This document shows positions 1-64,000 of a stretch of 64,000 bases of DNA, piece by piece (the stretch's first letter is position 1; each line of letters opens with the position of its first letter). The notes below the pieces were generated by a model. The model was not told the DNA's origin. It saw only the letters and a list, made by a program, of their open reading frames with translations, and did not search any database. The stretch spans positions 3,811,501 to 3,875,500 of the forward strand of contig NZ_CP019288.1 of NCBI RefSeq assembly GCF_009901525.1. Direction: 5' to 3'. The position numbers were made by a program, and so were the translations under genes. The DNA is from Kordia antarctica (GTDB taxonomy: Bacteria > Bacteroidota > Bacteroidia > Flavobacteriales > Flavobacteriaceae).

Positions 1-3000
1 TTCATCTTACAAATAGATGGATTTTGCTGTACAAACTGCAATACCTTTGTAAAATTAGGACTTTGGTAGAAACCTGACTGTTGATCTGAAATAAAATAGC
101 CAATCAACTTGCCTTTTTTCATAATAATTTTCTCCAAGCCAAACTTCGTTGCAATCCATTTAATGCGAACCGAATCCAACAATGCCGCGGCACGTTCTGG
201 CAACGGACCAAACCTGTCAACGAGTTCATTTTCAAATTTCTGTAATTCATCTTCGGAAGTAAGTGTACTCAATTTACTGTACAATGCCAAACGTTCAGAA
301 ACCACATTTACATACGCATCAGGAAATAACAACTCAAAATCGGTATCAATTTGTGTTTCTTTCAAATACACTTTCTCTTTCGGACTTTCTTGATCTTCAT
401 ACAAGTCTTTAAACTCGTTTTCTTTGAGTTCTTCAATAGTTTCGTTCAATATTTTTTGATATGTTTCAAATCCAATTTCATTAATAAATCCACTTTGCTC
501 GCCACCTAACAAATCTCCTGCACCACGAATTTCTAAATCTTTCATGGCAATATTAAGTCCGCTTCCTAAGGCAGAAAATTGTTCCAACGCAGTCAATCGT
601 TTGCGCGCATCTTGTGTCATTACAGAATCTGGCGGCGTAATAAAATAACAAAAAGCTTTCTTATTGCTTCGTCCAACGCGACCTCGCATCTGATGTAAAT
701 CGCTCAATCCAAAGTTGTTAGCGTTATTAATAAAAATTGTATTTGCATTTGGCACATCCAAACCACTTTCAACAATTGTGGTAGAAACCAATACGTCAAA
801 CTCACCATTCATAAAAGCAAGCATAAGTTTTTCGAGTTTCTTTCCGTCCATTTGTCCGTGACCAATTCCAATTTTAGCATCTGGCACCAAACGCTGAATC
901 ATGCCTGCAACTTCTTTAATATTTTGAATCCGATTGTGAATAAAAAACACTTGTCCGCCACGTTGAATTTCATAACTCACAGCATCACGAATCGTTTCTT
1001 CTGAAAAGCGAATAATGTGTGTTTCTATTGGATAACGGTTTGGCGGCGGCGTTGTAATTACGGATAAATCTCGCGCAGCCATCAAACTAAATTGTAGTGT
1101 TCTCGGAATTGGAGTTGCAGTCAATGTCAACGTATCTACATTCTCTTTAATGGTTTTTAATTTATCTTTTACAGCAACACCAAATTTTTGTTCTTCATCT
1201 ACAATTAACAAACCAAGATCCTTAAATACCACGGCTTTACTTACCAATTGATGCGTTCCAATTACAATATCAACATTTCCGTTTTTGAGTCCTTCCAATG
1301 CTATTTTTCGTTGTTTGGTAGATCGGAAACGATTCAAATAATCAACTGTAACAGGCATATCTACCAAACGCTCGGTAAATGTTTTAAAATGCTGAAACGC
1401 CAAAATAGTTGTCGGAACTAAAATTGCAACTTGTTTTCCGTTGTCAACTGCTTTAAATGCTGCTCTGATGGCAACTTCCGTTTTACCGAAACCAACATCG
1501 CCACAAACCAATCTGTCCATTGGACGTTCACTTTCCATATCGGCTTTTACATCTTGTGTCGCAGTAGATTGATCGGGCGTATCTTCATAAATAAACGAAG
1601 CTTCTAATTCGTGTTGCAAATAGGTATCTGGATCATATTGAAATCCTTTTTGCGTACGTCGTTTTGCATATAATTCAATCAAATTATAGGCAATATGTTT
1701 TACGCGTGCTTTGGTTTTTTGCTTGAGTTTTTTCCAAGCGCCAGAACCTAATTTATATATTTTTGGAGGTTTTCCGTCTTTTCCGTTGAACTTAGAAATT
1801 TTATGCAACGAGTGAATGCTCAAGTATAAAATATCGCGTTCGCCGTAGATTAATTTGATGGCTTCTTGTTTCTTTCCTTCAACTTCAATCTTTTTTAAAC
1901 CGCCAAATTTTCCTATTCCATGATCAATATGTGTGACATAATCGCCAACTTCCAAATTGGTCAATTCTTTTAGCGTAATTGCTTGTTTTTTTGCGTATCC
2001 ATTTTTCAAATGAAATTTGTGGTAGCGCTCAAAAACTTGATGATCTGTATAACAAATTAGTTTCTGATTGTGATCTGCAAAACCTTGATAAAGTGGAAGT
2101 ACAATGGTTTCATAATGTACTTTTTGTTCTACATCGTCAAAAATATCGTGAAAACGTTTCGCTTGTTGTTCGCTTACGCATGTAATATAATTGGTATATC
2201 CTTTTTCGTGATTTTTGTCTAAATCTTCAATCAATAAATCAAATTGACGATTGAATGAAGGTTGCGGCGTTGTATTAAATTCGATAAAAGTATCCGCTTT
2301 CAACAATGGATTCGCTGTCAATTCTACAATAGTATATTCTAAAAATTGATTTTGTAAAAGTTCTTTTGTGCAGAATAATTCTTCAGGCGTATTGTGTTTA
2401 ATTTCTCCAGATAATTCAGAAAAAACACTTTTCGCTTTGGTAAATAATGTGTCAATTCGTCCAAAAAGTAATTCTGTATTTTTTGCAAACACAACCGTTT
2501 TTCCTGGAATATATTTTAAAAAGCTTTCGCGAGATTCTTGCAGTGCTTTATTTTCTACATTCGGAATAATACTAATTTTGGTTACTTTTTCCGTAGAAAG
2601 TTGCGTTTCCACATCAAACGTCCGCATGCTGTCAACTTCATCGCCAAAAAACTCAATTCTGTACGGTTCATCGTTTGAGAACGAATATACATCTACAATT
2701 CCACCACGAACGGAAAATTCACCAGGTTCTGTGACAAAATCTACGCGATGAAAATTATATGCAAATAAGGTTTCATTTATAAAATCGATAGACAATTTAT
2801 CGTTTAATGAAACTTTGAGTGTATTCTTTTCTAATTCTTTTCGCGTGACAACTTTTTCAAATAATGCTGCTGGATATGTTACAATTAATGATGGTTTTTT
2901 GCGCGAATTAATTCGGTTCAAAACTTCGGCACGCAACAACACATTTGCATTGTCGGTTTTCTCTATTTCATATGGTCTGCGGTAACTTCCAGGATAAAAA

Positions 3001-3245
3001 AGTACATCTTTATCATTCAGCAAATGCTCCAAATCATTCAAGTAATAGGCAGCTTCTTCTTTATCGTTTAAGATAAAAATAAACGGCTTGTCACTTTCCT
3101 TAAAAGCTTCGGAAATTGCGAACGACAAACTGGAACCTGTAAGTCCTTTAAGGTGTATTTTTTCTTGATTTTTGGCAATAGCTTGCCCTAATTTCCTTAG
3201 TTCAGGAGATTGTTTGAAATGTTGCGAGATTTTAGCGATACTCAC
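1..3245 (-). CDS. mfd: Transcription-repair coupling factor Mfd (3' end truncated by window edge)
   Basis: An open frame runs without a stop from a GTG at 3245 to the window edge, about 1081 codons, so only a short C-terminal piece is missing compared with usual Mfd lengths of 1100-1170. Mfd is the ATP-driven DNA translocase that removes stalled RNA polymerase and recruits UvrA to the lesion. Visible in order: a UvrB-like N-terminal part (SVRGGIVDVYS), a CarD-like RNA-polymerase-interaction domain near codon 430 (GDYVTHIDHGIGKF), Walker A CGDVGFGKTEVA near codon 585, the DEEQ box (DEEQKFGV) and motif III (TATPIPRTL). GTG was chosen because no ATG lies nearby and a TAnnTTTG promoter motif sits 18 nt upstream. 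The gene stands alone, divergent from the membrane protein gene at 3332. Confidence 0.96.
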   Translation of the reverse strand, partial: MSIAKISQHFKQSPELRKLGQAIAKNQEKIHLKGLTGSSLSFAISEAFKESDKPFIFILNDKEEAAYYLNDLEHLLNDKDVLFYPGSYRRPYEIEKTDNANVLLRAEVLNRINSRKKPSLIVTYPAALFEKVVTRKELEKNTLKVSLNDKLSIDFINETLFAYNFHRVDFVTEPGEFSVRGGIVDVYSFSNDEPYRIEFFGDEVDSMRTFDVETQLSTEKVTKISIIPNVENKALQESRESFLKYIPGKTVVFAKNTELLFGRIDTLFTKAKSVFSELSGEIKHNTPEELFCTKELLQNQFLEYTIVELTANPLLKADTFIEFNTTPQPSFNRQFDLLIEDLDKNHEKGYTNYITCVSEQQAKRFHDIFDDVEQKVHYETIVLPLYQGFADHNQKLICYTDHQVFERYHKFHLKNGYAKKQAITLKELTNLEVGDYVTHIDHGIGKFGGLKKIEVEGKKQEAIKLIYGERDILYLSIHSLHKISKFNGKDGKPPKIYKLGSGAWKKLKQKTKARVKHIAYNLIELYAKRRTQKGFQYDPDTYLQHELEASFIYEDTPDQSTATQDVKADMESERPMDRLVCGDVGFGKTEVAIRAAFKAVDNGKQVAILVPTTILAFQHFKTFTERLVDMPVTVDYLNRFRSTKQRKIALEGLKNGNVDIVIGTHQLVSKAVVFKDLGLLIVDEEQKFGVAVKDKLKTIKENVDTLTLTATPIPRTLQFSLMAARDLSVITTPPPNRYPIETHIIRFSEETIRDAVSYEIQRGGQVFFIHNRIQNIKEVAGMIQRLVPDAKIGIGHGQMDGKKLEKLMLAFMNGEFDVLVSTTIVESGLDVPNANTIFINNANNFGLSDLHQMRGRVGRSNKKAFCYFITPPDSVMTQDARKRLTALEQFSALGSGLNIAMKDLEIRGAGDLLGGEQSGFINEIGFETYQKILNETIEELKENEFKDLYEDQESPKEKVYLKETQIDTDFELLFPDAYVNVVSERLALYSKLSTLTSEDELQKFENELVDRFGPLPERAAALLDSVRIKWIATKFGLEKIIMKKGKLIGYFISDQQSGFYQSPNFTKVLQFVQQNPSICKM

Positions 3246-3263
3246 GAATGTGAAATTTTTATG

Positions 3264-3271
3264 CAAATATA
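3264..3271 (-). promoter_or_regulatory. -7 promoter motif of mfd
   Basis: The minus strand reads TATATTTG, an exact match to the Bacteroidota -7 consensus TAnnTTTG, 18 nt before the GTG start of mfd. No clear -33 TTTG was seen. Confidence 0.5.
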
Positions 3272-3331
3272 CTATGCAGGTGTTGTAATTTATAACGAAT
3301 TAAAGTAAAAATTTATCATTTCTGAGCAATT

Positions 3332-4117
3332 TTGAAAAGAAATGATGTGAAATGCTTTATTTTAGAAGCGATAAAAAATGGTTTCTATACTTTGAAAAAG
3401 ACATATAAGTTACATTACAAACTTCTAAAAAAAGTATTAAAAGAAAACCTATTTATATTTTTAGGTTTCATTTTTCTTGGTTTTATTTTTGGCTTATTTT
3501 CCGAAACTAAGGATGCGGAATATCGTACTATAATGCTACTTACTTTCGTTGGAGTAATGCTGCTTCTTAATCTTCAAACTATTATTCTTTTGATTGATTA
3601 TTACGTTCGAAACAAAGAAACAATCGTTGAAATTGATACCGCATCTAAATATATAACGATCAGTAAAAAAGGACATTTTAAAAAATATGAATTTTCAGAG
3701 ATTGAAACATCTACGTATCATCTTGGAATTTATTATAAACAAGCAATTGATAATTGGGTAAGAGAATATGCGATTCACTCTGATTTTGGCTATTGGGATT
3801 TAAAATTTAAGAATGGCGATCGGTATTATATTTCAAATTTAATTGTTGACTTTTTACATGAATATGCTTTTATAAAAAAAACCAAGTACCGATTTAGATT
3901 CTTTCCTTATATAAATACGTCTAATTCAAAAAAAGCTGTCAAATTAAAACGTGCGAAAGAAAAAACGAATATTGAGAAGTTTGTTGAGAAGTTTCAATCC
4001 AAAAATGAAAAGCAGTTGCGAGAAATTTTAGACAATAAAACCAAGTATCAAAAAGATGCTGTGAAAGCGGCTGAGATTGTGTTGAAGAGGAAAAATATTG
4101 ATAACAATCAATACTAA
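3332..4117 (+). CDS. Two-helix membrane protein of unknown function
   Basis: 261 residues from a TTG start; GTG at 3347 is an alternative, and no ATG is available early. A basic N-terminal segment is followed by two probable transmembrane helices (about residues 40-56 and 66-90), then a mixed alpha/beta domain (EIDTASKYITISKKG onwards) resembling the bacterial PH-like layout seen in many small flavobacterial membrane proteins. The C-terminus (about 225-255) is a charged helix pair, EKQLREILDNKTKYQKDAVKAA, cut here as EKQLREILDN and KYQKDAVKAAE. This matches a short motif I recall at the ends of several Bacteroidota membrane proteins. I do not recognise a function. It is transcribed away from mfd and not obviously co-transcribed with the next gene. 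Confidence 0.75.
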   Translation: MKRNDVKCFILEAIKNGFYTLKKTYKLHYKLLKKVLKENLFIFLGFIFLGFIFGLFSETKDAEYRTIMLLTFVGVMLLLNLQTIILLIDYYVRNKETIVEIDTASKYITISKKGHFKKYEFSEIETSTYHLGIYYKQAIDNWVREYAIHSDFGYWDLKFKNGDRYYISNLIVDFLHEYAFIKKTKYRFRFFPYINTSNSKKAVKLKRAKEKTNIEKFVEKFQSKNEKQLREILDNKTKYQKDAVKAAEIVLKRKNIDNNQY

Positions 4118-4217
4118 CTTATGCTGGTTACACTAAATAAACTTTCAATAGTTAAAAAATCCAACTTTCATGCTAAAAATAAAAATCGAACAGACAAAAA
4201 ATAGCCAAGAGATTATT

Positions 4218-4225
4218 TATATTTG
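4218..4225 (+). promoter_or_regulatory. -7 promoter motif of the TerB-like gene
   Basis: TATATTTG matches the TAnnTTTG consensus and lies 19 nt upstream of the ATG at 4245. This supports independent transcription of the TerB-like gene. Confidence 0.5.
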
Positions 4226-4244
4226 CAGTACTAAAAAATAAGAA

Positions 4245-4676
4245 ATGTCTATATCAGATTTATATTCAAGTGGATTTCGTGAGCGGAATCAAGATCATTT
4301 TGCAGCCATTGTTCGTGTTGCAATGAGTGACGGCGTTGTTTCAAATGAGGAAAAAGCGTTTTTAGATAGAATGGCTAGAAATTTAGATATCTCTGAAAGC
4401 GATTACAAAGAGATTTTAAAAGATTACAGATCGCATCCTGTAAATCCGCCAACAATGTATAACGAACGTTTGGAACGTTTGTACGATTTGGCGCGTATGG
4501 TATATGTAGATCATCACTTAGGACCAAAGCAAACTGCTATTTTAGAACGTTTGGCAATTGGATTAGGATTTTCTCCAGAAAATGTTCCGTATGTAGTGCA
4601 CAAAGCATTATTATTGGTAAGTAAAGGAGTTGATTCGGATGATTTTAAAGATGAAATTAAAAATATGAATCGCTAA
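4245..4676 (+). CDS. TerB-like (tellurite-resistance B family) cytoplasmic protein
   Basis: 143 residues, all helical and acidic, with no signal peptide. The central motif AAIVRVAMSDGVVSNEEKAF and the later VYVDHHLGPKQTAILERLA match the TerB fold. That is a seven-helix bundle in which acidic residues after the Asp-Gly turn bind a divalent metal. Family members occur both in tellurite-resistance islands and, as here, as stand-alone genes of unsettled role; no terZ/terD genes are nearby. It has its own promoter motif and is followed by a strong hairpin terminator, so it is probably monocistronic. Family assignment is firm, function unknown; tellurite resistance should not be assumed. Confidence 0.85.
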   Translation: MSISDLYSSGFRERNQDHFAAIVRVAMSDGVVSNEEKAFLDRMARNLDISESDYKEILKDYRSHPVNPPTMYNERLERLYDLARMVYVDHHLGPKQTAILERLAIGLGFSPENVPYVVHKALLLVSKGVDSDDFKDEIKNMNR

Positions 4677-4697
4677 TTTTAGAAACGATTTTAATAT

Positions 4698-4726
4698 AAA
4701 AAACCGAGCAATTTGCTCGGTTTTTT
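4698..4726 (+). terminator. Rho-independent terminator after the TerB-like gene
   Basis: Twelve-base-pair stem AAAAAACCGAGC / GCTCGGTTTTTT with loop AATTT, ending in a T run. It is symmetrical in A/T tracts, so it may also work for minus-strand transcripts. Confidence 0.85.
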
Positions 4727-4822
4727 ATGCTTATAATTGAAATTAAAATATCTATTTTCTAATAATTTTAAAAGTGAAATCCGTCAGATTGAGTGAAATT
4801 CTGAAAGAATTTTTTATCGAAA

Positions 4823-6355
4823 TCACTTCAAATACTTATAAATTTTCTTTAATAAGGTTGTTTCATCAAATGGTTTTTCAATGATGTCATTTATTCCCAT
4901 TTTTTTATAACGCTTTTTGTCTTCTTGATATAAATTTGCGGTTAACGCCAAGATTGGAATGGTTTTGCAATTGTCTACAGGAAGTGTACGAATCATCTTT
5001 GTCAATTCGTCTCCATTGGTTCCAGGCATGCGAATGTCCATTAAAATTAAATCGTATTCGTTGTGAATAACGCTTTCAATCACATCTTCGCCATTGCTAA
5101 TAATGTCTAAGAAAAAGAGACCTTCTTGTGCTAAAATTTTCAACACAGCCATTTGTGTCAATTCTGAATCTTCGGCAAGCAAGACGCTGTATTTTTTCTT
5201 GGATAAATTATTTTTGTGTTCTAAATCCGATTTATTTTCTAAAGAAATGTTTTCTTGATTGGTCGGATATTTAAAGTTGATATTTATTTTAAAAGTAGCA
5301 CCTACATTTTTTTTACTTTCTACCGTTATTTTTCCGTCCATCAATTCTACCAATCCTTTTACAATAGTCAAGCCAAGTCCAGTGCCTGCGTATTTTCGAG
5401 AATTGTTCAACTGCGTAAAACTATTGAATATGAGATCCAATTTTTCTGCAGAAATCCCAATTCCGGTATCTTTAACACTAATATTTAGGTTTACTTTTCG
5501 CGCTCTTCGCTGATTTTCTATAATGGAAAATGTAACCTGTCCCGTGGTTGTGAATTTAAGTGCATTTTCAAGTAAGTTTTCAAAAACCTGCTGGATGCGT
5601 GTTTTGTCGCCTTCTAAATATTTTGGAATCTTCTTATCGAAATTTACTTCAAACGCTATATTTTGCTGCTTTGCTTTAACACTATAAGTAAACTCCAACA
5701 TTTCAATTAATTCATGAAAATTGAATACTTCTTCTTCAAAAGAAAGTTTTCCAACTTCCATTTTTGACATTTCTAAAATGTCTCCAATCATATTTTTTAA
5801 ATGATCAGCCGAAGATTTTATAACTTCTACGTAATCTTCTTGTTCCGCAGTCATGTTCGTTTTTTGTAAAACAGAACAAAATGCAGTAACACCAGTTAAC
5901 GGATTGCGTAATTCATGACTAAAATTGGCGATAAATGTATTTTTAAAATCTTCTTTTTCTTGAAGATATTTATTTTGAAGTTCTAAAACTTGCGAATTAA
6001 TCACAGATTCGTTTCTACTTTGCGCTACTTCTTGATAATAGTTGTAATGATCTGAAAAATCATGAATAATAACCAATGTAGGCTGTTTGTTAGCAAATGT
6101 TTTAAACTCGATGTCGCAAATAAGGTCTTTTTTATGTTCATTTTCTAAATGAACACACGTAAATTTGATGTCGTTCTTTTCTTGCACATCAAAATACGAA
6201 GAAAGACCTTCAAAAAATGGACTTATGGAAGAAAGATGTTCTCCTTTTTTTAACGAAAATAAAACATCATCACTTTCTAATACGTTCCCTTTAGAATCAA
6301 TAGTTATAAATTGTGTTCTCGGATGGAAATATGCTCCTCTGTATGTTTCTAGCAT
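4823..6355 (-). CDS. Soluble hybrid histidine kinase with C-terminal receiver domain
   Basis: 510 residues with no signal peptide or membrane helix, so it should act in the cytoplasm. Residues 1-105 look like a degenerate PAS-type sensor, followed by a coiled linker (105-140). The HisKA domain has phospho-acceptor His147 (ANFSHELRNPLTG). The ATPase domain has the N box (ENLLENALKF, Asn264), G1 (DTGIGI) and G2 (GTGLGLT). The receiver domain (388-510) has Asp440 in LILMDIRMPG and Lys494 in EKPF. No DNA-binding output domain is present. It is the last gene of a four-gene operon, starting 5 nt after the small GTPase stop. That suggests the kinase reads out, or is controlled by, the GTPase and its partner proteins. 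Pairing with the GTPase is inferred from position only. Confidence 0.92.
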   Translation of the reverse strand: MLETYRGAYFHPRTQFITIDSKGNVLESDDVLFSLKKGEHLSSISPFFEGLSSYFDVQEKNDIKFTCVHLENEHKKDLICDIEFKTFANKQPTLVIIHDFSDHYNYYQEVAQSRNESVINSQVLELQNKYLQEKEDFKNTFIANFSHELRNPLTGVTAFCSVLQKTNMTAEQEDYVEVIKSSADHLKNMIGDILEMSKMEVGKLSFEEEVFNFHELIEMLEFTYSVKAKQQNIAFEVNFDKKIPKYLEGDKTRIQQVFENLLENALKFTTTGQVTFSIIENQRRARKVNLNISVKDTGIGISAEKLDLIFNSFTQLNNSRKYAGTGLGLTIVKGLVELMDGKITVESKKNVGATFKININFKYPTNQENISLENKSDLEHKNNLSKKKYSVLLAEDSELTQMAVLKILAQEGLFFLDIISNGEDVIESVIHNEYDLILMDIRMPGTNGDELTKMIRTLPVDNCKTIPILALTANLYQEDKKRYKKMGINDIIEKPFDETTLLKKIYKYLK

Positions 6356-6360
6356 AGTAA

Positions 6361-6852
6361 TTATTTCGCAAGTTCTTTAGCCAATGTAGTAAATAAAGTG
6401 TCTACTTTATCACCTGTTTTTGCGCTCGTAAAAAAGTCAGGAGTTGCTCCAAAAACGGCTGCATTTTCTTTCAAATAGCTTTTGGTTACTAAATCTGCTT
6501 TGTTTCCAACGACTTTTAAAGGCGTGTTGGCGTATTGATTTGTTAGGTAGGCAATATCGTCTTTTAAATTTTCATAAGTTGCAGGTCGCGTGATGTCAAA
6601 CACATAAATAAAACCGTGCGTTCCTAGTAAATAAGACGCTCTTGTTTTTTTAATATCATCATATCCTTCCAAATCCCAAATAATTAGAGATATGTTTTCG
6701 TCAGGAGCAATTTCAACTTCTTTTTTTAAAATGTGAACACCAATGGTTACTTTGTAGTCTGAGGTAAACGAATTTTCAACAAACTGTCGAATCAACGAAG
6801 ACTTTCCGACACCAAAATGCCCAAGTAGAATTATTTTTTTAGAGATTTTCAT
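6361..6852 (-). CDS. Rab/Ras-like small GTPase
   Basis: 163 residues comprising little more than a GTPase fold. G1 is GHFGVGKSS, a Thr lies in the switch I stretch (DYKVTIGVH, reminiscent of Rab TIGV), G3 is WDLEGYD, G4 is NKAD and G5 is SAK. The residue after Gly in G3 is Tyr, where Ras/Rab proteins have the catalytic Gln, so intrinsic hydrolysis may be slow or depend on a partner. There is no C-terminal prenylation cysteine. The start overlaps the preceding 277-aa gene by 14 nt and the stop is 5 nt from the kinase gene, which indicates translational coupling. Bacterial relatives include MglA/Rup-type GTPases controlled by roadblock/longin-like proteins. The preceding gene looks like such a partner (inference). 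Confidence 0.9.
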   Translation of the reverse strand: MKISKKIILLGHFGVGKSSLIRQFVENSFTSDYKVTIGVHILKKEVEIAPDENISLIIWDLEGYDDIKKTRASYLLGTHGFIYVFDITRPATYENLKDDIAYLTNQYANTPLKVVGNKADLVTKSYLKENAAVFGATPDFFTSAKTGDKVDTLFTTLAKELAK

Positions 6853-7672
6853 TCGTGCAAAAGTAAAATTCTAATTCGTTAGTAATTTCTTTTTCTTTAA
6901 TTTCACTTAAATCATCAAAAAGATTTAAAAAATTATCAGTAAAATTAAAGATAATATCTTGAATTTTATTTTTAAAGATAAGATTATATTCTCCAGAAAT
7001 GGCAACTGCAACATAAAAAGATACAAAACTCTGAATATGAATATGATATAACTCGTATTCAATCAACTCTAAATTTTGACTTTTCTCATTAAAAGCATCT
7101 TCCACAAAACTTTTAATAGCAGTCAACATTCCCGAAATCATATCTTTATCAATCGTTTCTGTTTTAGTATATTGCCCAATAAGTAATCCTGAATTTTTCT
7201 CAATAATCAACACTTGTTCAACTTGCGAAATAGACGATAATTGACTCAATAATAATTCTTCTTCTTTCACGCCACCAAACCACGATCTGAATTTTCGTTT
7301 CCAACTATTTGCCGAAAAACTGTCTTCCAATTGCTTATTAATGCGTTCCGTAAGTAAGCTAATTTCTTGTGAAATATACTTCTTAATCATTTTCCCCATA
7401 ATTGGGTACAATGCTTCTACAACTTGATCTTGTGAATTTCTAATTTGCTCCGCAAGTGTTTTGGTAATTGTGGGTCCAAGTGTTTTTGGAATTTGCTTGG
7501 TAAACTCTTCTAGCTTCTTATCAATAATAGGATTTATCTTGCTAGAAAGCTTCTGTTGCTCGTTAATAAGTTCTTCGAGCTGTTTAATTTTAGAGTGTAT
7601 TGATTCCGTATACACACGATCATCTGTGAGTAACAAATCTTTTAAAATCGATAATTTATCGTCTTCCGTCAT
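6839..7672 (-). CDS. OmpA-type regulatory protein lacking the OmpA domain, with roadblock/longin-like domain
   Basis: 277 residues, no signal peptide. The architecture matches, from memory, the N-terminal part of proteins often labelled cell envelope biogenesis protein OmpA. It has an opening KDLLL motif (about 10-15), a long helical coiled region, a conserved EALYPIMGKMIKKYI block (87-100), a basic amphipathic stretch (WKRKFRSWFGG, 124-134), then a compact alpha/beta domain from about 145 to 230. That domain contains VEQVLIIEKNSGLLIG and DMISGMLTAIKSFV. Such domains resemble the roadblock/longin fold that regulates small GTPases, and the GTPase gene overlaps this one by 14 nt. The OmpA peptidoglycan-binding domain is absent. 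Family resemblance is good; a GAP, GEF or scaffold role is inference. Confidence 0.8.
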   Translation of the reverse strand: MTEDDKLSILKDLLLTDDRVYTESIHSKIKQLEELINEQQKLSSKINPIIDKKLEEFTKQIPKTLGPTITKTLAEQIRNSQDQVVEALYPIMGKMIKKYISQEISLLTERINKQLEDSFSANSWKRKFRSWFGGVKEEELLLSQLSSISQVEQVLIIEKNSGLLIGQYTKTETIDKDMISGMLTAIKSFVEDAFNEKSQNLELIEYELYHIHIQSFVSFYVAVAISGEYNLIFKNKIQDIIFNFTDNFLNLFDDLSEIKEKEITNELEFYFCTNENL

Positions 7673-7700
7673 AAATACACACTAAGATTTACGTTGGATT

Positions 7701-8072
7701 TTATTCTTTTCCTATTTTCTCGCCAAGGCTTACCAATAATTGTCCTAAGTGTCTTCTGTCTACTTTTTTCTCGTCCATATCGTCCAATTTATTTTCAATA
7801 TTGGATTCCAATTCCGTGATGCGAATATTAAGATCAGTACTTAAATTGTCTATATTTTGAATCAATTCTGAACGAACTTCCTCAATCAATGTTTCTAAAG
7901 CCTTCTTTTTGGCAAGAATATCATTTTTGATACTGTCAAACTCAGAATCATATTGTAGAATATTTTCTCCAAAAATTAAATTCTTGATTGCTTCAATCTT
8001 AGCAGAAGATGGATCTGCAGATTGAGAATTTGTTTGATCTGCATCTGCAGTATTTTTACCTTTTGTAGCCAT
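7701..8072 (-). CDS. Small coiled-coil protein, first gene of the GTPase operon
   Basis: 123 residues. An unstructured, Ala/Ser/Asp-rich N-terminus (1-25) is followed by IEAIKNLIFGENILQYDSEF, the same kind of short opening motif found at the start of the 277-aa protein downstream. A long coiled coil follows (about 50-105). The end, KKVDRRHLGQLLVSLGEKIG, is a short conserved-looking helix. No catalytic residues, signal peptide or membrane segment. It is separated from the 277-aa gene by 28 nt and preceded by a consensus promoter motif, so it probably leads the operon. It is likely a structural or adaptor partner of the GTPase module; the exact role is unknown. Confidence 0.8.
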   Translation of the reverse strand: MATKGKNTADADQTNSQSADPSSAKIEAIKNLIFGENILQYDSEFDSIKNDILAKKKALETLIEEVRSELIQNIDNLSTDLNIRITELESNIENKLDDMDEKKVDRRHLGQLLVSLGEKIGKE

Positions 8073-8105
8073 TTAGAAGTGTTTTATAGTAATTGCGGTT
8101 TCACA

Positions 8106-8113
8106 CAAAAATA
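8106..8113 (-). promoter_or_regulatory. -7 promoter motif of the GTPase operon
   Basis: The minus strand reads TATTTTTG, matching TAnnTTTG, 33 nt upstream of the first start codon at 8072. It is the only such motif found upstream of the four genes. Confidence 0.5.
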
Positions 8114-8141
8114 GTAATTTTTGGGAAAGTTAATCCTTTTC

Positions 8142-9146
8142 CTATGAATTCTTCATAAATTCCTTGGCTTTTTCTACCATTTTACGGCTTCCGCAGAAAA
8201 TAGGAACGCGTTGGTGTAACTCCGTTGGTTTAATGTCCATAATGCGTTGAAATCCGTCTGAGGCTAGTCCGTTGGCTTGTTCTGCCAAATATGCCATTGG
8301 ATTACATTCGTATAATAAACGCAATTTTCCAGTTGGTGCTTTAGACGTTTGCGGATAAATATAAATACCACCTTTAATTAAGTTTCGGTGAAAATCTGAC
8401 ACTAATGAGCCAATATAACGAGAAGTATAGGGTCTGTCATCTTCTTCTTGTTGACAATATTTAATATAATTTTTTACACCTTTCGGGAAATGTGCATAAT
8501 TCCCTTCATTAATAGAATAAATATTTCCAGTCTCAGAAAATTCCATATTTGGATGCGATAAATAAAACGTTCCAATTGCAGGATTCAACGTAAATCCATT
8601 TACACCATGTCCTGTAGAATATACTAACATTGTAGAAGTTCCATAAACTACATAACCAGCGGCAACTTGTTCATTTCCTTTTTGCAGAAAATCGTCAATA
8701 GTTACAGGCGTTCCAACAGGCGTAATTCTTCTATAAATAGAAAAAATAGTTCCAACAGAAACATTCACATCAATATTAGAAGAACCATCTAGCGGATCAA
8801 TTAAAACGATATATTTATTTTGATTTTTCTCGTCCAAACTATTAATTGCGATAAAATCATCATTTTCTTCAGAAGCAATTCCGCAGACAATATTTCTATT
8901 GGTCAGTGTTTGAATAAACTTTTCATTTGCATATACATCTAGCTTTTGCTGATCTTCTCCTTGAATATTAGTTTCGCCAAATGCGCCAATAATATCCACT
9001 AAACCTGCTTTGTTTACTTCGTGATTTACAACTTTTGCTGCCAATCGGATAGAATTGATCAATCTAGAAAGTTCTCCAGAAGAATATTGGAATTCCGCTT
9101 GATTTTCAATAATAAACTCTCCTAATGTTTGATTTTTTTTAGCCAT
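8142..9146 (-). CDS. fbp: Class I fructose-1,6-bisphosphatase
   Basis: Hydrolyses fructose-1,6-bisphosphate to fructose-6-phosphate, the committed step of gluconeogenesis, in the cytosol. The metal-binding motif [12 protein letters not shown] is present. So is the family's C-terminal substrate-binding block with the catalytic Lys ([18 protein letters not shown]). The frame is open up to an ATG at 9194, but the start at 9146 ([11 protein letters not shown]) gives 334 residues, the usual length for this family. The 16 extra residues look like read-through of a leader, so 9146 is preferred. It is transcribed towards the GTPase operon and divergently from the acetyltransferase gene. No frameshift or missing residue was seen. 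Confidence 0.95.
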
Positions 9147-9232
9147 TTTGTCTACTTTGTTTCTCAGATCACAAATATCGATAATTTTGTACAACTATAA
9201 CGTTTTCGTAAAAATTATAATTTTACACTTGT

Positions 9233-9240
9233 TATATTTG
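9233..9240 (+). promoter_or_regulatory. -7 promoter motif deciding the acetyltransferase start
   Basis: TATATTTG matches TAnnTTTG. Transcription should begin about 5-8 nt downstream, after the upstream ATG at 9242, which favours the internal ATG at 9263 as the true start. Confidence 0.45.
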
Positions 9241-9262
9241 TATGAACATTTTCAAAAAAACT

Positions 9263-9745
9263 ATGAACTATACAATCCGAAAAGCAACCGAAACCGATGT
9301 TCATGATATCTTTAGATTGATTGAAGAATTGGCTATTTTTGAGAAAGAACCAGAAGCCGTGATAACAACTCCAGAAAGTTTACGTAAAGATGGTTTTGGA
9401 ACTGCGCCAAAGTTTCAGTGTTTTATTGCAGAAACCTCAGAAGAAGTTATCGGAATTGCACTTGTATACATGCGCTATTCTACTTGGAAAGGCGAAGTAT
9501 TACACTTAGAAGATTTAATTGTAAGCGAAACAGCACGCGGAAATGGTGTTGGAGGTTTATTGCTAACTGAAGTTGTAAAATACGGAAACAAATTGGGCGT
9601 AAAACGAATTAGTTGGGAAGTATTAGATTGGAACACGCCAGCAATCGATTTTTACGAACACATTGGCGCAAACGTAATGCGTGATTGGCATGTGGTACAA
9701 TTAGACGAGGAAGGAATTCAGAATTATTTGTCTAAAAGAGAGTGA
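9263..9745 (+). CDS. GNAT acetyltransferase, spermidine/spermine (diamine) acetyltransferase-like
   Basis: 160 residues from the ATG at 9263. The ATG at 9242 would add seven residues but lies at or before the predicted transcription start. The fold is GNAT, with the acetyl-CoA loop in TARGNGVGGLLL. The surrounding blocks (IEELAIFEKEPEAV, YSTWKGEVLHLEDL, EVLDWNTPAIDFYEHIGA, DWHVVQLD) match the SSAT subgroup that acetylates polyamines or related primary amines. Many bacterial members act on other small amines or thialysine, so the substrate is uncertain. It is a single gene, divergent from fbp, followed by a long repeat-rich spacer. Confidence 0.87.
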   Translation: MNYTIRKATETDVHDIFRLIEELAIFEKEPEAVITTPESLRKDGFGTAPKFQCFIAETSEEVIGIALVYMRYSTWKGEVLHLEDLIVSETARGNGVGGLLLTEVVKYGNKLGVKRISWEVLDWNTPAIDFYEHIGANVMRDWHVVQLDEEGIQNYLSKRE

Positions 9746-10168
9746 AAAGTTAAGAGTGAAAAGTGAAAAGTTGGAAGGGGATTTTAAATTATAAATGTTG
9801 AATTTTAAATGTAAAAATGCTTGTTTTGAATAAAGAATAAAGAATAAAGAACAAAGAACAAAGAACAAAGAACAAAGAACAACGAACAACGAACAGTGAA
9901 AAGCTGAAAGTGAAAAGTTGAAAGTGAAAAATTGAAATTGGAGTTTGTAAAGAAACATAAACGTCACTTCGAGTATTATTGAGGTTAAAATATATTTTGA
10001 TAGAAAATACCAAGCGTAGCTATCTGGAAGAATTTAGTATCGAGAAGTGCTAGGAAAATAAATACATACTAAATGTTTCGAAGTAGATCTCGATACATCC
10101 TGAAACAAGTTCAGGACACTCGATCTGACGTTTTGAAACTAATATAAAAAAGCAGCAGAAACAAAAAG
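9746..10168. repeat. Repeat-rich spacer between acetyltransferase and aspartate kinase genes
   Basis: This 423-nt spacer has no supportable gene. It opens with loosely repeated AAGTGAAAAGTTG-type sequence, continues with a tandem heptamer array (9831-9900), returns to GTGAAAAGTTGAAAG, and ends with a dispersed-repeat mosaic (about 9962-10132). The mosaic contains CACTTCGAG...TATCGAGAAGTG arms and the hairpin CCTGAA-ACAAG-TTCAGG at 10099-10115. Parts of the mosaic recur near 15.4 kb and 35.1 kb. Confidence 0.8.
9831..9900. repeat. Tandem array of ten 7-bp units
   Basis: Ten consecutive heptamers. Three TAAAGAA, four CAAAGAA, two CAACGAA and one CAGTGAA follow in order, so variants are sorted along the array, as expected from stepwise slippage. 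Minus-strand ORFs through it are low-complexity artefacts. Confidence 0.9.
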
Positions 10169-11419
10169 ATGAAAATATTCAAATTTGGTGGCGCATCTGT
10201 AAAAGATGCAAATGGCGTTAAAAATATTGTCAAAGTATTGCAAAAAGTTGGGTATGAAAATACACTCATTGTAGTTTCTGCGATGGGAAAAACAACAAAC
10301 TTAATTGAGTTTGTCATTAAAAATTACTTCGATTCAAGTAAAGAATTGCAAGCTTCTGTTCAAGAAATTGTTAAATGTCACAATGAAATATTGTTGGAAT
10401 TATTTCCAAATGAGCAACATCAAATTTACAAAGACATTAAAAAACTTTTTGAAGAAATGAAAGGTTTTTTGCATAGAAACAAATCGCCTGATTATGATTT
10501 TGTGTACGATCAATTAGTATCTTTTGGTGAATTGGTTTCTACGAAAATTATTAGTGCATATCTAAATAGTATTTCACTTGAAAATACGTGGTTAGATGTT
10601 CGTGAACTTATCAAAACAGATACAAATTATCGGGATGCAACCGTAAATTGGGAAGCGACGCAGGAAAACATCAAACAAAAAGTAAATAGAAATAAACTCA
10701 ACATTACACAAGGTTTCATTGGAAGTGATCCAAATAATTTTACCACAACATTAGGAAGAGAAGGTTCTGATTACTCAGCAGCTATTTTTGCGTATTGTTT
10801 AAATGCCGAAAGCGTGACTATTTGGAAAGATGTTCCAGGTGTTTTAAATGCCGATCCACGCTATTTTGAAAATGCACAATTACTACACAATATTTCATAC
10901 AGAGAAGCGATTGAGTTGGCATTTTATGGTGCTTCAGTCATTCATCCAAAAACATTACAACCATTACAACGCAAGGAAATTCCGTTATATGTAAAATCGT
11001 TTCTAAACCCAAAAAATGACGGAACTACGGTTGCAAAAGGTTCGGGAATTAATCCAAATATTCCGTGTTTTATCGTTAAAAAGAAACAAGTATTAATATC
11101 TCTTTCTTCTTTAGATTTTTCATTCATCGTTGAAGAAAATATCAGCGAAATATTCAAACTATTAAGCGATTGTAAAATGAAAGTTGACGTCATTCAAAAC
11201 TCAGCAATTAGTTTCTCAGTTTGTGTTGATAATAAGTTTGATAATCTAGAAAAATTACTCAATACCTTGCGTTCAAAATTCAAAGTTACACATTACGAAA
11301 ACGTGTCTTTGTACACAATACGACACTTTACAGAATTAGCGATTTCGGGATTAAAAAAAGAAAAAGAAATTCTGCTAGAACAACGCGCAGAGCAAACGAT
11401 ACAGTTAGTTGTAAAATAA
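10169..11419 (+). CDS. Monofunctional aspartate kinase
   Basis: 416 residues. It phosphorylates L-aspartate, the first step to lysine, threonine and methionine. The N-terminal amino-acid-kinase domain has KFGGASVKD at residues 5-13 and the nucleotide-binding TTLGREGSDYSAA. The family signature WKDVPGVLNADPR is also present. The C-terminal region (about 300-416) is a degenerate ACT regulatory part, so feedback by an amino acid is possible but not readable. No homoserine dehydrogenase domain is fused. Bacteroidota often carry a second, fused ThrA; the specific isozyme name is therefore left open. It is isolated, with a repeat-rich spacer upstream and 56 nt to the next gene. Confidence 0.92.
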   Translation: MKIFKFGGASVKDANGVKNIVKVLQKVGYENTLIVVSAMGKTTNLIEFVIKNYFDSSKELQASVQEIVKCHNEILLELFPNEQHQIYKDIKKLFEEMKGFLHRNKSPDYDFVYDQLVSFGELVSTKIISAYLNSISLENTWLDVRELIKTDTNYRDATVNWEATQENIKQKVNRNKLNITQGFIGSDPNNFTTTLGREGSDYSAAIFAYCLNAESVTIWKDVPGVLNADPRYFENAQLLHNISYREAIELAFYGASVIHPKTLQPLQRKEIPLYVKSFLNPKNDGTTVAKGSGINPNIPCFIVKKKQVLISLSSLDFSFIVEENISEIFKLLSDCKMKVDVIQNSAISFSVCVDNKFDNLEKLLNTLRSKFKVTHYENVSLYTIRHFTELAISGLKKEKEILLEQRAEQTIQLVVK

Positions 11420-11445
11420 ATGAAGCAAATTGAGGTTGTTTTTCC

Positions 11446-11453
11446 TATATTTG
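11446..11453 (+). promoter_or_regulatory. -7 promoter motif of the bifunctional acyltransferase gene
   Basis: TATATTTG matches TAnnTTTG, 22 nt upstream of the ATG at 11476. It suggests separate transcription from the aspartate kinase gene. Confidence 0.5.
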
Positions 11454-11475
11454 TAATTCGCCTTAAAATAAATAT

Positions 11476-13284
11476 ATGGGATTGGTAACAGCTAAAGAAG
11501 TTGCAAAAGCTATCAAATTAGACAAGTACGGCTTTATTGGAACCTTTATCGGTTGGATTTTAATGAAGGTGTTGCGTATTTCCAATATAAATAAAGTCTA
11601 CGACAAGCATAAACACCTCAAAGATTTAGAATTTTTAAATGCATTATTAGATGAGTTTCAGATTAAATTTGAAATTCCTGAGGAAGATATGAAACGTCTT
11701 CCTAAAGATGGCGCGTATGTAACAATTTCAAATCATCCACTTGGTGGAATTGATGGACTTTTGTTGTTAAAACTGATGATAGAGCAACGACCAGATTATA
11801 AAATCATTGCGAATTTCTTATTACAACGAATAGATCCGATAAAATCATACATAATGCCTGTAAATCCTTTTGAAGATCACAAAGGAGCAAAATCAAGTTT
11901 GGCAGGTTTCAAACAATCCATCATGCATTTGCGGGAAGGAAAACCATTGGGTGTTTTTCCAGCAGGAGAAGTTTCAACCTATAAAGACGGGAAACTAATT
12001 GTTGATAAACCTTGGGAAGAATCTGCAATGAAACTAGTGAAAAAAGCAAAAGTTCCGGTGGTTCCTATCTATTTTCATGCAAAAAATAGTCGCATCTTTT
12101 ACAGACTTTCAAGAATCAGTGATACGTTTCGAACGGCAAAATTACCGTCTGAAGTATTGACACAAAAAAATAGAGTCATAAAAGTGCGTATCGGAAAACC
12201 AATTTCTGTAAAAGCACAAGACGAACACGAAAGTTTAGAAGACTTTACAGAATTTGTACGCAAAAAAACATACATGTTATCTAACACGTTTGAAAAGCAA
12301 AATCTGTTGAGTAAAGTGCCAACATCGTTAAAAATTCCAAAACCACCACCAAAACAAATTATTACGCCAGTTTCTGCGGAAGTCATACAAGAAGAAGTAG
12401 AAGGTTTACCGAAAGATCGTCATTTGCTAACAAGTAAAAATTACCAGGTTTTTCTAGCGGAAGCTTCTGAAATTCCAAACGTATTACGTGAAATTGGAAG
12501 ACTTCGTGAAATTACGTTTCGGGAAATCGGTGAAGGAACCAATCAAGCAATTGATTTAGATAAATTCGATTACTATTATCATCATATGTTTCTGTGGGAT
12601 AGTGAAGCAAAACAATTAGTTGGCGCGTATAGAATGGGCTTAGGAAGTCAGATCTTTGCAAACTATGGAATTGATGGTTTCTATCTGCAAGACTTATTTC
12701 GTTTTGAACCAGAATTACACAAAATGATGAGCGAATCCATTGAAATGGGAAGAGCTTTCATCATAAAAGAATATCAGCAAAAACCAATGCCATTATTCTT
12801 ACTTTGGAAAGGAATTGTGCACACAACGTTGCGATATCCAGAACACAAATACCTCATTGGTGGCGTAAGTATTAGCAATCAGTTTTCAAACTTTTCCAAA
12901 TCACTCATGATTGAGTTTATGAAATCGCATTATTACGATCCGTATGTTGCACAATACATTCATCCGAAAAAAGAATTCAAAGTCAAACTAAAAGATGCAG
13001 ACAAAGACTTTATTTTTGATGAAACAGAAGCCGATTTAAACAAATTTGATAAAATCATTAACGAAATAGAACCTGGAAACTTGCGTTTGCCTGTACTCAT
13101 AAAAAAGTATGTAAAACAAAATGCAAAAGTGGTTGCCTTTAATGTAGATCCGCTATTTAATAACTCGGTTGATGGTTTAATGTACATTCGAATTTCTGAT
13201 CTTCCAGAAAGTACTGTAAAACCTGTCATGGAAGAATTTCAAGCAGAACTAGAGCGCAGACTAAACGACAACGAAGAAGAATAA
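11476..13284 (+). CDS. Bifunctional acyltransferase, OlsF-like ornithine/amino-acid lipid synthase
   Basis: 602 residues with two fused enzymes. Residues about 60-290 form a PlsC/OlsA-type O-acyltransferase, with NHPLGGIDG (His87, Asp93) and FPAGEVS. Residues about 320-560 form an OlsB-type N-acyltransferase of the GNAT superfamily (FREIGEGTNQAIDLDKFD, LVGAYRMGLG, EMGRAFI). OlsF proteins of this design in Serratia and Flavobacterium make ornithine lipid in one polypeptide. Related enzymes in Bacteroides make glycine lipids, so the amino acid is not certain. The product is a phosphorus-free membrane lipid; the protein probably sits on the inner membrane face. Length and domain order fit OlsF. 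The exonuclease gene follows after 42 nt. Confidence 0.85.
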   Translation: MGLVTAKEVAKAIKLDKYGFIGTFIGWILMKVLRISNINKVYDKHKHLKDLEFLNALLDEFQIKFEIPEEDMKRLPKDGAYVTISNHPLGGIDGLLLLKLMIEQRPDYKIIANFLLQRIDPIKSYIMPVNPFEDHKGAKSSLAGFKQSIMHLREGKPLGVFPAGEVSTYKDGKLIVDKPWEESAMKLVKKAKVPVVPIYFHAKNSRIFYRLSRISDTFRTAKLPSEVLTQKNRVIKVRIGKPISVKAQDEHESLEDFTEFVRKKTYMLSNTFEKQNLLSKVPTSLKIPKPPPKQIITPVSAEVIQEEVEGLPKDRHLLTSKNYQVFLAEASEIPNVLREIGRLREITFREIGEGTNQAIDLDKFDYYYHHMFLWDSEAKQLVGAYRMGLGSQIFANYGIDGFYLQDLFRFEPELHKMMSESIEMGRAFIIKEYQQKPMPLFLLWKGIVHTTLRYPEHKYLIGGVSISNQFSNFSKSLMIEFMKSHYYDPYVAQYIHPKKEFKVKLKDADKDFIFDETEADLNKFDKIINEIEPGNLRLPVLIKKYVKQNAKVVAFNVDPLFNNSVDGLMYIRISDLPESTVKPVMEEFQAELERRLNDNEEE

Positions 13285-13326
13285 AATATTCATTCTCAAA
13301 AGTATATTTTCAATACAATTAACTTC

Positions 13327-14088
13327 ATGAAAATAATATCATACAATGTAAACGGAATCCGTGCAGCAATCAAAAAAGGATTCATAGAATGGCTGCAACA
13401 AGCAAATCCAGATGTAATTTGTCTGCAAGAAATAAAAGCACAAAAAGAACAACTCGATTTAGAAATTTTTGAGCAAGCAGGTTACAAATACAACTATTGG
13501 TATAGCGCACAAAAAAAAGGCTACAGCGGCGTTGCGATATTGTGCAAGCAAGAACCAAAAAAGGTAGTCTACGGAACAGGAATTGAAACCATGGATTTTG
13601 AAGGTCGCAACGTGCGTGTCGATTTTGACAACATCTCTATAATGAGCATGTATTTGCCTTCGGGAACAAATGATGCGCGACTCAGTTTCAAGTTCCAATA
13701 CATGGACGAAATAAAGGAATACTTAACGGAATTGCGCAACGAATTACCAAACTTAGTCGTTTGTGGCGATTACAATATCTGTCATGAAGAAATTGACATT
13801 CACAACCCAAAAATGAAAGGAGTTTCAGGATTCTTGCCAGAAGAACGCGCTTGGATTGGAAGTTTCATAAATAGCGGATTCATCGATTCATTCCGACATC
13901 TCAACAAAGAACCACATCATTACAGTTGGTGGAGTTACCGCGCAAACGCCCGAAACAACAACAAAGGTTGGCGCATAGATTACAATATGGTCAGCGAACC
14001 GCTAAAAGAAAACATTACCAGAGCAACCATTTTGCCAGAAGCCAAACACTCGGATCATTGTCCTATTTTGGTGGAGGTAGAAGTGTAA
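13327..14088 (+). CDS. xth: Exodeoxyribonuclease III (AP endonuclease)
   Basis: 253 residues, the standard length for bacterial ExoIII-type enzymes. It nicks DNA 5' to abasic sites in base excision repair. The endonuclease/exonuclease/phosphatase fold is marked by SYNVNGIRAA at the N-terminus, CLQEIKA with the metal-binding Glu, GDYNICHEEIDIHNPK with the catalytic Asp-x-Asn, and SDHCPI at the C-terminus with the catalytic Asp-His pair. All key residues are present. It starts 42 nt after the bifunctional acyltransferase and could share its transcript. The downstream spacer contains a hairpin at 14161-14191. Confidence 0.94.
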   Translation: MKIISYNVNGIRAAIKKGFIEWLQQANPDVICLQEIKAQKEQLDLEIFEQAGYKYNYWYSAQKKGYSGVAILCKQEPKKVVYGTGIETMDFEGRNVRVDFDNISIMSMYLPSGTNDARLSFKFQYMDEIKEYLTELRNELPNLVVCGDYNICHEEIDIHNPKMKGVSGFLPEERAWIGSFINSGFIDSFRHLNKEPHHYSWWSYRANARNNNKGWRIDYNMVSEPLKENITRATILPEAKHSDHCPILVEVEV

Positions 14089-14160
14089 TTTGGGCATTTC
14101 CTAAATATTCACTTCGATAAAACCTCAGTGAACATTCAGGTCAGGCTTTCGCTACTCGCT

Positions 14161-14191
14161 TTTTGGATTTTTGCGTTGGCAAAATCCAAAA
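14161..14191. repeat. Hairpin between xth and the aldo/keto reductase gene
   Basis: Perfect 11-bp inverted repeat TTTTGGATTTT / AAAATCCAAAA with a 9-nt loop TGCGTTGGC. There is no adjacent long T run, so a terminator role is possible but not clear. Confidence 0.6.
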
Positions 14192-14222
14192 GAGCTCAGA
14201 CAAACCGCTCTATCCTTAATGC

Positions 14223-14275
14223 GAAGTTGAAGTCGAAATTGAAGTTGAAGTTGAAGTTGAAAAAGAAATTGAAAA
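14223..14275. repeat. Degenerate GAAGTT hexamer array
   Basis: Repeats of GAAGTT with variants (GAAGTC, GAAATT, GAAAAA) end just before the ATG of the aldo/keto reductase gene. A similar array occurs at 60741-60776 without a gene start beside it. Confidence 0.75.
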
Positions 14276-14276
14276 C

Positions 14277-15311
14277 ATGAAATACTCAAAAATACCACAT
14301 ACAGACATAAAAGTTAGCAAAATATGCTTAGGAACCATGACTTGGGGAAATCAAAATACCGAAGCCGAAGGTCACGAGCAAATGGATTACGCATTAACAC
14401 AAGGCGTTAACTTTTTTGATACTGCCGAATTATATCCAGTGCCAGCAACGGAAGAAACCTACGCAGAAACCGAACGTATTATTGGAACTTGGTTCAAAAA
14501 ATCAGGAAACAGAGACAAAGTTGTTTTAGCTACTAAAATAGCAGGTCCTGGCGATTATACTGCACACATTAGAACGAATGGTTTTAAACCAGAAGCCATA
14601 AAAGATGCTGTAGAAAAAAGCTTAAAACGTTTGCAAACAGACTATATAGATTTGTATCAATTGCATTGGCCAGAACGCCAAGCAAACTTCTTTGGAACGC
14701 GTGATTATAAGCATGATCCGAGCGATTCTTGGAAAGATAATTTTCATGAAACTTTAAACGCCTTAGATGCGTTAATCAAAGAAGGAAAAATTCGTCAAGT
14801 CGGAATCTCCAATGAAACACCTTGGGGAACAATGCGTTATTTGGAAGAATCTAAAAAAGGATTGCCAAGAATGGTCACGATTCAAAATGCGTATTCATTA
14901 GTATGTCGAAGTTTTGAAACAAGTTTGGCGGAAATTGCAATGCGAGAAAAAATTGGATTAATGGCATATTCGCCACTTGCCTGTGGTGTTCTTTCGGGAA
15001 AATACTTAGATGGAAAACTACCTGACGATTCCCGCTTAGCATTATTTCCAAGATTTGCACGATATAGCGGAAAAGAAGCAATGGAAGCTACACGACAGTA
15101 TAATGAAGTTGCCAAAAAACACAATATAAGTTTGTCGCAAATGGCGTTGGCGTTTATAAATCAGCAACCATTTTTGACAGGAAATATTATTGGAGCTACT
15201 AAAATGGAACAACTCAAAGAAAATATTGCAAGTATTGATCTTGATTTGTCACAAGAAATCATTGATGAAATCAATGAAATTCATAGTCGGATTCCGAATC
15301 CGGCACCGTGA
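14277..15311 (+). CDS. Tas-like NADP(H)-dependent aldo/keto reductase
   Basis: 344 residues folding as a TIM barrel. It begins KYSKIPHTDIKVSKICLGTM, shows the catalytic Asp-Tyr region FFDTAELYPVP and the catalytic Lys in VVLATKIAG, and has VGISNETPWG later. The PVPATEETYAETERIIG stretch is characteristic of the Tas group. These reduce carbonyl compounds with NADPH; E. coli Tas was found through suppression of a tyrosine requirement, and its true substrate is unsettled. It is a single gene, preceded directly by a hexamer repeat array. The reading frame ends at 15311; the frame past it enters a palindromic repeat and is not coding. Confidence 0.9.
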   Translation: MKYSKIPHTDIKVSKICLGTMTWGNQNTEAEGHEQMDYALTQGVNFFDTAELYPVPATEETYAETERIIGTWFKKSGNRDKVVLATKIAGPGDYTAHIRTNGFKPEAIKDAVEKSLKRLQTDYIDLYQLHWPERQANFFGTRDYKHDPSDSWKDNFHETLNALDALIKEGKIRQVGISNETPWGTMRYLEESKKGLPRMVTIQNAYSLVCRSFETSLAEIAMREKIGLMAYSPLACGVLSGKYLDGKLPDDSRLALFPRFARYSGKEAMEATRQYNEVAKKHNISLSQMALAFINQQPFLTGNIIGATKMEQLKENIASIDLDLSQEIIDEINEIHSRIPNPAP

Positions 15312-15771
15312 TTTAGACTCATTCCCGCGTAGGCGGGAATCTCTTGGACTCGCTTCGCTTTTAGACTCGTTCTCGCGTAGGCGGGAATCTTTTAGACTGC
15401 TATCGCTTTTAGATTAGTTAGTTTGCGGACACTGAGCATTATTGAGATCAAAATACATTTTGATAAAAAATACCTGACGAAGCTATCGAAGTGTGGATCG
15501 CTTAGCTTTGGTGGTTAAATACTAATTCGTCACTTCGAGTAAATTTGCAACGAAAATTTGTATCGAGAAGTGCTTTGATACGTCATTACGAGGAGTTTGC
15601 GACGAAGTAATCTGCTTATCGAGGAACAGATTGCCATAAGTTTTTTCATTTCGACTCCGCTCAATGTAAACAAAACTTTCGCAAAGACGTTTCAAGAAAT
15701 AATTCGTGAATTCGAGGCAAGCAATACCACAATTTTTTAATCGTTAAATCATTGAATCTTTCAATATTATT
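15312..15771. repeat. Mosaic of dispersed repeats between the aldo/keto reductase and radA
   Basis: 460 nt with no supportable gene. It holds two tandem copies of a palindromic unit (15313-15410) and a mosaic of dispersed sequence. Within this, 15438-15489 matches 9974-10023 over roughly 45 positions. CACTTCGAGTA...TATCGAGAAGTG arms lie at 15543-15584, GTCATTACGAGGAG...GAAGTAATCTGC around 15593-15626, and CATTTCGACTCCGCTCAATG at 15647-15666, whose reverse complement recurs at 57789-57808. Confidence 0.8.
15313..15410. repeat. Two tandem copies of a palindromic repeat of about 49 bp
   Basis: Each unit reads TTTAGACTC followed by a hairpin TTCCCGC-GTAG-GCGGGAA (second copy TTCTCGC, one mismatch) and TCTTGGACTCGCTTCGCTT or its variant. 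In frame it would encode the well-known spurious RRRES-type peptide; it is noncoding. Confidence 0.8.
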
Positions 15772-17130
15772 CTAAAACAAATGCGAAACTAAATCTTCAA
15801 TTTTAGAGATTAAGATAATTTCTATGTTGGTGTTTTTGAGTGATATTTTATTGTATTTTGAAGTAAAAAATCGTTTGAAACCTAATTTTTCAGCTTCTGA
15901 AATACGCTGATCTATTCTGCTTACAGGACGAATTTCTCCAGCCAATCCAATTTCTGCAGCAAAACAGTTTGTTTTGGAAATTTCTTCATCTTCATTGCTT
16001 GATAAAATTGCTGCAATTACCGCCAAATCTATCGCAGTGTCATCAATGCTAATTCCGCCAGTAATGTTTAGGAAAACATCTTTTGCCGCTAATTTGAAAC
16101 CTGCTCTTTTTTCTAAAACTGCCAACAACATGTTGAGTCGTTTGGCATTATATCCTGTGGAACTTCGTTGTGGTGTTCCGTAAACCGCTGTGCTTACTAA
16201 GGCTTGAATTTCAATCATTAACGGACGCGCGCCTTCTAAAGTTGCTGCAATTGCAGTTCCGCTGAGTTCATCTTCGTTTTTGGAAATTAATATTTCTGAC
16301 GGATTGCTCACTTCGCGTAAGCCATCGGACAACATTTCATAAATTCCTAATTCGGACGTTGAACCAAAACGGTTTTTTAACGAACGTAAAATTCTGTATA
16401 CATGATTTCGATCGCCTTCAAACTGTAAAACCGTATCCACCATATGTTCCAAAATTTTTGGTCCAGCAATGTTTCCGTCTTTTGTAATGTGTCCAATTAG
16501 TAAAACTGGCGTGCCACTTTCTTTGGCAAATTTGATGAGTTCTGTTGTGCATTCTCGGATTTGTGAAATGCTTCCCGCAGATGATTCAATATAATCAGAA
16601 TGCAAGGTTTGAATGGAATCAATGATAACAATATCTGGTTGGATTTCAGCAATTTGCTTGAAAATATTTTGCGTTTTCGTTTCCGTCAATACAAAACAAT
16701 TCGAGCTTTTTTGACTGATACGTTCTGCGCGCATTTTGATTTGCTTCTGACTTTCTTCTCCAGAAACATACAACGTTTTGTACGGTAATTTTAATGAGAT
16801 TTGAAGTAATAGTGTGCTTTTTCCAATACCAGGTTCTCCGCCGAGTAAGATTAAGGATCCTGGTACAATTCCGCCACCTAAAACTCTGTCCAATTCTTGG
16901 TCAGAAGTTGGTAAACGTTGTTCTGTTGCAGAACTAATTTCATGAATCAACGTCGGTTTTGAAATACGTGAAACACCTTTTTCTTGTTTTTGCCAATTGG
17001 CTTTTACTTCTTTTTGAATTACTTCTTCGACAATGGTGTTCCATTGTTTGCACGAAGAACATTGTCCTTGCCACTTTGCGAACTGTGATCCGCAGTTTTG
17101 ACAGAAAAAAGTTGTTTTTACTTTTGCCAT
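15772..17130 (-). CDS. radA: DNA repair protein RadA
   Basis: 452 residues. RadA is a hexameric RecA-like ATPase that drives branch migration during homologous recombination. The order is canonical. A four-cysteine zinc finger comes first (Cys10, Cys13, Cys24, Cys27), then Walker A (GGEPGIGKST, about 97-106) and Walker B (IVIIDSIQT). The RadA-specific KNRFG motif follows (about 253), then a C-terminal Lon-protease-like domain (GGISIDDTAIDLA). The start codon lies one base after the stop of the esterase-like gene, so radA is the last gene of the five-gene panC operon. No abnormality seen. Confidence 0.97.
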   Translation of the reverse strand: MAKVKTTFFCQNCGSQFAKWQGQCSSCKQWNTIVEEVIQKEVKANWQKQEKGVSRISKPTLIHEISSATEQRLPTSDQELDRVLGGGIVPGSLILLGGEPGIGKSTLLLQISLKLPYKTLYVSGEESQKQIKMRAERISQKSSNCFVLTETKTQNIFKQIAEIQPDIVIIDSIQTLHSDYIESSAGSISQIRECTTELIKFAKESGTPVLLIGHITKDGNIAGPKILEHMVDTVLQFEGDRNHVYRILRSLKNRFGSTSELGIYEMLSDGLREVSNPSEILISKNEDELSGTAIAATLEGARPLMIEIQALVSTAVYGTPQRSSTGYNAKRLNMLLAVLEKRAGFKLAAKDVFLNITGGISIDDTAIDLAVIAAILSSNEDEEISKTNCFAAEIGLAGEIRPVSRIDQRISEAEKLGFKRFFTSKYNKISLKNTNIEIILISKIEDLVSHLF

Positions 17131-17131
17131 A

Positions 17132-18280
17132 TTACCAACCGAAGTCTTGTTTTATTTTAGCTGCTTTGTCAAGCATTAAATCTTTTGTGATAAAATCTAT
17201 TGCGTTCATGCTAAATCCGTTTTGATACATGCGCAACGCTTTTTTTGGTTCGCCACTTTTTTCATAAAATTCTCCCATAAAAAAGTGAAATAATGCCGAA
17301 TCGGGATATTCTTTTTTAGCAAGTTTGGCTAATAATTTTAAATCATCTATTTTTTCTGATTTGCGAACTGCCGAATATATTGCCATAAAATCATTGACAG
17401 AAACACGTTTTTCAAATCCAAAAAGATTTTTGATTGTTTCGTATTTATCTGCTAAATATAAATAGGGAGATGTTTTTAATTCTAAGATGGTTTCTTTGTA
17501 TTCTTTTACGCTAATTGGGCGATACATAGAAAATATTTGACTCATTGCTCTCGGAATCGCTTGTACTGCCAATGAGTTGTGATCTGCTTCCGTAAAATCG
17601 TCGTAATAGTAAAAAATGTTTTCGTTTTTTAATGCGCTAAGTGAAGTGTTTAACGCTCTAATTCGTTGTGCGTCTTTCTTTGTGTCTTCTTCCGCGGTAG
17701 CGAGATAGTAGAATTTTTTCGTTTCAAATTCACCTAAACGTGTTGCAATACGTTCTTCCATTTTTGGTGCGAAATACGGACTTAGATTTATGTAGGCATC
17801 AAATAATGGCACTTCTTTGAATAAGTAATAATTCGCAAAATTTGCTGTTAAATCATGTCCAATAATCATTTTAAAATTCGCAGTGTTGTAATTTTTCTCT
17901 ACAAACGGAATTAGTTCCATTCCTATAAATTCAAAGAATTGATTTCCTTTATCTTTTGGTAACCCATTGTCGTCGTCATACATACAATCGCGATCACGTG
18001 ATTCTTTTTCATATTGATTAATTCCTATGACAATAGATTCTGGCATCTCGTTCCAATAACTATAATAACGCGTATTTGCCACAACACTTTCAAAGAGATA
18101 ATGCGCATCTAGCACTACAATAATTGGATATACTTTTTCATCGGAATATCCTTCAGGAATATATAATTGAATGTCGCGTGTTTCATTCAGTTTTTTTGAT
18201 TCGATTTTCTCAATTTTGGTTTGCGCATTTGCCACAGCAAAAGACACAAATACAACGAGTAGCATCACATACTTTTTCAT
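17132..18280 (-). CDS. Secreted esterase-fold protein lacking the nucleophilic serine, with TPR-like tail
   Basis: 382 residues with a clear signal peptide (about 1-19, ending VANAQ). The body matches the enterochelin-esterase-like alpha/beta-hydrolase group (COG2819): YPIIVVLDAHYLF, the nucleophile elbow near 141 and a late His (EADHNSL). The elbow reads IGHDLTANF instead of the usual GHSxGG, so the Ser nucleophile is Asp143. The C-terminal 60 residues look like tetratricopeptide helices (LFHFFMGEFYEKSGEPKKAL). It may be inactive, a binding protein, or use Asp as nucleophile as haloalkane dehalogenases do. Located 37 nt after the flippase-like gene and 1 nt before radA; periplasmic or surface location expected. 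Confidence 0.85.
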   Translation of the reverse strand: MKKYVMLLVVFVSFAVANAQTKIEKIESKKLNETRDIQLYIPEGYSDEKVYPIIVVLDAHYLFESVVANTRYYSYWNEMPESIVIGINQYEKESRDRDCMYDDDNGLPKDKGNQFFEFIGMELIPFVEKNYNTANFKMIIGHDLTANFANYYLFKEVPLFDAYINLSPYFAPKMEERIATRLGEFETKKFYYLATAEEDTKKDAQRIRALNTSLSALKNENIFYYYDDFTEADHNSLAVQAIPRAMSQIFSMYRPISVKEYKETILELKTSPYLYLADKYETIKNLFGFEKRVSVNDFMAIYSAVRKSEKIDDLKLLAKLAKKEYPDSALFHFFMGEFYEKSGEPKKALRMYQNGFSMNAIDFITKDLMLDKAAKIKQDFGW

Positions 18281-18317
18281 GGTGAAGGTTGGTTGGTTTA
18301 GAGTAGCAAGTTAAAGA

Positions 18318-19274
18318 TTATTTTTTGCTATTAAAAATAGGTAAATAAAGAAATGATAATCCACCCAAAATTATAACCATTAGGGTTTGCGACGACCACA
18401 TAATCCAGCCGAAAGCTTCACTTGGAACGCGCGCTATGCCAAATAGTGAAAATGCACCAGCAACTGCAATTGGATATAAGCCAATTCCGCCATTGGTAGC
18501 GGCAATACTGAAACTTCCTGCAATGAAAGCAATTAAGATTGCGCCAACAGGAACTTCTCCGTGTAAATCTTCTACGGAAAGTATAGTTACATAAAACATG
18601 AGCATGTACATCGACCAAATGAAAAGTGTATGGAAAATGAATCCCCATTTATTTTTCATTTTTAAAATACTGGTTGCGCCTTCATAAATTCCTAAGATGA
18701 AATTTTTGATTTTTAGGGCAATTCCTGTTTTTGCTTTTTTAATGAAGATGATTAACGCAATTCCAAAAACCATCATGATTACTAGCAAGATGATTATTTT
18801 TGTTGGATTGAGCTTTGTCATGAGTAAATTCCAAATAAAATCAAACTGAATACATAGTGTAATTGCAATGACAAAAAGCATCACAATTAAATCAGCAACA
18901 CGTTCGGCAACAATAGTTCCGAATCCTTTTTCAAACGGAACACCTTCATAGTTTGTTAGGGTTAATGCGCGCAATGCTTCACCAGACCTTGGAATTCCTA
19001 AGTTGGCTAAATACGCTATAAAAACTGCCATGATACTATTTGGGTATTTTGGTTTAAAACCCATAGGTTCTAGCATGTATTGCCAGCGATAGGCTCTGGA
19101 AAGATGACTTAGTATTCCAAAGAATACACCAAGTACAATCCAATAGTAATTTGCTTTCTTAAAATGATTAATGAGTTCGTCTAAAGGTGTTTTAGACAGC
19201 GAGTACCAAACTAAAAATACTCCCAAAAAAAGTGGAAGTATTATTTTTAATATTTTTGATACGGATGTTTTCAA
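18318..19274 (-). CDS. Flippase-like integral membrane protein (lysylphosphatidylglycerol synthase TM family)
   Basis: 318 residues with about eight transmembrane helices. Family motifs visible are SHLSRAYRWQYML near residue 58, the helix-break NLGIPRSGEALRA near 90, and AATNGGIGLYPIAV near 258. These match the UPF0104/YbhN family, related to the membrane flippase part of MprF; no synthetase domain is fused. Members are suspected lipid or lipid-linked substrate flippases, with few tested. The ATG at 19274 directly abuts the panD stop, so the two are co-translated. The location between panD and an exported esterase-fold protein is suggestive of operon structure but not of a pathway. Confidence 0.88.
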   Translation of the reverse strand: MKTSVSKILKIILPLFLGVFLVWYSLSKTPLDELINHFKKANYYWIVLGVFFGILSHLSRAYRWQYMLEPMGFKPKYPNSIMAVFIAYLANLGIPRSGEALRALTLTNYEGVPFEKGFGTIVAERVADLIVMLFVIAITLCIQFDFIWNLLMTKLNPTKIIILLVIMMVFGIALIIFIKKAKTGIALKIKNFILGIYEGATSILKMKNKWGFIFHTLFIWSMYMLMFYVTILSVEDLHGEVPVGAILIAFIAGSFSIAATNGGIGLYPIAVAGAFSLFGIARVPSEAFGWIMWSSQTLMVIILGGLSFLYLPIFNSKK

Positions 19275-19625
19275 TTAGGTAAGTGTATTGTCTGCTTCGT
19301 TTGGAAATACCAATGCGGGTTTGAACTGCTTTGCTTCTTCAATGTCCATAATTGCGTATGTGATTAAGATAAGGATATCATCTTTGGCAACTTTACGCGC
19401 TGCGGCGCCATTTAGTGTAATTTCTCCGCTTCCTCTTGGTCCTGGAATTGCATATGTTTCAAGGCGTTCGCCATTATTGTTGTTTACAATTTGGACTCTT
19501 TCTCCTTGAATAATGTTTGCAGCATTCATAAGGTCTTCATCGATAGTGATACTTCCAATATAGTTTAAGTCAGCTCCTGTGACTTTTACTCTGTGTATTT
19601 TAGATTTTACTACGTGTACTTGCAT
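19275..19625 (-). CDS. panD: Aspartate 1-decarboxylase
   Basis: 116 residues. PanD makes beta-alanine from aspartate for pantothenate synthesis. It is translated as a proenzyme and self-cleaves between Gly24 and Ser25, visible here as NYIGSITID; the new N-terminal Ser becomes the pyruvoyl cofactor. Lys9, His11 and Tyr22 (KSKIHRV, NYIG) are in place, as is [17 protein letters not shown]. It starts 27 nt after panC, which uses the beta-alanine product, so the two steps are co-transcribed. Length is as expected for the family. Confidence 0.97.
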
Positions 19626-19652
19626 AGGGCAAAGTTACTAATTTTAAAGTTT

Positions 19653-20501
19653 TTAATTCAATGCTATGTTGTCAATTAAGCGAATGTTTTCAATAAAAGC
19701 AGCAATGAATATGCGATACGTTTCGTTTTTAGATTTTCGTTTGGTAGTTTTCAAGTTTTTTATGTTTGCAATTTCAACGTATTCCAAGGTTAGTAACGGA
19801 TGTTTATTGAACTGATTCTGGACCCATTCTTTCACTTTTAATGCGCTTTTCGTGCCAAATTTTTTCTTTGCTTCTAAAAGCGTTTTGTAAATAAAGGCAC
19901 TTTCTTTTTTTGCGTGATCGGATAAGCGTTGATTTCGAGAACTCATAGCCAAGCCAGAAGCTTCTCTAAATATTTCACAACCAATCACATGTACAGGTAA
20001 TTTGTATTTGGAAGCTAATTTTTTGATAATCATTAATTGTTGAAAATCTTTTTCGCCAAAATAGGCATTATCTGGTGTAACGATTTCAAAAAGACGTTTT
20101 ACAATGGTTCCAACACCATCAAAATGACCAGTTCTAAATTTTCCTTCCATCTCAAATTCGAGTCCATCAAAACTGAATTTTTCGGCATTTATGTCAGAAT
20201 TATAGATATCTGTCACACTTGGAGCGTATACAAATACATTTTTTCCTAAAGTTTTTAGCAGTGCAACATCGGCGTCTAAAGTTCGAGGATATTTCTCTAA
20301 ATCAGTTGCGTTACCAAACTGAGTTGGATTCACAAAAATACTTACAAACACAATATCATTGTCAGTCATAGCGTTCCTTACAAGCGATAAGTGACCTTTA
20401 TGAAGTGCGCCCATTGTGGGAATAAAACCAATAGTTTTTCCTTCTAATTTTTGAGCTTTTACGAAAGCTTTTAATGTATTTTGAGTATCGTATATAATCA
20501 T
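19653..20501 (-). CDS. panC: Pantothenate synthetase
   Basis: 282 residues. PanC joins pantoate and beta-alanine with ATP to give pantothenate, the coenzyme A precursor. The nucleotidyltransferase signature PTMGALHKGHLSLV lies near residue 28. Further family blocks are VSIFVNPTQFG, YFGEKDFQQLMII (with the second ATP-binding segment) and AMSSRNQRLS. It is the first gene of the operon panC-panD-flippase-esterase-like-radA, with a consensus promoter motif 22 nt upstream of the start. The divergent operon beginning at 20606 shares this 104-nt promoter region. Confidence 0.97.
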   Translation of the reverse strand: MIIYDTQNTLKAFVKAQKLEGKTIGFIPTMGALHKGHLSLVRNAMTDNDIVFVSIFVNPTQFGNATDLEKYPRTLDADVALLKTLGKNVFVYAPSVTDIYNSDINAEKFSFDGLEFEMEGKFRTGHFDGVGTIVKRLFEIVTPDNAYFGEKDFQQLMIIKKLASKYKLPVHVIGCEIFREASGLAMSSRNQRLSDHAKKESAFIYKTLLEAKKKFGTKSALKVKEWVQNQFNKHPLLTLEYVEIANIKNLKTTKRKSKNETYRIFIAAFIENIRLIDNIALN

Positions 20502-20523
20502 TTAGTAAAAAATTAACAGCTTG

Positions 20524-20531
20524 CAAACTTA
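20524..20531 (-). promoter_or_regulatory. -7 promoter motif of the panC operon
   Basis: The minus strand reads TAAGTTTG, matching TAnnTTTG, 22 nt upstream of panC. Confidence 0.5.
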
Positions 20532-20561
20532 ATATATTACTGTTAATCTGCATAATTTTTG

Positions 20562-20569
20562 TAATTTTG
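20562..20569 (+). promoter_or_regulatory. -7 promoter motif of the glycogen-synthase-like/DUF4270/glmS operon
   Basis: TAATTTTG matches TAnnTTTG, 36 nt upstream of the ATG at 20606. It lies back-to-back with the panC promoter motif, 30 nt apart. Confidence 0.5.
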
Positions 20570-20605
20570 CATGTTTTACGCTGAATTTTAAAGGAATAAT
20601 ATTTT

Positions 20606-21421
20606 ATGAAAAATAAAAGAGTCTTGTACGTTTCATCTGAGGTAGTCCCTTATTTACCAGAAACAGAAATTTCGTCAATGTCGTTTGAAGCACCAAAAAT
20701 GGTAAATAGCAAAGGTGGACAAATTAGGATATTTATGCCACGTTTTGGGAATATCAATGAAAGAAGACACCAATTGCATGAAGTAATTCGTTTATCGGGA
20801 ATGAATTTAGTCATTAATGACATGGATATGCCATTAATTATTAAAGTTGCTTCTATTCCAAAAGAGAGAATCCAAGTATACTTTATTGATAATGAAGAAT
20901 ATTTTAAACGTAAAGCTACGTTTACTGATGAAGATGGAAATTTATTTCCAGACAATGATGAACGCGCAATTTTCTTTGCAAAAGGTGTTATTGAAACTGT
21001 TAAGAAATTAAATTGGGCACCAGATATTATCCACGTTCATGGTTGGATGGCTTCTTTATTACCGCTTTATTTAAGAAAATATTATAAAGACGAACCGTTA
21101 TTTACAGATAGTAAAATTGTAACTTCGGTCTACAAACAAGAATTTGACGGTGCTTTAGATGATAAAATGCTGGATAAAATCAAATTTGACAATATTGGTG
21201 AAGGCAATGTGGAAATATTAGCTGACCCAACCTACTCTAACCTTCTAAAAGTTGCTGTGGATCATTCGGATGCCGTAGTAATTGCATCTCAGGAAATTCC
21301 TGCTGATATTCAAGAATATCTCACCGGTTATGATAAACCCGTTCTTGAATATAAAAACAGAGAAGAATTTGCGGATGCATACACAGATTTTTACAATACA
21401 AAAGTTTTAAATTTAGGTTAA
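20606..21421 (+). CDS. Truncated glycogen/starch-synthase-like protein (GT5 N-terminal domain only)
   Basis: 271 residues, whereas a GT5 glycogen synthase has about 470. Only the N-terminal Rossmann-like half is present (RVLYVSSEVVPYLPE, IRIFMPRFGNINERR, PDIIHVHGWMASLLPLYLR). The substrate-binding KTGGL loop expected near the start is replaced by a different sequence (LPETEISSMSFEAPK). The C-terminal ADP-glucose-binding half is absent. It is therefore unlikely to make glycogen. From memory the same short protein occupies this place beside panC in other Flavobacteriia, which argues against recent decay. It is followed after 12 nt by the DUF4270 lipoprotein gene and then glmS. A role in sugar-nucleotide sensing or envelope assembly is only a guess. 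Confidence 0.83.
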   Translation: MKNKRVLYVSSEVVPYLPETEISSMSFEAPKMVNSKGGQIRIFMPRFGNINERRHQLHEVIRLSGMNLVINDMDMPLIIKVASIPKERIQVYFIDNEEYFKRKATFTDEDGNLFPDNDERAIFFAKGVIETVKKLNWAPDIIHVHGWMASLLPLYLRKYYKDEPLFTDSKIVTSVYKQEFDGALDDKMLDKIKFDNIGEGNVEILADPTYSNLLKVAVDHSDAVVIASQEIPADIQEYLTGYDKPVLEYKNREEFADAYTDFYNTKVLNLG

Positions 21422-21433
21422 CAGATTACACTT

Positions 21434-23071
21434 ATGAACAGATTTAAGAAGACACTCACAGGTGCTTCAGTAGTGCTTTTAATAGTGCTAGGCTTTGTTG
21501 CTTGTGATGATGAATTTAGTACGGTTGGAGACGAAATTATTGAAAATAATAATTTCTCTACTGACTTATTTGCGGAAACAATAGTGAACGCTTCAAACAA
21601 GCGATTGAATCCAGTGCAAACGAACGGATTGCCAGTATATCAACTAGGAAAAAATGATGATCCAGTTTTTGGAACTACATTTTCAAGCCTTACGGTTCAG
21701 GCAAGCTTAATAACAGGAACAGAAAATCCTGAATTCGGAGACTTTAGTCAAGCAGAAGAAGATGCAGATTTAACAGATTTCGAAGAAGAAGAAATGGTAA
21801 CCGAAGTTTGGTTAAATATCCCGTTTTTTAGCTCAAGTTCAGTGGATGATGCTGGTGAAACTGTTGTTGAAGTAGATTCATTATATGGAAACATAGATAC
21901 GCCATTTACATTAAGTGTGAAAGAGCTTACCTATTTCTTAAGAAGTGTTGATCCTAACGGAGATCCGCAAGCATATTTTTCTGATGAAGATTATGCTGGT
22001 TTAACTAATGAAACACTTTTTGAAGATGCTGCATATGTAATTAATACAGCAGAAATTGAAGTTGGAGAAGTTGACGCTAGTGGGCAACCCGTAAATGATG
22101 ATGCAGGAGTACAAATAATTGAAGAGACATTATCACCAAGAATTCGTGTGAAGCTAAACTCAGTTTTCTTTCAACAACGAATTATTAATAATGAAGGAAG
22201 CATAAAACTTTCAAACAACAACGTTTTTAGAGCAGAAGATTTATTTAGAGGTTTGCATATTACTGCCGATGATGCAGAAGCTTTAATGTTGTTAGACTTT
22301 CAGAATGCTAATATTGAAATAAATTACACATATAATAAAGTAAATACACAAGGAAATACGGATGCTTCAGATGATACAACGGAGCTAGAAAAAGCTAAAT
22401 TCTTATTGAGTTTATCATCTGCCAACATTGTAAATACATTCTCCACACCAACTTTTGGTCAAAATGTAGCGACTACTGACAATTTATTTCTAAAAGGAGG
22501 AGAAGGTTCTATGTCTACCATTGAACTTTTTGGGCCAGACACGGATGGAAATGGTGTTGCAGATCAATTAGAAGAAATTAGAGAAAACGGTTGGATTATC
22601 AATGATGCAAACTTAGTATTCTATGTAAACAATGCAATTCAGGTTGATGCCGCTCAAGATCCACAACGTATTTACTTATACAACATGGATGATGCAATTC
22701 CATTACAGGATTACATCGTAGATCAAACTGTAAATCCAACGTCACTTTCGTTATCAAAAGCTGTACATGGAGGAATTTTAGAACGTGATGATGCAGGAAT
22801 TGCAACTCAATATAAAATTAGATTAACAGAACATATTAATAACGTTATCCGAAAAGATTCAACTAACGTTGTTCTTGGATTAGTATCTTCTTCTGACATA
22901 CGTATCATTTCAAGCGGACAAACACAAACAGGAAGTTCAGAATTGGACTTTGTTCCCACTGTTTCAATCATGAATCCGTTTGGTACTGTATTACACGGAA
23001 GTACACCAGCTACACCTGAAGACAAACGACTGAAGCTAGAAATATTTTATTCAATCCCAGGAAGCAATTAA
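21434..23071 (+). CDS. DUF4270 family lipoprotein
   Basis: 545 residues. The N-terminus is a lipoprotein signal (hydrophobic run then GFVACDDEF, lipidated Cys24), and the acidic residues after Cys fit surface or outer-membrane sorting in Bacteroidota. The rest is a beta-rich domain of the DUF4270 family: the start STVGDEI, the region around VYQLGKNDDPVFG, and the late block with SLSKAVHGG. Function is unknown. The family is found almost only in Bacteroidota and commonly sits between the short glycogen-synthase-like gene and glmS, as here, with gaps of 12 and 22 nt indicating one operon. A role in the cell envelope is inferred from localisation and glmS linkage. Confidence 0.88.
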   Translation: MNRFKKTLTGASVVLLIVLGFVACDDEFSTVGDEIIENNNFSTDLFAETIVNASNKRLNPVQTNGLPVYQLGKNDDPVFGTTFSSLTVQASLITGTENPEFGDFSQAEEDADLTDFEEEEMVTEVWLNIPFFSSSSVDDAGETVVEVDSLYGNIDTPFTLSVKELTYFLRSVDPNGDPQAYFSDEDYAGLTNETLFEDAAYVINTAEIEVGEVDASGQPVNDDAGVQIIEETLSPRIRVKLNSVFFQQRIINNEGSIKLSNNNVFRAEDLFRGLHITADDAEALMLLDFQNANIEINYTYNKVNTQGNTDASDDTTELEKAKFLLSLSSANIVNTFSTPTFGQNVATTDNLFLKGGEGSMSTIELFGPDTDGNGVADQLEEIRENGWIINDANLVFYVNNAIQVDAAQDPQRIYLYNMDDAIPLQDYIVDQTVNPTSLSLSKAVHGGILERDDAGIATQYKIRLTEHINNVIRKDSTNVVLGLVSSSDIRIISSGQTQTGSSELDFVPTVSIMNPFGTVLHGSTPATPEDKRLKLEIFYSIPGSN

Positions 23072-23093
23072 TATCATTAATTAAGAAAAAATT

Positions 23094-24941
23094 ATGTGCG
23101 GAATCGTAGGTTACATAGGTCATAGAGAAGCATATCCTGTAGTGCTAAAAGGTCTGAAAAGACTTGAGTATAGAGGATATGATAGTGCAGGTATTGCTAT
23201 ATACGATGGTAAAAACATCAAACTATCCAAAACAAAAGGAAAAGTTGTCGATTTAGAAAATCGAGTAAAAGAGGAAATCACTGTTGATGGAACTTTGGCA
23301 ATTGGCCACACACGTTGGGCAACACACGGAGAACCAAATGATGTAAACTCTCATCCACATTATTCTAACTCAGGTGAATTGGTAATTATTCACAACGGAA
23401 TTATTGAAAACTATGATCCGTTAAGACAAGAACTAATCAAAAGAGGATATGTATTTCATTCAGATACAGACACAGAAGTTTTGGTAAACTTAATTGAAGA
23501 TGTAAAAAAGAATGAAAATGTAAAACTTGGAAAAGCGGTTCAAATTGCTTTAAATCAAGTTGTTGGAGCATATGCAATTGCGGTTTTTGACAAAAAAAAG
23601 CCAGACGAAATTGTAGTAGCACGTTTAGGAAGTCCTTTAGTTATTGGAGTTGGAGAAGATGAATTTTTCATTGCTTCAGATGCATCTCCTTTCATTGAAT
23701 ATACAAACAATGCTATTTATTTAGAAGATGAAGAAATGGCAATTGTACGTAGAGGGAAAAAAATAAAAGTTCGTAAAATTAAAGATGATTCATTAGTTGA
23801 TCCGTACGTTCAAGAATTACAATTAAACTTAGAAGAGATAGAAAAAGGTGGTTACGATCACTTTATGTTGAAAGAAATATACGAGCAGCCAAGAGCAATT
23901 TTGGACACGTTTAGAGGAAGAATGTTAGCAAATGACGGCATCATTAGAATGGCTGGAGTTGATGATAACATTGAAAAATTTCTAAATGCAAACAGAATTA
24001 TAATTGTTGCCTGTGGTACATCATGGCATGCAGGATTAGTGGCTGAATATGTATTTGAAAACTTAGTTAGAATACCTGTTGAGGTTGAATATGCTTCTGA
24101 ATTTAGATACAGAAACCCTGTTATCACTGCAAATGATGTAGTTATTGCAATTTCTCAATCTGGAGAAACAGCCGATACGATGGCAGCTATTAAGCTAGCA
24201 AAAAGCAAAGGAGCTTTTGTATTTGGAGTATGTAATGTAGTTGGATCATCAATTTCAAGAGAAACACATGCTGGTGCATACACACATGCAGGTCCAGAAA
24301 TTGGAGTTGCTTCCACAAAAGCTTTCACAACGCAAATTACCGTGTTAACGTTGATCGCTTTAAAACTTGCGCAGAAAAAAGGAACGATTTCTACATCTGA
24401 ATTTCACGCGTACTTATCAGAAATGGACGCGATTCCTGCTAAAGTTGAAAAAACTTTACAATCTGACAATCACGTAAAAACGATTGCTAATATTTATAAA
24501 GATGCTACAAACTTTCTATACTTGGGTAGAGGTTATAACTTCCCAGTTGCATTAGAAGGCGCATTAAAGTTAAAAGAAATTTCATATATCCATGCAGAAG
24601 GATATCCAGCGGCAGAAATGAAGCACGGACCTATTGCATTAATCGATGAGCAAATGCCAGTTGTGGTAATTGCTACTCGAAAAGGACACTATGATAAAGT
24701 AGTAAGTAACATTCAAGAAATAAAATCTAGAAAAGGAAAAATCATTGCTGTAGTCATGCAAGGTGACAAAACAATCAGGAAAATAGCTGATTATGTCATT
24801 GAAATTCCTGATACGTTAGAGCTGTTAACTCCTTTATTAACAACCATTCCGTTACAACTATTGTCGTATCATATTGCAGTGATGCGCGACTGTAATGTGG
24901 ATCAACCAAGGAACTTGGCAAAATCGGTTACAGTAGAATAA
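23094..24941 (+). CDS. glmS: Glutamine-fructose-6-phosphate aminotransferase (isomerizing)
   Basis: 615 residues. GlmS makes glucosamine-6-phosphate, the entry to UDP-GlcNAc for peptidoglycan and LPS. The N-terminal glutaminase domain begins MCGIVGYIG, so Cys2 becomes the nucleophile after Met removal, with HTRWATHGEPN and HNGIIENY following. Two SIS domains follow (CGTSWHAGLVAEY, SQSGETADTMAA, STKAFTTQ), ending with the conserved DQPRNLAKSVTVE. No glmS ribozyme is expected in Bacteroidota and none was seen; the gene lies 22 nt after the DUF4270 gene. Product assignment is firm. Confidence 0.98.
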   Translation: MCGIVGYIGHREAYPVVLKGLKRLEYRGYDSAGIAIYDGKNIKLSKTKGKVVDLENRVKEEITVDGTLAIGHTRWATHGEPNDVNSHPHYSNSGELVIIHNGIIENYDPLRQELIKRGYVFHSDTDTEVLVNLIEDVKKNENVKLGKAVQIALNQVVGAYAIAVFDKKKPDEIVVARLGSPLVIGVGEDEFFIASDASPFIEYTNNAIYLEDEEMAIVRRGKKIKVRKIKDDSLVDPYVQELQLNLEEIEKGGYDHFMLKEIYEQPRAILDTFRGRMLANDGIIRMAGVDDNIEKFLNANRIIIVACGTSWHAGLVAEYVFENLVRIPVEVEYASEFRYRNPVITANDVVIAISQSGETADTMAAIKLAKSKGAFVFGVCNVVGSSISRETHAGAYTHAGPEIGVASTKAFTTQITVLTLIALKLAQKKGTISTSEFHAYLSEMDAIPAKVEKTLQSDNHVKTIANIYKDATNFLYLGRGYNFPVALEGALKLKEISYIHAEGYPAAEMKHGPIALIDEQMPVVVIATRKGHYDKVVSNIQEIKSRKGKIIAVVMQGDKTIRKIADYVIEIPDTLELLTPLLTTIPLQLLSYHIAVMRDCNVDQPRNLAKSVTVE

Positions 24942-25021
24942 CTTTAAAATACACACACTTTTTTTACAGATATCACAAAAAAGTGTATATTGTTCTCATA
25001 AATAACTAAACCAATAAACTT

Positions 25022-27868
25022 ATGAGAACCTTATTATCAATCTTTGCTATGTTGGTTTGTGCAGGTACGTTTGCACAAACCGATGTTAGCGGAACAGTTG
25101 TTGACGAAGGTAACAATCCTATTCCTGGTGTGAATATAGTCGTAGTAGGATCTTCTACCGGAGCTGTTTCTGACTTTGACGGGAAATTTACCTTAAAAGT
25201 AACACAACAACCACCTTTTAAAATCCAAGCAAGTAGCATTGGATTTGAATCAACAACAGTAGATATTACTGCCAACAATCAAGATGTTACAATTGTTCTA
25301 AAAGAAGGAAACGAACTAGATGAAATCGTATTATCAGCCTCTAGAACACCTGAAAGAATTCGGGAATCTCCAGTAACTGTTGAGCGAATGGATGCTAGAG
25401 ATATTAAAAATTCTTCCGCTCCATCGTACTACGATGCACTAGAAAACTTAAAAGGTGTTGATGTAAACACAAGCAGTTTAACATTCAAATCAGTTAACAC
25501 AAGAGGTTTTGCCACATTTGCTAACACTCGATTTATGCAATTGGTAGATGGAATGGACAACTCTTCACCAGCTTTAAACTTTGCTTTAGGAAACCTATTA
25601 GGAATGTCTGAATTAGATGTATCAACGGTAGAATTACTTCCAGGAGCATCTTCAGCACTATACGGAGCAAACGCTTTTAACGGAATTATGTTTATGCGAA
25701 GTAAAGATCCATTCAAAAAACAAGGAATCAGCTTCTATGCTAAAACAGGAATAACTTCTTCTGAAAATGCAGGTGATAATAACTTTTTAGATTTCGGCTT
25801 AAGAGCTGCACACGCATTTAGTGATAAGTTCGCTGTAAAAGCATCTTTCTCTTTCTTAAACGGAACAGAATGGTATGCAACTGATTATACAAACTATAAT
25901 GGTTCTACGGGAGATGCTATTTCCGGAACTAGAGCGTCTGACCCAAATTACAACGGATTAAATATATATGGAGATGAAGTTTCTACAACACTAAACTTTG
26001 ACGCCTTGGCAATGGCACCAGCAGGAACATTTGGTTCATCTGCTGTATCAAGAACAGGATACGAAGAACGTGATTTAATGAATTATGAAGCAGAAAGTGT
26101 AAAAGCTGACATCGCATTGCATTACAAGCCATTTGCAGATGACTTCACTATAATTTGGAACTCTAAAATTGGTAGAGGAAACACCATCTATCAAGGAGCA
26201 AACAGATATTCCATTAAGAATTTCTTCATGCAACAGCATAAATTAGAAATTCGCAATAAAAATTTCTTCATTAGAGGATACGTAACTGCGGAAAAAGCAG
26301 GTGATTCATATGATACACGTTTTGCAGCAATTAATGTAAACAGAAGATGGAAATCAGATCAACAATGGTTTACTCAATATGCAACAGGATATTTAGGAGC
26401 TATTACAGGAGCAATTCCTGGAGTAACGCCAGGTGATCCAAGTGTAGCGCATGCTTTTGCAAGAGGTTTGGCAGATACAGGACGTTTTGAGCCAGGAACG
26501 GCTAGCTTCAAAGGAGCATTAGATACCGTAACTGCTGATGGAGATTTACTAACAGGAGCAAAATTCATTGACAATACAAAATTATATCATTCCGATATAA
26601 ACTATAACTTCTCTGAATTAATAGATGTTGCAGACATTCAAGTTGGTGGATCGTATCGTCAATATGTATTAAACTCTGAAGGAACCATCTTTACAGATTA
26701 CGACGGACCAATCAAATATGACGAATATGGTGCGTATGTACAAGTTCAGAAAAAGTTCATGGAAGATAAAATGAAATTTACAGGATCTATTCGTTATGAC
26801 AAAGCACAAAACTTTGACGGAAACGTTTCTCCTAGAATATCATTAGTATTTTCTCCGGATGAAGACAAAAAACACAACTTTAGAGCTTCTTTCCAAACAG
26901 GATTTCGTAATCCAACAACTCAAGATCAATACATTGGTTTAGATGTTGGAAATGCTATCTTAGTAGGATCGGCTCCTGATAACTTAGACCGTTATAGAAC
27001 AAGACCAATCACAAATAACTTTCCAGCAGGATTAGAAGCATTCGGATTGGACAGAATAGTAACACTTTCTGGAAATGACGCGTATAACAATTCATTTACG
27101 CTCGCATCATTCCGAGCATTTGGAGCAAGTGCAGCAGCAGGAGCGCCAAACCCAGGATTATTGGAACAAGCAAGGTTTGATTTTGTAAAGCCTGAACAAG
27201 TATCTGCTTTTGAAGTTGGATATCGTGGAATTGTATATGATGGCATTTCAGTAGATGTTAGTGCATACTATAATGCATACAAAGATTTCATTGCAAACAG
27301 AACGGTAATTGTGCCTAACTATGGTAATGTAGACTTTTCAGATATTACTGATTTAACACCAGTTGGTGGCGCGCCAACACCAAATGCGTTAATTGCAGCT
27401 GCAAATGGTGACTTTACGCCTTTCCAATTGTACTCTAACTCACAAGCTGATATTAATTCTTATGGACTTGCAATTGGTGTAAACACGAAAGTATTTGGAG
27501 ATTTTGATTTTGGAGTGAATTACACATATGCAAAACTTGACTTTGATCAAGCAAGCGATCCAGATTTTGAAACAAACTTCAACACACCAGAACATAAAGT
27601 AAAAGCATCTTTTGGAAACAGAAATCTTTTTGAAAACTTTGGTTTCAATATCAACTATCGTTGGAATGATGCTTTCCTTTGGGAATCTACATTTGCTGAC
27701 GGAACTGTAAGCGCACGTTCATTAATTGACCTGCAAATAAATTACAGTTGTAAAAAATCGACTTTCAAACTAGGTGCTGCTAACTTATTAGGACACGAGT
27801 ACGTAAGTGCGCCAGGAGTAGGAACAGTTGGTTCTCAATATTATATCTCTTGGACAATCAATCAATAG
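25022..27868 (+). CDS. TonB-dependent receptor with N-terminal carboxypeptidase-like domain
   Basis: 948 residues. A signal peptide (1-19, ending TFAQ) is followed by a carboxypeptidase D regulatory-like domain (about 22-100, GTVVDEGNNPIPGVNIVVVG) typical of Bacteroidota receptors. Then comes a plug domain (ERIRESPVTVERMDARDI ... STVELLPGASSALYG) and a beta-barrel to the C-terminus, which ends in an aromatic-rich strand. These receptors import large or scarce substrates across the outer membrane using TonB energy. No SusD partner or substrate enzyme is adjacent, so the substrate cannot be named. It is followed by a strong hairpin terminator, and its 80-nt separation from glmS suggests its own promoter. 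Confidence 0.93.
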   Translation: MRTLLSIFAMLVCAGTFAQTDVSGTVVDEGNNPIPGVNIVVVGSSTGAVSDFDGKFTLKVTQQPPFKIQASSIGFESTTVDITANNQDVTIVLKEGNELDEIVLSASRTPERIRESPVTVERMDARDIKNSSAPSYYDALENLKGVDVNTSSLTFKSVNTRGFATFANTRFMQLVDGMDNSSPALNFALGNLLGMSELDVSTVELLPGASSALYGANAFNGIMFMRSKDPFKKQGISFYAKTGITSSENAGDNNFLDFGLRAAHAFSDKFAVKASFSFLNGTEWYATDYTNYNGSTGDAISGTRASDPNYNGLNIYGDEVSTTLNFDALAMAPAGTFGSSAVSRTGYEERDLMNYEAESVKADIALHYKPFADDFTIIWNSKIGRGNTIYQGANRYSIKNFFMQQHKLEIRNKNFFIRGYVTAEKAGDSYDTRFAAINVNRRWKSDQQWFTQYATGYLGAITGAIPGVTPGDPSVAHAFARGLADTGRFEPGTASFKGALDTVTADGDLLTGAKFIDNTKLYHSDINYNFSELIDVADIQVGGSYRQYVLNSEGTIFTDYDGPIKYDEYGAYVQVQKKFMEDKMKFTGSIRYDKAQNFDGNVSPRISLVFSPDEDKKHNFRASFQTGFRNPTTQDQYIGLDVGNAILVGSAPDNLDRYRTRPITNNFPAGLEAFGLDRIVTLSGNDAYNNSFTLASFRAFGASAAAGAPNPGLLEQARFDFVKPEQVSAFEVGYRGIVYDGISVDVSAYYNAYKDFIANRTVIVPNYGNVDFSDITDLTPVGGAPTPNALIAAANGDFTPFQLYSNSQADINSYGLAIGVNTKVFGDFDFGVNYTYAKLDFDQASDPDFETNFNTPEHKVKASFGNRNLFENFGFNINYRWNDAFLWESTFADGTVSARSLIDLQINYSCKKSTFKLGAANLLGHEYVSAPGVGTVGSQYYISWTINQ

Positions 27869-27888
27869 AAAAAAACACATAAACTCAT

Positions 27889-27918
27889 AAAAAAGCATAC
27901 AAATCTGTATGCTTTTTT
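27889..27918 (+). terminator. Terminator after the TonB-dependent receptor
   Basis: Perfect 12-bp stem AAAAAAGCATAC / GTATGCTTTTTT with a 6-nt loop, followed by T-rich sequence. Confidence 0.87.
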
Positions 27919-28024
27919 TATGAAATAGATTTTGTAAAATTAAATAAGACTACGAAAAATCAAGGTTTTTATATAAATTTTAAAAATCATAACAATAATA
28001 TTACTTATTTTAAGTAATAAAATA

Positions 28025-28032
28025 TATCTTTG
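28025..28032 (+). promoter_or_regulatory. -7 promoter motif of atpD
   Basis: TATCTTTG matches TAnnTTTG. It lies 85 nt upstream of the atpD ATG, giving an untranslated leader of roughly 80 nt, which is long for this window. Confidence 0.5.
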
Positions 28033-28114
28033 CACGGCGAAAAAAGGTCATATTTTAGCATAAAATAAGGAAACCATTTTTCAGTATTTAATAACCTAAA
28101 CATTAAACACTTAA

Positions 28115-29626
<1,512 letters not shown>

Positions 29627-29676
29627 GCCGATGCAATACTGAATTTATTTCAGTATCTGTTTAATAAAAAAAGAGA

Positions 29677-29694
29677 CTTCCGATTTCTCGGAAG
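29677..29694 (+). terminator. Hairpin in the atpD-atpC gap (attenuator or processing site)
   Basis: Seven-base-pair stem CTTCCGA / TCGGAAG with loop TTTC, followed by CTTTTA. The trailing T run is short, so partial termination or mRNA processing that sets different beta and epsilon amounts is plausible. Confidence 0.5.
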
Positions 29695-29715
29695 CTTTTA
29701 AATAAAATTTAAAAG

Positions 29716-30009
29716 ATGTATTTAGAAATTGTATCACCAGAAGCAACGTTATTCAGTTCAGAAGTAGATTCTGTAACGGTACCAGGAATTAATGGCGAAT
29801 TTCAAATGTTAAACAATCACGCGCCTATTGTATCTTTATTAAAAAAAGGTGTAGTAAAAATTCATACACACACTAAAACTCATTTAGTATTTGATGAATT
29901 ACACGCGGAAATTGTTCCTCACATTGATGATGATAAAGTTTTAACTTTACCAATCAACTCTGGAACCGTTGAAATGAAAGATAACAAAATTATAGTGCTT
30001 GCAGATTAA
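29716..30009 (+). CDS. atpC: F1Fo ATP synthase subunit epsilon
   Basis: 97 residues, shorter than the 130-140 of E. coli epsilon. It contains only the N-terminal beta-sandwich (YLEIVSPEATLFSSEVDSV, then VPGINGEFQMLNNHAP); the C-terminal helical inhibitory hairpin is missing. The short form is common in Bacteroidota. It connects the gamma stalk to the c-ring; without the helices, epsilon inhibition of ATP hydrolysis is not expected. It lies 89 nt after atpD and is followed by a terminator. Confidence 0.95.
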   Translation: MYLEIVSPEATLFSSEVDSVTVPGINGEFQMLNNHAPIVSLLKKGVVKIHTHTKTHLVFDELHAEIVPHIDDDKVLTLPINSGTVEMKDNKIIVLAD

Positions 30010-30033
30010 TTACAAATCTTAAGCTACAGATAC

Positions 30034-30069
30034 AAAAGCATCAAACTATACAGTTTGGTGCTTTTTTTT
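30034..30069 (+). terminator. Terminator after atpC
   Basis: Stem AAAAGCATCAAACT / AGTTTGGTGCTTTT (one G-T pair), loop ATAC, then a T run. Its stem is nearly identical to the terminator at 30938-30971. Confidence 0.85.
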
Positions 30070-30195
30070 ATGATACTACTCAAAATTAACGCATTCTATT
30101 AAATTGGACTGATATTTGATGTTTAGTTAAAAAATATCATTAATTTGGAACAAACCTTATTCAATTCGTAAATTCACACATAAAATATAAAAGTT

Positions 30196-30915
30196 ATGAA
30201 ACTATCTATCAAACAACTAGTTGCTACTTGTGCAATCATATTATTCAGCACAGCAGGATTTTCACAAACTGCAAGGCAAGCAGCACAAGCTTCCATGTTT
30301 CACGATAATTTGACATTGCAATCTCAAATGCAAAAAAACTTTGCAGCTATCTATAAAGCAAATGTAGAAGGAACACCTTACTATGACGAGGAATTCAACT
30401 CAGCGAATATTTCTCCAATGAATAAAGTGTACTTAGTACGTTATAATGCAGCATTAGATGATATGGAAGTAATTCAAAGCAGTGATACTTTAATCATGAA
30501 TAAGAATAACAGAAACTATGTCATCAAGCAAAATAAAGGAAGTATTACCTATAAAATTCTAGAATGTGCTGAGAACAAAAAAGATGAAAAACTAGGATAC
30601 TATGTAGCGTTAACGGAAGGAACCAATGTAGCTTTATATAGAAAAGATAGAAAAAAATTCGTGGAAGTGAAAAAGGCTGCTTATGGCGGAAATTTAAACG
30701 CAAGCTCTGCAAAATTCAAAAAGCAAAAAAGTGAGTTTTATATTGAATTAAACAAAAGTGGAAATGCAATTGAATTTCCTAGAAAGAAAAAAGATGTCAT
30801 AAAGATGTTTCCGGGAAAAGAAGACTTGGTGGAAAAATATATCAAAAAGAACAAAATAAAAGTCACAAAAGAAGAAGATTTGAAAAAGTTAATTAGTTAT
30901 GTAAATTCGCTTTAG
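30196..30915 (+). CDS. Secreted protein of unknown family, first of two paralogues
   Basis: 239 residues with a signal peptide (about 1-23, ending TAGFSQ). The mature protein begins with a helical, Gln/Ala-rich region. A motif SPMNKVYLVRYNAALDDMEV follows near residue 78, then a beta-rich part, then a very basic C-terminus rich in KK pairs (FPRKKKDVIKMFPGKEDL, ending LKKLISYVNS). The downstream gene encodes a paralogue with the same order of blocks. I do not recognise a named family. It resembles flavobacterial periplasmic proteins with an oligomer-forming tail. It is followed by its own terminator, so it is probably transcribed alone. Confidence 0.8.
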   Translation: MKLSIKQLVATCAIILFSTAGFSQTARQAAQASMFHDNLTLQSQMQKNFAAIYKANVEGTPYYDEEFNSANISPMNKVYLVRYNAALDDMEVIQSSDTLIMNKNNRNYVIKQNKGSITYKILECAENKKDEKLGYYVALTEGTNVALYRKDRKKFVEVKKAAYGGNLNASSAKFKKQKSEFYIELNKSGNAIEFPRKKKDVIKMFPGKEDLVEKYIKKNKIKVTKEEDLKKLISYVNSL

Positions 30916-30937
30916 ACAAACATAAAATCAACAATAG

Positions 30938-30971
30938 TAAAAAGCATCAAACTTAGTTTGGTGCTTTTTTT
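30938..30971 (+). terminator. Terminator after the first secreted paralogue
   Basis: Stem AAAAAGCATCAAACT / AGTTTGGTGCTTTTT with a minimal loop and T run. It shares its stem with the atpC terminator 900 nt upstream. Confidence 0.85.
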
Positions 30972-31088
30972 ATGGTGTAAAATCAACAGAATCAATATGT
31001 TATTTTATAAAAAACAAAGAATCTAACTTCGATTGCTCACATTTTTTCGTAACTTTAAGATACATTAAAACCAAAAACAGATTAAATT

Positions 31089-31862
31089 ATGAAAACAATT
31101 CACACCAAAAACAAATTAAAAAACCTTGGATATCTATTGGTATTCTGTTTATTACTAAGCTTAGAAGGCGTTGCGCAATGCGCTGGCGGAAGTTACGGAT
31201 TAGCACCACCACAAGGAGCTGTAAAACTTGCCTCAAAAGCCTCCATGGACTTTGATAACTCACTCAGTTCAGTTGTTGTAAGAAACCAAGCAGTTGTGTA
31301 CGGACCAAATACTATTGGAACTCCGTATACGCAAGAAGCATTTGCAACGGCGAAAATTACGTCTGTTGACAAAGTATATCTTGTACGTTACAATGCCTTA
31401 ACGGACGAAATGGAAGTAAAAGGAGGAGAAGCTGAAATATTAGTAATCTCTAAAAAGAAGAGTTATGAAATCAATCAGCATTCTAACAATGTTACCTACA
31501 GAGTCCTAGAAAAAATTGACAGCGAAAAAGAAAATGATTTAGGATATTACATCAATCTTGAAGATGATGACAACATTTCATTATACCGAAAAGAATGTAA
31601 AAAATTAGTGCAGAAAAAAAGAGCTACTTACGGAAGCACAGCATCTTCAGTAACAACGGAGTTTAAAAAAATGAGGTGCGAATTCTACATTGAAAAAGCA
31701 CATAACGGACATGCTATAAAAATTCCAAAAAAGAAAAAAGAATTCTTAGCACTTTTTCCAGACAAATCAGAATTGATTAGTGCGTTTATCAAGGACAATC
31801 GAATCAAACTCAACAAAGAAGAAAGCTTGAAAAAGTTAATCAAGTATATCAATACTATTTAA
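31089..31862 (+). CDS. Secreted protein of unknown family, second of two paralogues
   Basis: 257 residues with a signal peptide (hydrophobic run LGYLLVFCLLLSLEGVAQ, cleavage near 30). It is homologous to the preceding protein over nearly the whole mature length. Shared blocks include SVDKVYLVRYNALTDEMEVK, LGYYINLEDDDNISLYRKE against LGYYVALTEGTNVALYRKD, and the basic tail IPKKKKEFLALFPDK. It differs by a Cys- and Gly-containing N-terminus (CAGGSYGLAPPQGA) and further cysteines mid-protein. Function unknown. The pair arose by tandem duplication and has diverged considerably. It has a separate terminator. Confidence 0.8.
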   Translation: MKTIHTKNKLKNLGYLLVFCLLLSLEGVAQCAGGSYGLAPPQGAVKLASKASMDFDNSLSSVVVRNQAVVYGPNTIGTPYTQEAFATAKITSVDKVYLVRYNALTDEMEVKGGEAEILVISKKKSYEINQHSNNVTYRVLEKIDSEKENDLGYYINLEDDDNISLYRKECKKLVQKKRATYGSTASSVTTEFKKMRCEFYIEKAHNGHAIKIPKKKKEFLALFPDKSELISAFIKDNRIKLNKEESLKKLIKYINTI

Positions 31863-31884
31863 AAATAACGAACACACACTTGTG

Positions 31885-31911
31885 AAAACCCTTTCGTCTT
31901 GAAAGGGTTTT
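31885..31911 (+). terminator. Terminator after the second secreted paralogue
   Basis: Perfect 11-bp stem AAAACCCTTTC / GAAAGGGTTTT, loop GTCTT, T run following. Confidence 0.88.
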
Positions 31912-31926
31912 TTAATATAAAAAAAG

Positions 31927-31934
31927 TATTTTTG
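31927..31934 (+). promoter_or_regulatory. -7 promoter motif of the SanA-like gene
   Basis: TATTTTTG matches TAnnTTTG only 5 nt before the ATG at 31940, suggesting an extremely short or absent leader. It starts 15 nt after the preceding terminator. Confidence 0.4.
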
Positions 31935-31939
31935 TATTG

Positions 31940-32572
31940 ATGAAAAAATGGTTAAAACGTATCGCAATATTAATTGGAATCTTCATTCTTGGAATTCTTA
32001 GCTGTAATATTTATGTTGAAGTCATATCTGGTGAAAAAATGTTTGAGGATGTAACTAAAATTCCATCAAACAGAGTTGGACTATTACTCGGAACTTCCAA
32101 ATATGTTAAAGGTGGAAACATCAACTTATTTTATAAATACAGGATTGATGCGGCTGTAGAACTTTACAAATCTGGGAAAATAAAATACATATTGGTAAGT
32201 GGCGATAATGGAAGTGAATACTACGATGAGCCAACAACGTTCAAAGAAGATTTAGTTGCGGCAGGCATTCCTGAAAATCGTATCTTTCTTGACTATGCAG
32301 GTTTCCGAACCTTAGATTCTGTCATTCGAAGCAAAGAAATATTTCAACTAGAAAGCTTTACTGTTATATCTCAAAAATTTCACAACGAAAGAGCCATTAC
32401 AATTGCGCATGCAAAAGGCATCAAAGCAATCGGTTTCAACGCTAAAGATGTTGGCGGACGTAGTGGAATGAAAGTAAAAGTGCGAGAAATGCTTGCGCGA
32501 GTTGCCATGTGTATGGATCTTGTTTTTGGAAAACAACCAAAATTCTTAGGCGAAAAAATTACGATAGAATAA
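31940..32572 (+). CDS. SanA/YdcF family (DUF218) membrane-anchored protein
   Basis: 210 residues from the ATG at 31940; the frame can extend one codon to a TTG. A single N-terminal transmembrane anchor (IAILIGIFILGILSCNIYV) is followed by a periplasmic DUF218 domain: GLLLGTSKYVKGGNINLFYKYR with the polar core, KYILVSGDNGSEYYDE, and ENRIFLDYAGFRTLDS, then VISQKFHNERAI. E. coli SanA affects vancomycin permeability at high temperature; the biochemical role is unknown. It is a single gene with a promoter directly before it, and it is not co-transcribed with the following membrane protein, 59 nt away. Confidence 0.88.
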   Translation: MKKWLKRIAILIGIFILGILSCNIYVEVISGEKMFEDVTKIPSNRVGLLLGTSKYVKGGNINLFYKYRIDAAVELYKSGKIKYILVSGDNGSEYYDEPTTFKEDLVAAGIPENRIFLDYAGFRTLDSVIRSKEIFQLESFTVISQKFHNERAITIAHAKGIKAIGFNAKDVGGRSGMKVKVREMLARVAMCMDLVFGKQPKFLGEKITIE

Positions 32573-32631
32573 CTGTCACATCTCCACAATTTCTCCCTCA
32601 CTTTCCGTAGAATAATCAGTATTTTCGTAAC

Positions 32632-33138
32632 ATGAAAAAAGAGGAAGTCATAATCTCACAAGGAAACAGACCGTTTTGGCATAATATCATGGCTGCATTT
32701 TTTTATACAGTAGCTGTTTTTTGTGTTATATTTTTCTTTTTTAATTTTGAATTTTCTTTAAACTCGGAGTATGCTGTACGACAACTGGATTACATAGATA
32801 TTGGCGCATTTGCATTATCAGGCGCATTTTACTTCTCATTAATTCAAACCTATTATTTCGATTTCAAAAAAAAAATGTACAAACATGAAAGTGCATATTT
32901 AATATTCAGGCTAGGAAAATGGAAAGAAATGCCTTTATTGGAATACATTTCTGTATTCAAAAAAGAAGAAGGTCTTTATGAAGTTAACTTATGGCATCTT
33001 GGGAATAAGCATTTCAAAATATATGAAATGTTTGATGAAGATGAAGCAATGAACGTTGGAAAAAAACTAGCAACAACATTACAAATAGATTTATTGGATG
33101 CAACAGTTGCCAACGATTCAAAATGGATTGATCTATGA
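32632..33138 (+). CDS. Two-helix membrane protein coupled to bioF
   Basis: 168 residues with two transmembrane helices (about 17-38 and 55-72) and a cytoplasmic domain. The latter carries LGKWKEMPLLEYISVFKKEE and ends IDLLDATVANDSKWIDL. The gene overlaps bioF by the ATGA arrangement, so the two are translationally coupled. A paralogue is at 45564 (GKWEELPEIEYISVF ... IDILDATEAESKW), and a remnant of that paralogue lies just before bioB. Function is unknown. The repeated association with biotin genes could mean a role in biotin or precursor handling, but it may only reflect shared ancestry of the loci. Confidence 0.82.
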   Translation: MKKEEVIISQGNRPFWHNIMAAFFYTVAVFCVIFFFFNFEFSLNSEYAVRQLDYIDIGAFALSGAFYFSLIQTYYFDFKKKMYKHESAYLIFRLGKWKEMPLLEYISVFKKEEGLYEVNLWHLGNKHFKIYEMFDEDEAMNVGKKLATTLQIDLLDATVANDSKWIDL

Positions 33139-34274
33139 AAATGCCAAAAAAAATTCAAGCAAAAATTCAAGATCGCATTCAAAACAATGTCTTGCGAACG
33201 CTTCCTGTAACCACGAAAACAGTAGATTTTTCTTCGAATGATTACTTAGGTTTTGCAACTTCACAAACCATATTCAACAAAACACATCAACTACTTATTG
33301 ATCGTAATTTGCAACAAAATGGCGCAACAGGTTCACGATTACTTTCTGGAAATCACGAACTATATCAAGAAGTAGAAACACACATTTGTAAATTCCACAA
33401 CAGTGAAGCGGCAATCATATTCAACTCAGGTTATGATGCGAATATTGGCTTCTTTTCGGCGGTTCCACAACGTGGAGATATCATATTTTATGACGAATAT
33501 ATTCATGCTTCCATTCGTGATGGAATAAATATGAGCAATGCAAAAGCGTACAAATTCAAGCATAACAATCTAGAAGATTTACAGAAAAAGCTTAAAAAAA
33601 TTCAACAAACTAAAAGCAATCAACGAGAAATATACGTAGTTACGGAATCTGTATTTTCCATGGATGGAGATTCGCCTAATTTGGCAGAATTGATACAACT
33701 TTGCAACAATAACAATCTCTATCTAATTGTAGATGAAGCACATGCAATTGGTGTTTTTGGTCCTTCCGGAGAAGGATTATTGCAAGAATTGAACCTAGAA
33801 ACGGAAGTATTTGCCAGAATCTACACGTTTGGAAAAGCGTTAGGTTGTCATGGAGCTGTGATTCTAGGAAGTGAAACCTTAAAAACTTATTTGATCAACT
33901 TTGCACGAAGTTTCATTTATACCACAGGATTGTCGCCTCATGCAATTGCAACGATCAAAATTGCGTATGAAGAATTGGCGGAAACAAAAGCAATACATAC
34001 TTTACGGAAAAACATTAAAATCTTTCATCAAGAAACAAAAACATTAGATTTTATCTTTGGAAATGCAGCGATTCATTGTTGTATCATTTCAGGAAATAAT
34101 AATGTAAAAAATGTTGCAAAACAGCTTCAAACAAAAGGATTTGAAGTAAAACCTATTCTGTCGCCAACAGTTCCAAAAGGAAAAGAACGATTACGTTTCT
34201 GTCTACACTCATATAATACGGAGACAGAAATAAAAGAAGTCATTAGCACACTAAAAAAAGTGAGTTCGATATAA
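33135..34274 (+). CDS. bioF: 8-amino-7-oxononanoate synthase (BioF-type)
   Basis: 379 residues. This PLP enzyme condenses pimeloyl-thioester with alanine, the first step of the biotin ring pathway. Alpha-oxoamine synthase motifs are present: SSNDYLGFA, NGATGSRLLSGNHELYQE, IFNSGYDANIG, DEAHAIGVFG with the PLP-contacting Asp and His, and YTFGKALGCHGAVIL with the Schiff-base Lys. The related enzyme 2-amino-3-ketobutyrate ligase has similar motifs, but nearby bioD and bioA favour BioF. The start overlaps the membrane protein gene. bioD follows after a 987-nt stretch holding a repeat and a small DUF2007 gene, so the biotin cluster is interrupted. Confidence 0.92.
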   Translation: MKMPKKIQAKIQDRIQNNVLRTLPVTTKTVDFSSNDYLGFATSQTIFNKTHQLLIDRNLQQNGATGSRLLSGNHELYQEVETHICKFHNSEAAIIFNSGYDANIGFFSAVPQRGDIIFYDEYIHASIRDGINMSNAKAYKFKHNNLEDLQKKLKKIQQTKSNQREIYVVTESVFSMDGDSPNLAELIQLCNNNNLYLIVDEAHAIGVFGPSGEGLLQELNLETEVFARIYTFGKALGCHGAVILGSETLKTYLINFARSFIYTTGLSPHAIATIKIAYEELAETKAIHTLRKNIKIFHQETKTLDFIFGNAAIHCCIISGNNNVKNVAKQLQTKGFEVKPILSPTVPKGKERLRFCLHSYNTETEIKEVISTLKKVSSI

Positions 34275-34293
34275 ATGTCAAGAGTGTTTTTCA

Positions 34294-34491
34294 CTTTTCC
34301 GCAGTATAGCAGGGATTTTTCGTTAAGAATTTTTGAAGCCTTGGAAAAAATTTAGAAAAATTTATGCGGTTTTAGTTTTTCAATAAAAGAAAAACTAAAA
34401 ATACCTCTGGAAAAGCGCACTTTCTTTTGTTGATGCCTGTGCTGAACTTGATTCAGTATTCTTTGTGCGAGCAAAGAAAACGAAAATAAAA
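34294..34491 (+). repeat. Structured intergenic repeat, copy A
   Basis: About 198 nt downstream of bioF, filling most of the 321-nt gap before the DUF2007 gene. It shares with copies at 52248 and 57640 the blocks CTTTTCCGCAGTATAGCAGG, TTTTTCGTTAAGAATTTT, CCTTGGA, TTTAGAAAAA, a hairpin TTTTAGTTTTTC / GAAAAACTAAAA, CACTTTCTTTTGTT and TGTGCGAGCAAAGA. A 30-odd-nt segment with CTGAACTTGATTCAG is inserted before the last block. No gene is seen. Confidence 0.85.
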
Positions 34492-34595
34492 AGGTAATTT
34501 TCAGGATATTGTAAATAGTACATTAAGTTTAATTAATATTTCATTGGAATAATATTTACGTCAAACTCAAGTTAAAAAGGCTAAAAAAACTAACT

Positions 34596-34976
34596 ATGAA
34601 CAACGAATTTTATACAATTGCATCTTTTGAATACACTGCGGAAGCGCAAGTAATGAAAGGAAAATTTATGTCGGAAGGCATTGAAGTATTTTTAAAAGAT
34701 GAACATACTTTAGATGTTGATCCGTTAGTAAGTCATGCAATTGGTGGCGTAAAATTGCAAGTACATGCAAAAGATAGAAAACAAGCAATTGCGTTGTATA
34801 ATGAATTGCGTGAATATGAAGTTGACAGAAACCGAAACCGAATTATTTGCCCTAATTGTGAAAGCGATAGAGTGTTGATTGCGCCACCTAAAAAAAGTTT
34901 ACTATACATGTTATTTCCGTTCTTTGAAGCAAGTAGATATATGTGTTCCAACTGTGCTGAAATTTTTAAAAAGTAA
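34596..34976 (+). CDS. DUF2007-domain protein with C-terminal zinc ribbon
   Basis: 126 residues, no signal peptide. The N-terminal 70 residues match the DUF2007 signal-transducing-protein fold (a PII-like ferredoxin-type alpha/beta unit): FYTIASFEYTAEAQVMKGKF, EGIEVFLKDEHTL, GGVKLQVHAKD. The C-terminus has two CxxC pairs (CPNCESD and CSNCAEIF) and probably binds zinc. Between them is a short hydrophobic stretch (SLLYMLFPFFEA). Function is unknown. It is common in Bacteroidota, often as a lone gene as here, between repeat-containing spacers inside the interrupted biotin region. Confidence 0.87.
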   Translation: MNNEFYTIASFEYTAEAQVMKGKFMSEGIEVFLKDEHTLDVDPLVSHAIGGVKLQVHAKDRKQAIALYNELREYEVDRNRNRIICPNCESDRVLIAPPKKSLLYMLFPFFEASRYMCSNCAEIFKK

Positions 34977-35087
34977 TTGAGCAACATGCAGAAAGAGAAA
35001 GGTGATTTTTTTCTTTTCCAAAGGTATTTTGAAACAGAAATAAAATCATATTAAAAAACCCGTTGTACACTTTGAATTCAAAAGTAT

Positions 35088-35216
35088 AATGAAACGTCAG
35101 TTCGAGTGATTTAGAGATACGAAAAATCGTATCGAGAACCTGTTTAGTGTAAAAAATTACTATGCTCGATACAAATTTTACTCATTTTCAATCGTAAAAT
35201 TCACTCGAATTGACGA
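35088..35216. repeat. Dispersed inverted repeats upstream of bioD
   Basis: The 285-nt gap before bioD contains an outer pair CGTCAGTTCGAGTG ... CACTCGAATTGACG (about 35093-35215) enclosing a perfect hairpin GATACGA-AAAA-TCGTATC (35116-35133). CTCGATACAAATTTTACTC also lies inside the pair. The arms resemble those in the 9.96-10.1 and 15.5 kb spacers, so it belongs to the same family. Confidence 0.75.
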
Positions 35217-35261
35217 ATTTTATCAAAATGCACAACAGGTTAAAAAAAGTAAATTTAACGA

Positions 35262-35873
35262 ATGCAAAAAAAAATATTTGTCACAGGAATTTCTACAGAA
35301 GTTGGAAAAACAATAGTTTCAGCCATTTTGGTAGAAGCATTACAAGCCGATTATTGGAAACCTGTACAAGCGGGAGAATTAGAAAACTCCGACAGTCATA
35401 AAATTGAGAAACTCATCTCAAATAAAAAAACAAAAATTCATAGCAATAGTTATGCGCTTCATACGCCAATGAGTCCGCACGCTTCCGCGGAAATTGACAA
35501 GGTAACAATTGATGTAAAAAATATCACAGCACCAAAAACGAACAATCATTTAGTCATTGAAGGCGCAGGCGGAATCTTAGTTCCGTTAAATGATACAGAA
35601 ACTGTTTTGGATATTATAAAGCCTGATTATCATGTAATTGTAGTTTCGCGCCACTATTTGGGAAGTATCAATCATACATTATTGACGGTGAATTTACTGA
35701 AGCAAAAAGGCTTTAAAGTGTCTATTATTTTCAGTGGGAAAGAACACGTTACGACAGAAGCTATCATCAAAAAAATGACCGAAGTTCCTGTTATTGGACG
35801 TATTGAAGAAGAACCATATTTTGACCAAAATGTAATTCGCGAATACGCGGAATTATTCAAAGAAAAATTATAA
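35262..35873 (+). CDS. bioD: Dethiobiotin synthetase
   Basis: 203 residues. BioD closes the ureido ring of dethiobiotin from diaminopelargonate, CO2 and ATP. The P-loop is FVTGISTEVGKT with the typical BioD Thr-Glu-Val spacing. WKPVQAGELE carries the substrate-binding Lys, and EGAGGILVPLN is the second phosphate-binding block. The stop codon overlaps the bioA start (TAATG), showing translational coupling. It is somewhat short compared with the 220-240 residues of E. coli BioD, as is usual in this group. Confidence 0.95.
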   Translation: MQKKIFVTGISTEVGKTIVSAILVEALQADYWKPVQAGELENSDSHKIEKLISNKKTKIHSNSYALHTPMSPHASAEIDKVTIDVKNITAPKTNNHLVIEGAGGILVPLNDTETVLDIIKPDYHVIVVSRHYLGSINHTLLTVNLLKQKGFKVSIIFSGKEHVTTEAIIKKMTEVPVIGRIEEEPYFDQNVIREYAELFKEKL

Positions 35874-37138
35874 TGAGTTTACAAGAAAGAGATAAAAAAC
35901 ACCTTTGGCATCCGCTTACGCAACACAAATCGCATCCAAATCACATTGCGATTACTAAAGCGAAAGGAGCAGTTTTATATGATGAAAATGGCAACGAATA
36001 CATTGACGGAATTGCTTCTTGGTATACGTGCGTTTATGGACATTGCAATCCGTACATCATTCAAAAAGTACGCGAACAAATGGAAACTTTAGATCATGTA
36101 GTTTTCACAGGATTCACGCATAAACCAGCAATTGAACTTTCGGAAAAGCTCATCAATATTTTACCTGAAAATCAAGAAAAGCTATTCTTTTCAGACAATG
36201 GTTCTACAGCAATTGATGTTGCAATAAAAATGGCGTTGCAATATCATTTCAATCAAAATGAAAAAAGAACTAAAATTATTGCGCTAGAAAATGGTTTTCA
36301 CGGAGATACATTTGGCGCGATGTCAGTTTCAGGATTATCAATTTATAACGGACCTTTTGAAGAATTTTTTATAGATGTCTCTAGAATTCCCGTGCCAAAC
36401 GGAGAAAACTTAGACGAAGTAAAAACTTTATTTATAAAGCTTATTACCGAACATAAAGTTGCAGCGTTTATTTATGAACCTTTGGTGCAAGGCGCGGCGG
36501 CAATGCAAATGCACAAAGCGGAACATCTTAATGAAATTTTAAAAATTGCACAAGAACATAATGTTGTCACTATTGCAGATGAAGTAATGACAGGTTTTGG
36601 GAAAACGGGCAAAAACTTTGCTTCCGAATATATAGAAACAAAACCAGATATTATTTGCCTATCCAAAGCATTATCTGCTGGAATGGTTGCGATGGCAATT
36701 ACGAGTTGCAGTCAAAAAATATATGATGCTTTCTATGCTGATGAGATGAAAAAAGGCTTCTTTCACGGACATACCTATTCTGGAAATCCTGTTGCATGTA
36801 GTGCCGCTATTGCGGGAATTGACTTGTTGCAATCCGATGAAATACAAGCAAATTTAAAACGAATTGAAGCGTCACATCAAGCATTTAATCAAACCATAAA
36901 AAAGCATCCAAAAGTATTAGCAACTCGACAACAAGGACAAATTTTTGCACTCGATTTAAACATTGAAATGGAACGTTACGGAAACCTGCGCGACAAACTA
37001 TTCAATTCATTTATGAGCAAAGGTGTTTGTTTACGTCCGCTTGGAAATACTATTTATATTTTAGCGCCATACATTACAACTGACGCGCAATTGCAAAAAA
37101 TATATATGGCAATTCGTGAAACTATTGAGGAGCTTTAG
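35873..37138 (+). CDS. bioA: Adenosylmethionine-8-amino-7-oxononanoate aminotransferase
   Basis: 421 residues. BioA uses S-adenosylmethionine as amino donor to make 7,8-diaminopelargonate for BioD, so product and substrate genes are coupled. It is a class III PLP aminotransferase: HLWHPLTQHKSHPNHIAI near the N-terminus, DGIASWYTCVYGH, SDNGSTAIDVAIKMA, ENGFHGDTFGAMSVSG, and ADEVMTGFGKTG with the PLP Asp. LSKALSAGMVAMAIT holds the Schiff-base Lys, and HGHTYSGNPVACSAA follows. All expected residues are present. It is the last gene of the bioD-bioA pair. The spacer beyond it carries gene and repeat fragments. Confidence 0.96.
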   Translation: MSLQERDKKHLWHPLTQHKSHPNHIAITKAKGAVLYDENGNEYIDGIASWYTCVYGHCNPYIIQKVREQMETLDHVVFTGFTHKPAIELSEKLINILPENQEKLFFSDNGSTAIDVAIKMALQYHFNQNEKRTKIIALENGFHGDTFGAMSVSGLSIYNGPFEEFFIDVSRIPVPNGENLDEVKTLFIKLITEHKVAAFIYEPLVQGAAAMQMHKAEHLNEILKIAQEHNVVTIADEVMTGFGKTGKNFASEYIETKPDIICLSKALSAGMVAMAITSCSQKIYDAFYADEMKKGFFHGHTYSGNPVACSAAIAGIDLLQSDEIQANLKRIEASHQAFNQTIKKHPKVLATRQQGQIFALDLNIEMERYGNLRDKLFNSFMSKGVCLRPLGNTIYILAPYITTDAQLQKIYMAIRETIEEL

Positions 37139-37192
37139 GAGGGATTAATTTGGTGTAATATTGAGTTATTATAGTTGCTTTGAAGTTTATTT

Positions 37193-37240
37193 TTTTTCCT
37201 TAGTATAGTAGATTTTTTCGTTATGAATTATTGAAGCCAC
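37193..37240 (+). repeat. 5'-terminal fragment of the structured intergenic repeat
   Basis: About 48 nt resembling only the first part of copies A-C (TAGTATAGTAGATTTTTTCG, then ATTATTGAAGCC). The hairpin and 3' part are missing, so it is a truncated, decayed copy. Confidence 0.55.
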
Positions 37241-37292
37241 AGCATACCAAAACGGAATAAATAATACCTATAACAATGTTTATGAAAAATAA

Positions 37293-37421
37293 GCAACTGC
37301 AACTGATAAAATCGTAATTTTATCTGATGTAAATCCTTTTGAAAAAAATGAAAGGCTAAATGGGCAATTCATTTTAGACTATGAACGAATAAAAAAAAGC
37401 ATACAAGACTTTTTAGGATAA
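37293..37421 (+). pseudogene. Orphan C-terminal reading-frame fragment before the YhcG-type gene
   Basis: A 42-codon frame without a start codon runs from a stop at 37290-37292 to TAA at 37419-37421. It encodes a plausible globular tail (KIVILSDVNPFEKNERL, later DYERIKKSIQDFLG). It ends 2 nt before the ATG of the nuclease-like gene. I cannot name the parent protein. It looks like the 3' end of a lost gene that once preceded the nuclease gene. Confidence 0.35.
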
Positions 37422-37423
37422 TT

Positions 37424-38481
37424 ATGAATAATAAACCATTAAATAACAAATTTCATTCTCAGATTGTAAATTTATTACAATCTGCAAGAAACAAAGTTGT
37501 TCGTTCTGTAAACCAAACTATGGTTGTCACTTACTTCGAAATTGGCAAAATGATAGTTGAGGAAGAACAAGATGGCAAAGAACGAGCTAGTTATGGAAGG
37601 AGATTTTAAAAAGCTTATCATCTGTTCTTTCTAAAGAATTTGGTAAAGGGTTTTCGGTTGATAATTTAGAGAACATGCGTAGGTTTTTCTTGGCTTATGA
37701 AAAATCCGAGACGCTGTCTCGGATTTCTTCAAAAGTAATTTCCGAGACGGCGTCTCGGAAATTCGAAAAAGAAAATATAATATTGAGCTGGTCGCATTAC
37801 TTAAAACTTATGCGTATTAATGATAAAAACGAACGGAGCTTTTACGAAATAGAATCTTTTAAAAATAATTGGAGTGTAAGAGAATTACAACGTCAATTTG
37901 ATTCAGCGTTATATACAAGATTGGCATTAAGTAGAAACAAAGACAAGGTAAAAGAACTTTCAGAGAAAGGACTTATTCTTGAAAAACCAAAAGATGCAAT
38001 TAAAGCCCCATATATTTTAGAATTCATTGGGCTTCCTGAACACTCAGGATATTCAGAGAGTGAATTAGAGCAAGAAATAATTGATAAACTAGAACACTTT
38101 TTACTCGAACTTGGTAATGGTTTTACGTTTGTTGCGAGACAAAAAAGGATTTCTTTTGACGACAAACACTTTAGGATCGATTTAGTATTCTACAACCGGT
38201 TTTTAAAATGCTTCGTACTAATCGACCTGAAAATTGGTGAAATAAAGCATCAAGACCTCGGACAAATGCAGATGTATGTAAATTATTATGACCGAGAAAT
38301 AAGATTGGAAGAAGAAAATAAAACAATTGGAATAGTTTTATGTAAAGACAAAAGCCAATCAGTTGTGGAATATACATTGCCTAAAAATAATGAGCAAATT
38401 TTTGCTAGTAAATACGAAACAGTACTTCCGAGTAAAGAAGAGCTAAAATCGTTAATAGCTGAACTGAATAGCCAACGCTAG
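37424..38481 (+). pseudogene. YhcG/DUF1016-type PDDEXK nuclease gene, broken by a frameshift
   Basis: Two frames give one protein. Residues 1-60 (LNNKFHSQIVNLLQSARNKV ... ERASYG) end at a stop at 37607, while the family's expected continuation is found one frame over from about 37598 (EILKSLSSVLSKEFGKGFS) and runs to 38481. The junction reads GGAAGGAG where GGAAAGGAG would restore the frame, so a single A appears lost. The C-terminal PDDEXK nuclease domain is intact (FRIDLVFYNRFLKCFVLIDLKIG, with Asp and Asp-Leu-Lys). Such proteins occur beside type I restriction genes and mobile DNA; none is adjacent here. It could be a true pseudogene or a sequencing error. Confidence 0.8.
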
Positions 38482-38644
38482 TATGTTTGAGGAAAAGTGA
38501 ACAAACACAACAACGTTTATGAAACATAGCACAAGTCATTTTACTAAATTCAATAATTCGACTTGTATTTATCTGAATAAACAGTGACTACTTTCCAAGA
38601 TTAGATTTCACAACAATGAAACAAAAGTTAACTTCATGTTAATG

Positions 38645-39079
38645 TCATTCCTCCAACAAATCAATAGTCTCTTCAGTAGCTTCTATATAAATCGACATCT
38701 CGCTATATTGCCATTCTCCGTTGAGTTTTTTACCAACAACATGAACAGTTCCTTCACTTTTTGAACCTTTTACAGAGAAATAAATATCAACACTTTCGGC
38801 TTCCTTTCCGATTACAATATCTTCTTCAGTTACTTCTCCTAGTTCTATAGGTTCGCCTAAACTTTCAATTACGTATGAATTAGTCATTGCATTTTTAAAG
38901 CCGTCTATAAATGGTTCTGCTTGTTTCATTGCAGAAGCAACGCTGAAATAAACGATAACTACAAAAACGGAAACTAATGCTAAAAGTGTAAAACATCCTG
39001 TTGGTACAAACCATTTCCAGTTGCGTTGCCACCAACTTTTTTGTGGTTCTTGTAGTTGATTTGCTTCAGATTGATTCAT
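38645..39079 (-). CDS. Coa1/Tim21-like single-pass membrane protein
   Basis: 144 residues. A polar N-terminus with a Trp-rich stretch (WWQRNWKWF) leads to one transmembrane helix (about 28-50). An exported domain matching the bacterial Coa1 (cytochrome oxidase assembly factor 1-like) family follows: SYVIESLGEPIELGEV, then a segment ending SEGTVHVVGKKLNGEWQYSEM. In Bacteroidota these proteins are frequent and mostly unstudied, so a role in cytochrome oxidase assembly should not be assumed. It is a lone minus-strand gene between the broken nuclease gene and the ketoacyl-synthase-like gene. Confidence 0.82.
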   Translation of the reverse strand: MNQSEANQLQEPQKSWWQRNWKWFVPTGCFTLLALVSVFVVIVYFSVASAMKQAEPFIDGFKNAMTNSYVIESLGEPIELGEVTEEDIVIGKEAESVDIYFSVKGSKSEGTVHVVGKKLNGEWQYSEMSIYIEATEETIDLLEE

Positions 39080-39281
39080 AAGTTGGTTTTTAAAAGTACA
39101 TTTATTCTCAGATGACTAGAGCTAAGTCTTTATTCTTGACTCTAAAAGCGTAGCGATCTTACATCATTTACCGGACAATAAAAGTCCAATATACAGAATT
39201 TCATTCAAAAACAAACTACCCTACAAATGTTAGCAAATCATCACATTTCTTACGATATTAGCATTCTCAATTTATGTCAAT

Positions 39282-40442
39282 ATGATGCATGACTGTATTT
39301 CTATAACTGGCTTGGGTTCTATATCTCCATTAGGAAGTACGCAAGCAGAAATTTGGGAACACTACACAAAAGATTCACATTGTTTTCAAGCGGAAACAAT
39401 CAATAATAAAAGTATGTATACAGCACCGCTTTCTATAGCTGCAGCAGCGGAAATTCAAACCTTAAAAAACTCAAACTCCAAATATAAAAACCTAGACAAT
39501 AGTGTTTTATATGCAATAGTAGCTTCGCGAATAGCAATCAAAAACGCAGGCTGGACTCCTGAAAATAATTTCGGAATCAATATTGGTTCTTCCAGAGGTG
39601 CCACAACATTATTTGAAAAATATCATAAAGATTTTTTAAAAAATCAACATGCAGAAACCTTAAGTTCGCCAACAACTACGTTGGGAAATATTTCATCTTG
39701 GGTTGCACACGATTTGCAAACAAACGGTCCGCAAATATCACATTCAATTACGTGTTCTACAGCTTTACACGCACTCTTAAACGGAATTGCTTGGATTACT
39801 GCTGGAATGGCAGAAAAATTCATTGTTGGCGGAAGCGAAGCGCCATTAACACCATTTACCATTGCGCAAATGGAAGCATTACATATTTACGCAAAAAAAG
39901 AAGCGGAATTTCCATGTTTGTCTTTAGACTTAACAAAAAAGCGAAACACCATGATTTTGGGTGAAGGCGCGGCAGTAATTTGTTTGGAAAAAGGCGAGAA
40001 AAAGAATGCATTGGCAAAAATAAGAGGAATTGGATATGCTACTGAAATTCTAAAACACAACACTTCGATTTCTGCGGAAGGTATCTGTTTTGAAAAATCG
40101 ATGCGGATGGCTTTGGGAGAAAATAATTTGGATGAAATTGACGCTATTGTGCTTCACGCGCCAGGAACTATAAAAGGTGATTTAGCAGAATATGAAGCAA
40201 TAAAAAAAATATTTTGTAACAAAATGCCTGGACTTACTACGAATAAGTGGAAGATTGGTCACTCATTTGGAGCTTCAGGAATGCTAAGTGTCGAATTAGC
40301 AATTGCAATGATACAACACCAACAATTCGTTTCAATTCCGTATCTTAACGATGAAAATAAACCGAAAAAATTACACAAAATTTTAGTCAATTCGGTTGGA
40401 TTTGGAGGAAATGCAGTTTCAGTTTTACTTACGAAGGACTAA
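39282..40442 (+). CDS. Beta-ketoacyl-synthase-like protein with altered catalytic triad
   Basis: 386 residues with the thiolase fold of FabF-type condensing enzymes. ITGLGSISPLGST is at the start, the nucleophile Cys158 is in HSITCSTALHALLNG, GGSEAPLTPFTIAQMEAL follows, and GHSFGASGMLS carries the second His (327). The first catalytic His, normally in NAHGT, is replaced: LHAPGT has Pro294 at that position, with His292 two residues earlier. It lies downstream of the bioF-bioD-bioA region, and condensing enzymes are often linked to biotin genes in Bacteroidota, possibly for pimeloyl-chain synthesis. That link is inference. ATG at 39285 is an equally good start. Confidence 0.85.
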   Translation: MMHDCISITGLGSISPLGSTQAEIWEHYTKDSHCFQAETINNKSMYTAPLSIAAAAEIQTLKNSNSKYKNLDNSVLYAIVASRIAIKNAGWTPENNFGINIGSSRGATTLFEKYHKDFLKNQHAETLSSPTTTLGNISSWVAHDLQTNGPQISHSITCSTALHALLNGIAWITAGMAEKFIVGGSEAPLTPFTIAQMEALHIYAKKEAEFPCLSLDLTKKRNTMILGEGAAVICLEKGEKKNALAKIRGIGYATEILKHNTSISAEGICFEKSMRMALGENNLDEIDAIVLHAPGTIKGDLAEYEAIKKIFCNKMPGLTTNKWKIGHSFGASGMLSVELAIAMIQHQQFVSIPYLNDENKPKKLHKILVNSVGFGGNAVSVLLTKD

Positions 40443-40485
40443 TCATTCAAAACATTAATACATTAACAAACTAAAATCGCACACT

Positions 40486-41100
40486 ATGGGAGAATGGTTT
40501 TCAACATTAACATTTTTTGAACAATCGTATTGGGTTATTGCAGGAATTTCGTCCATCATCTTCATATTTGTATTAATCTCAACATTCTTAATTGGTGATA
40601 CAGATGGAGTTGACGGCGATGTAGATGCCGACATAGAAAGCGACACCGGAATTGGATTTCAATTTTTCACTTTCAAAAACTTAGTAGCGTTTTTCACCAT
40701 TTTCAGTTGGGCAGGAATTACGTGTATAGAAGCTGGTTACGGAAAAACTATTACCATATTAGTTTCTAGTGTTTCAGGACTAATGATGATGCTTTTCATG
40801 GCATCTTTAATCCATTACATCAACAAATTAGTAAGTAGTGGCACATTAAAACTAGAAAATGCTATCGGAAATGTTGGAGAAGTGTATCTCACCATCGGAG
40901 GCAATCGTTCTAAAATAGGAAAAGTACATGTCAACATTCAAGGTGCTTTACGCGAATTAGATGCGCTTGCTGACAGTGAAGAAACTTTAAAAACAGGAAC
41001 TGTAATCAAAGTTACAGAAATAACAGGAACAGGAATATTAATCGTACAACCAATAAACAAAAATAAACATGACAACAAACCTCTTATTGCAAACCACTAA
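40486..41100 (+). CDS. NfeD-like membrane protein with C-terminal OB fold, flotillin partner
   Basis: 204 residues. Three probable transmembrane helices (about 17-38, 60-78, 86-110) with an acidic extracytoplasmic loop (GDTDGVDGDVDADIESD) are followed by a cytosolic OB-fold domain from about 120 (GNVGEVYLTIGG ... GTGILIVQPI). This is the design of the YuaF/NfeD1b group, whose genes form operons with flotillin. The flotillin start lies 32 nt inside this gene, so the two are translationally coupled and probably act together in membrane-domain organisation. There is no protease domain. Confidence 0.88.
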   Translation: MGEWFSTLTFFEQSYWVIAGISSIIFIFVLISTFLIGDTDGVDGDVDADIESDTGIGFQFFTFKNLVAFFTIFSWAGITCIEAGYGKTITILVSSVSGLMMMLFMASLIHYINKLVSSGTLKLENAIGNVGEVYLTIGGNRSKIGKVHVNIQGALRELDALADSEETLKTGTVIKVTEITGTGILIVQPINKNKHDNKPLIANH

Positions 41101-42511
41101 TGAAAATCCACTAGGCGATATGTCTGGGCTCGTCTTAATTGTATTTATCATCTTATTTATTTTTCTGGTACTCATCGTATTTATTCGTAGATACAAACGT
41201 TGTCCTTCGGATAGAATTTTAGTAGTCTATGGAAAAGTTGGTGGCGGCGAATCTGCCAAATGTATTCACGGTGGCGCGGCGTTCATTATTCCAGTAATTC
41301 AAGATTATGAATTTTTAGATTTAACGCCAATTTCCATAGAAGTAAACTTAGTAAATGCTTTAAGTAAGCAAAATATTCGTGTAAACGTACCTTCTAGATT
41401 TACCATTGGAATTTCTACAGAGCCAGGCATCATGCAAAATGCGGCAGAACGTTTGTTAGGATTAGGACAAAACGAAATTCAAGAATTGGCACAGGAAATC
41501 ATTTTTGGTCAATTACGTTTAGTAGTTGCATCGATGGATATTGAAGAAATAAATAATGACCGAGATAAATTTTTAACCAATATTTCACAAAGTGTTGAAA
41601 CCGAATTAAAGAAAGTAGGTTTAAAACTGATCAACGTAAATATTACAGATATTGTTGACGAATCAGGATATATTGAAGCACTTGGTAAAGAAGCGGCTGC
41701 ACACGCAATTAACGCAGCTCGTAAATCAGTTGCAGAGAAAAACAGAGATGGTTCTATTGGTGAAGCAAACGCAGTTCAAGATGAGCGTACGCAAGTAGCC
41801 GCAGCAAATGCACAAGCTGTAGAAGGAGAAAATACCGCAAAAATTGCAGTTGCAAACTCAGATTCTTTACGTAGACAACGTGAAGCAGAAGCAGAACGCG
41901 TAGCAATTGCATCTGAAAAAGTACAAACGGCGAAAGCCTTAGAAGAATCATACGCAGCAGAACGCGAAGCAGAAGTTGCAAGAGCAGAAAGAGAACGTTC
42001 TTCTCAAATGGCAGATATTATCGTTCCGGCCGAAATTGACAAAAAGAAAGTCGAAATTGACGCTGAAGCAGAAGCAGAACGCATTCGTAGAAGAGCAAAA
42101 GGTGAAGCAGATGCAATCTTATTTAAAGCGCAAGCAGAAGCACAAGGTTTATACGAAGTTTTAACGAAGCAAGCACAAGGTTTAGAACAAATAGTAAAAG
42201 CTGCTGGAAACAGTCCAAAAGACGCGGTATTATTATTAATTGCTGACAAATTACCAGAATTAGTAAAAACACAAGCGGAAGCAATTAAAAATATTAAAAT
42301 TGACAAAGTAACTGTTTGGGAAAACGGCGGCGGCGGAAAAGATGGAAAAACATCAACGTCAAACTTTATCTCAGGAATGTACAAAGCAGTTCCACCTTTA
42401 CAGGAAATGTTTAACATGGCAGGAATGGACTTGCCAGAATATTTAAAAGGAAAAGATAAAACTACCGAAGCAATTACTCCTGAAATAACAAGTTCAGACG
42501 ATACTGAATAA
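41069..42511 (+). CDS. Flotillin-family (SPFH) membrane scaffold protein
   Basis: 480 residues. An N-terminal transmembrane helix (about 20-43) is followed by an SPFH/band 7 domain (VYGKVGGGESAKCIHGGAAF through KKVGLKLINVNITDIVDE). A long Ala/Glu-rich coiled coil (about 225-350) and a C-terminal tail follow. This matches the FloT/YqiK type of bacterial flotillin, which organises functional membrane microdomains. It overlaps the NfeD-like gene by 32 nt, and an ATG further in frame would remove the overlap, but the coupled start keeps the full N-terminus. It is followed by a strong terminator. Confidence 0.93.
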   Translation: MTTNLLLQTTNENPLGDMSGLVLIVFIILFIFLVLIVFIRRYKRCPSDRILVVYGKVGGGESAKCIHGGAAFIIPVIQDYEFLDLTPISIEVNLVNALSKQNIRVNVPSRFTIGISTEPGIMQNAAERLLGLGQNEIQELAQEIIFGQLRLVVASMDIEEINNDRDKFLTNISQSVETELKKVGLKLINVNITDIVDESGYIEALGKEAAAHAINAARKSVAEKNRDGSIGEANAVQDERTQVAAANAQAVEGENTAKIAVANSDSLRRQREAEAERVAIASEKVQTAKALEESYAAEREAEVARAERERSSQMADIIVPAEIDKKKVEIDAEAEAERIRRRAKGEADAILFKAQAEAQGLYEVLTKQAQGLEQIVKAAGNSPKDAVLLLIADKLPELVKTQAEAIKNIKIDKVTVWENGGGGKDGKTSTSNFISGMYKAVPPLQEMFNMAGMDLPEYLKGKDKTTEAITPEITSSDDTE

Positions 42512-42533
42512 AATAAACACATGTATACAAGAT

Positions 42534-42560
42534 AAAAATCCGCCTTTGTGCGGATTTTTT
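42534..42560 (+). terminator. Terminator after the flotillin gene
   Basis: Stem AAAAATCCGC / GCGGATTTTT with loop CTTTGT and a T run. Confidence 0.88.
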
Positions 42561-42588
42561 ATTTGCTTTAATCCTCGATTGGTATTAG

Positions 42589-42596
42589 TATCTTTA
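42589..42596 (+). promoter_or_regulatory. Near-consensus -7 motif of the TPR/AraC-type regulator
   Basis: TATCTTTA differs from TAnnTTTG only in the last base, 36 nt upstream of the ATG at 42633. The degraded copy of this region at 46086-46093 keeps the same kind of motif (TATGTTTA). Confidence 0.4.
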
Positions 42597-42632
42597 CAAA
42601 ACAACGAAAGTTGAATCCTCTTTTTCTAATGT

Positions 42633-44267
42633 ATGATATATAAAAAACTATTACTAAAGCGTATTTTTTTATTGGGAATTCTTTTTTTTCTAATACACAC
42701 GCTTTCCTATTCGCAACAAAAATTAGTGCTAACCATTAATTTTCAAGACACTAAAAATACAACGTTACAGCAACATATAGACATTGGTAGTGAATTACAA
42801 AAAAATGAAAATTACATAAAGAGTATCTCTTACTTTTTAAAAGCTATTAAGCTTGCAACAGCGACAAAAAACAATGAGCTCTTATTCAAATCATACATGA
42901 AACTTGGCAATTCATATATGTATAGTTGGAAAAATGAAAAAGCGATTGAAGCATATTTTAATGCGCTAACAATTGCCAAAAAGAATAAAAGTATAGATCA
43001 GGAATTGATTGCATATTCTGGGTTAATAGCGCTTCTTCCCTTAATAAATAAAGAAGATAAAGCCATCGATTTTTCTTTGTATGCACTAAGTTTACTTGAT
43101 AAAGCTTCTTTCAGAAATAAAGAAAATCATGTCAGAATATTGACAACTATTTGTGATGCGTATTTGGCTCAAGGGAATTATACTGAAATGTTTGTGCATG
43201 TAGAAAAAGGAATTGCATTGGCAGAAAAACTAAATTATAAAGAAGGACTTGTTGATTTATACATTAAAAAAGGAAAATATTTTAGACATGAAAATAAATG
43301 GGAACAGGCATTTGAGTGTTTATTCAAAGCAGAAAAAATTCTAAAAGAAAATAATATAGCAAATGCTTTTTTTCCTAAAGTAAACACGAATTATGCGATA
43401 GCACTTTGTTTTTATGATCTCAAAAAATATGATGATGCAATTGAATATTTGCTGAATTCAATTGCTTTTATAAAAGAAAAAGATTTAGAAAAAGACAATG
43501 TAATACATACGTATAATTTACTTGCAAAATGTTATTCTGAAAAAGAAAACTACAAAGAAGCAATTACATTATTAAACAAAGTAATAGACCTAAAAAATAC
43601 GGCAAGACGCAATAAAGATATTGCAGCAAACAAATTTCATGAGCAGGATAGTGAAACCTTTTTACTTCAAATTGTTGCATTGCGAAATCAAGAAAAAGCA
43701 GCCAAGCAAACAATGAATTATATGTTTTGGGGAATTATAATAGCTACTTCCGCTTTTTTTCTGACGTTAATTTTATACATTAAAAAGCAAAAAACGAATC
43801 AGGCAACTTTTAAAACGCTTCTCGAAAAAATTTCGACTTTAGAAGAAAATGAAAAAGAAATATTCCCAAAAAAACCTAAAAATGAATTGAAAAATATTCC
43901 TGTTGATGATGCAACTGTGAAAGCAATTATTGGACGATTAAACAAATTAGAAACTCAGGAATATTTTTTAAATCCAAACTGTAGTTTACAATCTATTGCC
44001 AAAAAAACAAAAACAAATGTTACGTATTTATCGCAGATAATTAACAACTACAAAGGCAAAAGTTTTACGGATTATATCAATGATTTAAGAATTGAATATG
44101 TTTTGAAAAGACTAAAGAATGATAAAAAATTCAGATCATTTTCAATAAAAGGAATTGCAACGGAACTTGGCTACAAAAGCGATGATTCTTTTGTGAAGCA
44201 TTTCAAAAAGAAAACTGAATTAAACCCATCGTATTACATAAAAGAATTGAACAAGATAAAAATTTAA
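42633..44267 (+). CDS. TPR-containing membrane regulator with C-terminal AraC-type DNA-binding domain
   Basis: 544 residues. A signal or anchor sequence (about 8-28, LLGILFFLIHTLSYSQQ) is followed by some seven tetratricopeptide-like helix pairs in the periplasm (about 45-330). A transmembrane helix comes next (about 361-382, WGIIIATSAFFLTLILYI), then a cytosolic linker and an AraC-type helix-turn-helix domain (about 445-544: SLQSIAKKTKTNVTYLSQII, then IKGIATELGYKSDDSFVKHF). This one-component transmembrane layout is common in Flavobacteriia. The three short peptide genes follow directly, making it their likely regulator by position. A degenerate copy of its promoter and first seven codons lies at 46055-46151. 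Confidence 0.88.
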   Translation: MIYKKLLLKRIFLLGILFFLIHTLSYSQQKLVLTINFQDTKNTTLQQHIDIGSELQKNENYIKSISYFLKAIKLATATKNNELLFKSYMKLGNSYMYSWKNEKAIEAYFNALTIAKKNKSIDQELIAYSGLIALLPLINKEDKAIDFSLYALSLLDKASFRNKENHVRILTTICDAYLAQGNYTEMFVHVEKGIALAEKLNYKEGLVDLYIKKGKYFRHENKWEQAFECLFKAEKILKENNIANAFFPKVNTNYAIALCFYDLKKYDDAIEYLLNSIAFIKEKDLEKDNVIHTYNLLAKCYSEKENYKEAITLLNKVIDLKNTARRNKDIAANKFHEQDSETFLLQIVALRNQEKAAKQTMNYMFWGIIIATSAFFLTLILYIKKQKTNQATFKTLLEKISTLEENEKEIFPKKPKNELKNIPVDDATVKAIIGRLNKLETQEYFLNPNCSLQSIAKKTKTNVTYLSQIINNYKGKSFTDYINDLRIEYVLKRLKNDKKFRSFSIKGIATELGYKSDDSFVKHFKKKTELNPSYYIKELNKIKI

Positions 44268-44279
44268 AATGTTTAAAAT

Positions 44280-44308
44280 TGTACCCTATTTTAAATAAAA
44301 TCGGGTAT
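44280..44308 (+). terminator. Weak hairpin after the regulator gene
   Basis: Stem TACCCTATTTT / AAAATCGGGTA with one mismatch and loop AAAT, 13 nt after the stop codon. It is not followed by a clear T run, so termination may be partial. Confidence 0.4.
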
Positions 44309-44337
44309 TATAATTTCGCTAATTTTTAGTAAGAACA

Positions 44338-44345
44338 TATATTTA
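44338..44345 (+). promoter_or_regulatory. Near-consensus -7 motif before the first short peptide gene
   Basis: TATATTTA, one base from TAnnTTTG, lies 28 nt upstream of the ATG at 44374. Confidence 0.35.
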
Positions 44346-44373
44346 GGATCTGATAATAAAAACTCTTTCAATT

Positions 44374-44526
44374 ATGAAAAAACAAGTAACAAAAATTAGT
44401 TTCAACAAAACAACAATAGCAGCAGTAAACTCAGAAACTATCGGACAAATTAAAGGTGGAACAAGTATTCCAACAGATTTTGATGATTATACTTTTCTAA
44501 GAGATTGTCCATCTATTTCTAAATGA
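44374..44526 (+). CDS. Short double-glycine-leader peptide precursor 1 (lanthipeptide-like leader)
   Basis: 50 codons. The N-terminal half (MKKQVTKISFNKTT, then ETIGQIKGG ending at residue 29) matches the leader design of Bacteroidota class I lanthipeptide and related natural-product precursors. That design is a basic start, an ISFNKxTI-type block, then an IKGG cleavage motif. The 21-residue core (TSIPTDFDDYTF..., with RDCPSISK at the end) has one Cys and several Ser/Thr. It starts 106 nt after the regulator stop, with a near-consensus promoter motif, and is followed by a terminator hairpin. No modifying enzyme or C39 peptidase transporter lies in the window, so processing would need distant genes. 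Leader resemblance is strong; modification is unproven. Confidence 0.72.
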   Translation: MKKQVTKISFNKTTIAAVNSETIGQIKGGTSIPTDFDDYTFLRDCPSISK

Positions 44527-44898
44527 TAATTATTGCACTTATGTAGGTTTCAAGTCTTGTGTTTTTCGCAAGGCTTTTTTTATGCCCTATTTTATTTAAT
44601 CTCGCGCTATAACTCTTTTTTATAAATTTTAAATGATTGATATTCGTATTCAAATTTAATACCAAATAGTAGTTAAAATGGTTGATAAAAAATTGAATTA
44701 TATTTTTTTTAGATGAAATAGAAAATATAATCATAGCATTGTTACGGTTCTATTTTATATTAAAATATAAAGGAAATAGAAACGATTTTAAACTATCATT
44801 TTAAAATTTATTTGGTATAGGCATTGCTAGCATGTTTATATTCATAGGGGAAACCGAAAACCTTTAATAGAGTAGGTTACGTTTTAACAATTGACACA
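44527..44898. other. AT-rich spacer between peptide genes 1 and 2
   Basis: 372 nt. After the terminator (44551-44581) it is very AT-rich, with no supportable reading frame. A minus-strand frame across it lacks any protein-like character. The last 80 nt (GGGGAAACCGAAAACC, then TAGAGTAGGTTACG) are less AT-rich and precede the second peptide gene, so they may hold its promoter or an RNA leader; no known motif was recognised. Confidence 0.6.
44551..44581 (+). terminator. Terminator after peptide gene 1
   Basis: Stem AAGTCTTG / CAAGGCTT (one G-T pair) with a 9-nt loop and a run of seven T, 26 nt after the stop codon. Confidence 0.75.
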
Positions 44899-45051
44899 AT
44901 GAAAAAATCATTTAAAAGTTTACAACTAAAAAAAGAAGTAGTCACTAATTTTGATATCAAAGAAGTGAAAGGTGGAGGAACTGACCCAACTGACATTATG
45001 TGCAATAGCGTACCAAGACATTTAGGCGGATTAGGATGTCATCTGAAATAA
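44899..45051 (+). CDS. Short double-glycine-leader peptide precursor 2
   Basis: 50 codons. The leader MKKSFKSLQLKKEVVTNF continues DIKEVKGG, ending at residue 26. The core is GTDPTDIMCNSVPRHLGG followed by LGCHLK, with two cysteines 12 residues apart. It is closely related to peptide 3: leader 20 of 26 residues or better by eye, and the core pattern CN(S/T)VPRHLGG(L/I)GCHL conserved. The first 14 codons are conserved nearly at DNA level, as is the upstream ACAATT-ACACAATG context. Strong conservation of a two-cysteine core after a GG motif argues for a secreted, crosslinked or modified peptide. The type of crosslink is unknown. Confidence 0.75.
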   Translation: MKKSFKSLQLKKEVVTNFDIKEVKGGGTDPTDIMCNSVPRHLGGLGCHLK

Positions 45052-45138
45052 TTTTTTAGTTAATTCCGCGGAAAAAATTAATTATAGTTTGCGAGATATT
45101 TTTCTCCAAACATTTACAAAACTAAAACAATTAAGACA

Positions 45139-45279
45139 ATGAAAAAATCATTTAAAAGCTTACAATTAAAAAAACAAGTAATCACTTCTTTTGATATTAA
45201 AAAAGTGAAAGGTGGAGTAACTCTTATGTGTAATACTGTGCCAAGACATTTAGGTGGAATAGGATGTCATCTGTTCTAG
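45139..45279 (+). CDS. Short double-glycine-leader peptide precursor 3
   Basis: 46 codons. The leader MKKSFKSLQLKKQVITSF continues DIKKVKGG, ending at residue 26. The core is VTLMCNTVPRHLGGIGCHLF. It differs from peptide 2 mainly by a four-residue shorter segment before the first Cys and by the final residue (Phe for Lys). The two genes are 240 nt apart start to start, a tandem duplication. An inverted repeat with AATTCC / GGAATT ends follows. As for peptide 2, the conserved Cys-to-Cys loop is the probable functional unit. The amphipathic, basic core would fit an antimicrobial or signalling peptide, but that is inference. Confidence 0.75.
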   Translation: MKKSFKSLQLKKQVITSFDIKKVKGGVTLMCNTVPRHLGGIGCHLF

Positions 45280-45296
45280 ATCTTATTTAATAATAT

Positions 45297-45328
45297 AATT
45301 CCTCGGAAATATTAATTTTCGGGGAATT
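45297..45328 (+). terminator. Imperfect hairpin after peptide gene 3
   Basis: AATTCCTCGGAAA and TTTTCGGGGAATT pair with two wobble or mismatch positions around loop TATTAA, then a T-rich stretch. A shorter related sequence (TTAATTCCGCGGAA) follows peptide gene 2. Confidence 0.5.
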
Positions 45329-45448
45329 CTAATTTTGTTTTATCATAATAGTAAAAAATTAAAAGCATAATCTAAATATGCTTCTCTTCATTAAAAGCAC
45401 AATTTCTATCTTCCGATTAAATAGTTATATTTACAATAAATCATTCGT

Positions 45449-45571
45449 ATGAAATTATTGTTGAGTTCTCTAAATCTTCTATTCTTCAGCGTTACTTCTA
45501 TAATTTCCGCACAACAAGAAGCAGCTAATTACAGTACTATAAAACTATTTACAAACTTTATCAATGAATAA
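45449..45571 (+). CDS. 40-residue secreted peptide or gene remnant
   Basis: An ATG at 45449 opens a 40-codon frame with a good signal peptide (LLLSSLNLLFFSVTSIISAQ) followed by only 20 mature residues (QEAANYSTIKLFTNFINE at the end). It overlaps the start of the next gene by 8 nt. It could be a small secreted protein coupled to the membrane protein gene or the truncated 5' end of a larger secreted protein; the abrupt ending favours a remnant. No family recognised. Confidence 0.4.
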   Translation: MKLLLSSLNLLFFSVTSIISAQQEAANYSTIKLFTNFINE

Positions 45572-46046
45572 TAACAAAATAGTATTCAAAAGAAAAGTTC
45601 CAGTCATGAGATACGTTTTTGGCGTTGCTTTTTTCTTTTTAGGAGCACTTTGGCTAATCTCAGGAAGTTTATTTGGAATGATTTTATCTGGAATGTCTAT
45701 CTTTTTCTTTCATAAAGATGGATCTGAAATTGACTTAGAAATCAACAAATACCGAACCTTTACAGAAGTATTTGGGCTTCGTTTTGGAAAATGGGAAGAG
45801 TTACCCGAAATAGAATATATTTCTGTATTTAGCACAACAGAGTCAACAATAGTACGATCAATGAGCGCGGAAGCTACCATAAAAAATGATATCATAGTGC
45901 TCAATTTATTTTACAACGGAAACCACCGCATTAAAGCCTATTCCACAACAAACAAAGAAGACGCGTTCAAAATAGCAACTCAAATTGCAGGAATATTAAA
46001 AATTGATATTTTAGACGCAACAGAAGCAGAATCTAAATGGTTGTAA
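45564..46046 (+). CDS. Two-helix membrane protein, paralogue of the bioF-coupled protein
   Basis: 160 residues with two close transmembrane helices (about 14-48, VFGVAFFFLGALWLISG then MILSGMSIFFFH). A domain follows with GLRFGKWEELPEIEYISVF and an end IDILDATEAESKW. Block order and ending match the protein at 32632. The last 90 or so nucleotides are repeated nearly exactly, with small indels upstream, at 49988-50094, directly before bioB. So this gene, or its ancestor, once preceded bioB and has been copied or split. Function unknown. Confidence 0.8.
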   Translation: MNNNKIVFKRKVPVMRYVFGVAFFFLGALWLISGSLFGMILSGMSIFFFHKDGSEIDLEINKYRTFTEVFGLRFGKWEELPEIEYISVFSTTESTIVRSMSAEATIKNDIIVLNLFYNGNHRIKAYSTTNKEDAFKIATQIAGILKIDILDATEAESKWL

Positions 46047-46054
46047 AATAATTT

Positions 46055-46151
46055 TCTTTTTTTATTTGCTTCAATTGTGAGTCACTATGTTTATGAAATA
46101 CGGAAAGTGAACCCTTTTTTCTAATTTATGATATATAAAAAACTGTTTTGA
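46055..46151 (+). pseudogene. Degraded copy of the TPR/AraC regulator's promoter and first codons
   Basis: From about 46055 the sequence parallels 42558-42690. Shared segments are TTATTTGCTT, GAAAGT-GAA-CC, TTTTTCTAAT, ATGATATATAAAAAACT and TTTTTTATTG. The ATG at 46128 opens a frame with the same first six residues (MIYKKL) but stops after seven codons at 46151. The rest of the regulator is absent and the GLPGLI gene's 3' end follows. It marks the left edge of the second, replaced block. Confidence 0.65.
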
Positions 46152-46164
46152 ATATTCGTGTTTT

Positions 46165-46965
46165 TTATTGATTAAAGATCTCAAGAAAGTTATCTCTTTC
46201 GTTATAAGGGTTTACTCGAACTCCGTATCGTTTTGCAGTAATTTTCAAGTGATTATCAACTCTCTTGATCTCATTTTTTTGTTTCAACATATATTCTTTC
46301 ATAGAAATGAATTTCTCTTTCTTTGGTAAGAGTTTATTTTGATTTGTAGGCACGGTAACTTTTTCTTCAGGATATTTTATTTTTTTAAATTTTATAATAA
46401 AAAAGTTATCATCTGATTTCGCTTCTAAAATGATTCCAGGTAATCCCTGTAATTTCCATGGTCCGTATGACAATGGAATTTCTTCCGTATACCAGCAAAT
46501 ATATTTTCTACCTCTAAATAAAGTGGTTGCTTTTTTACAATTGAATTTACCTATCATTTTGGTATCAGTTGTAAATTTCCATGTTAAATTTGGTCTTTTT
46601 TCTTTTCCATAAATTGTTTTAGAGGCTAGTGTAAATGCATTTGTAAAATACATCGTGTCTTGTAATTTATCTAAAAAGACTTCTAAACCATTTTTTCTAG
46701 TTTTACTTATTTCATCAAAATCTGCTACTTCAACAAATTCCTCTTCTCCATTATATTTAGCAACCTTAACACCTTTTGATAATCCTAGAGAATCCTTTGC
46801 TGTTACAAAATAGGATTTACTTTGATTGAAGACTAAATACGCATTGTAACTTTCGCTATAATGGTTATCTATATGGTCAAAGTAAATAATGCCAGTTTGA
46901 GAACTTTGCGCTTGCACATAATTGAAAAGGGGAATTAATAGAAATAAAAGAAAATATCTTTTCAT
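46165..46965 (-). CDS. GLPGLI family secreted protein
   Basis: 266 residues with a signal peptide (about 1-19, LLFLLIPLFNYVQAQ). The defining motif is present as WKLQGLPGIILEAKSD. Before it are the conserved TTDTKMIGKFNCKKATTLFRG and YICWYTEEIPLSYGPW blocks. Function is unknown. GLPGLI proteins occur in Bacteroidota next to outer-membrane receptors with a carboxypeptidase-like domain and near some peptide natural-product loci. That is the arrangement here: the receptor gene ends 16 nt upstream on the same strand, and peptide precursors lie 1 kb to the left. Confidence 0.92.
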   Translation of the reverse strand: MKRYFLLFLLIPLFNYVQAQSSQTGIIYFDHIDNHYSESYNAYLVFNQSKSYFVTAKDSLGLSKGVKVAKYNGEEEFVEVADFDEISKTRKNGLEVFLDKLQDTMYFTNAFTLASKTIYGKEKRPNLTWKFTTDTKMIGKFNCKKATTLFRGRKYICWYTEEIPLSYGPWKLQGLPGIILEAKSDDNFFIIKFKKIKYPEEKVTVPTNQNKLLPKKEKFISMKEYMLKQKNEIKRVDNHLKITAKRYGVRVNPYNERDNFLEIFNQ

Positions 46966-46981
46966 GATATAAGGTTTAATG

Positions 46982-49513
46982 TTAAAATATATATTTTACA
47001 CTAGCAAACGTATAAAGCGGCACTAATGGAATTGTTGTCACTGAGGTGAAAAATGAATTTCGATTTTGATATGAAAATTCGTCTTCATTCAACACATTGT
47101 TCATTCGTAAGTTATATGAGAATTTTTTATTCTCAGGAACGTAATCTAAAGACACATTAAATATGTTATAGATGTTTTCATTTAGCTCGTAAATTCCACC
47201 ATTTACTTTCAAAGCCAATGCTTTTGTAAAATCCCAATTAAGCTCCAAAATCAAATTTCGTGTATCAAAAGTTGATTTAGTATCATTGAACGTTTGAACA
47301 TTTTTATTGTACTCAAATTTCGCATTGAAATTCAATGAGGAAGAAAAATAGGAAGTAATCTCAAAACTATACAATCCAAAGTATAATTCATTTAATTCTG
47401 TACCTTCATTTACTAATGGTGTGTATAACAAAGAGTGCGAAGTTTCTAGTTTAAAACCGAGGGAATTTACTAAAAATATAAACTGATTCTTGAACACATA
47501 TTCTTCTCCATCTCTTAATATAAGAAAAGTATTGTTGAAATTTACATTATCTACTAAAGAAAATTCGTCTAATAAAGATGATTTTGTTTTTTTGTATGTA
47601 AAGGAAAACTCATTATTGAATGTGTTTTTACGATTTTTATGAATCCATTTCATTCGCAATTGATCATAATTTAGAGGTTCAAAAAGCAATCCACCTCTTC
47701 TAAATGTGTTGTTATTGGTTATATAGTAATTTAATAAAAAATTCTGATTCGACGCAAAATTTTGTCGCTGCGAAAAAGAGAGATCTAACGTTCCCCAAAA
47801 TTTAAGACTTAACATTGTATTGTAATTAAACAGTACTTTATTCACGTTATTTAAGCTAAAGAAATTGGTGCTTACATGACCTTTCCATTTCACTTTCCGG
47901 GATACATTGTAAATAAAAGATGGCTTTATAATAAATTCACTTCGTGAAAAAGCAACATTATTACTGTAGAGTGTAATTACAGGATTTAATCCTATATTAA
48001 AACGTTCGTTATTGTTTTTATAATTAAGCTGTAACTTTCCTTTCAATTTTTTAGTTAGTAGAAATGTAGCATCTGTTTTAAAGTCGATAAACTTAAATTG
48101 TTTTTCTACACGTTGATTTATCGGAGAAGCACTTTGAATAACCGAACTTACATCTTGTGAATTAATTGTTGTTTTTTCATCTAAATTTGAAATTCCAAAA
48201 TTCAACTCACTATTTATAATAACTCCTTTTTTGAAACGCTGTGTATACTGAAGATAATTGTAAAATGCTACTTCATTATTTTTGCTATCATCATTAGTTT
48301 CATCTGTATCAAATAAAGAGAACGAAGAAAATTTATTTGCACCAATTTTGTATTTAAGCTTATTTATAAAATAACTATTTTTTAATTCAGGATTTTTTAA
48401 TTCTATTTCTCCAAAAAAGAGTGTTTTTCTATCTCTATTTCTATTTATTTCTGTAAAAGAATCTTCATCTTGAAAGAAGAAATCGGTACTTCTAAACGAT
48501 TCTTGTTTTTGCTTGTCAATACCAATAAAATTAGTACTTCGTAATACTAATTTCTTGATTTTTTTATTGATTAAAAACGTATTCCCAAAAGCATCAGTGA
48601 AGTTCGTAACTTCATTAGGCAATGCGACGTCAATACTTTTCAAATTATAGATGGCAGCATTACTTTTTTCATATTCACTTTCCCCAAAAAAAACAGGAAT
48701 TGATTCATCGCCTAATGAAGAAAATTTTTGTGCATTTAGGAACTTTATTTTTTTTCTTAACAACCCAATGTTGCTACTTGTTTTTAATTCATCATCATTT
48801 CCCAGACCGTTTCCATAACCTAACGATACGTTTCCAAACCAAACACTTTTAAATTCTTCTTTAATCTTTAAATTCAGCGCAATCTTATCCGATTTTCTGC
48901 TTTTTTTTAAGACGGTATTCTCTTCAAAATTTTTTAAAACCTGAATATCCTCTAAAACTTCTGATCGTAAGTTTTTTGAAATAAAAGTATATTGATCGTC
49001 TGCTAAATCATCACCATCAATCAATATCTTTTCAATCTCTTTATTCCAATACCTTATTCTACCATCTTTATCAATACTAATACCTGGAATCTTTTTCAAT
49101 GAACTTTCAATACTTTCTGTTTTCTTTAAATTATATTTTCTTATATCAAGATTCAAGGTATCCTTTGCATAATTAGATGATGTAATAACAACTTCATCTA
49201 GTACTTCAACTTTTGGATTGAGTGTTAATATGATATCTTTGGTTGTGTCAATTTCAACTTCTTTTTCTTCAAAAAACAAAGATGATGCTTTAATATATAC
49301 TGCTGAATTTACATCTTTTAAAGTAAAATTAAACTTTCCTTCACTATCTGAGTATTGATAAGCCAACATATTTTTATTCTTTGATAGTACAGTTACAAGA
49401 ATATTTGGTAAAGGCTCACCATTGTTGTTTTTAACTACACCATTTATTGCAACTTCCTGATTTATAAAAGGAAAAAACAATAATATAGATAGTAAAAAAC
49501 TTGTTAAACTCAT
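46982..49513 (-). CDS. TonB-dependent-receptor-like outer membrane beta-barrel protein
   Basis: 843 residues. A short signal sequence (about 1-17) is followed by a carboxypeptidase D regulatory-like domain (about 22-100, GVVKNNNGEPLPNILVTVL). A plug-like segment comes next (VLDEVVITSS ... SIESSLKKIPGISIDKDGRI), then a long beta-barrel with many FNN-type strands ending in an aromatic-rich terminus. This is the receptor type usually paired with GLPGLI proteins, and it is encoded 16 nt upstream of one. Substrate unknown; the neighbourhood would allow a small peptide, but this is a guess. It is divergent from the 92-residue secreted protein gene, with 48 nt between starts. Confidence 0.9.
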   Translation of the reverse strand: MSLTSFLLSILLFFPFINQEVAINGVVKNNNGEPLPNILVTVLSKNKNMLAYQYSDSEGKFNFTLKDVNSAVYIKASSLFFEEKEVEIDTTKDIILTLNPKVEVLDEVVITSSNYAKDTLNLDIRKYNLKKTESIESSLKKIPGISIDKDGRIRYWNKEIEKILIDGDDLADDQYTFISKNLRSEVLEDIQVLKNFEENTVLKKSRKSDKIALNLKIKEEFKSVWFGNVSLGYGNGLGNDDELKTSSNIGLLRKKIKFLNAQKFSSLGDESIPVFFGESEYEKSNAAIYNLKSIDVALPNEVTNFTDAFGNTFLINKKIKKLVLRSTNFIGIDKQKQESFRSTDFFFQDEDSFTEINRNRDRKTLFFGEIELKNPELKNSYFINKLKYKIGANKFSSFSLFDTDETNDDSKNNEVAFYNYLQYTQRFKKGVIINSELNFGISNLDEKTTINSQDVSSVIQSASPINQRVEKQFKFIDFKTDATFLLTKKLKGKLQLNYKNNNERFNIGLNPVITLYSNNVAFSRSEFIIKPSFIYNVSRKVKWKGHVSTNFFSLNNVNKVLFNYNTMLSLKFWGTLDLSFSQRQNFASNQNFLLNYYITNNNTFRRGGLLFEPLNYDQLRMKWIHKNRKNTFNNEFSFTYKKTKSSLLDEFSLVDNVNFNNTFLILRDGEEYVFKNQFIFLVNSLGFKLETSHSLLYTPLVNEGTELNELYFGLYSFEITSYFSSSLNFNAKFEYNKNVQTFNDTKSTFDTRNLILELNWDFTKALALKVNGGIYELNENIYNIFNVSLDYVPENKKFSYNLRMNNVLNEDEFSYQNRNSFFTSVTTIPLVPLYTFASVKYIF

Positions 49514-49561
49514 TTTTTTATTGTAAATATGCTATATAATTAACCATTAAACAAATATTTT

Positions 49562-49840
49562 ATGAAAAAAGTTATGTATTTATTCGTAATTTTCATGTTT
49601 TCTGCATTCCTATTAAATGCAGCAAATGTGGAAGAGAAAAAAGAAGAGGTTAATGCTTTAAAAATCGTTAAGATTGAAAAAGTAAGTGAAGTAATTAAAG
49701 ATGGTATAGTTTATGCCACTTACACTGGAAGATGCTTAGACGGCACAACTTTTACTTTCGAAGCCGACAATAGAGATGAAGGACAAGCTTATGTAAATGG
49801 CTATTGTAGAGGTTTAAGAGATGCAGAAACTACTGAATAA
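49562..49840 (+). CDS. Small secreted protein of unknown function
   Basis: 92 residues with a signal peptide (about 1-20, LFVIFMFSAFLLNAAN). The mature protein has a charged segment (EEKKEEVNALKIVKIEK), then a compact region with two cysteines 27 residues apart (GRCLDGTTFTFEADN ... NGYCRGLRDAE), which may form a disulfide. No family recognised. It is divergent from the receptor/GLPGLI pair with only 48 nt between the starts, so the three probably share regulation. It is followed by a strong terminator. Confidence 0.72.
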   Translation: MKKVMYLFVIFMFSAFLLNAANVEEKKEEVNALKIVKIEKVSEVIKDGIVYATYTGRCLDGTTFTFEADNRDEGQAYVNGYCRGLRDAETTE

Positions 49841-49876
49841 TAGTATTTGTATTTAGCTGACATACTACAATTTCAT

Positions 49877-49900
49877 AACCCACAATAAATTTTGTGGGTT
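49877..49900 (+). terminator. Terminator after the 92-residue protein gene
   Basis: Stem AACCCACAA / TTGTGGGTT, loop TAAATT, then a T run. Confidence 0.87.
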
Positions 49901-49987
49901 TTTTTATGCCAATACTCAATTTTCTAAAAAATCCGATTGGATTCTAACAAGAATGTTTATCAGTGTGCAAAAATATTCCATCCGTAA

Positions 49988-50094
49988 TATTCTACTTCCT
50001 TAAAGAAGACGCGTTCAAAGTTGCGAAACAAATTGCAGGAATATTAAAAATTGATATTTTAGACGCAACAGAAGCAGAATCTAAATGGATATAA
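49988..50094 (+). pseudogene. 3' remnant of the two-helix membrane protein gene, directly before bioB
   Basis: From 50002 the sequence matches the end of the gene at 45564 at almost every position (AAAGAAGACGCGTTCAAA, AAATTGCAGGAATATT, GATATTTTAGACGCAACAG, TCTAAATGG). It encodes the same C-terminus with Ile for Leu at the end and TAA at 50092. Just upstream (TATTCTACTTCC against TATTCCACAACAAAC) homology continues with a 1-nt loss. No start or membrane part remains. It ends 28 nt before the bioB start. Confidence 0.85.
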
Positions 50095-50122
50095 CTATTT
50101 TTGTCATCAAATACATCTTTTT

Positions 50123-51229
50123 ATGAACAACATTCGACACAATTGGACTAAAGAAGAAATCATTGCAATTTACAACAAACCAATGATGGAATTGCTATAT
50201 GAAGCAGCTACTGTACACAGATTACACCACGATCCAAACACAGTGCAAGTGTCTACATTACTCTCTATAAAAACGGGCGGCTGTCCAGAAGATTGCGGAT
50301 ATTGTCCACAAGCAGCACGCTATCACACAGATATTGAAGGAAACGATTTAATGACGGTTTCGCAAGTAAAAGCACAAGCATTGCGCGCAAAATCCTCTGG
50401 AAGTTCTAGAGTTTGTATGGGCGCAGCTTGGAGAAACGTAAAAGACGGACCAGAATTTGACCAAGTATTAGAAATGGTACGTACGATCAATAAACTAGAC
50501 ATGGAAGTTTGTTGTACGTTAGGAATGGTAACAGAAAATCAAGCACAACGTTTGGCAGAAGCCGGACTCTACGCTTACAATCATAATTTAGATTCTTCGG
50601 AAGAATATTACAAAGAAGTAATTTCTACACGTGGCTATGAAGATCGTTTGGAAACCATTGACAATGTTCGTAAAACAAACGTAACAGTTTGTAGTGGCGG
50701 AATTATTGGAATGGGCGAATCGGTAGCCGATAGAGCAGGAATGTTAGTTGCATTATCAACGCTAGATCCGCAACCAGAATCTACACCAATTAACGCTTTA
50801 GTTCCCGTTGACGGAACACCATTAGAAAAAGAGGAACCTGTAGAAATTTGGGATATGATCCGAATGGTAGCAACTACCAGAATTGTAATGCCGGAAACGC
50901 AAGTACGCTTATCAGCAGGAAGAACAAACATGAGTAGAGAAGGACAAGCAATGTGTTTCTTTGCAGGTGCAAACTCTATCTTTGCAGGCGACAAATTACT
51001 AACAACGCCAAATCCTGATGTTAATGAAGACATGAAAATGTTTGAAAAATTAGGATTAAATCCTCAAAAACCGTTTACCAAAAAGACGCAACCACAAACT
51101 GTAGAAGCGGCAAATTCAGAATATCAAGCGTTGGGCGAAAAGCCAAAATGGTCTCGACCAGATCATAAAATTGATAGAAATGAAGAAGCAAAAGAAAAAA
51201 TGAAAGCGGCAGTATTAGAGAAAAAATAG
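50123..51229 (+). CDS. bioB: Biotin synthase
   Basis: 368 residues. This radical-SAM enzyme inserts sulfur into dethiobiotin. The cluster motif is GGCPEDCGYCPQAARYHT (Cx3Cx2C). The cysteines for the auxiliary cluster are present (RVCMGAAWRN, EVCCTLGM, NVTVCSGGIIGMGE), as is the Arg ligand segment (RLSAGRTNM). Blocks of biotin synthase continue to about residue 330, and a charged 35-residue tail follows, longer than in E. coli (346). The gene is 13-17 kb from bioF-bioD-bioA, separated by the accessory region. A pseudogene fragment of a biotin-associated membrane protein ends 28 nt upstream. A terminator follows. Confidence 0.97.
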   Translation: MNNIRHNWTKEEIIAIYNKPMMELLYEAATVHRLHHDPNTVQVSTLLSIKTGGCPEDCGYCPQAARYHTDIEGNDLMTVSQVKAQALRAKSSGSSRVCMGAAWRNVKDGPEFDQVLEMVRTINKLDMEVCCTLGMVTENQAQRLAEAGLYAYNHNLDSSEEYYKEVISTRGYEDRLETIDNVRKTNVTVCSGGIIGMGESVADRAGMLVALSTLDPQPESTPINALVPVDGTPLEKEEPVEIWDMIRMVATTRIVMPETQVRLSAGRTNMSREGQAMCFFAGANSIFAGDKLLTTPNPDVNEDMKMFEKLGLNPQKPFTKKTQPQTVEAANSEYQALGEKPKWSRPDHKIDRNEEAKEKMKAAVLEKK

Positions 51230-51253
51230 TAATAATTACCAAAATATTAACAC

Positions 51254-51282
51254 AAAAGAGCTTAGAAATAGGCTCTTTTTTT
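51254..51282 (+). terminator. Terminator after bioB
   Basis: Stem AAAAGAGC / GCTCTTTT with a 10-nt loop and a T run. Confidence 0.82.
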
Positions 51283-51343
51283 ATGTTCAAAATACCTAAT
51301 TTCATAACAATTTAGTAAATTAGCTACATAAAACGTTAGAATA

Positions 51344-52213
51344 TTGAAATTGAATCTGCAACAAATTCCAAGGGTTAAAACAATTACCAAAAAGGACTTC
51401 ATTAAAAATTACTATAAGCCACAAAAACCTGTAGTTATAGAAAATTTTATTGAAGATTGGCCTGCGTATAAAAAATGGAGTTTAGACTACATGAAAGAAA
51501 TTGCAGGCGATAAAGTAGTTCCCTTGTATGACGACAGACCTGTAGATTACAAAGATGGTTTCAACGAGCCACACGCAAAAATGAAAATGGCTGAATATGT
51601 AGATTTACTAAAAAGAGAACCTACAAAATATCGCATCTTTCTTTGGAATATTTTTAGAGAAGTCCCATCATTACAAAACGATTATTGGTTGCCAAATTTT
51701 GGTCTAAGATTACTCAAATCAATGCCAATGATGTTCTTTGGAGGAACCAATTCGCATACATTTATGCATTATGACATTGATTTCTCAAACATCTTCCACT
51801 TTCACTTTGAAGGAAAAAAGGAATGTATTCTATTCGATCAAAAACAAAACGACTTTCTATACAAAATTCCACACTCATTAATCGTTCGTGAAGACATTGA
51901 TTTTTCCAATCCTGACTTTGAAAAATGGCCAGTTTTGCAAAAAGCAAAAGGATATAGTACAGAATTAGAACATGGAAATGTGCTCTATATGCCAGAAGGT
52001 TATTGGCATTACATGAAATACATAACACCAGGTTTTTCAATGAGTTTGCGTGCCATTACTAAAAATCCAAAAAACGTAGCGAAAGCATTATATAACTTTA
52101 TCGTAATGAGACAATACGACAACATCATGCGAAGAATAAAAGGTCAAAAATGGATTGATTGGAAAAATGAGGAAGCAATCACAAGAACCCATAAAAAGAA
52201 TGGGATTTTATAA
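51344..52213 (+). CDS. Cupin-like (JmjC/AspBH-type) Fe(II)/2-oxoglutarate dioxygenase-like protein
   Basis: 289 residues from a TTG start; there is no earlier ATG, and the first residues LNLQQIPRVKTITKKDFI look family-typical. The KPVVIENFIEDWPAYKKW opening and a cupin-like fold follow. The metal site is plausible, with HYDID (His and Asp) and a later His in GYWHYMKYI. It belongs to the cupin-like domain family related to FIH and JmjC hydroxylases, which hydroxylate proteins or small molecules. The substrate is unknown. It stands alone after the bioB terminator and before a structured repeat. Confidence 0.87.
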   Translation: MKLNLQQIPRVKTITKKDFIKNYYKPQKPVVIENFIEDWPAYKKWSLDYMKEIAGDKVVPLYDDRPVDYKDGFNEPHAKMKMAEYVDLLKREPTKYRIFLWNIFREVPSLQNDYWLPNFGLRLLKSMPMMFFGGTNSHTFMHYDIDFSNIFHFHFEGKKECILFDQKQNDFLYKIPHSLIVREDIDFSNPDFEKWPVLQKAKGYSTELEHGNVLYMPEGYWHYMKYITPGFSMSLRAITKNPKNVAKALYNFIVMRQYDNIMRRIKGQKWIDWKNEEAITRTHKKNGIL

Positions 52214-52247
52214 CTATTTCCCAAATTAAAATTACTCGTAACGGATT

Positions 52248-52417
52248 CTTTTCCGAAGTGTAGCAGGCATTTTTCGTTAAGAATTTTTGAAGCCTTGGAA
52301 AAAATTTAGAAAAATGATTGCGGTTTTAGCTTTCCGGAGAGAAAGCTAAAAACACCTATGGAAAAGAGCACTTTCTTTTGTTTCTTTTCTTTGTGCGAGC
52401 AAAGACAAAGAAAATAG
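52248..52417 (+). repeat. Structured intergenic repeat, copy B
   Basis: About 170 nt, the shortest of three full copies. It shares the blocks listed for copy A. Its hairpin is TTTTAGCTTTC / GAAAGCTAAAA: relative to copies A and C a T-A pair is C-G, and one pair is deleted from both arms. Where A and C carry short inserts, B reads directly TTTTGTTTCTTTTCTTTGTG, so it probably shows the uninterrupted form. It lies between the cupin-like gene and recX. Confidence 0.87.
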
Positions 52418-52436
52418 AATTCAAATTTATATATAA

Positions 52437-52907
52437 TCATTTCACCAACTCATTAATCTTCTCATACACCAAATGCGATTCCCAACCTCTATAAAATAAA
52501 TAATCTGCTATTTTCTTTTTCCGTTTATACGGATTTTTCTCTTTTACAGCCGCATCACGTTTTCTAGCGAGTTCGTCCAAAGTATTGATATAATCAGAAT
52601 CTTCAATCTCTTTCAGTGCAGTATCAATATTATACTTAGAAACCTGTCTAAACTTCAATTCTCTAACAATTCGTACACGACCCCATTTTTTAATTCGAAA
52701 TTTACCTCTCGCAAAACTTTGGGCAAAACGTTCTTCATTCAGAAAATTATCTTCAATCAATTCAGAAACGATTACAGCAATCGCTTCAGGAATCATGTTC
52801 ATTTGTCGCAACTTTTCGTTTACTTCTTTATGACATCGATCTTGATATACGCAGTACTGTTGTAGCTTTAATTTGGCTTCTTTAAGAGAGTACGATTTTC
52901 TTTCCAT
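52437..52907 (-). CDS. recX: Regulatory protein RecX
   Basis: 156 residues, nearly all helical, with three-helix RecX repeats: SLKEAKLKLQQYCVYQDRCH, then EDNFLNEERFAQSFARGKFR, KWGRVRIVRELKFRQVS and a late KKKIADYLFYRGWES block. RecX binds RecA filaments and limits their extension and activity. It is not next to recA here, which is usual in Bacteroidota. It has no partner gene on its strand. It is convergent with the cupin-like gene across repeat copy B, and divergent from the large secreted protein gene. Confidence 0.94.
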   Translation of the reverse strand: MERKSYSLKEAKLKLQQYCVYQDRCHKEVNEKLRQMNMIPEAIAVIVSELIEDNFLNEERFAQSFARGKFRIKKWGRVRIVRELKFRQVSKYNIDTALKEIEDSDYINTLDELARKRDAAVKEKNPYKRKKKIADYLFYRGWESHLVYEKINELVK

Positions 52908-52982
52908 ATGAATTTTACAAAAGAATGACTATTTATTCATAAAAACAAACTTTACAAGTTAGATAGTTGCTATATTTTTTAT

Positions 52983-52990
52983 TACATTTG
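52983..52990 (+). promoter_or_regulatory. -7 promoter motif of the T9SS cargo gene
   Basis: TACATTTG matches TAnnTTTG, 23 nt upstream of the ATG at 53014. Confidence 0.5.
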
Positions 52991-53013
52991 TAGCCCTATA
53001 AGAATTTAACCGT

Positions 53014-56000
53014 ATGAAAAAAATTACAACCCCCATGTTATTTTTTCTGATTTGTTTTGTTGGAAACAGTCAAACAATAATTGATTTTGAAACTTTAAAT
53101 AGCGGATATACTCCATCTGCTACTTCTGGCACAGGATTTACAGATGTATTTAACCGCACAAATGCTGATTTGCCAGGCACAACTTCCGAGACAGGATTTT
53201 ATTGGGCAGTAGAAGATAATCCACTAATCAATCCTACAATTGATTTAACCCAAATTAGCATTGCAGGAGCTACCGATTTTACATTTTCTCTAGATATGCT
53301 AGCGCATCATTATAATGATTGGGATTTATTAGACGAAGTTTTAATTACCTATTCTGTTGATGGTGGAGGATATCAAAACCTTATGTGGGTTCAAAATACA
53401 GGAGCTACTTTTAATACGCCTGCATCTCTCGATACAGATTTTGATGGCAATGGCGAATGTGTAGCTATTCTGCCAGCGTTGACTCAAGGAACAGCCGACG
53501 GATGTACTGTAAACTCTTCAGATTTTCAAACTTTTGCAACAAGTGCAATTACACTTTCAAGCAATACAACACTAGACATAAGACTTCAATTCAATGGATT
53601 GACTTCTACTGACGAAGGAATTTACATTGATAACATCACGATTTCACAAACATCATCTTGTTCGGATGCTCTCGATTTTGCAAATATACAATCTCCTACA
53701 ACTTCTCAAACAATTACAGTTGGCGATGCCTTTACCGTATTTGCACAAGGATACGAACCTGGTGTAACAGAAGCTGCAGGAGCTGGTACAGGCGTAGAAG
53801 CATGGATTGGTTACAATACTACAAACAATGATCCAAGTGTTGGTGCTGGTTGGACATGGATTGCAGCAACATTTAATGTGCAATCTGGAAATAATGATGA
53901 ATTTAGTGCTGAAATAGGTTCAGCATTACCATCAGGAACCTATTATTACGCAAGTCGTTTCAGGCTCAATAGTTGCAACTTTACCTATGGAGGTTCTGGT
54001 GGTGTTTGGAGCAATGACTCTGTGCAACTAACGGTAAATCCGGATGTTGCAGATTTTTGCAATGTAGACTTTCCAAAAACAGCAACAATTACAGCAGGCG
54101 ATACGTTCAATGTATACGCACAAGTCTACGAGCCAGGAATTACTGATGCAGTTGGACAAGGAGCAAATGTTGAAGCGTGGATTGGTTACAATACAACAGA
54201 TAATGATCCAAGTGTTGGAGCTGGATGGACTTGGGTAGTTTCTACCTATGATTCAGATGCTGGAAATAACGATCAATATACTTCTGAAATTGGATCACCA
54301 TTAGCCGCTGGAACTTATTATTACGCAAGTCGTTTTAGAATTAATAGTAGCGATTTTACCTATGGTGGAATTTTAGCAGATAATATGGGTGATTTTTGGG
54401 ATGCGATAACCTATAATTCGGGAATCTTAACTATAAATTCACCGCCAGTATCAGACTTAGTCATTACTGAAATTATGTATAATACTTCGGGGACTGATGA
54501 TGAATGGATCGAAATTTGTAACGTCTCAGGAAGCACGCAAAGCCTAAGTTTATACACCATAGATTTTAACGGTTCTACATTATATACATTTTCAGGAGGA
54601 ACTACTATTGCTGACGGAACCTGTATTACAATTGCAGTTGGAAGTGACGGAGACGGAACTTTTAATCCAGGATGTAATTTCACACCAGATTATGGGCTAT
54701 CAGCCAATATTAATGACACAAATAATTTATCTAATGCTGCGGGAACAATCACTTTATTTGCTGCAGATGGAACTACGGTTGCAGATGTTGTGACTTATGA
54801 TGATGCGGACGGAGCTGATGGAAATGATGCTTCTTTACATGTTACAGATATCACAATGGATAATTCTGATACCGGAACCAATTGGCAGGAAGTTGCTCTT
54901 GGTGGATCGCCAGGAAGTAATTCACTAATGTCTCCATGCGCAGGCACACAAGTAGAATTTTTAGCAACAACTTCAACATTATCAGAAGGTGGAGTTACTA
55001 TAGATATATGTGTAGAAATCACAAATCCAAGCGGATCAGTTGCAACAACTGTTGAGGTAGCTCTTGATGGTGGAAGTACAGCAACCAATGGAACCGATTA
55101 TGATGATGGCGCAGGAACTCCAGCAGCAATTTCTTTTCCTGTAACGCTTACATTTCCAGCAGGATCATCAACGAATCAATGTGTGTCCATCTTTATTTCA
55201 AACGATGATGCAATAGCAGAACCAAGTGAAACAGTTATCCTAAACTTACAAAATGTTGCTGGCGGAACAACAGCATCTATAGCATCAAATGCAACGCACA
55301 CTTTAACGATTACCGATAATGATGGCGGAGCTTCTGGAGATATTATGATTACACAATATTATGAAGGTACAGTTACAAACAAATGGGTTGAAGTAAAAAA
55401 CATAAGTGGTTCTATAATTCCAGCAAACACCTATTACATTATTGTCTTAAATAATGCAGATGCAGACACTCCAACTGCGGCAGATCCGACGAGTGTGATT
55501 TCACCGTCATTTAATAATAATGTACTTATTTCAACAGACATTGCAATTGGAGAAGTTAGAAGGTACAAACATAATTCAGCAGTATTACCAGCGTATGCTT
55601 CTCCTGGAGAAGTTGGATATGACGGGAATCCTACTTTTGAATTTCCTTTAGGCGCAGCTATGTTTAGTGGCGATGATATTGTCATTATAAGTACAACAAA
55701 CGATAACAATACTTGGGCAAATAGAGTAGATGTTATTGGTGATGGAGCACTTTGGGGAGATCGTAGATGTTTTGTAAGAAACTCATGTGTATCTAGCGGA
55801 CCATCTACAACTTGGAATCGTGACGATTGGGTAGAATTTACAGATGCAGAAGTAGAAAACCCCGTATCAGGAACAAATCCATATCTAGGAGAACATGAAC
55901 AAGGAATCACTAGTTGGAACGGTTCTGTTTGGAGTACTGGAGGACCTGATAGATCTCGTATAGTTTCCTTAGCGGGAAATTACAATACAACAACTCACGG

Positions 56001-57576
56001 CAATCTTATAGTTTGTTCACTAACGATTAATAGCGGCGTTACACTCACAGTTCCAAGTGCAACATATGTAGATATTCAAAACGATTTAACGGTAAACGAT
56101 ACAGGAATCATGAATATCAATCATGAAGGTTCACTTATTATGGTTGAAGATGCTGGAAGCGTTACACTAAACGGAACAGGAATTATTAATGTTGAAAAAA
56201 CAACAACTTCGTTTGAACAATACGACTATACGTATTGGTCTTCTCCAGTAACAAGTACAACATTTGGAACTGTATTAGGCACTTGGCGTCTTGATTATAC
56301 GTTCAGCTATTTAGCTGCAAATTTTGAAGACTTAGACAATGATGAGTTCGATGATAATGGTGATGTTTGGACAGTTGTTGCTGCTGCAAATTCCATAACG
56401 CCAGGAGTTGGGTATGCTGCTATGGGACCAACAGCAGGAACTTTTCCTCGAACAGAAACAGTCCTTTTTAGTGGAATTGTGAATAACGGAGTTCTCACAA
56501 CACCAATTAGTTTAAGTGCTGATGCAACAGATGCTGATGATGATTGGAATTTTATTGGAAATCCATATCCTTCAGCAATTAGTGCTGACGATTTTGTAGC
56601 GTTCAACACAAATATTACTGGAACTTTATACTTTTGGACACACGTTGATGATGTTTCTATTTCAAATCCTGGGCCACATGCATTTAACTACAGCACAGAT
56701 GATTACGCTATGTATAATACGGTTGGCGGCATTGGTACAAGCTCAATAAGTGGAAGTAGCGCACCAACTGGTTTTATTGCTTCGGGACAAGGATTCTTCA
56801 TGGAAGCTATTACTGCCGGAACAGTTACGTTTAACAATAGTATGCGAAGTAATACATATGCGAATAATGATTTTTTTAGACCGAATACTGCTGAAAATGA
56901 TCCAACTATTGAAAAAGATAGAGTTTGGCTAAATCTAACCAATCCCGATGGTGTATTCAGTGAATTATTAATTGGGTTTTTTGATGATGCAACCTTACAA
57001 AAAGACAGATTGTACGATGGTATTCGATTAAAAGGATCAAATTATGTTAGTTTTTACTCAAAAGATTCTACGAATGAATACGGAATTCAAGGACGTCCAA
57101 CATTTATAGAAAGTGATATTGTTCCGTTAGGATACGACTCCACTATTTTGGGCGATTTAACGATTAGTCTTGGTGAACTTGATGGAATTTTAAACACAAC
57201 TGATGTCTATCTAAAAGACTTACAATTAAACATCACACACGATATAAAACTAGCTGATTACACATTTACTACAACCGATGGCATTTTTCCAAACAGATTT
57301 CAATTGCAATTTATCAATACTACAGTATTAAATGTAGAAGATGTTATAACTGAAAATGATTTGGCAGTTTATCTGAATACGAACAACGAACTTGAAATTA
57401 AACAACGTACACGAACACAAATAAATACTGTAACGCTATATTCAATGTTAGGAAAGCAATTGGCTTCCATCAATGATATGAATCAGAAAATTTCATTACG
57501 TGAACAATCTTCAGGTGTATATATTGTAGTAATTGATACAGAAAAAGGAAAAATCACGAAGAAAATAACACGTTAA
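53014..57576 (+). CDS. Large secreted protein with lamin-tail and Calx-beta domains and a T9SS type A sorting domain
   Basis: 1520 residues with a signal peptide (about 1-19, ending FVGNSQ). After an N-terminal beta-sandwich there are two adjacent repeats of about 120 residues, sharing VEAWIGYNTT, NDPSVGAGWTW and GTYYYASRFR. A lamin-tail domain follows (about 485-640, VITEIMYNTSGTDDEWIEI), then a Calx-beta domain (about 645-770, TDYDDGAGTPA and SNDDAIAEPSET). A second lamin-tail domain (about 775-930) and a long beta-rich region come next. The C-terminal 80 residues are a type A sorting signal (VTLYSMLGKQLASIND, SSGVYIVVIDTEKGKITKKI). It should be exported by the type IX system to the surface or medium. 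Enzymatic function is not evident; adhesion or DNA/polymer binding is possible. Confidence 0.9.
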   Translation: MKKITTPMLFFLICFVGNSQTIIDFETLNSGYTPSATSGTGFTDVFNRTNADLPGTTSETGFYWAVEDNPLINPTIDLTQISIAGATDFTFSLDMLAHHYNDWDLLDEVLITYSVDGGGYQNLMWVQNTGATFNTPASLDTDFDGNGECVAILPALTQGTADGCTVNSSDFQTFATSAITLSSNTTLDIRLQFNGLTSTDEGIYIDNITISQTSSCSDALDFANIQSPTTSQTITVGDAFTVFAQGYEPGVTEAAGAGTGVEAWIGYNTTNNDPSVGAGWTWIAATFNVQSGNNDEFSAEIGSALPSGTYYYASRFRLNSCNFTYGGSGGVWSNDSVQLTVNPDVADFCNVDFPKTATITAGDTFNVYAQVYEPGITDAVGQGANVEAWIGYNTTDNDPSVGAGWTWVVSTYDSDAGNNDQYTSEIGSPLAAGTYYYASRFRINSSDFTYGGILADNMGDFWDAITYNSGILTINSPPVSDLVITEIMYNTSGTDDEWIEICNVSGSTQSLSLYTIDFNGSTLYTFSGGTTIADGTCITIAVGSDGDGTFNPGCNFTPDYGLSANINDTNNLSNAAGTITLFAADGTTVADVVTYDDADGADGNDASLHVTDITMDNSDTGTNWQEVALGGSPGSNSLMSPCAGTQVEFLATTSTLSEGGVTIDICVEITNPSGSVATTVEVALDGGSTATNGTDYDDGAGTPAAISFPVTLTFPAGSSTNQCVSIFISNDDAIAEPSETVILNLQNVAGGTTASIASNATHTLTITDNDGGASGDIMITQYYEGTVTNKWVEVKNISGSIIPANTYYIIVLNNADADTPTAADPTSVISPSFNNNVLISTDIAIGEVRRYKHNSAVLPAYASPGEVGYDGNPTFEFPLGAAMFSGDDIVIISTTNDNNTWANRVDVIGDGALWGDRRCFVRNSCVSSGPSTTWNRDDWVEFTDAEVENPVSGTNPYLGEHEQGITSWNGSVWSTGGPDRSRIVSLAGNYNTTTHGNLIVCSLTINSGVTLTVPSATYVDIQNDLTVNDTGIMNINHEGSLIMVEDAGSVTLNGTGIINVEKTTTSFEQYDYTYWSSPVTSTTFGTVLGTWRLDYTFSYLAANFEDLDNDEFDDNGDVWTVVAAANSITPGVGYAAMGPTAGTFPRTETVLFSGIVNNGVLTTPISLSADATDADDDWNFIGNPYPSAISADDFVAFNTNITGTLYFWTHVDDVSISNPGPHAFNYSTDDYAMYNTVGGIGTSSISGSSAPTGFIASGQGFFMEAITAGTVTFNNSMRSNTYANNDFFRPNTAENDPTIEKDRVWLNLTNPDGVFSELLIGFFDDATLQKDRLYDGIRLKGSNYVSFYSKDSTNEYGIQGRPTFIESDIVPLGYDSTILGDLTISLGELDGILNTTDVYLKDLQLNITHDIKLADYTFTTTDGIFPNRFQLQFINTTVLNVEDVITENDLAVYLNTNNELEIKQRTRTQINTVTLYSMLGKQLASINDMNQKISLREQSSGVYIVVIDTEKGKITKKITR

Positions 57577-57911
57577 TCATTTTTAAGTTTAGTTGGTATT
57601 TAACGTGAGTTTGGTATAAAATTTCAGAATATTTTTTGTCTTTTCCGCAGTATAGCAGGGATTTTTCGTTAAGAATTTTCGAATCCTTGGAGAAAATTTA
57701 GAAAAATTCATGCGGTTTTAGTTTTTCTCTAAAAGAAAAACTAAAAATACCTCTGGAAAAGCGCACTTTCTTTTGTTTCTGCTTGTCACATTGAGCGGAG
57801 TCGAAATGTTGTGCGAGCAAAGAAAACGAAAATAAAATTAAACACTTAGCACTTGTTTTAAAAATATGTTCAAAATTTTATTTGAGTAAACTTATGTCGA
57901 ATTCACGTTAT
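57577..57911. other. Spacer holding repeat copy C
   Basis: 335 nt between two convergent genes. It contains repeat copy C (57640-57837); the remaining flanks are AT-rich without a recognisable gene or terminator. Confidence 0.7.
57640..57837 (+). repeat. Structured intergenic repeat, copy C
   Basis: About 198 nt, closest to copy A, with the hairpin TTTTAGTTTTTC / GAAAAACTAAAA. At the same internal point as copy A it carries a different short insert, here including CATTGAGCGGAGTCGAAATG (57789-57808), which also occurs in reverse at 15647-15666. Confidence 0.87.
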
Positions 57912-58934
57912 TTATATAGAATAATATGCTTCATCTACAGAAATCCCCATTATATGCGACATTTGAAATGCTTCATGTATGATAATTTCATCTCCTACTT
58001 CAATATTTTGATATACCATTTCGGGAGTTATAATGGATTTATAAGTAGTGATAAGTGTACACTTTTCAGATGTTCTGCCGTTGTTTGAAACTGTAGTAAA
58101 AGATTTATCAGTAACATATGTACTCGTCAATTTCTTTCTTCCTGTATCAATCGTTTTTTTATAGTTAAGATGCATTTTCAGTAGCTTGTACAATTGATAT
58201 AGTAAGATTAATGGTAACGGAAATATAAACACCAAAAGTGACGCTAATCCGTAAATTGCTAGGATAATTATTGGTACGCTTAAAAACGCAATAGTTCGTA
58301 CTCGCGATGTTACTTTTGACTTATAAAATTCTTTCAGATTATTTTTGTCTTCTCTTGTAAATGCTGCTTCTCTTATTTTTGAATCAGGATAACTTTCTCG
58401 GCTATATCTAGGTATATTTCTTGGTATTTCTGAAGCTGCTTGTCTTGAAGTTTCATAATGTAAAATCACATTAGATTTCGGCGCAACTTCAAAATAAACA
58501 TGATCTCCAACGCTTACATTCGCGTACATGTCATATTCTATGGTGTGTTGAGTTCCATCAACAATCATATGATAATAGCGTTTTGTAGTCGTTTTTCTTC
58601 CAGAACCTCTTGATCCTGTACTTGTAGATGTACTATGTTTAATGTGGAGTCTTTTATCTTCAATAATTCCTTCAAAGCAATTTTTAATTCCATTTTTCAA
58701 ATCATACACAAAAACCCAAACCATGTATCCAATAATTCCTGCAAAGATTAACCCGAAAATGCCAAACATTACTATTGGTATATAGCTAAATCCATCATCA
58801 TTTGTGGTGAAATCTCGTAAGATCATCGTATAAATAAAGGTAAAAATACCGATAATAACAAAGATGAATATGGACATGAAGCCAAGCTTTTTTCGGATTT
58901 TGCTTCGATCACTTTTGGTCAATGGTTTTTGCAT
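57912..58934 (-). CDS. Multi-pass membrane protein of unknown function
   Basis: 340 residues. Two N-terminal transmembrane helices (about 19-40 and 52-80) are followed by a soluble domain with a Ser/Thr/Gly/Lys-rich insert (STSTSTGSRGSGRKTTTKRY, about 106-125) and a beta-rich part (GDHVYFEVAPKSNVILHYE). A second helix pair (about 205-245) leads to another beta-rich part ending GDEIIIHEAFQMSHIMGI. The two halves have a similar plan (helix pair plus a domain with GD(H/E)-type turn), suggesting an internal duplication. It loosely resembles DUF3592-type proteins, but I am not sure. It is in tandem with the ATP-grasp and lipoprotein genes, though gaps are wide on one side. Confidence 0.75.
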   Translation of the reverse strand: MQKPLTKSDRSKIRKKLGFMSIFIFVIIGIFTFIYTMILRDFTTNDDGFSYIPIVMFGIFGLIFAGIIGYMVWVFVYDLKNGIKNCFEGIIEDKRLHIKHSTSTSTGSRGSGRKTTTKRYYHMIVDGTQHTIEYDMYANVSVGDHVYFEVAPKSNVILHYETSRQAASEIPRNIPRYSRESYPDSKIREAAFTREDKNNLKEFYKSKVTSRVRTIAFLSVPIIILAIYGLASLLVFIFPLPLILLYQLYKLLKMHLNYKKTIDTGRKKLTSTYVTDKSFTTVSNNGRTSEKCTLITTYKSIITPEMVYQNIEVGDEIIIHEAFQMSHIMGISVDEAYYSI

Positions 58935-59031
58935 AATTGCTATTTCTAAGTTGAATTTATTTAAAAGTATTCTTAAATAAAAATAGGTTTTCTGTTATGA
59001 AAAAACAATACGAAGAATTGCGTATTTATTT

Positions 59032-59808
59032 TCAAGAAAAATAAATATGCAACGCTTTAACCAAACTATGTACGTTGAGGTTTGGATAAAATCCTGCGCT
59101 ATTAATACAATTAATTTCTACGATTTTCCAACCGTAATTCGTTAAACAAATATCCATTACAAATGCTTCTGCGACTTCGTAGGTTTGAATCATCTTTTTA
59201 GCAAATTCAATTCCTTCAGGAGCAACTTCTGCTTCAAAAACAACAACATCATTAAACTTATAATAGACTGCGGCGACAATTTGTCCACCAATAATCCAAA
59301 GTCTAGCTTCTTTATAAATTTCTTTTGGAATTGATGCCTGAATCAATGATTCAGTATTCAATAAAGGTGTTTTTGGATTTTCGAGTGAATGCTGAACAAA
59401 ATCATTCCATTTTAACTCGGTAAACACTTTTCCTGTAAAGATTTTAGCATCTTTATACGGTTTGATGAATTTCTGCTCGTTTGGTTTCCAAGCAATTGAA
59501 TCTTCAAAATTAAAAACTTCCACATCATAATTGAGTAAATTCTCTTTATAATACTCCGCGTAGATTTTATATTGATGATTTCCACCGTAAAACGAACCTG
59601 GATTCCAATGTGTATTTTCTTTGGCAAGTCGTGCAAGTTTCACCGAACCATACACAAAAACATCTGCACGATTAGCTTTTACGGTAATTTCTTTCGTTTC
59701 CGAATTGAGCTCAATCGTTTCATACGGAATATTAAGATCGCTTAAAGCTTCGAAAATTCGATCATGATCTGGATCGGAATAAATATTGGATTGGACTAAG
59801 AATAGCAT
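59032..59808 (-). CDS. ATP-grasp domain protein (DUF4343-like)
   Basis: 258 residues, cytosolic. The pre-grasp N-terminus (LVQSNIYSDPDHDRIFEALS) is followed by an ATP-grasp core. This has KPYKDAKIFTGKVF, RLWIIGGQIVAAVYYKF, and the metal-binding end AFVMDICLTNYGWKIVEINC followed by NSAGFY. ATP-grasp enzymes join a carboxylate to an amine via an acyl-phosphate. DUF4343-type members are little studied and appear in phage and bacterial genomes. Substrate unknown. It starts 15 nt after the stop of the lipoprotein gene at 59824, so the two may be co-transcribed. Confidence 0.85.
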   Translation of the reverse strand: MLFLVQSNIYSDPDHDRIFEALSDLNIPYETIELNSETKEITVKANRADVFVYGSVKLARLAKENTHWNPGSFYGGNHQYKIYAEYYKENLLNYDVEVFNFEDSIAWKPNEQKFIKPYKDAKIFTGKVFTELKWNDFVQHSLENPKTPLLNTESLIQASIPKEIYKEARLWIIGGQIVAAVYYKFNDVVVFEAEVAPEGIEFAKKMIQTYEVAEAFVMDICLTNYGWKIVEINCINSAGFYPNLNVHSLVKALHIYFS

Positions 59809-59823
59809 ACTGTAAACCTAAAG

Positions 59824-60321
59824 TTATGATTTCTTTTTAAACCTTGCACAATTATATTTAGTTTCCAAAGTTTTTAATTTTTTAGAATCTTCACAATGTT
59901 TTCCATTATGCGTTGTACAGCAAAATTCTCCTTCAAACATTGCCAAAGACATATTTATAGCTTCAATCGCTGTTTTTTTATCTTCATCGGAATCGTACGT
60001 GTATGTATTTTGCATATTAGCACGTTGTTGCTCAATTTGTTGTGCCATAGTTTGAAGTGTCGCAATGTCAAAACTCATTACTAATTTTCCGTTATCACTT
60101 TCTTCAAAACGAAGATTTTCTCCGCCAATGGCAACTTCTTCTAATGCTTTTTCAAATGCAATATCTTCTGCTGTTTCAATTTCAGAATCTTCTTCACTAG
60201 AAAATTCGACTTCTTCAATTGGTACAGTTTCTTGAGTTGTTTCAACGTTGACTGTTTTTTCTTTTTTAGAATCGCAAGAACATATAAAAACGGCAACAAA
60301 AAGGAATAGTAATTTTTTCAT
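59824..60321 (-). CDS. Small lipoprotein of unknown function
   Basis: 165 residues. A lipoprotein signal (LLFLFVAVFICSCDSKK, lipidated Cys near residue 16) is followed by a strongly acidic, Glu-rich linker (about 25-60) and a helical domain (ATLQTMAQQIEQQRANM). A Cys-containing end follows (GEFCCTTHNGKHCEDSKK). The acidic residues after Cys fit surface-exposed lipoproteins of Bacteroidota. No family recognised. The C-terminal cluster of His and Cys could bind metal or form disulfides. It lies 15 nt before the ATP-grasp gene. Confidence 0.75.
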   Translation of the reverse strand: MKKLLFLFVAVFICSCDSKKEKTVNVETTQETVPIEEVEFSSEEDSEIETAEDIAFEKALEEVAIGGENLRFEESDNGKLVMSFDIATLQTMAQQIEQQRANMQNTYTYDSDEDKKTAIEAINMSLAMFEGEFCCTTHNGKHCEDSKKLKTLETKYNCARFKKKS

Positions 60322-60424
60322 AATAAATCGATTAGACTTGAAATATAATCGATCTTATGAATATTTAGAAATTAATGAGAGATTTTCTTTATGATTTTGA
60401 AAGCGAACTAATTTTTCTGAATGT

Positions 60425-60637
60425 TTAATCATTGCGTTCCACTTCGCTTTCTAGCTTTAAAACACTCGTTCCATCTTCTTGTTTTATGTGAAGTGCTTTG
60501 TCGTCATCTGAGCCGTTTCGGGTAACTTCCGAACCTTTAATTGTTTTCGTAATCGATTTTGTATAGGTTTCTTCAACGTTACCTTCTGCGTGTCCGTTTC
60601 CCCATTTCCATTTGACTGCTGTTCCTTTTCGTATCAT
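60425..60637 (-). CDS. DUF2945 (hypervirulence-associated Tudor-like domain) protein
   Basis: 70 residues. It begins IRKGTAVKWKWGNGHAEGNV and ends ALHIKQEDGTSVLKLESEV, which matches the short DUF2945 family: an SH3/Tudor-like barrel, GTxVxWxWGxGxxxGxV then a basic hairpin and an IxQxDGxxVLKxxSE motif. Function is unknown; in plant-associated bacteria and fungi it is often seen with stress genes. It is a lone minus-strand gene between the lipoprotein gene and a 474-nt spacer. Confidence 0.87.
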   Translation of the reverse strand: MIRKGTAVKWKWGNGHAEGNVEETYTKSITKTIKGSEVTRNGSDDDKALHIKQEDGTSVLKLESEVERND

Positions 60638-61111
60638 TTTTTATTTTTTTCTTAAAGATAAAACAAAAAGTAATTTTTTGAAAATGAATTGCAAGTATTG
60701 AAGTGAATGTGTTGCTTTTTTTTGGATTGAATTTAGGATTGAAATTGAAAGTGAAGTTGAAGTTGAAGTTGAAACTGAGGAAAGTTTGACTTGTGCCGAA
60801 AAACAACCTAAAAAAATTCGTGCATTCGTGGAAAAAAACCATGAGTTTCAAATCAGTTTTTTAGTGAAGCCTTTTTTGAGTCATTCCTAACTTATCTCGT
60901 AATCTCAAATTTATAATATTCATTCACCACTTACTGTTTTATGGGAAGCTGAATCAAGTTCAGCTTGACGAATGACGAACGTTATTACACGAATTGTAAA
61001 TCTTCATATTAGTGTAATCTTATAACTTGCGTTAAGATTAAAAAATATGAGTATGGTTTAATACCAAACAACCACAAACAAAAAAAGCGACCATTTCTGG
61101 TCGCTTTTCTA
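60638..61111. repeat. Repeat-bearing spacer before RNase G
   Basis: 474 nt without a supportable gene. It has a degenerate hexamer array (60741-60776, GAAGTT units) like that at 14223. The hairpin GCTGAA-TCAAG-TTCAGC (60951-60967) belongs to the same short palindrome as those at 10099 and 34441. The rest is AT-rich. It ends with the rng terminator. Confidence 0.7.
61083..61108 (-). terminator. Terminator of the RNase G gene
   Basis: Perfect 11-bp stem AAAAGCGACCA / TGGTCGCTTTT with a 4-nt loop, just beyond the minus-strand stop codon and followed on that strand by a T run. Confidence 0.88.
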
Positions 61112-62680
61112 TTAATTGTAAACATTATCGTCTTTATCTTTAAAACGATACTGTAGATACGTGTAAGCATCTCTTGGTAATATTTTTACCCATTTCTTAT
61201 GGTCTAAAAACCACTTGAAACGGATGGATGGAAATCCTTTTGTGAGATACGCCGCAATAAACGGATGCGTGTTTAACGTAACTCCATTGAAGCCATCTTT
61301 CTTGGCTAATATTCTTTCTAGATCAGTTATAATATTATCAACAATAAGAATCGGAGCTTCTACTTCGCTTCCGTCACCATTAGGGTTTACTTCTCTCGTT
61401 TTAATATTTACTTCTGGTCGTACTCTTTGTCTCGTAATTTGTACCAAACCAAATTTACTTGGAGGTAATATTTTATGTTTCGCTCTGTCGTCTTTCATTT
61501 CTGTCTTCAAATGCTCAAACAAAGTTCTTCGGTGATCTGCATTGGTCATATCTATAAAATCGATGACGATAATTCCTCCCATATCGCGCAACCGGAGTTG
61601 CCTTGCAATTTCTTTTGCGGCAATCATATTGACTTCTAATGCGGTGTCCTCTTGTGTTCGGGCTTTATTAGAACGGTTTCCGCTGTTAACATCAACAACG
61701 TGTAACGCTTCGGTATGTTCTATTACTAAATACGCGCCTTTACTCATGGAAACTGTTTTTCCAAAAGAGGTTTTAATTTGTCGTTCTATTCCATGTTTTT
61801 CAAACAATGGAACTTTTGACTGGTACAATTTGACGATAGACTCTTTTTTAGGTGCAATATTGTGCACATATTCTTTAATTTCGTAATAAAGATCTTCATC
61901 GTCTATATGAATTCCTGTGAATGATTCGTTAAATATGTCTCTCAAAATAGAAGACGCTTTATTCATTTCACTTAATACTTTCGACGGATGTTCTGCTTTA
62001 TACAACTTTTTACACATTGTTGACCATTTTGTCAACAAATTTTGTAAGTCTTGGTCCAATTCAGCTACTTTTTTGCCTTCAGCTACTGTACGTACAATAA
62101 CGCCAAAACCTTTCGGTTTGATACTAAGTACCAAACGTTTTAACCGGTCTTTTTCTTCCTTGCTTTCTATCTTTTGAGATATAGATACACGCTCCGAAAA
62201 GGGAACAAGTACAATATATCGTCCTGCAATAGAAAGTTCAGAACTAATTCTAGGACCTTTGGTCGAAATTGGCTCCTTTACAATTTGAACAAGTAATGAT
62301 TGATTGGCTTTAATTGCATCCATGATGCTACCATTCTTATCAATATTTGGTTCAAACGGAAAGTTTTTTAATGTATAATCTTTTAATTTACCTGTGCTTA
62401 CACGTTTTATAAATTTCAATAAGGAAGGAAGTTGCGGTCCCAAATCATGATAATGTAAAAAGGCATCTTTTTCGTAGCCAACATTTACAAAAGCTGCATT
62501 TAGTCCAGAAACGGGTTTTCTTATTTTGGCAAGAAATACGTCTCCAACAGCAAAATCGTTACTATCTTCTTCCTTATGTAACTCTATAAGTTTTCCATCC
62601 TTTAGCAAGGCAAAATCAACTTCAGAGGAATTGGATCTAATGATTAATTCTTTATTCACTCTGATTTCATTTTTATCCAT
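61112..62680 (-). CDS. rng: Ribonuclease E/G family endoribonuclease
   Basis: 522 residues, the size of RNase G rather than RNase E. An S1 RNA-binding domain (about 35-130, GDVFLAKIRKPVSGLNAAFV then GYEKDAFLHYHD) is followed by the RNase-H-like and DNase-I-like catalytic core. This shows EHTEALHVVDVNSG, with Asp, and GGIIVIDFIDMTNADHRR, with the metal-binding Asp residues. Then comes KFGLVQITRQRVRPE. The usual zinc-link CPxC after this point is not present: the segment reads VNIKTREVNPNGDG. It cleaves AU-rich single-stranded RNA and matures rRNA. The next gene upstream is the tiny basic protein gene, 178 nt away. Confidence 0.94.
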   Translation of the reverse strand: MDKNEIRVNKELIIRSNSSEVDFALLKDGKLIELHKEEDSNDFAVGDVFLAKIRKPVSGLNAAFVNVGYEKDAFLHYHDLGPQLPSLLKFIKRVSTGKLKDYTLKNFPFEPNIDKNGSIMDAIKANQSLLVQIVKEPISTKGPRISSELSIAGRYIVLVPFSERVSISQKIESKEEKDRLKRLVLSIKPKGFGVIVRTVAEGKKVAELDQDLQNLLTKWSTMCKKLYKAEHPSKVLSEMNKASSILRDIFNESFTGIHIDDEDLYYEIKEYVHNIAPKKESIVKLYQSKVPLFEKHGIERQIKTSFGKTVSMSKGAYLVIEHTEALHVVDVNSGNRSNKARTQEDTALEVNMIAAKEIARQLRLRDMGGIIVIDFIDMTNADHRRTLFEHLKTEMKDDRAKHKILPPSKFGLVQITRQRVRPEVNIKTREVNPNGDGSEVEAPILIVDNIITDLERILAKKDGFNGVTLNTHPFIAAYLTKGFPSIRFKWFLDHKKWVKILPRDAYTYLQYRFKDKDDNVYN

Positions 62681-62840
62681 ACATAAATAAATGTACAGAT
62701 GGATTAAACAATTTTCAACAGGTATTGTTTCTACCCAATAAAATATACATACGTGTAAGTTACCACAAGACAGTAGTGCTTACTTTGGTATGCAATTTTT
62801 TTTCAAAGAACGTTTTGTTTTATGTTTATAATAAAACAAA

Positions 62841-62865
62841 GAAGTAGTTTACTTAAAACTACTTC
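62841..62865 (-). terminator. Hairpin overlapping the stop codon of the 29-residue gene
   Basis: Perfect 10-bp stem GAAGTAGTTT / AAACTACTTC with loop ACTTA, spanning the minus-strand stop codon and followed by CTTTGTTTT. It is a likely terminator that leaves no untranslated tail. Confidence 0.75.
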
Positions 62866-62948
62866 TTCTTGTGGCGATTAGCTCTTCTTCTCTTTTTACG
62901 CTTGTGCGTAGCCACCTTGTGTCTTTTTCTTTTCTTACCACTTGGCAT
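62859..62948 (-). CDS. 29-residue ultra-basic, probable ribosome-associated protein
   Basis: A 29-codon minus-strand gene starting MPSGKKRKRHKVATHKRKK and ending RRRANRHKKK. It consists almost only of Lys, Arg and His. The composition, extreme brevity and location between HU and RNase G fit a small ribosomal protein. I recall the same peptide widely conserved in Flavobacteriia and think a Bacteroidota-specific 50S protein (bL38) may be this one, but I am not certain. It is too short for standard gene finding. The start is 39 nt from the HU stop, so both may share a transcript from the HU promoter. The stop codon lies within a terminator hairpin. Confidence 0.72.
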   Translation of the reverse strand: MPSGKKRKRHKVATHKRKKRRRANRHKKK

Positions 62949-62987
62949 AATGCTCTATGTTTTTAAAATTAATAATTATTCTTTCAA

Positions 62988-63278
62988 TTACTTTACTTCA
63001 ACGTTGCTCTTTACTCCTTCAACAAAAACTTTTGCTGGCTTAAATGCTGGAATATTGTGAGCAGGAATTTTAATTGTAGTGTTCTTAGAAATGTTTCTAC
63101 CTGTTTTCTCAGCTCTTGTTTTGATGATAAAACTACCAAAACCTCTAAGATAAACATTGTCTCCACTCTCTAAAGAATTCTTCACTTCTTCCATAAAAGT
63201 TTCTACAGTTGCCTGTACTTCACCTTTTTCCATTCCTAATTTCTCTGAAATTTTTGCTACGATGTCCGCTTTCGTCAT
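62988..63278 (-). CDS. HU/IHF-family DNA-binding protein
   Basis: 96 residues, the usual HU length. MTKADIVAKISEKLGMEKGE starts the helical dimerisation part. VYLRGFGSFIIKTRAEKTGR and IPAHNIPAFKPAKVF form the beta arms with the DNA-intercalating Pro in the NIPA turn region. It compacts and bends DNA as a dimer. Bacteroidota carry several paralogues, so hupA/ihf naming is not attempted. It has a consensus promoter motif upstream and is followed by the 29-residue gene. Confidence 0.94.
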   Translation of the reverse strand: MTKADIVAKISEKLGMEKGEVQATVETFMEEVKNSLESGDNVYLRGFGSFIIKTRAEKTGRNISKNTTIKIPAHNIPAFKPAKVFVEGVKSNVEVK

Positions 63279-63319
63279 TTTAATATATTTTATTTATTTT
63301 TTATAAAAATTAAGGGTTG

Positions 63320-63327
63320 CAAATATA
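63320..63327 (-). promoter_or_regulatory. -7 promoter motif of the HU gene
   Basis: The minus strand reads TATATTTG, matching TAnnTTTG, 41 nt upstream of the start at 63278. Confidence 0.5.
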
Positions 63328-63384
63328 TAATTAATTAGATAATATATATATTCTAATTGATTAAAATTTAACCATATAAAGATA

Positions 63385-63392
63385 TATTTTTG
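63385..63392 (+). promoter_or_regulatory. -7 promoter motif of mutY
   Basis: TATTTTTG matches TAnnTTTG, 17 nt upstream of the ATG at 63410. Confidence 0.5.
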
Positions 63393-63409
63393 CGTATTAT
63401 TTTTATTTG

Positions 63410-64000
63410 ATGAACTTTTCCAAAGAAATTACACATTGGTATTTCCAAAATAAGCGCGATTTGCCGTGGCGAAAAACCAAAGATCCATACCGTATTTGGC
63501 TCTCCGAAATCATGCTGCAACAAACGCGTGTAGCACAGGGACTTCCTTATTATCAGAAGTTTACAGAAGAATTTCCAACCGTGTACGATCTGGCGAAAGC
63601 CGAAGAATCACACGTATTAAAACTTTGGCAAGGACTCGGTTATTATTCGCGTGCACGCAATTTACATTTCACCGCAAAAGATATTGTAAATAACTATAAT
63701 GGAGAGTTTCCAAACACGTATAAAGCACTTTTGAAGCTAAAAGGTGTCGGAGATTACACAGCAAGTGCCATTGCATCGATCTGTTTTGACGAAATTGAAC
63801 CCGTAGTTGACGGAAATGTGTACCGAGTTTTGGCGCGTTATTTTGATATTGATATACCTATTAATAGTACGGAAGGAATAAAAACGTTCAAAAAACTAGC
63901 TTTTGAAGTCATAGATCCTAAAGATCCTGCGAATTTTAATCAGGCAATTATGGAGTTTGGCGCAGTGCAATGCAAACCACAAAGTCCAAATTGTACAATA
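63410..64000 (+). CDS. mutY: A/G-specific adenine glycosylase MutY (3' end beyond window)
   Basis: The frame opens with ATG at 63410 (NFSKEITHWYFQNKRDLPWR) and is open to the window end, 197 codons. MutY removes adenine mispaired with 8-oxoguanine. It shows the catalytic Glu in WLSEIMLQQTRV, the helix-hairpin-helix LKGVGDYTASAIASI with Asp following in PVVDGNVYRVLARYF, and GAVQCKPQSPNC at the edge, the start of the iron-sulfur cluster cysteines. The rest of the cluster and the C-terminal NUDIX-like domain lie outside. A promoter motif is 17 nt upstream. Confidence 0.95.
   Translation, partial: MNFSKEITHWYFQNKRDLPWRKTKDPYRIWLSEIMLQQTRVAQGLPYYQKFTEEFPTVYDLAKAEESHVLKLWQGLGYYSRARNLHFTAKDIVNNYNGEFPNTYKALLKLKGVGDYTASAIASICFDEIEPVVDGNVYRVLARYFDIDIPINSTEGIKTFKKLAFEVIDPKDPANFNQAIMEFGAVQCKPQSPNCTI

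Follow-up and report, generated by a model that had tools for sequence, protein, structure and literature searches.

Three short genes in the genome of Kordia antarctica, each encoding a peptide with a double-glycine (GG) leader, raise the question of which enzymes could act on their products and what controls the formation of these peptides. The genes are located within a stretch of 64,000 nucleotides (hereinafter, the window) at positions 3,811,501-3,875,500 of a genome (denoted G000) that consists of a single contig of 5,500,985 bases. We consider it likely that the three peptides, P1, P2 and P3, are class I lanthipeptide precursors modified in trans; less surely, P1 and the regulator encoded next to it may form a pair that controls the locus.

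Leaders that contain the LxLxKx5L motif and end in GG have been described in class I lanthipeptide precursors of Bacteroidota (Walker et al. 2020, PMC7268733). According to the same source, the pinensins were then the only lanthipeptides isolated from this phylum. Their producer, Chitinophaga, shares the phylum with Kordia, and we liken the two on that ground.

Three small genes with double-glycine leaders

P1 (window positions 44374..44526), P2 (44899..45051) and P3 (45139..45279) are encoded on the + strand, start with ATG, and comprise 50, 50 and 46 amino acids, respectively. P1 is a regulator-linked GG-leader precursor, P2 is a precursor of the class I lanthipeptide type, and P3 is a paralogue of P2 (82% identity in the similarity search match). 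The KGG motif ends at residue 29 in P1 (leader MKKQ...QIKGG, core TSIPTDFDDYTFLRDCPSISK) and at residue 26 in P2 and P3, the cores of which are GTDPTDIMCNSVPRHLGGLGCHLK and VTLMCNTVPRHLGGIGCHLF, respectively. A preliminary description of the window had reported three GG-leader genes of 46 to 50 codons, two of which encode a common core with a Cys-x11-Cys spacing; the positions and lengths of the open reading frames and the KGG motif are as described, and the shared core is borne out on the translations.

The leader of P1 had been compared to those of Bacteroidota class I lanthipeptide precursors, and P1 does pass the NCBIfam leader model NF038153 (29.3 bits, cut-off 22). When all three peptides are run against this model, P2 and P3 also match it but stay below the same cut-off, at 13.2 and 10.5 bits, respectively. 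These two were recovered by a wider leader alignment (A3) that includes P2 and P3 themselves. The motif in the P2 leader reads L8-x-L10-x-K12-x5-F18, with Phe replacing the last Leu of LxLxKx5L.

None of the three peptides has a Pfam match at E values up to 10. Homologues with a conserved core, the absence of which had been held to count against these genes, are present: among the matches listed, relatives of P2 occur in at least nine other Kordia genomes (E values from 8.6e-23 to 7.2e-8). Orthologues of P1 stand behind the orthologous regulator in three Kordia genomes (G008, G004 and G001), and the pN/pS ratio of P1 is 0.42 (n = 4 sequences). Homologues, pN/pS values and synteny rule out chance open reading frames. 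An origin from mobile elements was also rejected, given that no relatives of P2 were detected in viral contigs or plasmids at the sensitivity used.

A short open reading frame at 45449-45571 resembles, by eye, the start of an alpha/beta hydrolase of 321-322 amino acids that occupies the matching place in G008, G004 and G001 (e.g., L106:5288-6253). This frame is perhaps a remnant of the hydrolase gene left by a deletion.

A conserved core with two cysteines

The core shared by P2 and P3 follows the pattern C-N-[S/T]...G-G-[I/L]-G-C-H and is found in at least 10 of the 11 Kordia genomes, with G006 lacking it among the matches listed; a scan of genome contigs additionally identified it in Aquimarina aggregata and two uncultured Aquimarina. 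Altogether, 19 copies of this CN[ST] core were read, of which 18 are intact. In the remaining copy (L107:8920-9072 in G004), the leader GG is changed to GR and the second cysteine motif reads GISCH.

All intact copies carry Ser or Thr ahead of the first cysteine, at position -4 in 14 copies and at -3 in four, and again at position +2 (18 of 18 in both cases). Because the first core pattern required Ser/Thr at +2, the fetched loci were scanned again with +1 and +2 left free. This second scan recovered the same copies minus one, lost to the start rule, and +2 was always Ser or Thr. Extra residues of this kind occur as Thr at -1 in five of the 18 copies and at +3 or +4 in three, and no Ser or Thr was found from +5 to the second cysteine, or beyond it, in any intact copy. 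In the five Kordia copies of the P2/P3 type from the window locus, the core is under tighter constraint than the leader (pN/pS of 0.16 versus 0.31); over all 18 intact copies, the pN/pS of the core is 0.29.

Thus, a dehydratable residue is kept ahead of each cysteine, which is the pattern that two (methyl)lanthionine rings would need and, as such, speaks for them indirectly. In P3, T28, C31, T33 and C43 are the sole Ser, Thr and Cys residues past the leader, and the rings are predicted to be T28-C31 and T33-C43; the corresponding prediction for P2 is T31-C35 and S37-C47, and in P1 a single ring, T40-C45, would be expected. Given the extra Ser/Thr residues in several copies, conservation alone does not fix the pairing of the rings. 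The preliminary description had envisaged a single Cys-x11-Cys loop, closed as a disulfide or a thioether. Its two cysteines stand, whereas the conserved Ser/Thr residues suggest two rings instead of one loop.

An alternative is that a disulfide closes the P2/P3 cores or that these are otherwise modified, for example, by a radical-SAM enzyme of the SPASM type, with LanB acting on other precursors only. The scores of P2 and P3 below the lanthipeptide leader cut-off are in line with this possibility. A disulfide, however, needs neither the Ser/Thr at -3/-4 nor the one at +2, both of which are kept in all 18 copies; as far as can be judged from sequence, these positions favor thioether rings, and we regard the alternative as unlikely.

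A P2-like core also occurs in a second genomic home (L109 and L111-L115), close to a gene for a protein of 375-380 amino acids. This nearby gene matches Peptidase_M57 in all three loci tested (L109, L113 and L115); in two of them, L109 and L113, there is also a match to DUF6261.

Modification and export enzymes elsewhere in the genome

The preliminary description found no LanB, LanC or C39 transporter in the window and recommended looking for them in the rest of the genome. A genome-wide profile search agrees with the former and answers the latter: G000 encodes one LanC, one LanB and three C39 matches, all outside the window, and the LanB, LanC and C39 transporter genes are 111-122 kb away. 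Absence of the enzyme set from the genome is ruled out by these matches, and the GG-peptidase transporter, without which the peptides would have been in doubt, is present as a C39 ABC exporter. The added remark that the window holds no radical-SAM gene was not quite right: the gene at 50123-51229 matches Radical_SAM and BATS. We take BATS proteins to be biotin-synthase-like and not RiPP enzymes.

All 11 Kordia genomes have one LanB each. In G000, it is split over two adjacent genes, LanB-N (PF04738, 3.9e-151), which aligns to NisB (4wd9) at 2.1e-24, and an elimination subunit (PF14028/TIGR03891). The LanC match (PF05147, 6.3e-45) has C264, C314 and H315 aligned with the zinc ligands of solved LanC-like proteins. 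The C39 ABC transporter at ~3.734 Mb contains the catalytic cysteine motif QMDCGPTC and is matched over its full length by a bacteriocin transporter (4ry2) at 1.1e-99. The end of the LanB match, at 3,743,317, is 113 kb from P2 (3,856,399); from P1, the distance is 111 kb to LanC and 122 kb to the C39 transporter. The genes for LanC, LanB-N, the elimination subunit, a TPR-AraC regulator, a GG peptide, HlyD and the C39 transporter stand side by side in G000, and the same grouping of LanC, LanB-N, elimination subunit, TPR-AraC, HlyD and C39 is observed in all 10 Kordia relatives.

With these enzymes, the leader would be recognized in trans by LanB-N, which would act by glutamylation, along with the separate elimination subunit and LanC. 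The conserved Ser/Thr residues would be dehydrated and then joined to both cysteines, producing two thioether rings, and the C39 ABC transporter, together with the HlyD adaptor, would cleave after GG and export the core.

Seven SPASM radical-SAM matches (TIGR04085) exceed the cut-off in G000, so that LanB is not the sole candidate modifier and the genome may encode RiPP chemistry of other kinds; this count is the second point on the side of disulfide-closed or otherwise modified cores. One of the seven (G000:C1:2726946-2728786) is encoded ~1.2 kb upstream of a second C39 match, and the two may belong to a RiPP cluster of their own.

Next to the lan genes of G000, a retron-type reverse transcriptase (RVT_1; L104:5266-7469) adjoins an AAA_21 ATPase. 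The reverse transcriptase scores 137 bits against the retron St85 model, below the cut-off of 235, and a relative of the ATPase is present in each of the 10 Kordia lan loci read.

The core beside LanB in Aquimarina

P1-P3 of G000 are more than 100 kb from LanB, whereas in two Aquimarina genomes, precursors are located near it. One row of genes in A. aggregata (G060) comprises two TPR-AraC genes, both accompanied by GG peptides, along with a single P2-like precursor (CNSVPRHLGGIGCHMF), LanB-N and the elimination subunit. In another Aquimarina (G061), each of four TPR-AraC genes in a single run has a GG peptide behind it, and the run also encodes two LanC, three P2-like precursors, LanB-N and the elimination subunit. 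In Aquimarina, P1-like peptides with the GG[TS]S signature share the gene run with the P2/P3-type core and LanB. No LanC was identified in the 30 kb read around the LanB of A. aggregata; two LanC matches are on other contigs of this genome.

Because the core and LanB belong to one run in Aquimarina, the P2/P3 family is a candidate cis substrate there, dispersed in Kordia. The presence of the core in the same run as LanB and the elimination subunit also counts against disulfide closure or SPASM-type modification. The class I lanthipeptide identity that had been guessed for these peptides is supported by sequence evidence of three kinds, namely, the leader model, the enzymes in the genome and the linkage to LanB in Aquimarina. 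If P1-P3 were GG-leader bacteriocins or microcins that leave the cell through C39 without modification, the GG leaders and the C39 exporter would suffice. This we consider very improbable in view of the Cys/Ser/Thr-rich cores, the kept Ser/Thr-Cys spacing and the co-location with LanB in Aquimarina.

A large set of precursors that share the leader

An alignment of 29 leaders, all from G000 itself, yielded at least 140 matches in this genome at E <= 1, at least 113 of them below 1e-3, with the best 150 of 286 candidates scored. The 140 matches form 85 clusters and are divided evenly between the strands (70 each). Of these, 136 were readable, and in two of the 136 the GG split was not found. With a crude split at GG, the 136 cores consist of 11.9% Cys, 11.1% Thr and 7.5% Ser; three cores lack Cys, and two of these are the peptides in which no GG was found. 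The stricter model NF038153 produced 71 matches at E <= 1, of which 20 are over its cut-off. At least 127 leader matches at E <= 0.01 were found in Kordia algicida (best 150 of 266 candidates scored), and 14 and 19 in the two Aquimarina. Two of the G000 precursors, at 1942086 and 3516575, have cores of tandem CGTNN repeats with several cysteines apiece.

A single set of LanB, LanC and C39 transporter may serve more than 100 scattered precursors that share the leader. The prochlorosins of picocyanobacteria present a parallel, in that one enzyme, ProcM, acts on many precursors, many of which are encoded far away (PMC7268733, PMC10783134). The likeness lies in one enzyme set and many distant precursors; the difference is that prochlorosins depend on a LanM and Nif11-type leaders, whereas Kordia has a split LanB with LanC, a short GG leader and a conserved P2/P3 core. 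Compared with precursors of the NF038153 type, P2 and P3 have in common the GG leader with its motif and the LanB/LanC and C39 genes in the genome, but differ in their scores under the cut-off, the distance of over 100 kb to the enzymes, and a core conserved across two genera. Walker et al. limited the distance between precursor and LanC and, by their own account, did not identify many prochlorosins for this reason (PMC7268733). Kordia has been cited as rich in RiPPs, lanthipeptides included, in a study that reports up to 176 precursors in a Bacteroidota genome (PMC11118758), so the number of precursors alone is not new. If our interpretation is correct, class I precursors act at a distance from their enzymes to an extent resembling that of the prochlorosins, and one conserved core stands out among many variable ones.

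A membrane-spanning regulator paired with GG peptides

Directly upstream of P1, and passed over in the preliminary description, is a TPR-transmembrane-AraC regulator (42633..44267, + strand, 544 amino acids) that ends 106 bp before the start of P1. It matches TPR_12 (3.5e-22) and, at the C-terminus, the AraC-type HTH_18 (5.7e-13) in Pfam. The hydropathy profile indicates a hydrophobic N-terminal segment at ~5-25 and a membrane helix at ~362-385, with the TPR helices at ~40-333. An AlphaFold model (mean pLDDT 80.5, pTM 0.54) shows the TPR helices and the HTH domain, as well as a long helix that runs across the membrane segment.

The window regulator is one of 21 full-length TPR-AraC genes in G000, which were obtained from 39 matches by retaining genes that extend over the TPR as well as the HTH, with two fragments of the same gene merged and partial matches left out. 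The query was an alignment of 11 regulators from precursor-bearing loci, which may favor paired regulators, although the presence of a peptide was not demanded. Reading the loci directly, we found a GG-leader open reading frame 76-208 bp downstream of 18 of the 21 regulators, and three lack such a peptide. Counted by a leader match on the same strand within 500 bp downstream, 14 of 21 are paired; in 20,000 circular shifts, this number averaged 0.11 and never exceeded 3. The direct reading, applied to the 43 window genes of at least 150 amino acids, selects one, the regulator itself, and hence none of the 42 others. The window-type loci of G004 and G001 contain two regulator-peptide units each. 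A wider count finds 44 of 49 regulators paired, a figure that includes loci chosen for holding precursors, with two of the five misses running off the locus end.

The distances between cores and those between regulators are correlated: none of 3000 permutations was as strong for all pairs, for both dereplicated sets or for G000 alone, and 2 of 5000 were under slightly different limits in G000. Across the 44 pairs, core distance follows the TPR region (r = 0.72, partial 0.50) but not the HTH (partial -0.03), whereas leader distance tracks the HTH (0.83) more than the TPR (0.76). Sensor-specific co-evolution was nevertheless rejected, given that the excess of TPR over HTH disappears after dereplication (35 and 27 pairs) and in G000 alone (18 pairs). 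Judged by these distances, the co-divergence of core and regulator shows that the two are inherited as a pair, not that they bind.

We propose that the regulator controls the production of P1 and that an exported or periplasmic peptide would act back on the TPR domain, the latter being the weakest step. The locus would then be a self-inducing module with the P2/P3 lanthipeptide as the conserved output. To these proposals as a whole, control of P1 by the regulator included, we give somewhat less than an even chance. About as credible, and likewise just short of even, is the explanation that TPR-AraC proteins sense other cues, such as envelope stress or algal or nutrient signals, and simply switch on the adjoining peptide with no feedback from it. 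That co-divergence with the core is no stronger for TPR than for HTH after removal of close relatives fits such one-way control. One-way control accords less well with the peptides found 76-208 bp behind 18 of 21 regulators of one genome, and with G004 and G001, where the additional regulator in the window-type locus brings a second peptide. A Foldseek search of the TPR part against the PDB retrieved generic TPR proteins; many of the top matches are LGN-type complexes with bound partners, which, generic as they are, would be more at home with peptide feedback.

The proposed module resembles the RRNPP receptor-propeptide pairs described in Firmicutes (PMC10075063) in that a gene for a TPR receptor adjoins a small peptide gene (18 of 21 in G000), and some RRNPP receptors have a DNA-binding domain. 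RRNPP receptors are, however, intracellular proteins of Firmicutes, whereas in the Kordia regulator the TPR is flanked by two hydrophobic segments and accompanied by an AraC HTH_18, its peptide binding being putative; and in place of an RRNPP propeptide, there is a GG-leader peptide of Flavobacteriaceae. TPR genes have been reported in two Bacteroidales RiPP clusters, with a possible pheromone role of the TPR domains (PMC10352776). Among the entries listed from the open literature, covered by titles and the opening parts of abstracts with subscription papers mostly outside, we found no description of the CN[ST] core or of the pairing of TPR-AraC genes with GG peptides; the portion of PMC11118758 that was covered mentions neither.

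The repeated pairing of regulator and peptide may represent a chemical signalling system and, if so, offers a concrete case in which peptide signalling in Bacteroidota could be put to the test. In a broader and more tentative formulation, which we consider less likely than not, membrane-spanning TPR-AraC receptors of Flavobacteriaceae, each encoded upstream of its own GG-leader peptide (probably lanthionine-bearing), would constitute a Gram-negative peptide-pheromone system, with ~18 private channels in this genome and the P1-regulator pair controlling two-ring P2/P3 made in trans. A mining rule follows: precursors can be searched for behind TPR-AraC genes, where tools that examine enzyme neighborhoods would miss them.

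The regulator family across Flavobacteriaceae

The survey covered 149 Flavobacteriaceae genomes, one per genus and G000 included, with up to nine regulator candidates scored per genome; the regulator and LanB surveys were taken as the same 149 genomes by matching handles. The regulator was detected at E <= 1e-60 in 29 genomes and LanB in 15, both counts including G000. With G000 left out, LanB is present in 13 of 28 genomes with the regulator versus one of 120 without it (Fisher 3e-10, uncorrected for the relatedness of genera).

A GG peptide is encoded behind the best-matching regulator in 12 of the 28 other genera (best locus each). The 16 remaining genera, in which this regulator has no peptide, lend weight to control without feedback. 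LanB was found in 11 of the 12 genera with a paired peptide compared to two of the 16 without one (Fisher 5e-5, again uncorrected for kinship). In seven genera, a regulator match and the LanB match share a strand and are separated by ~1 kb.
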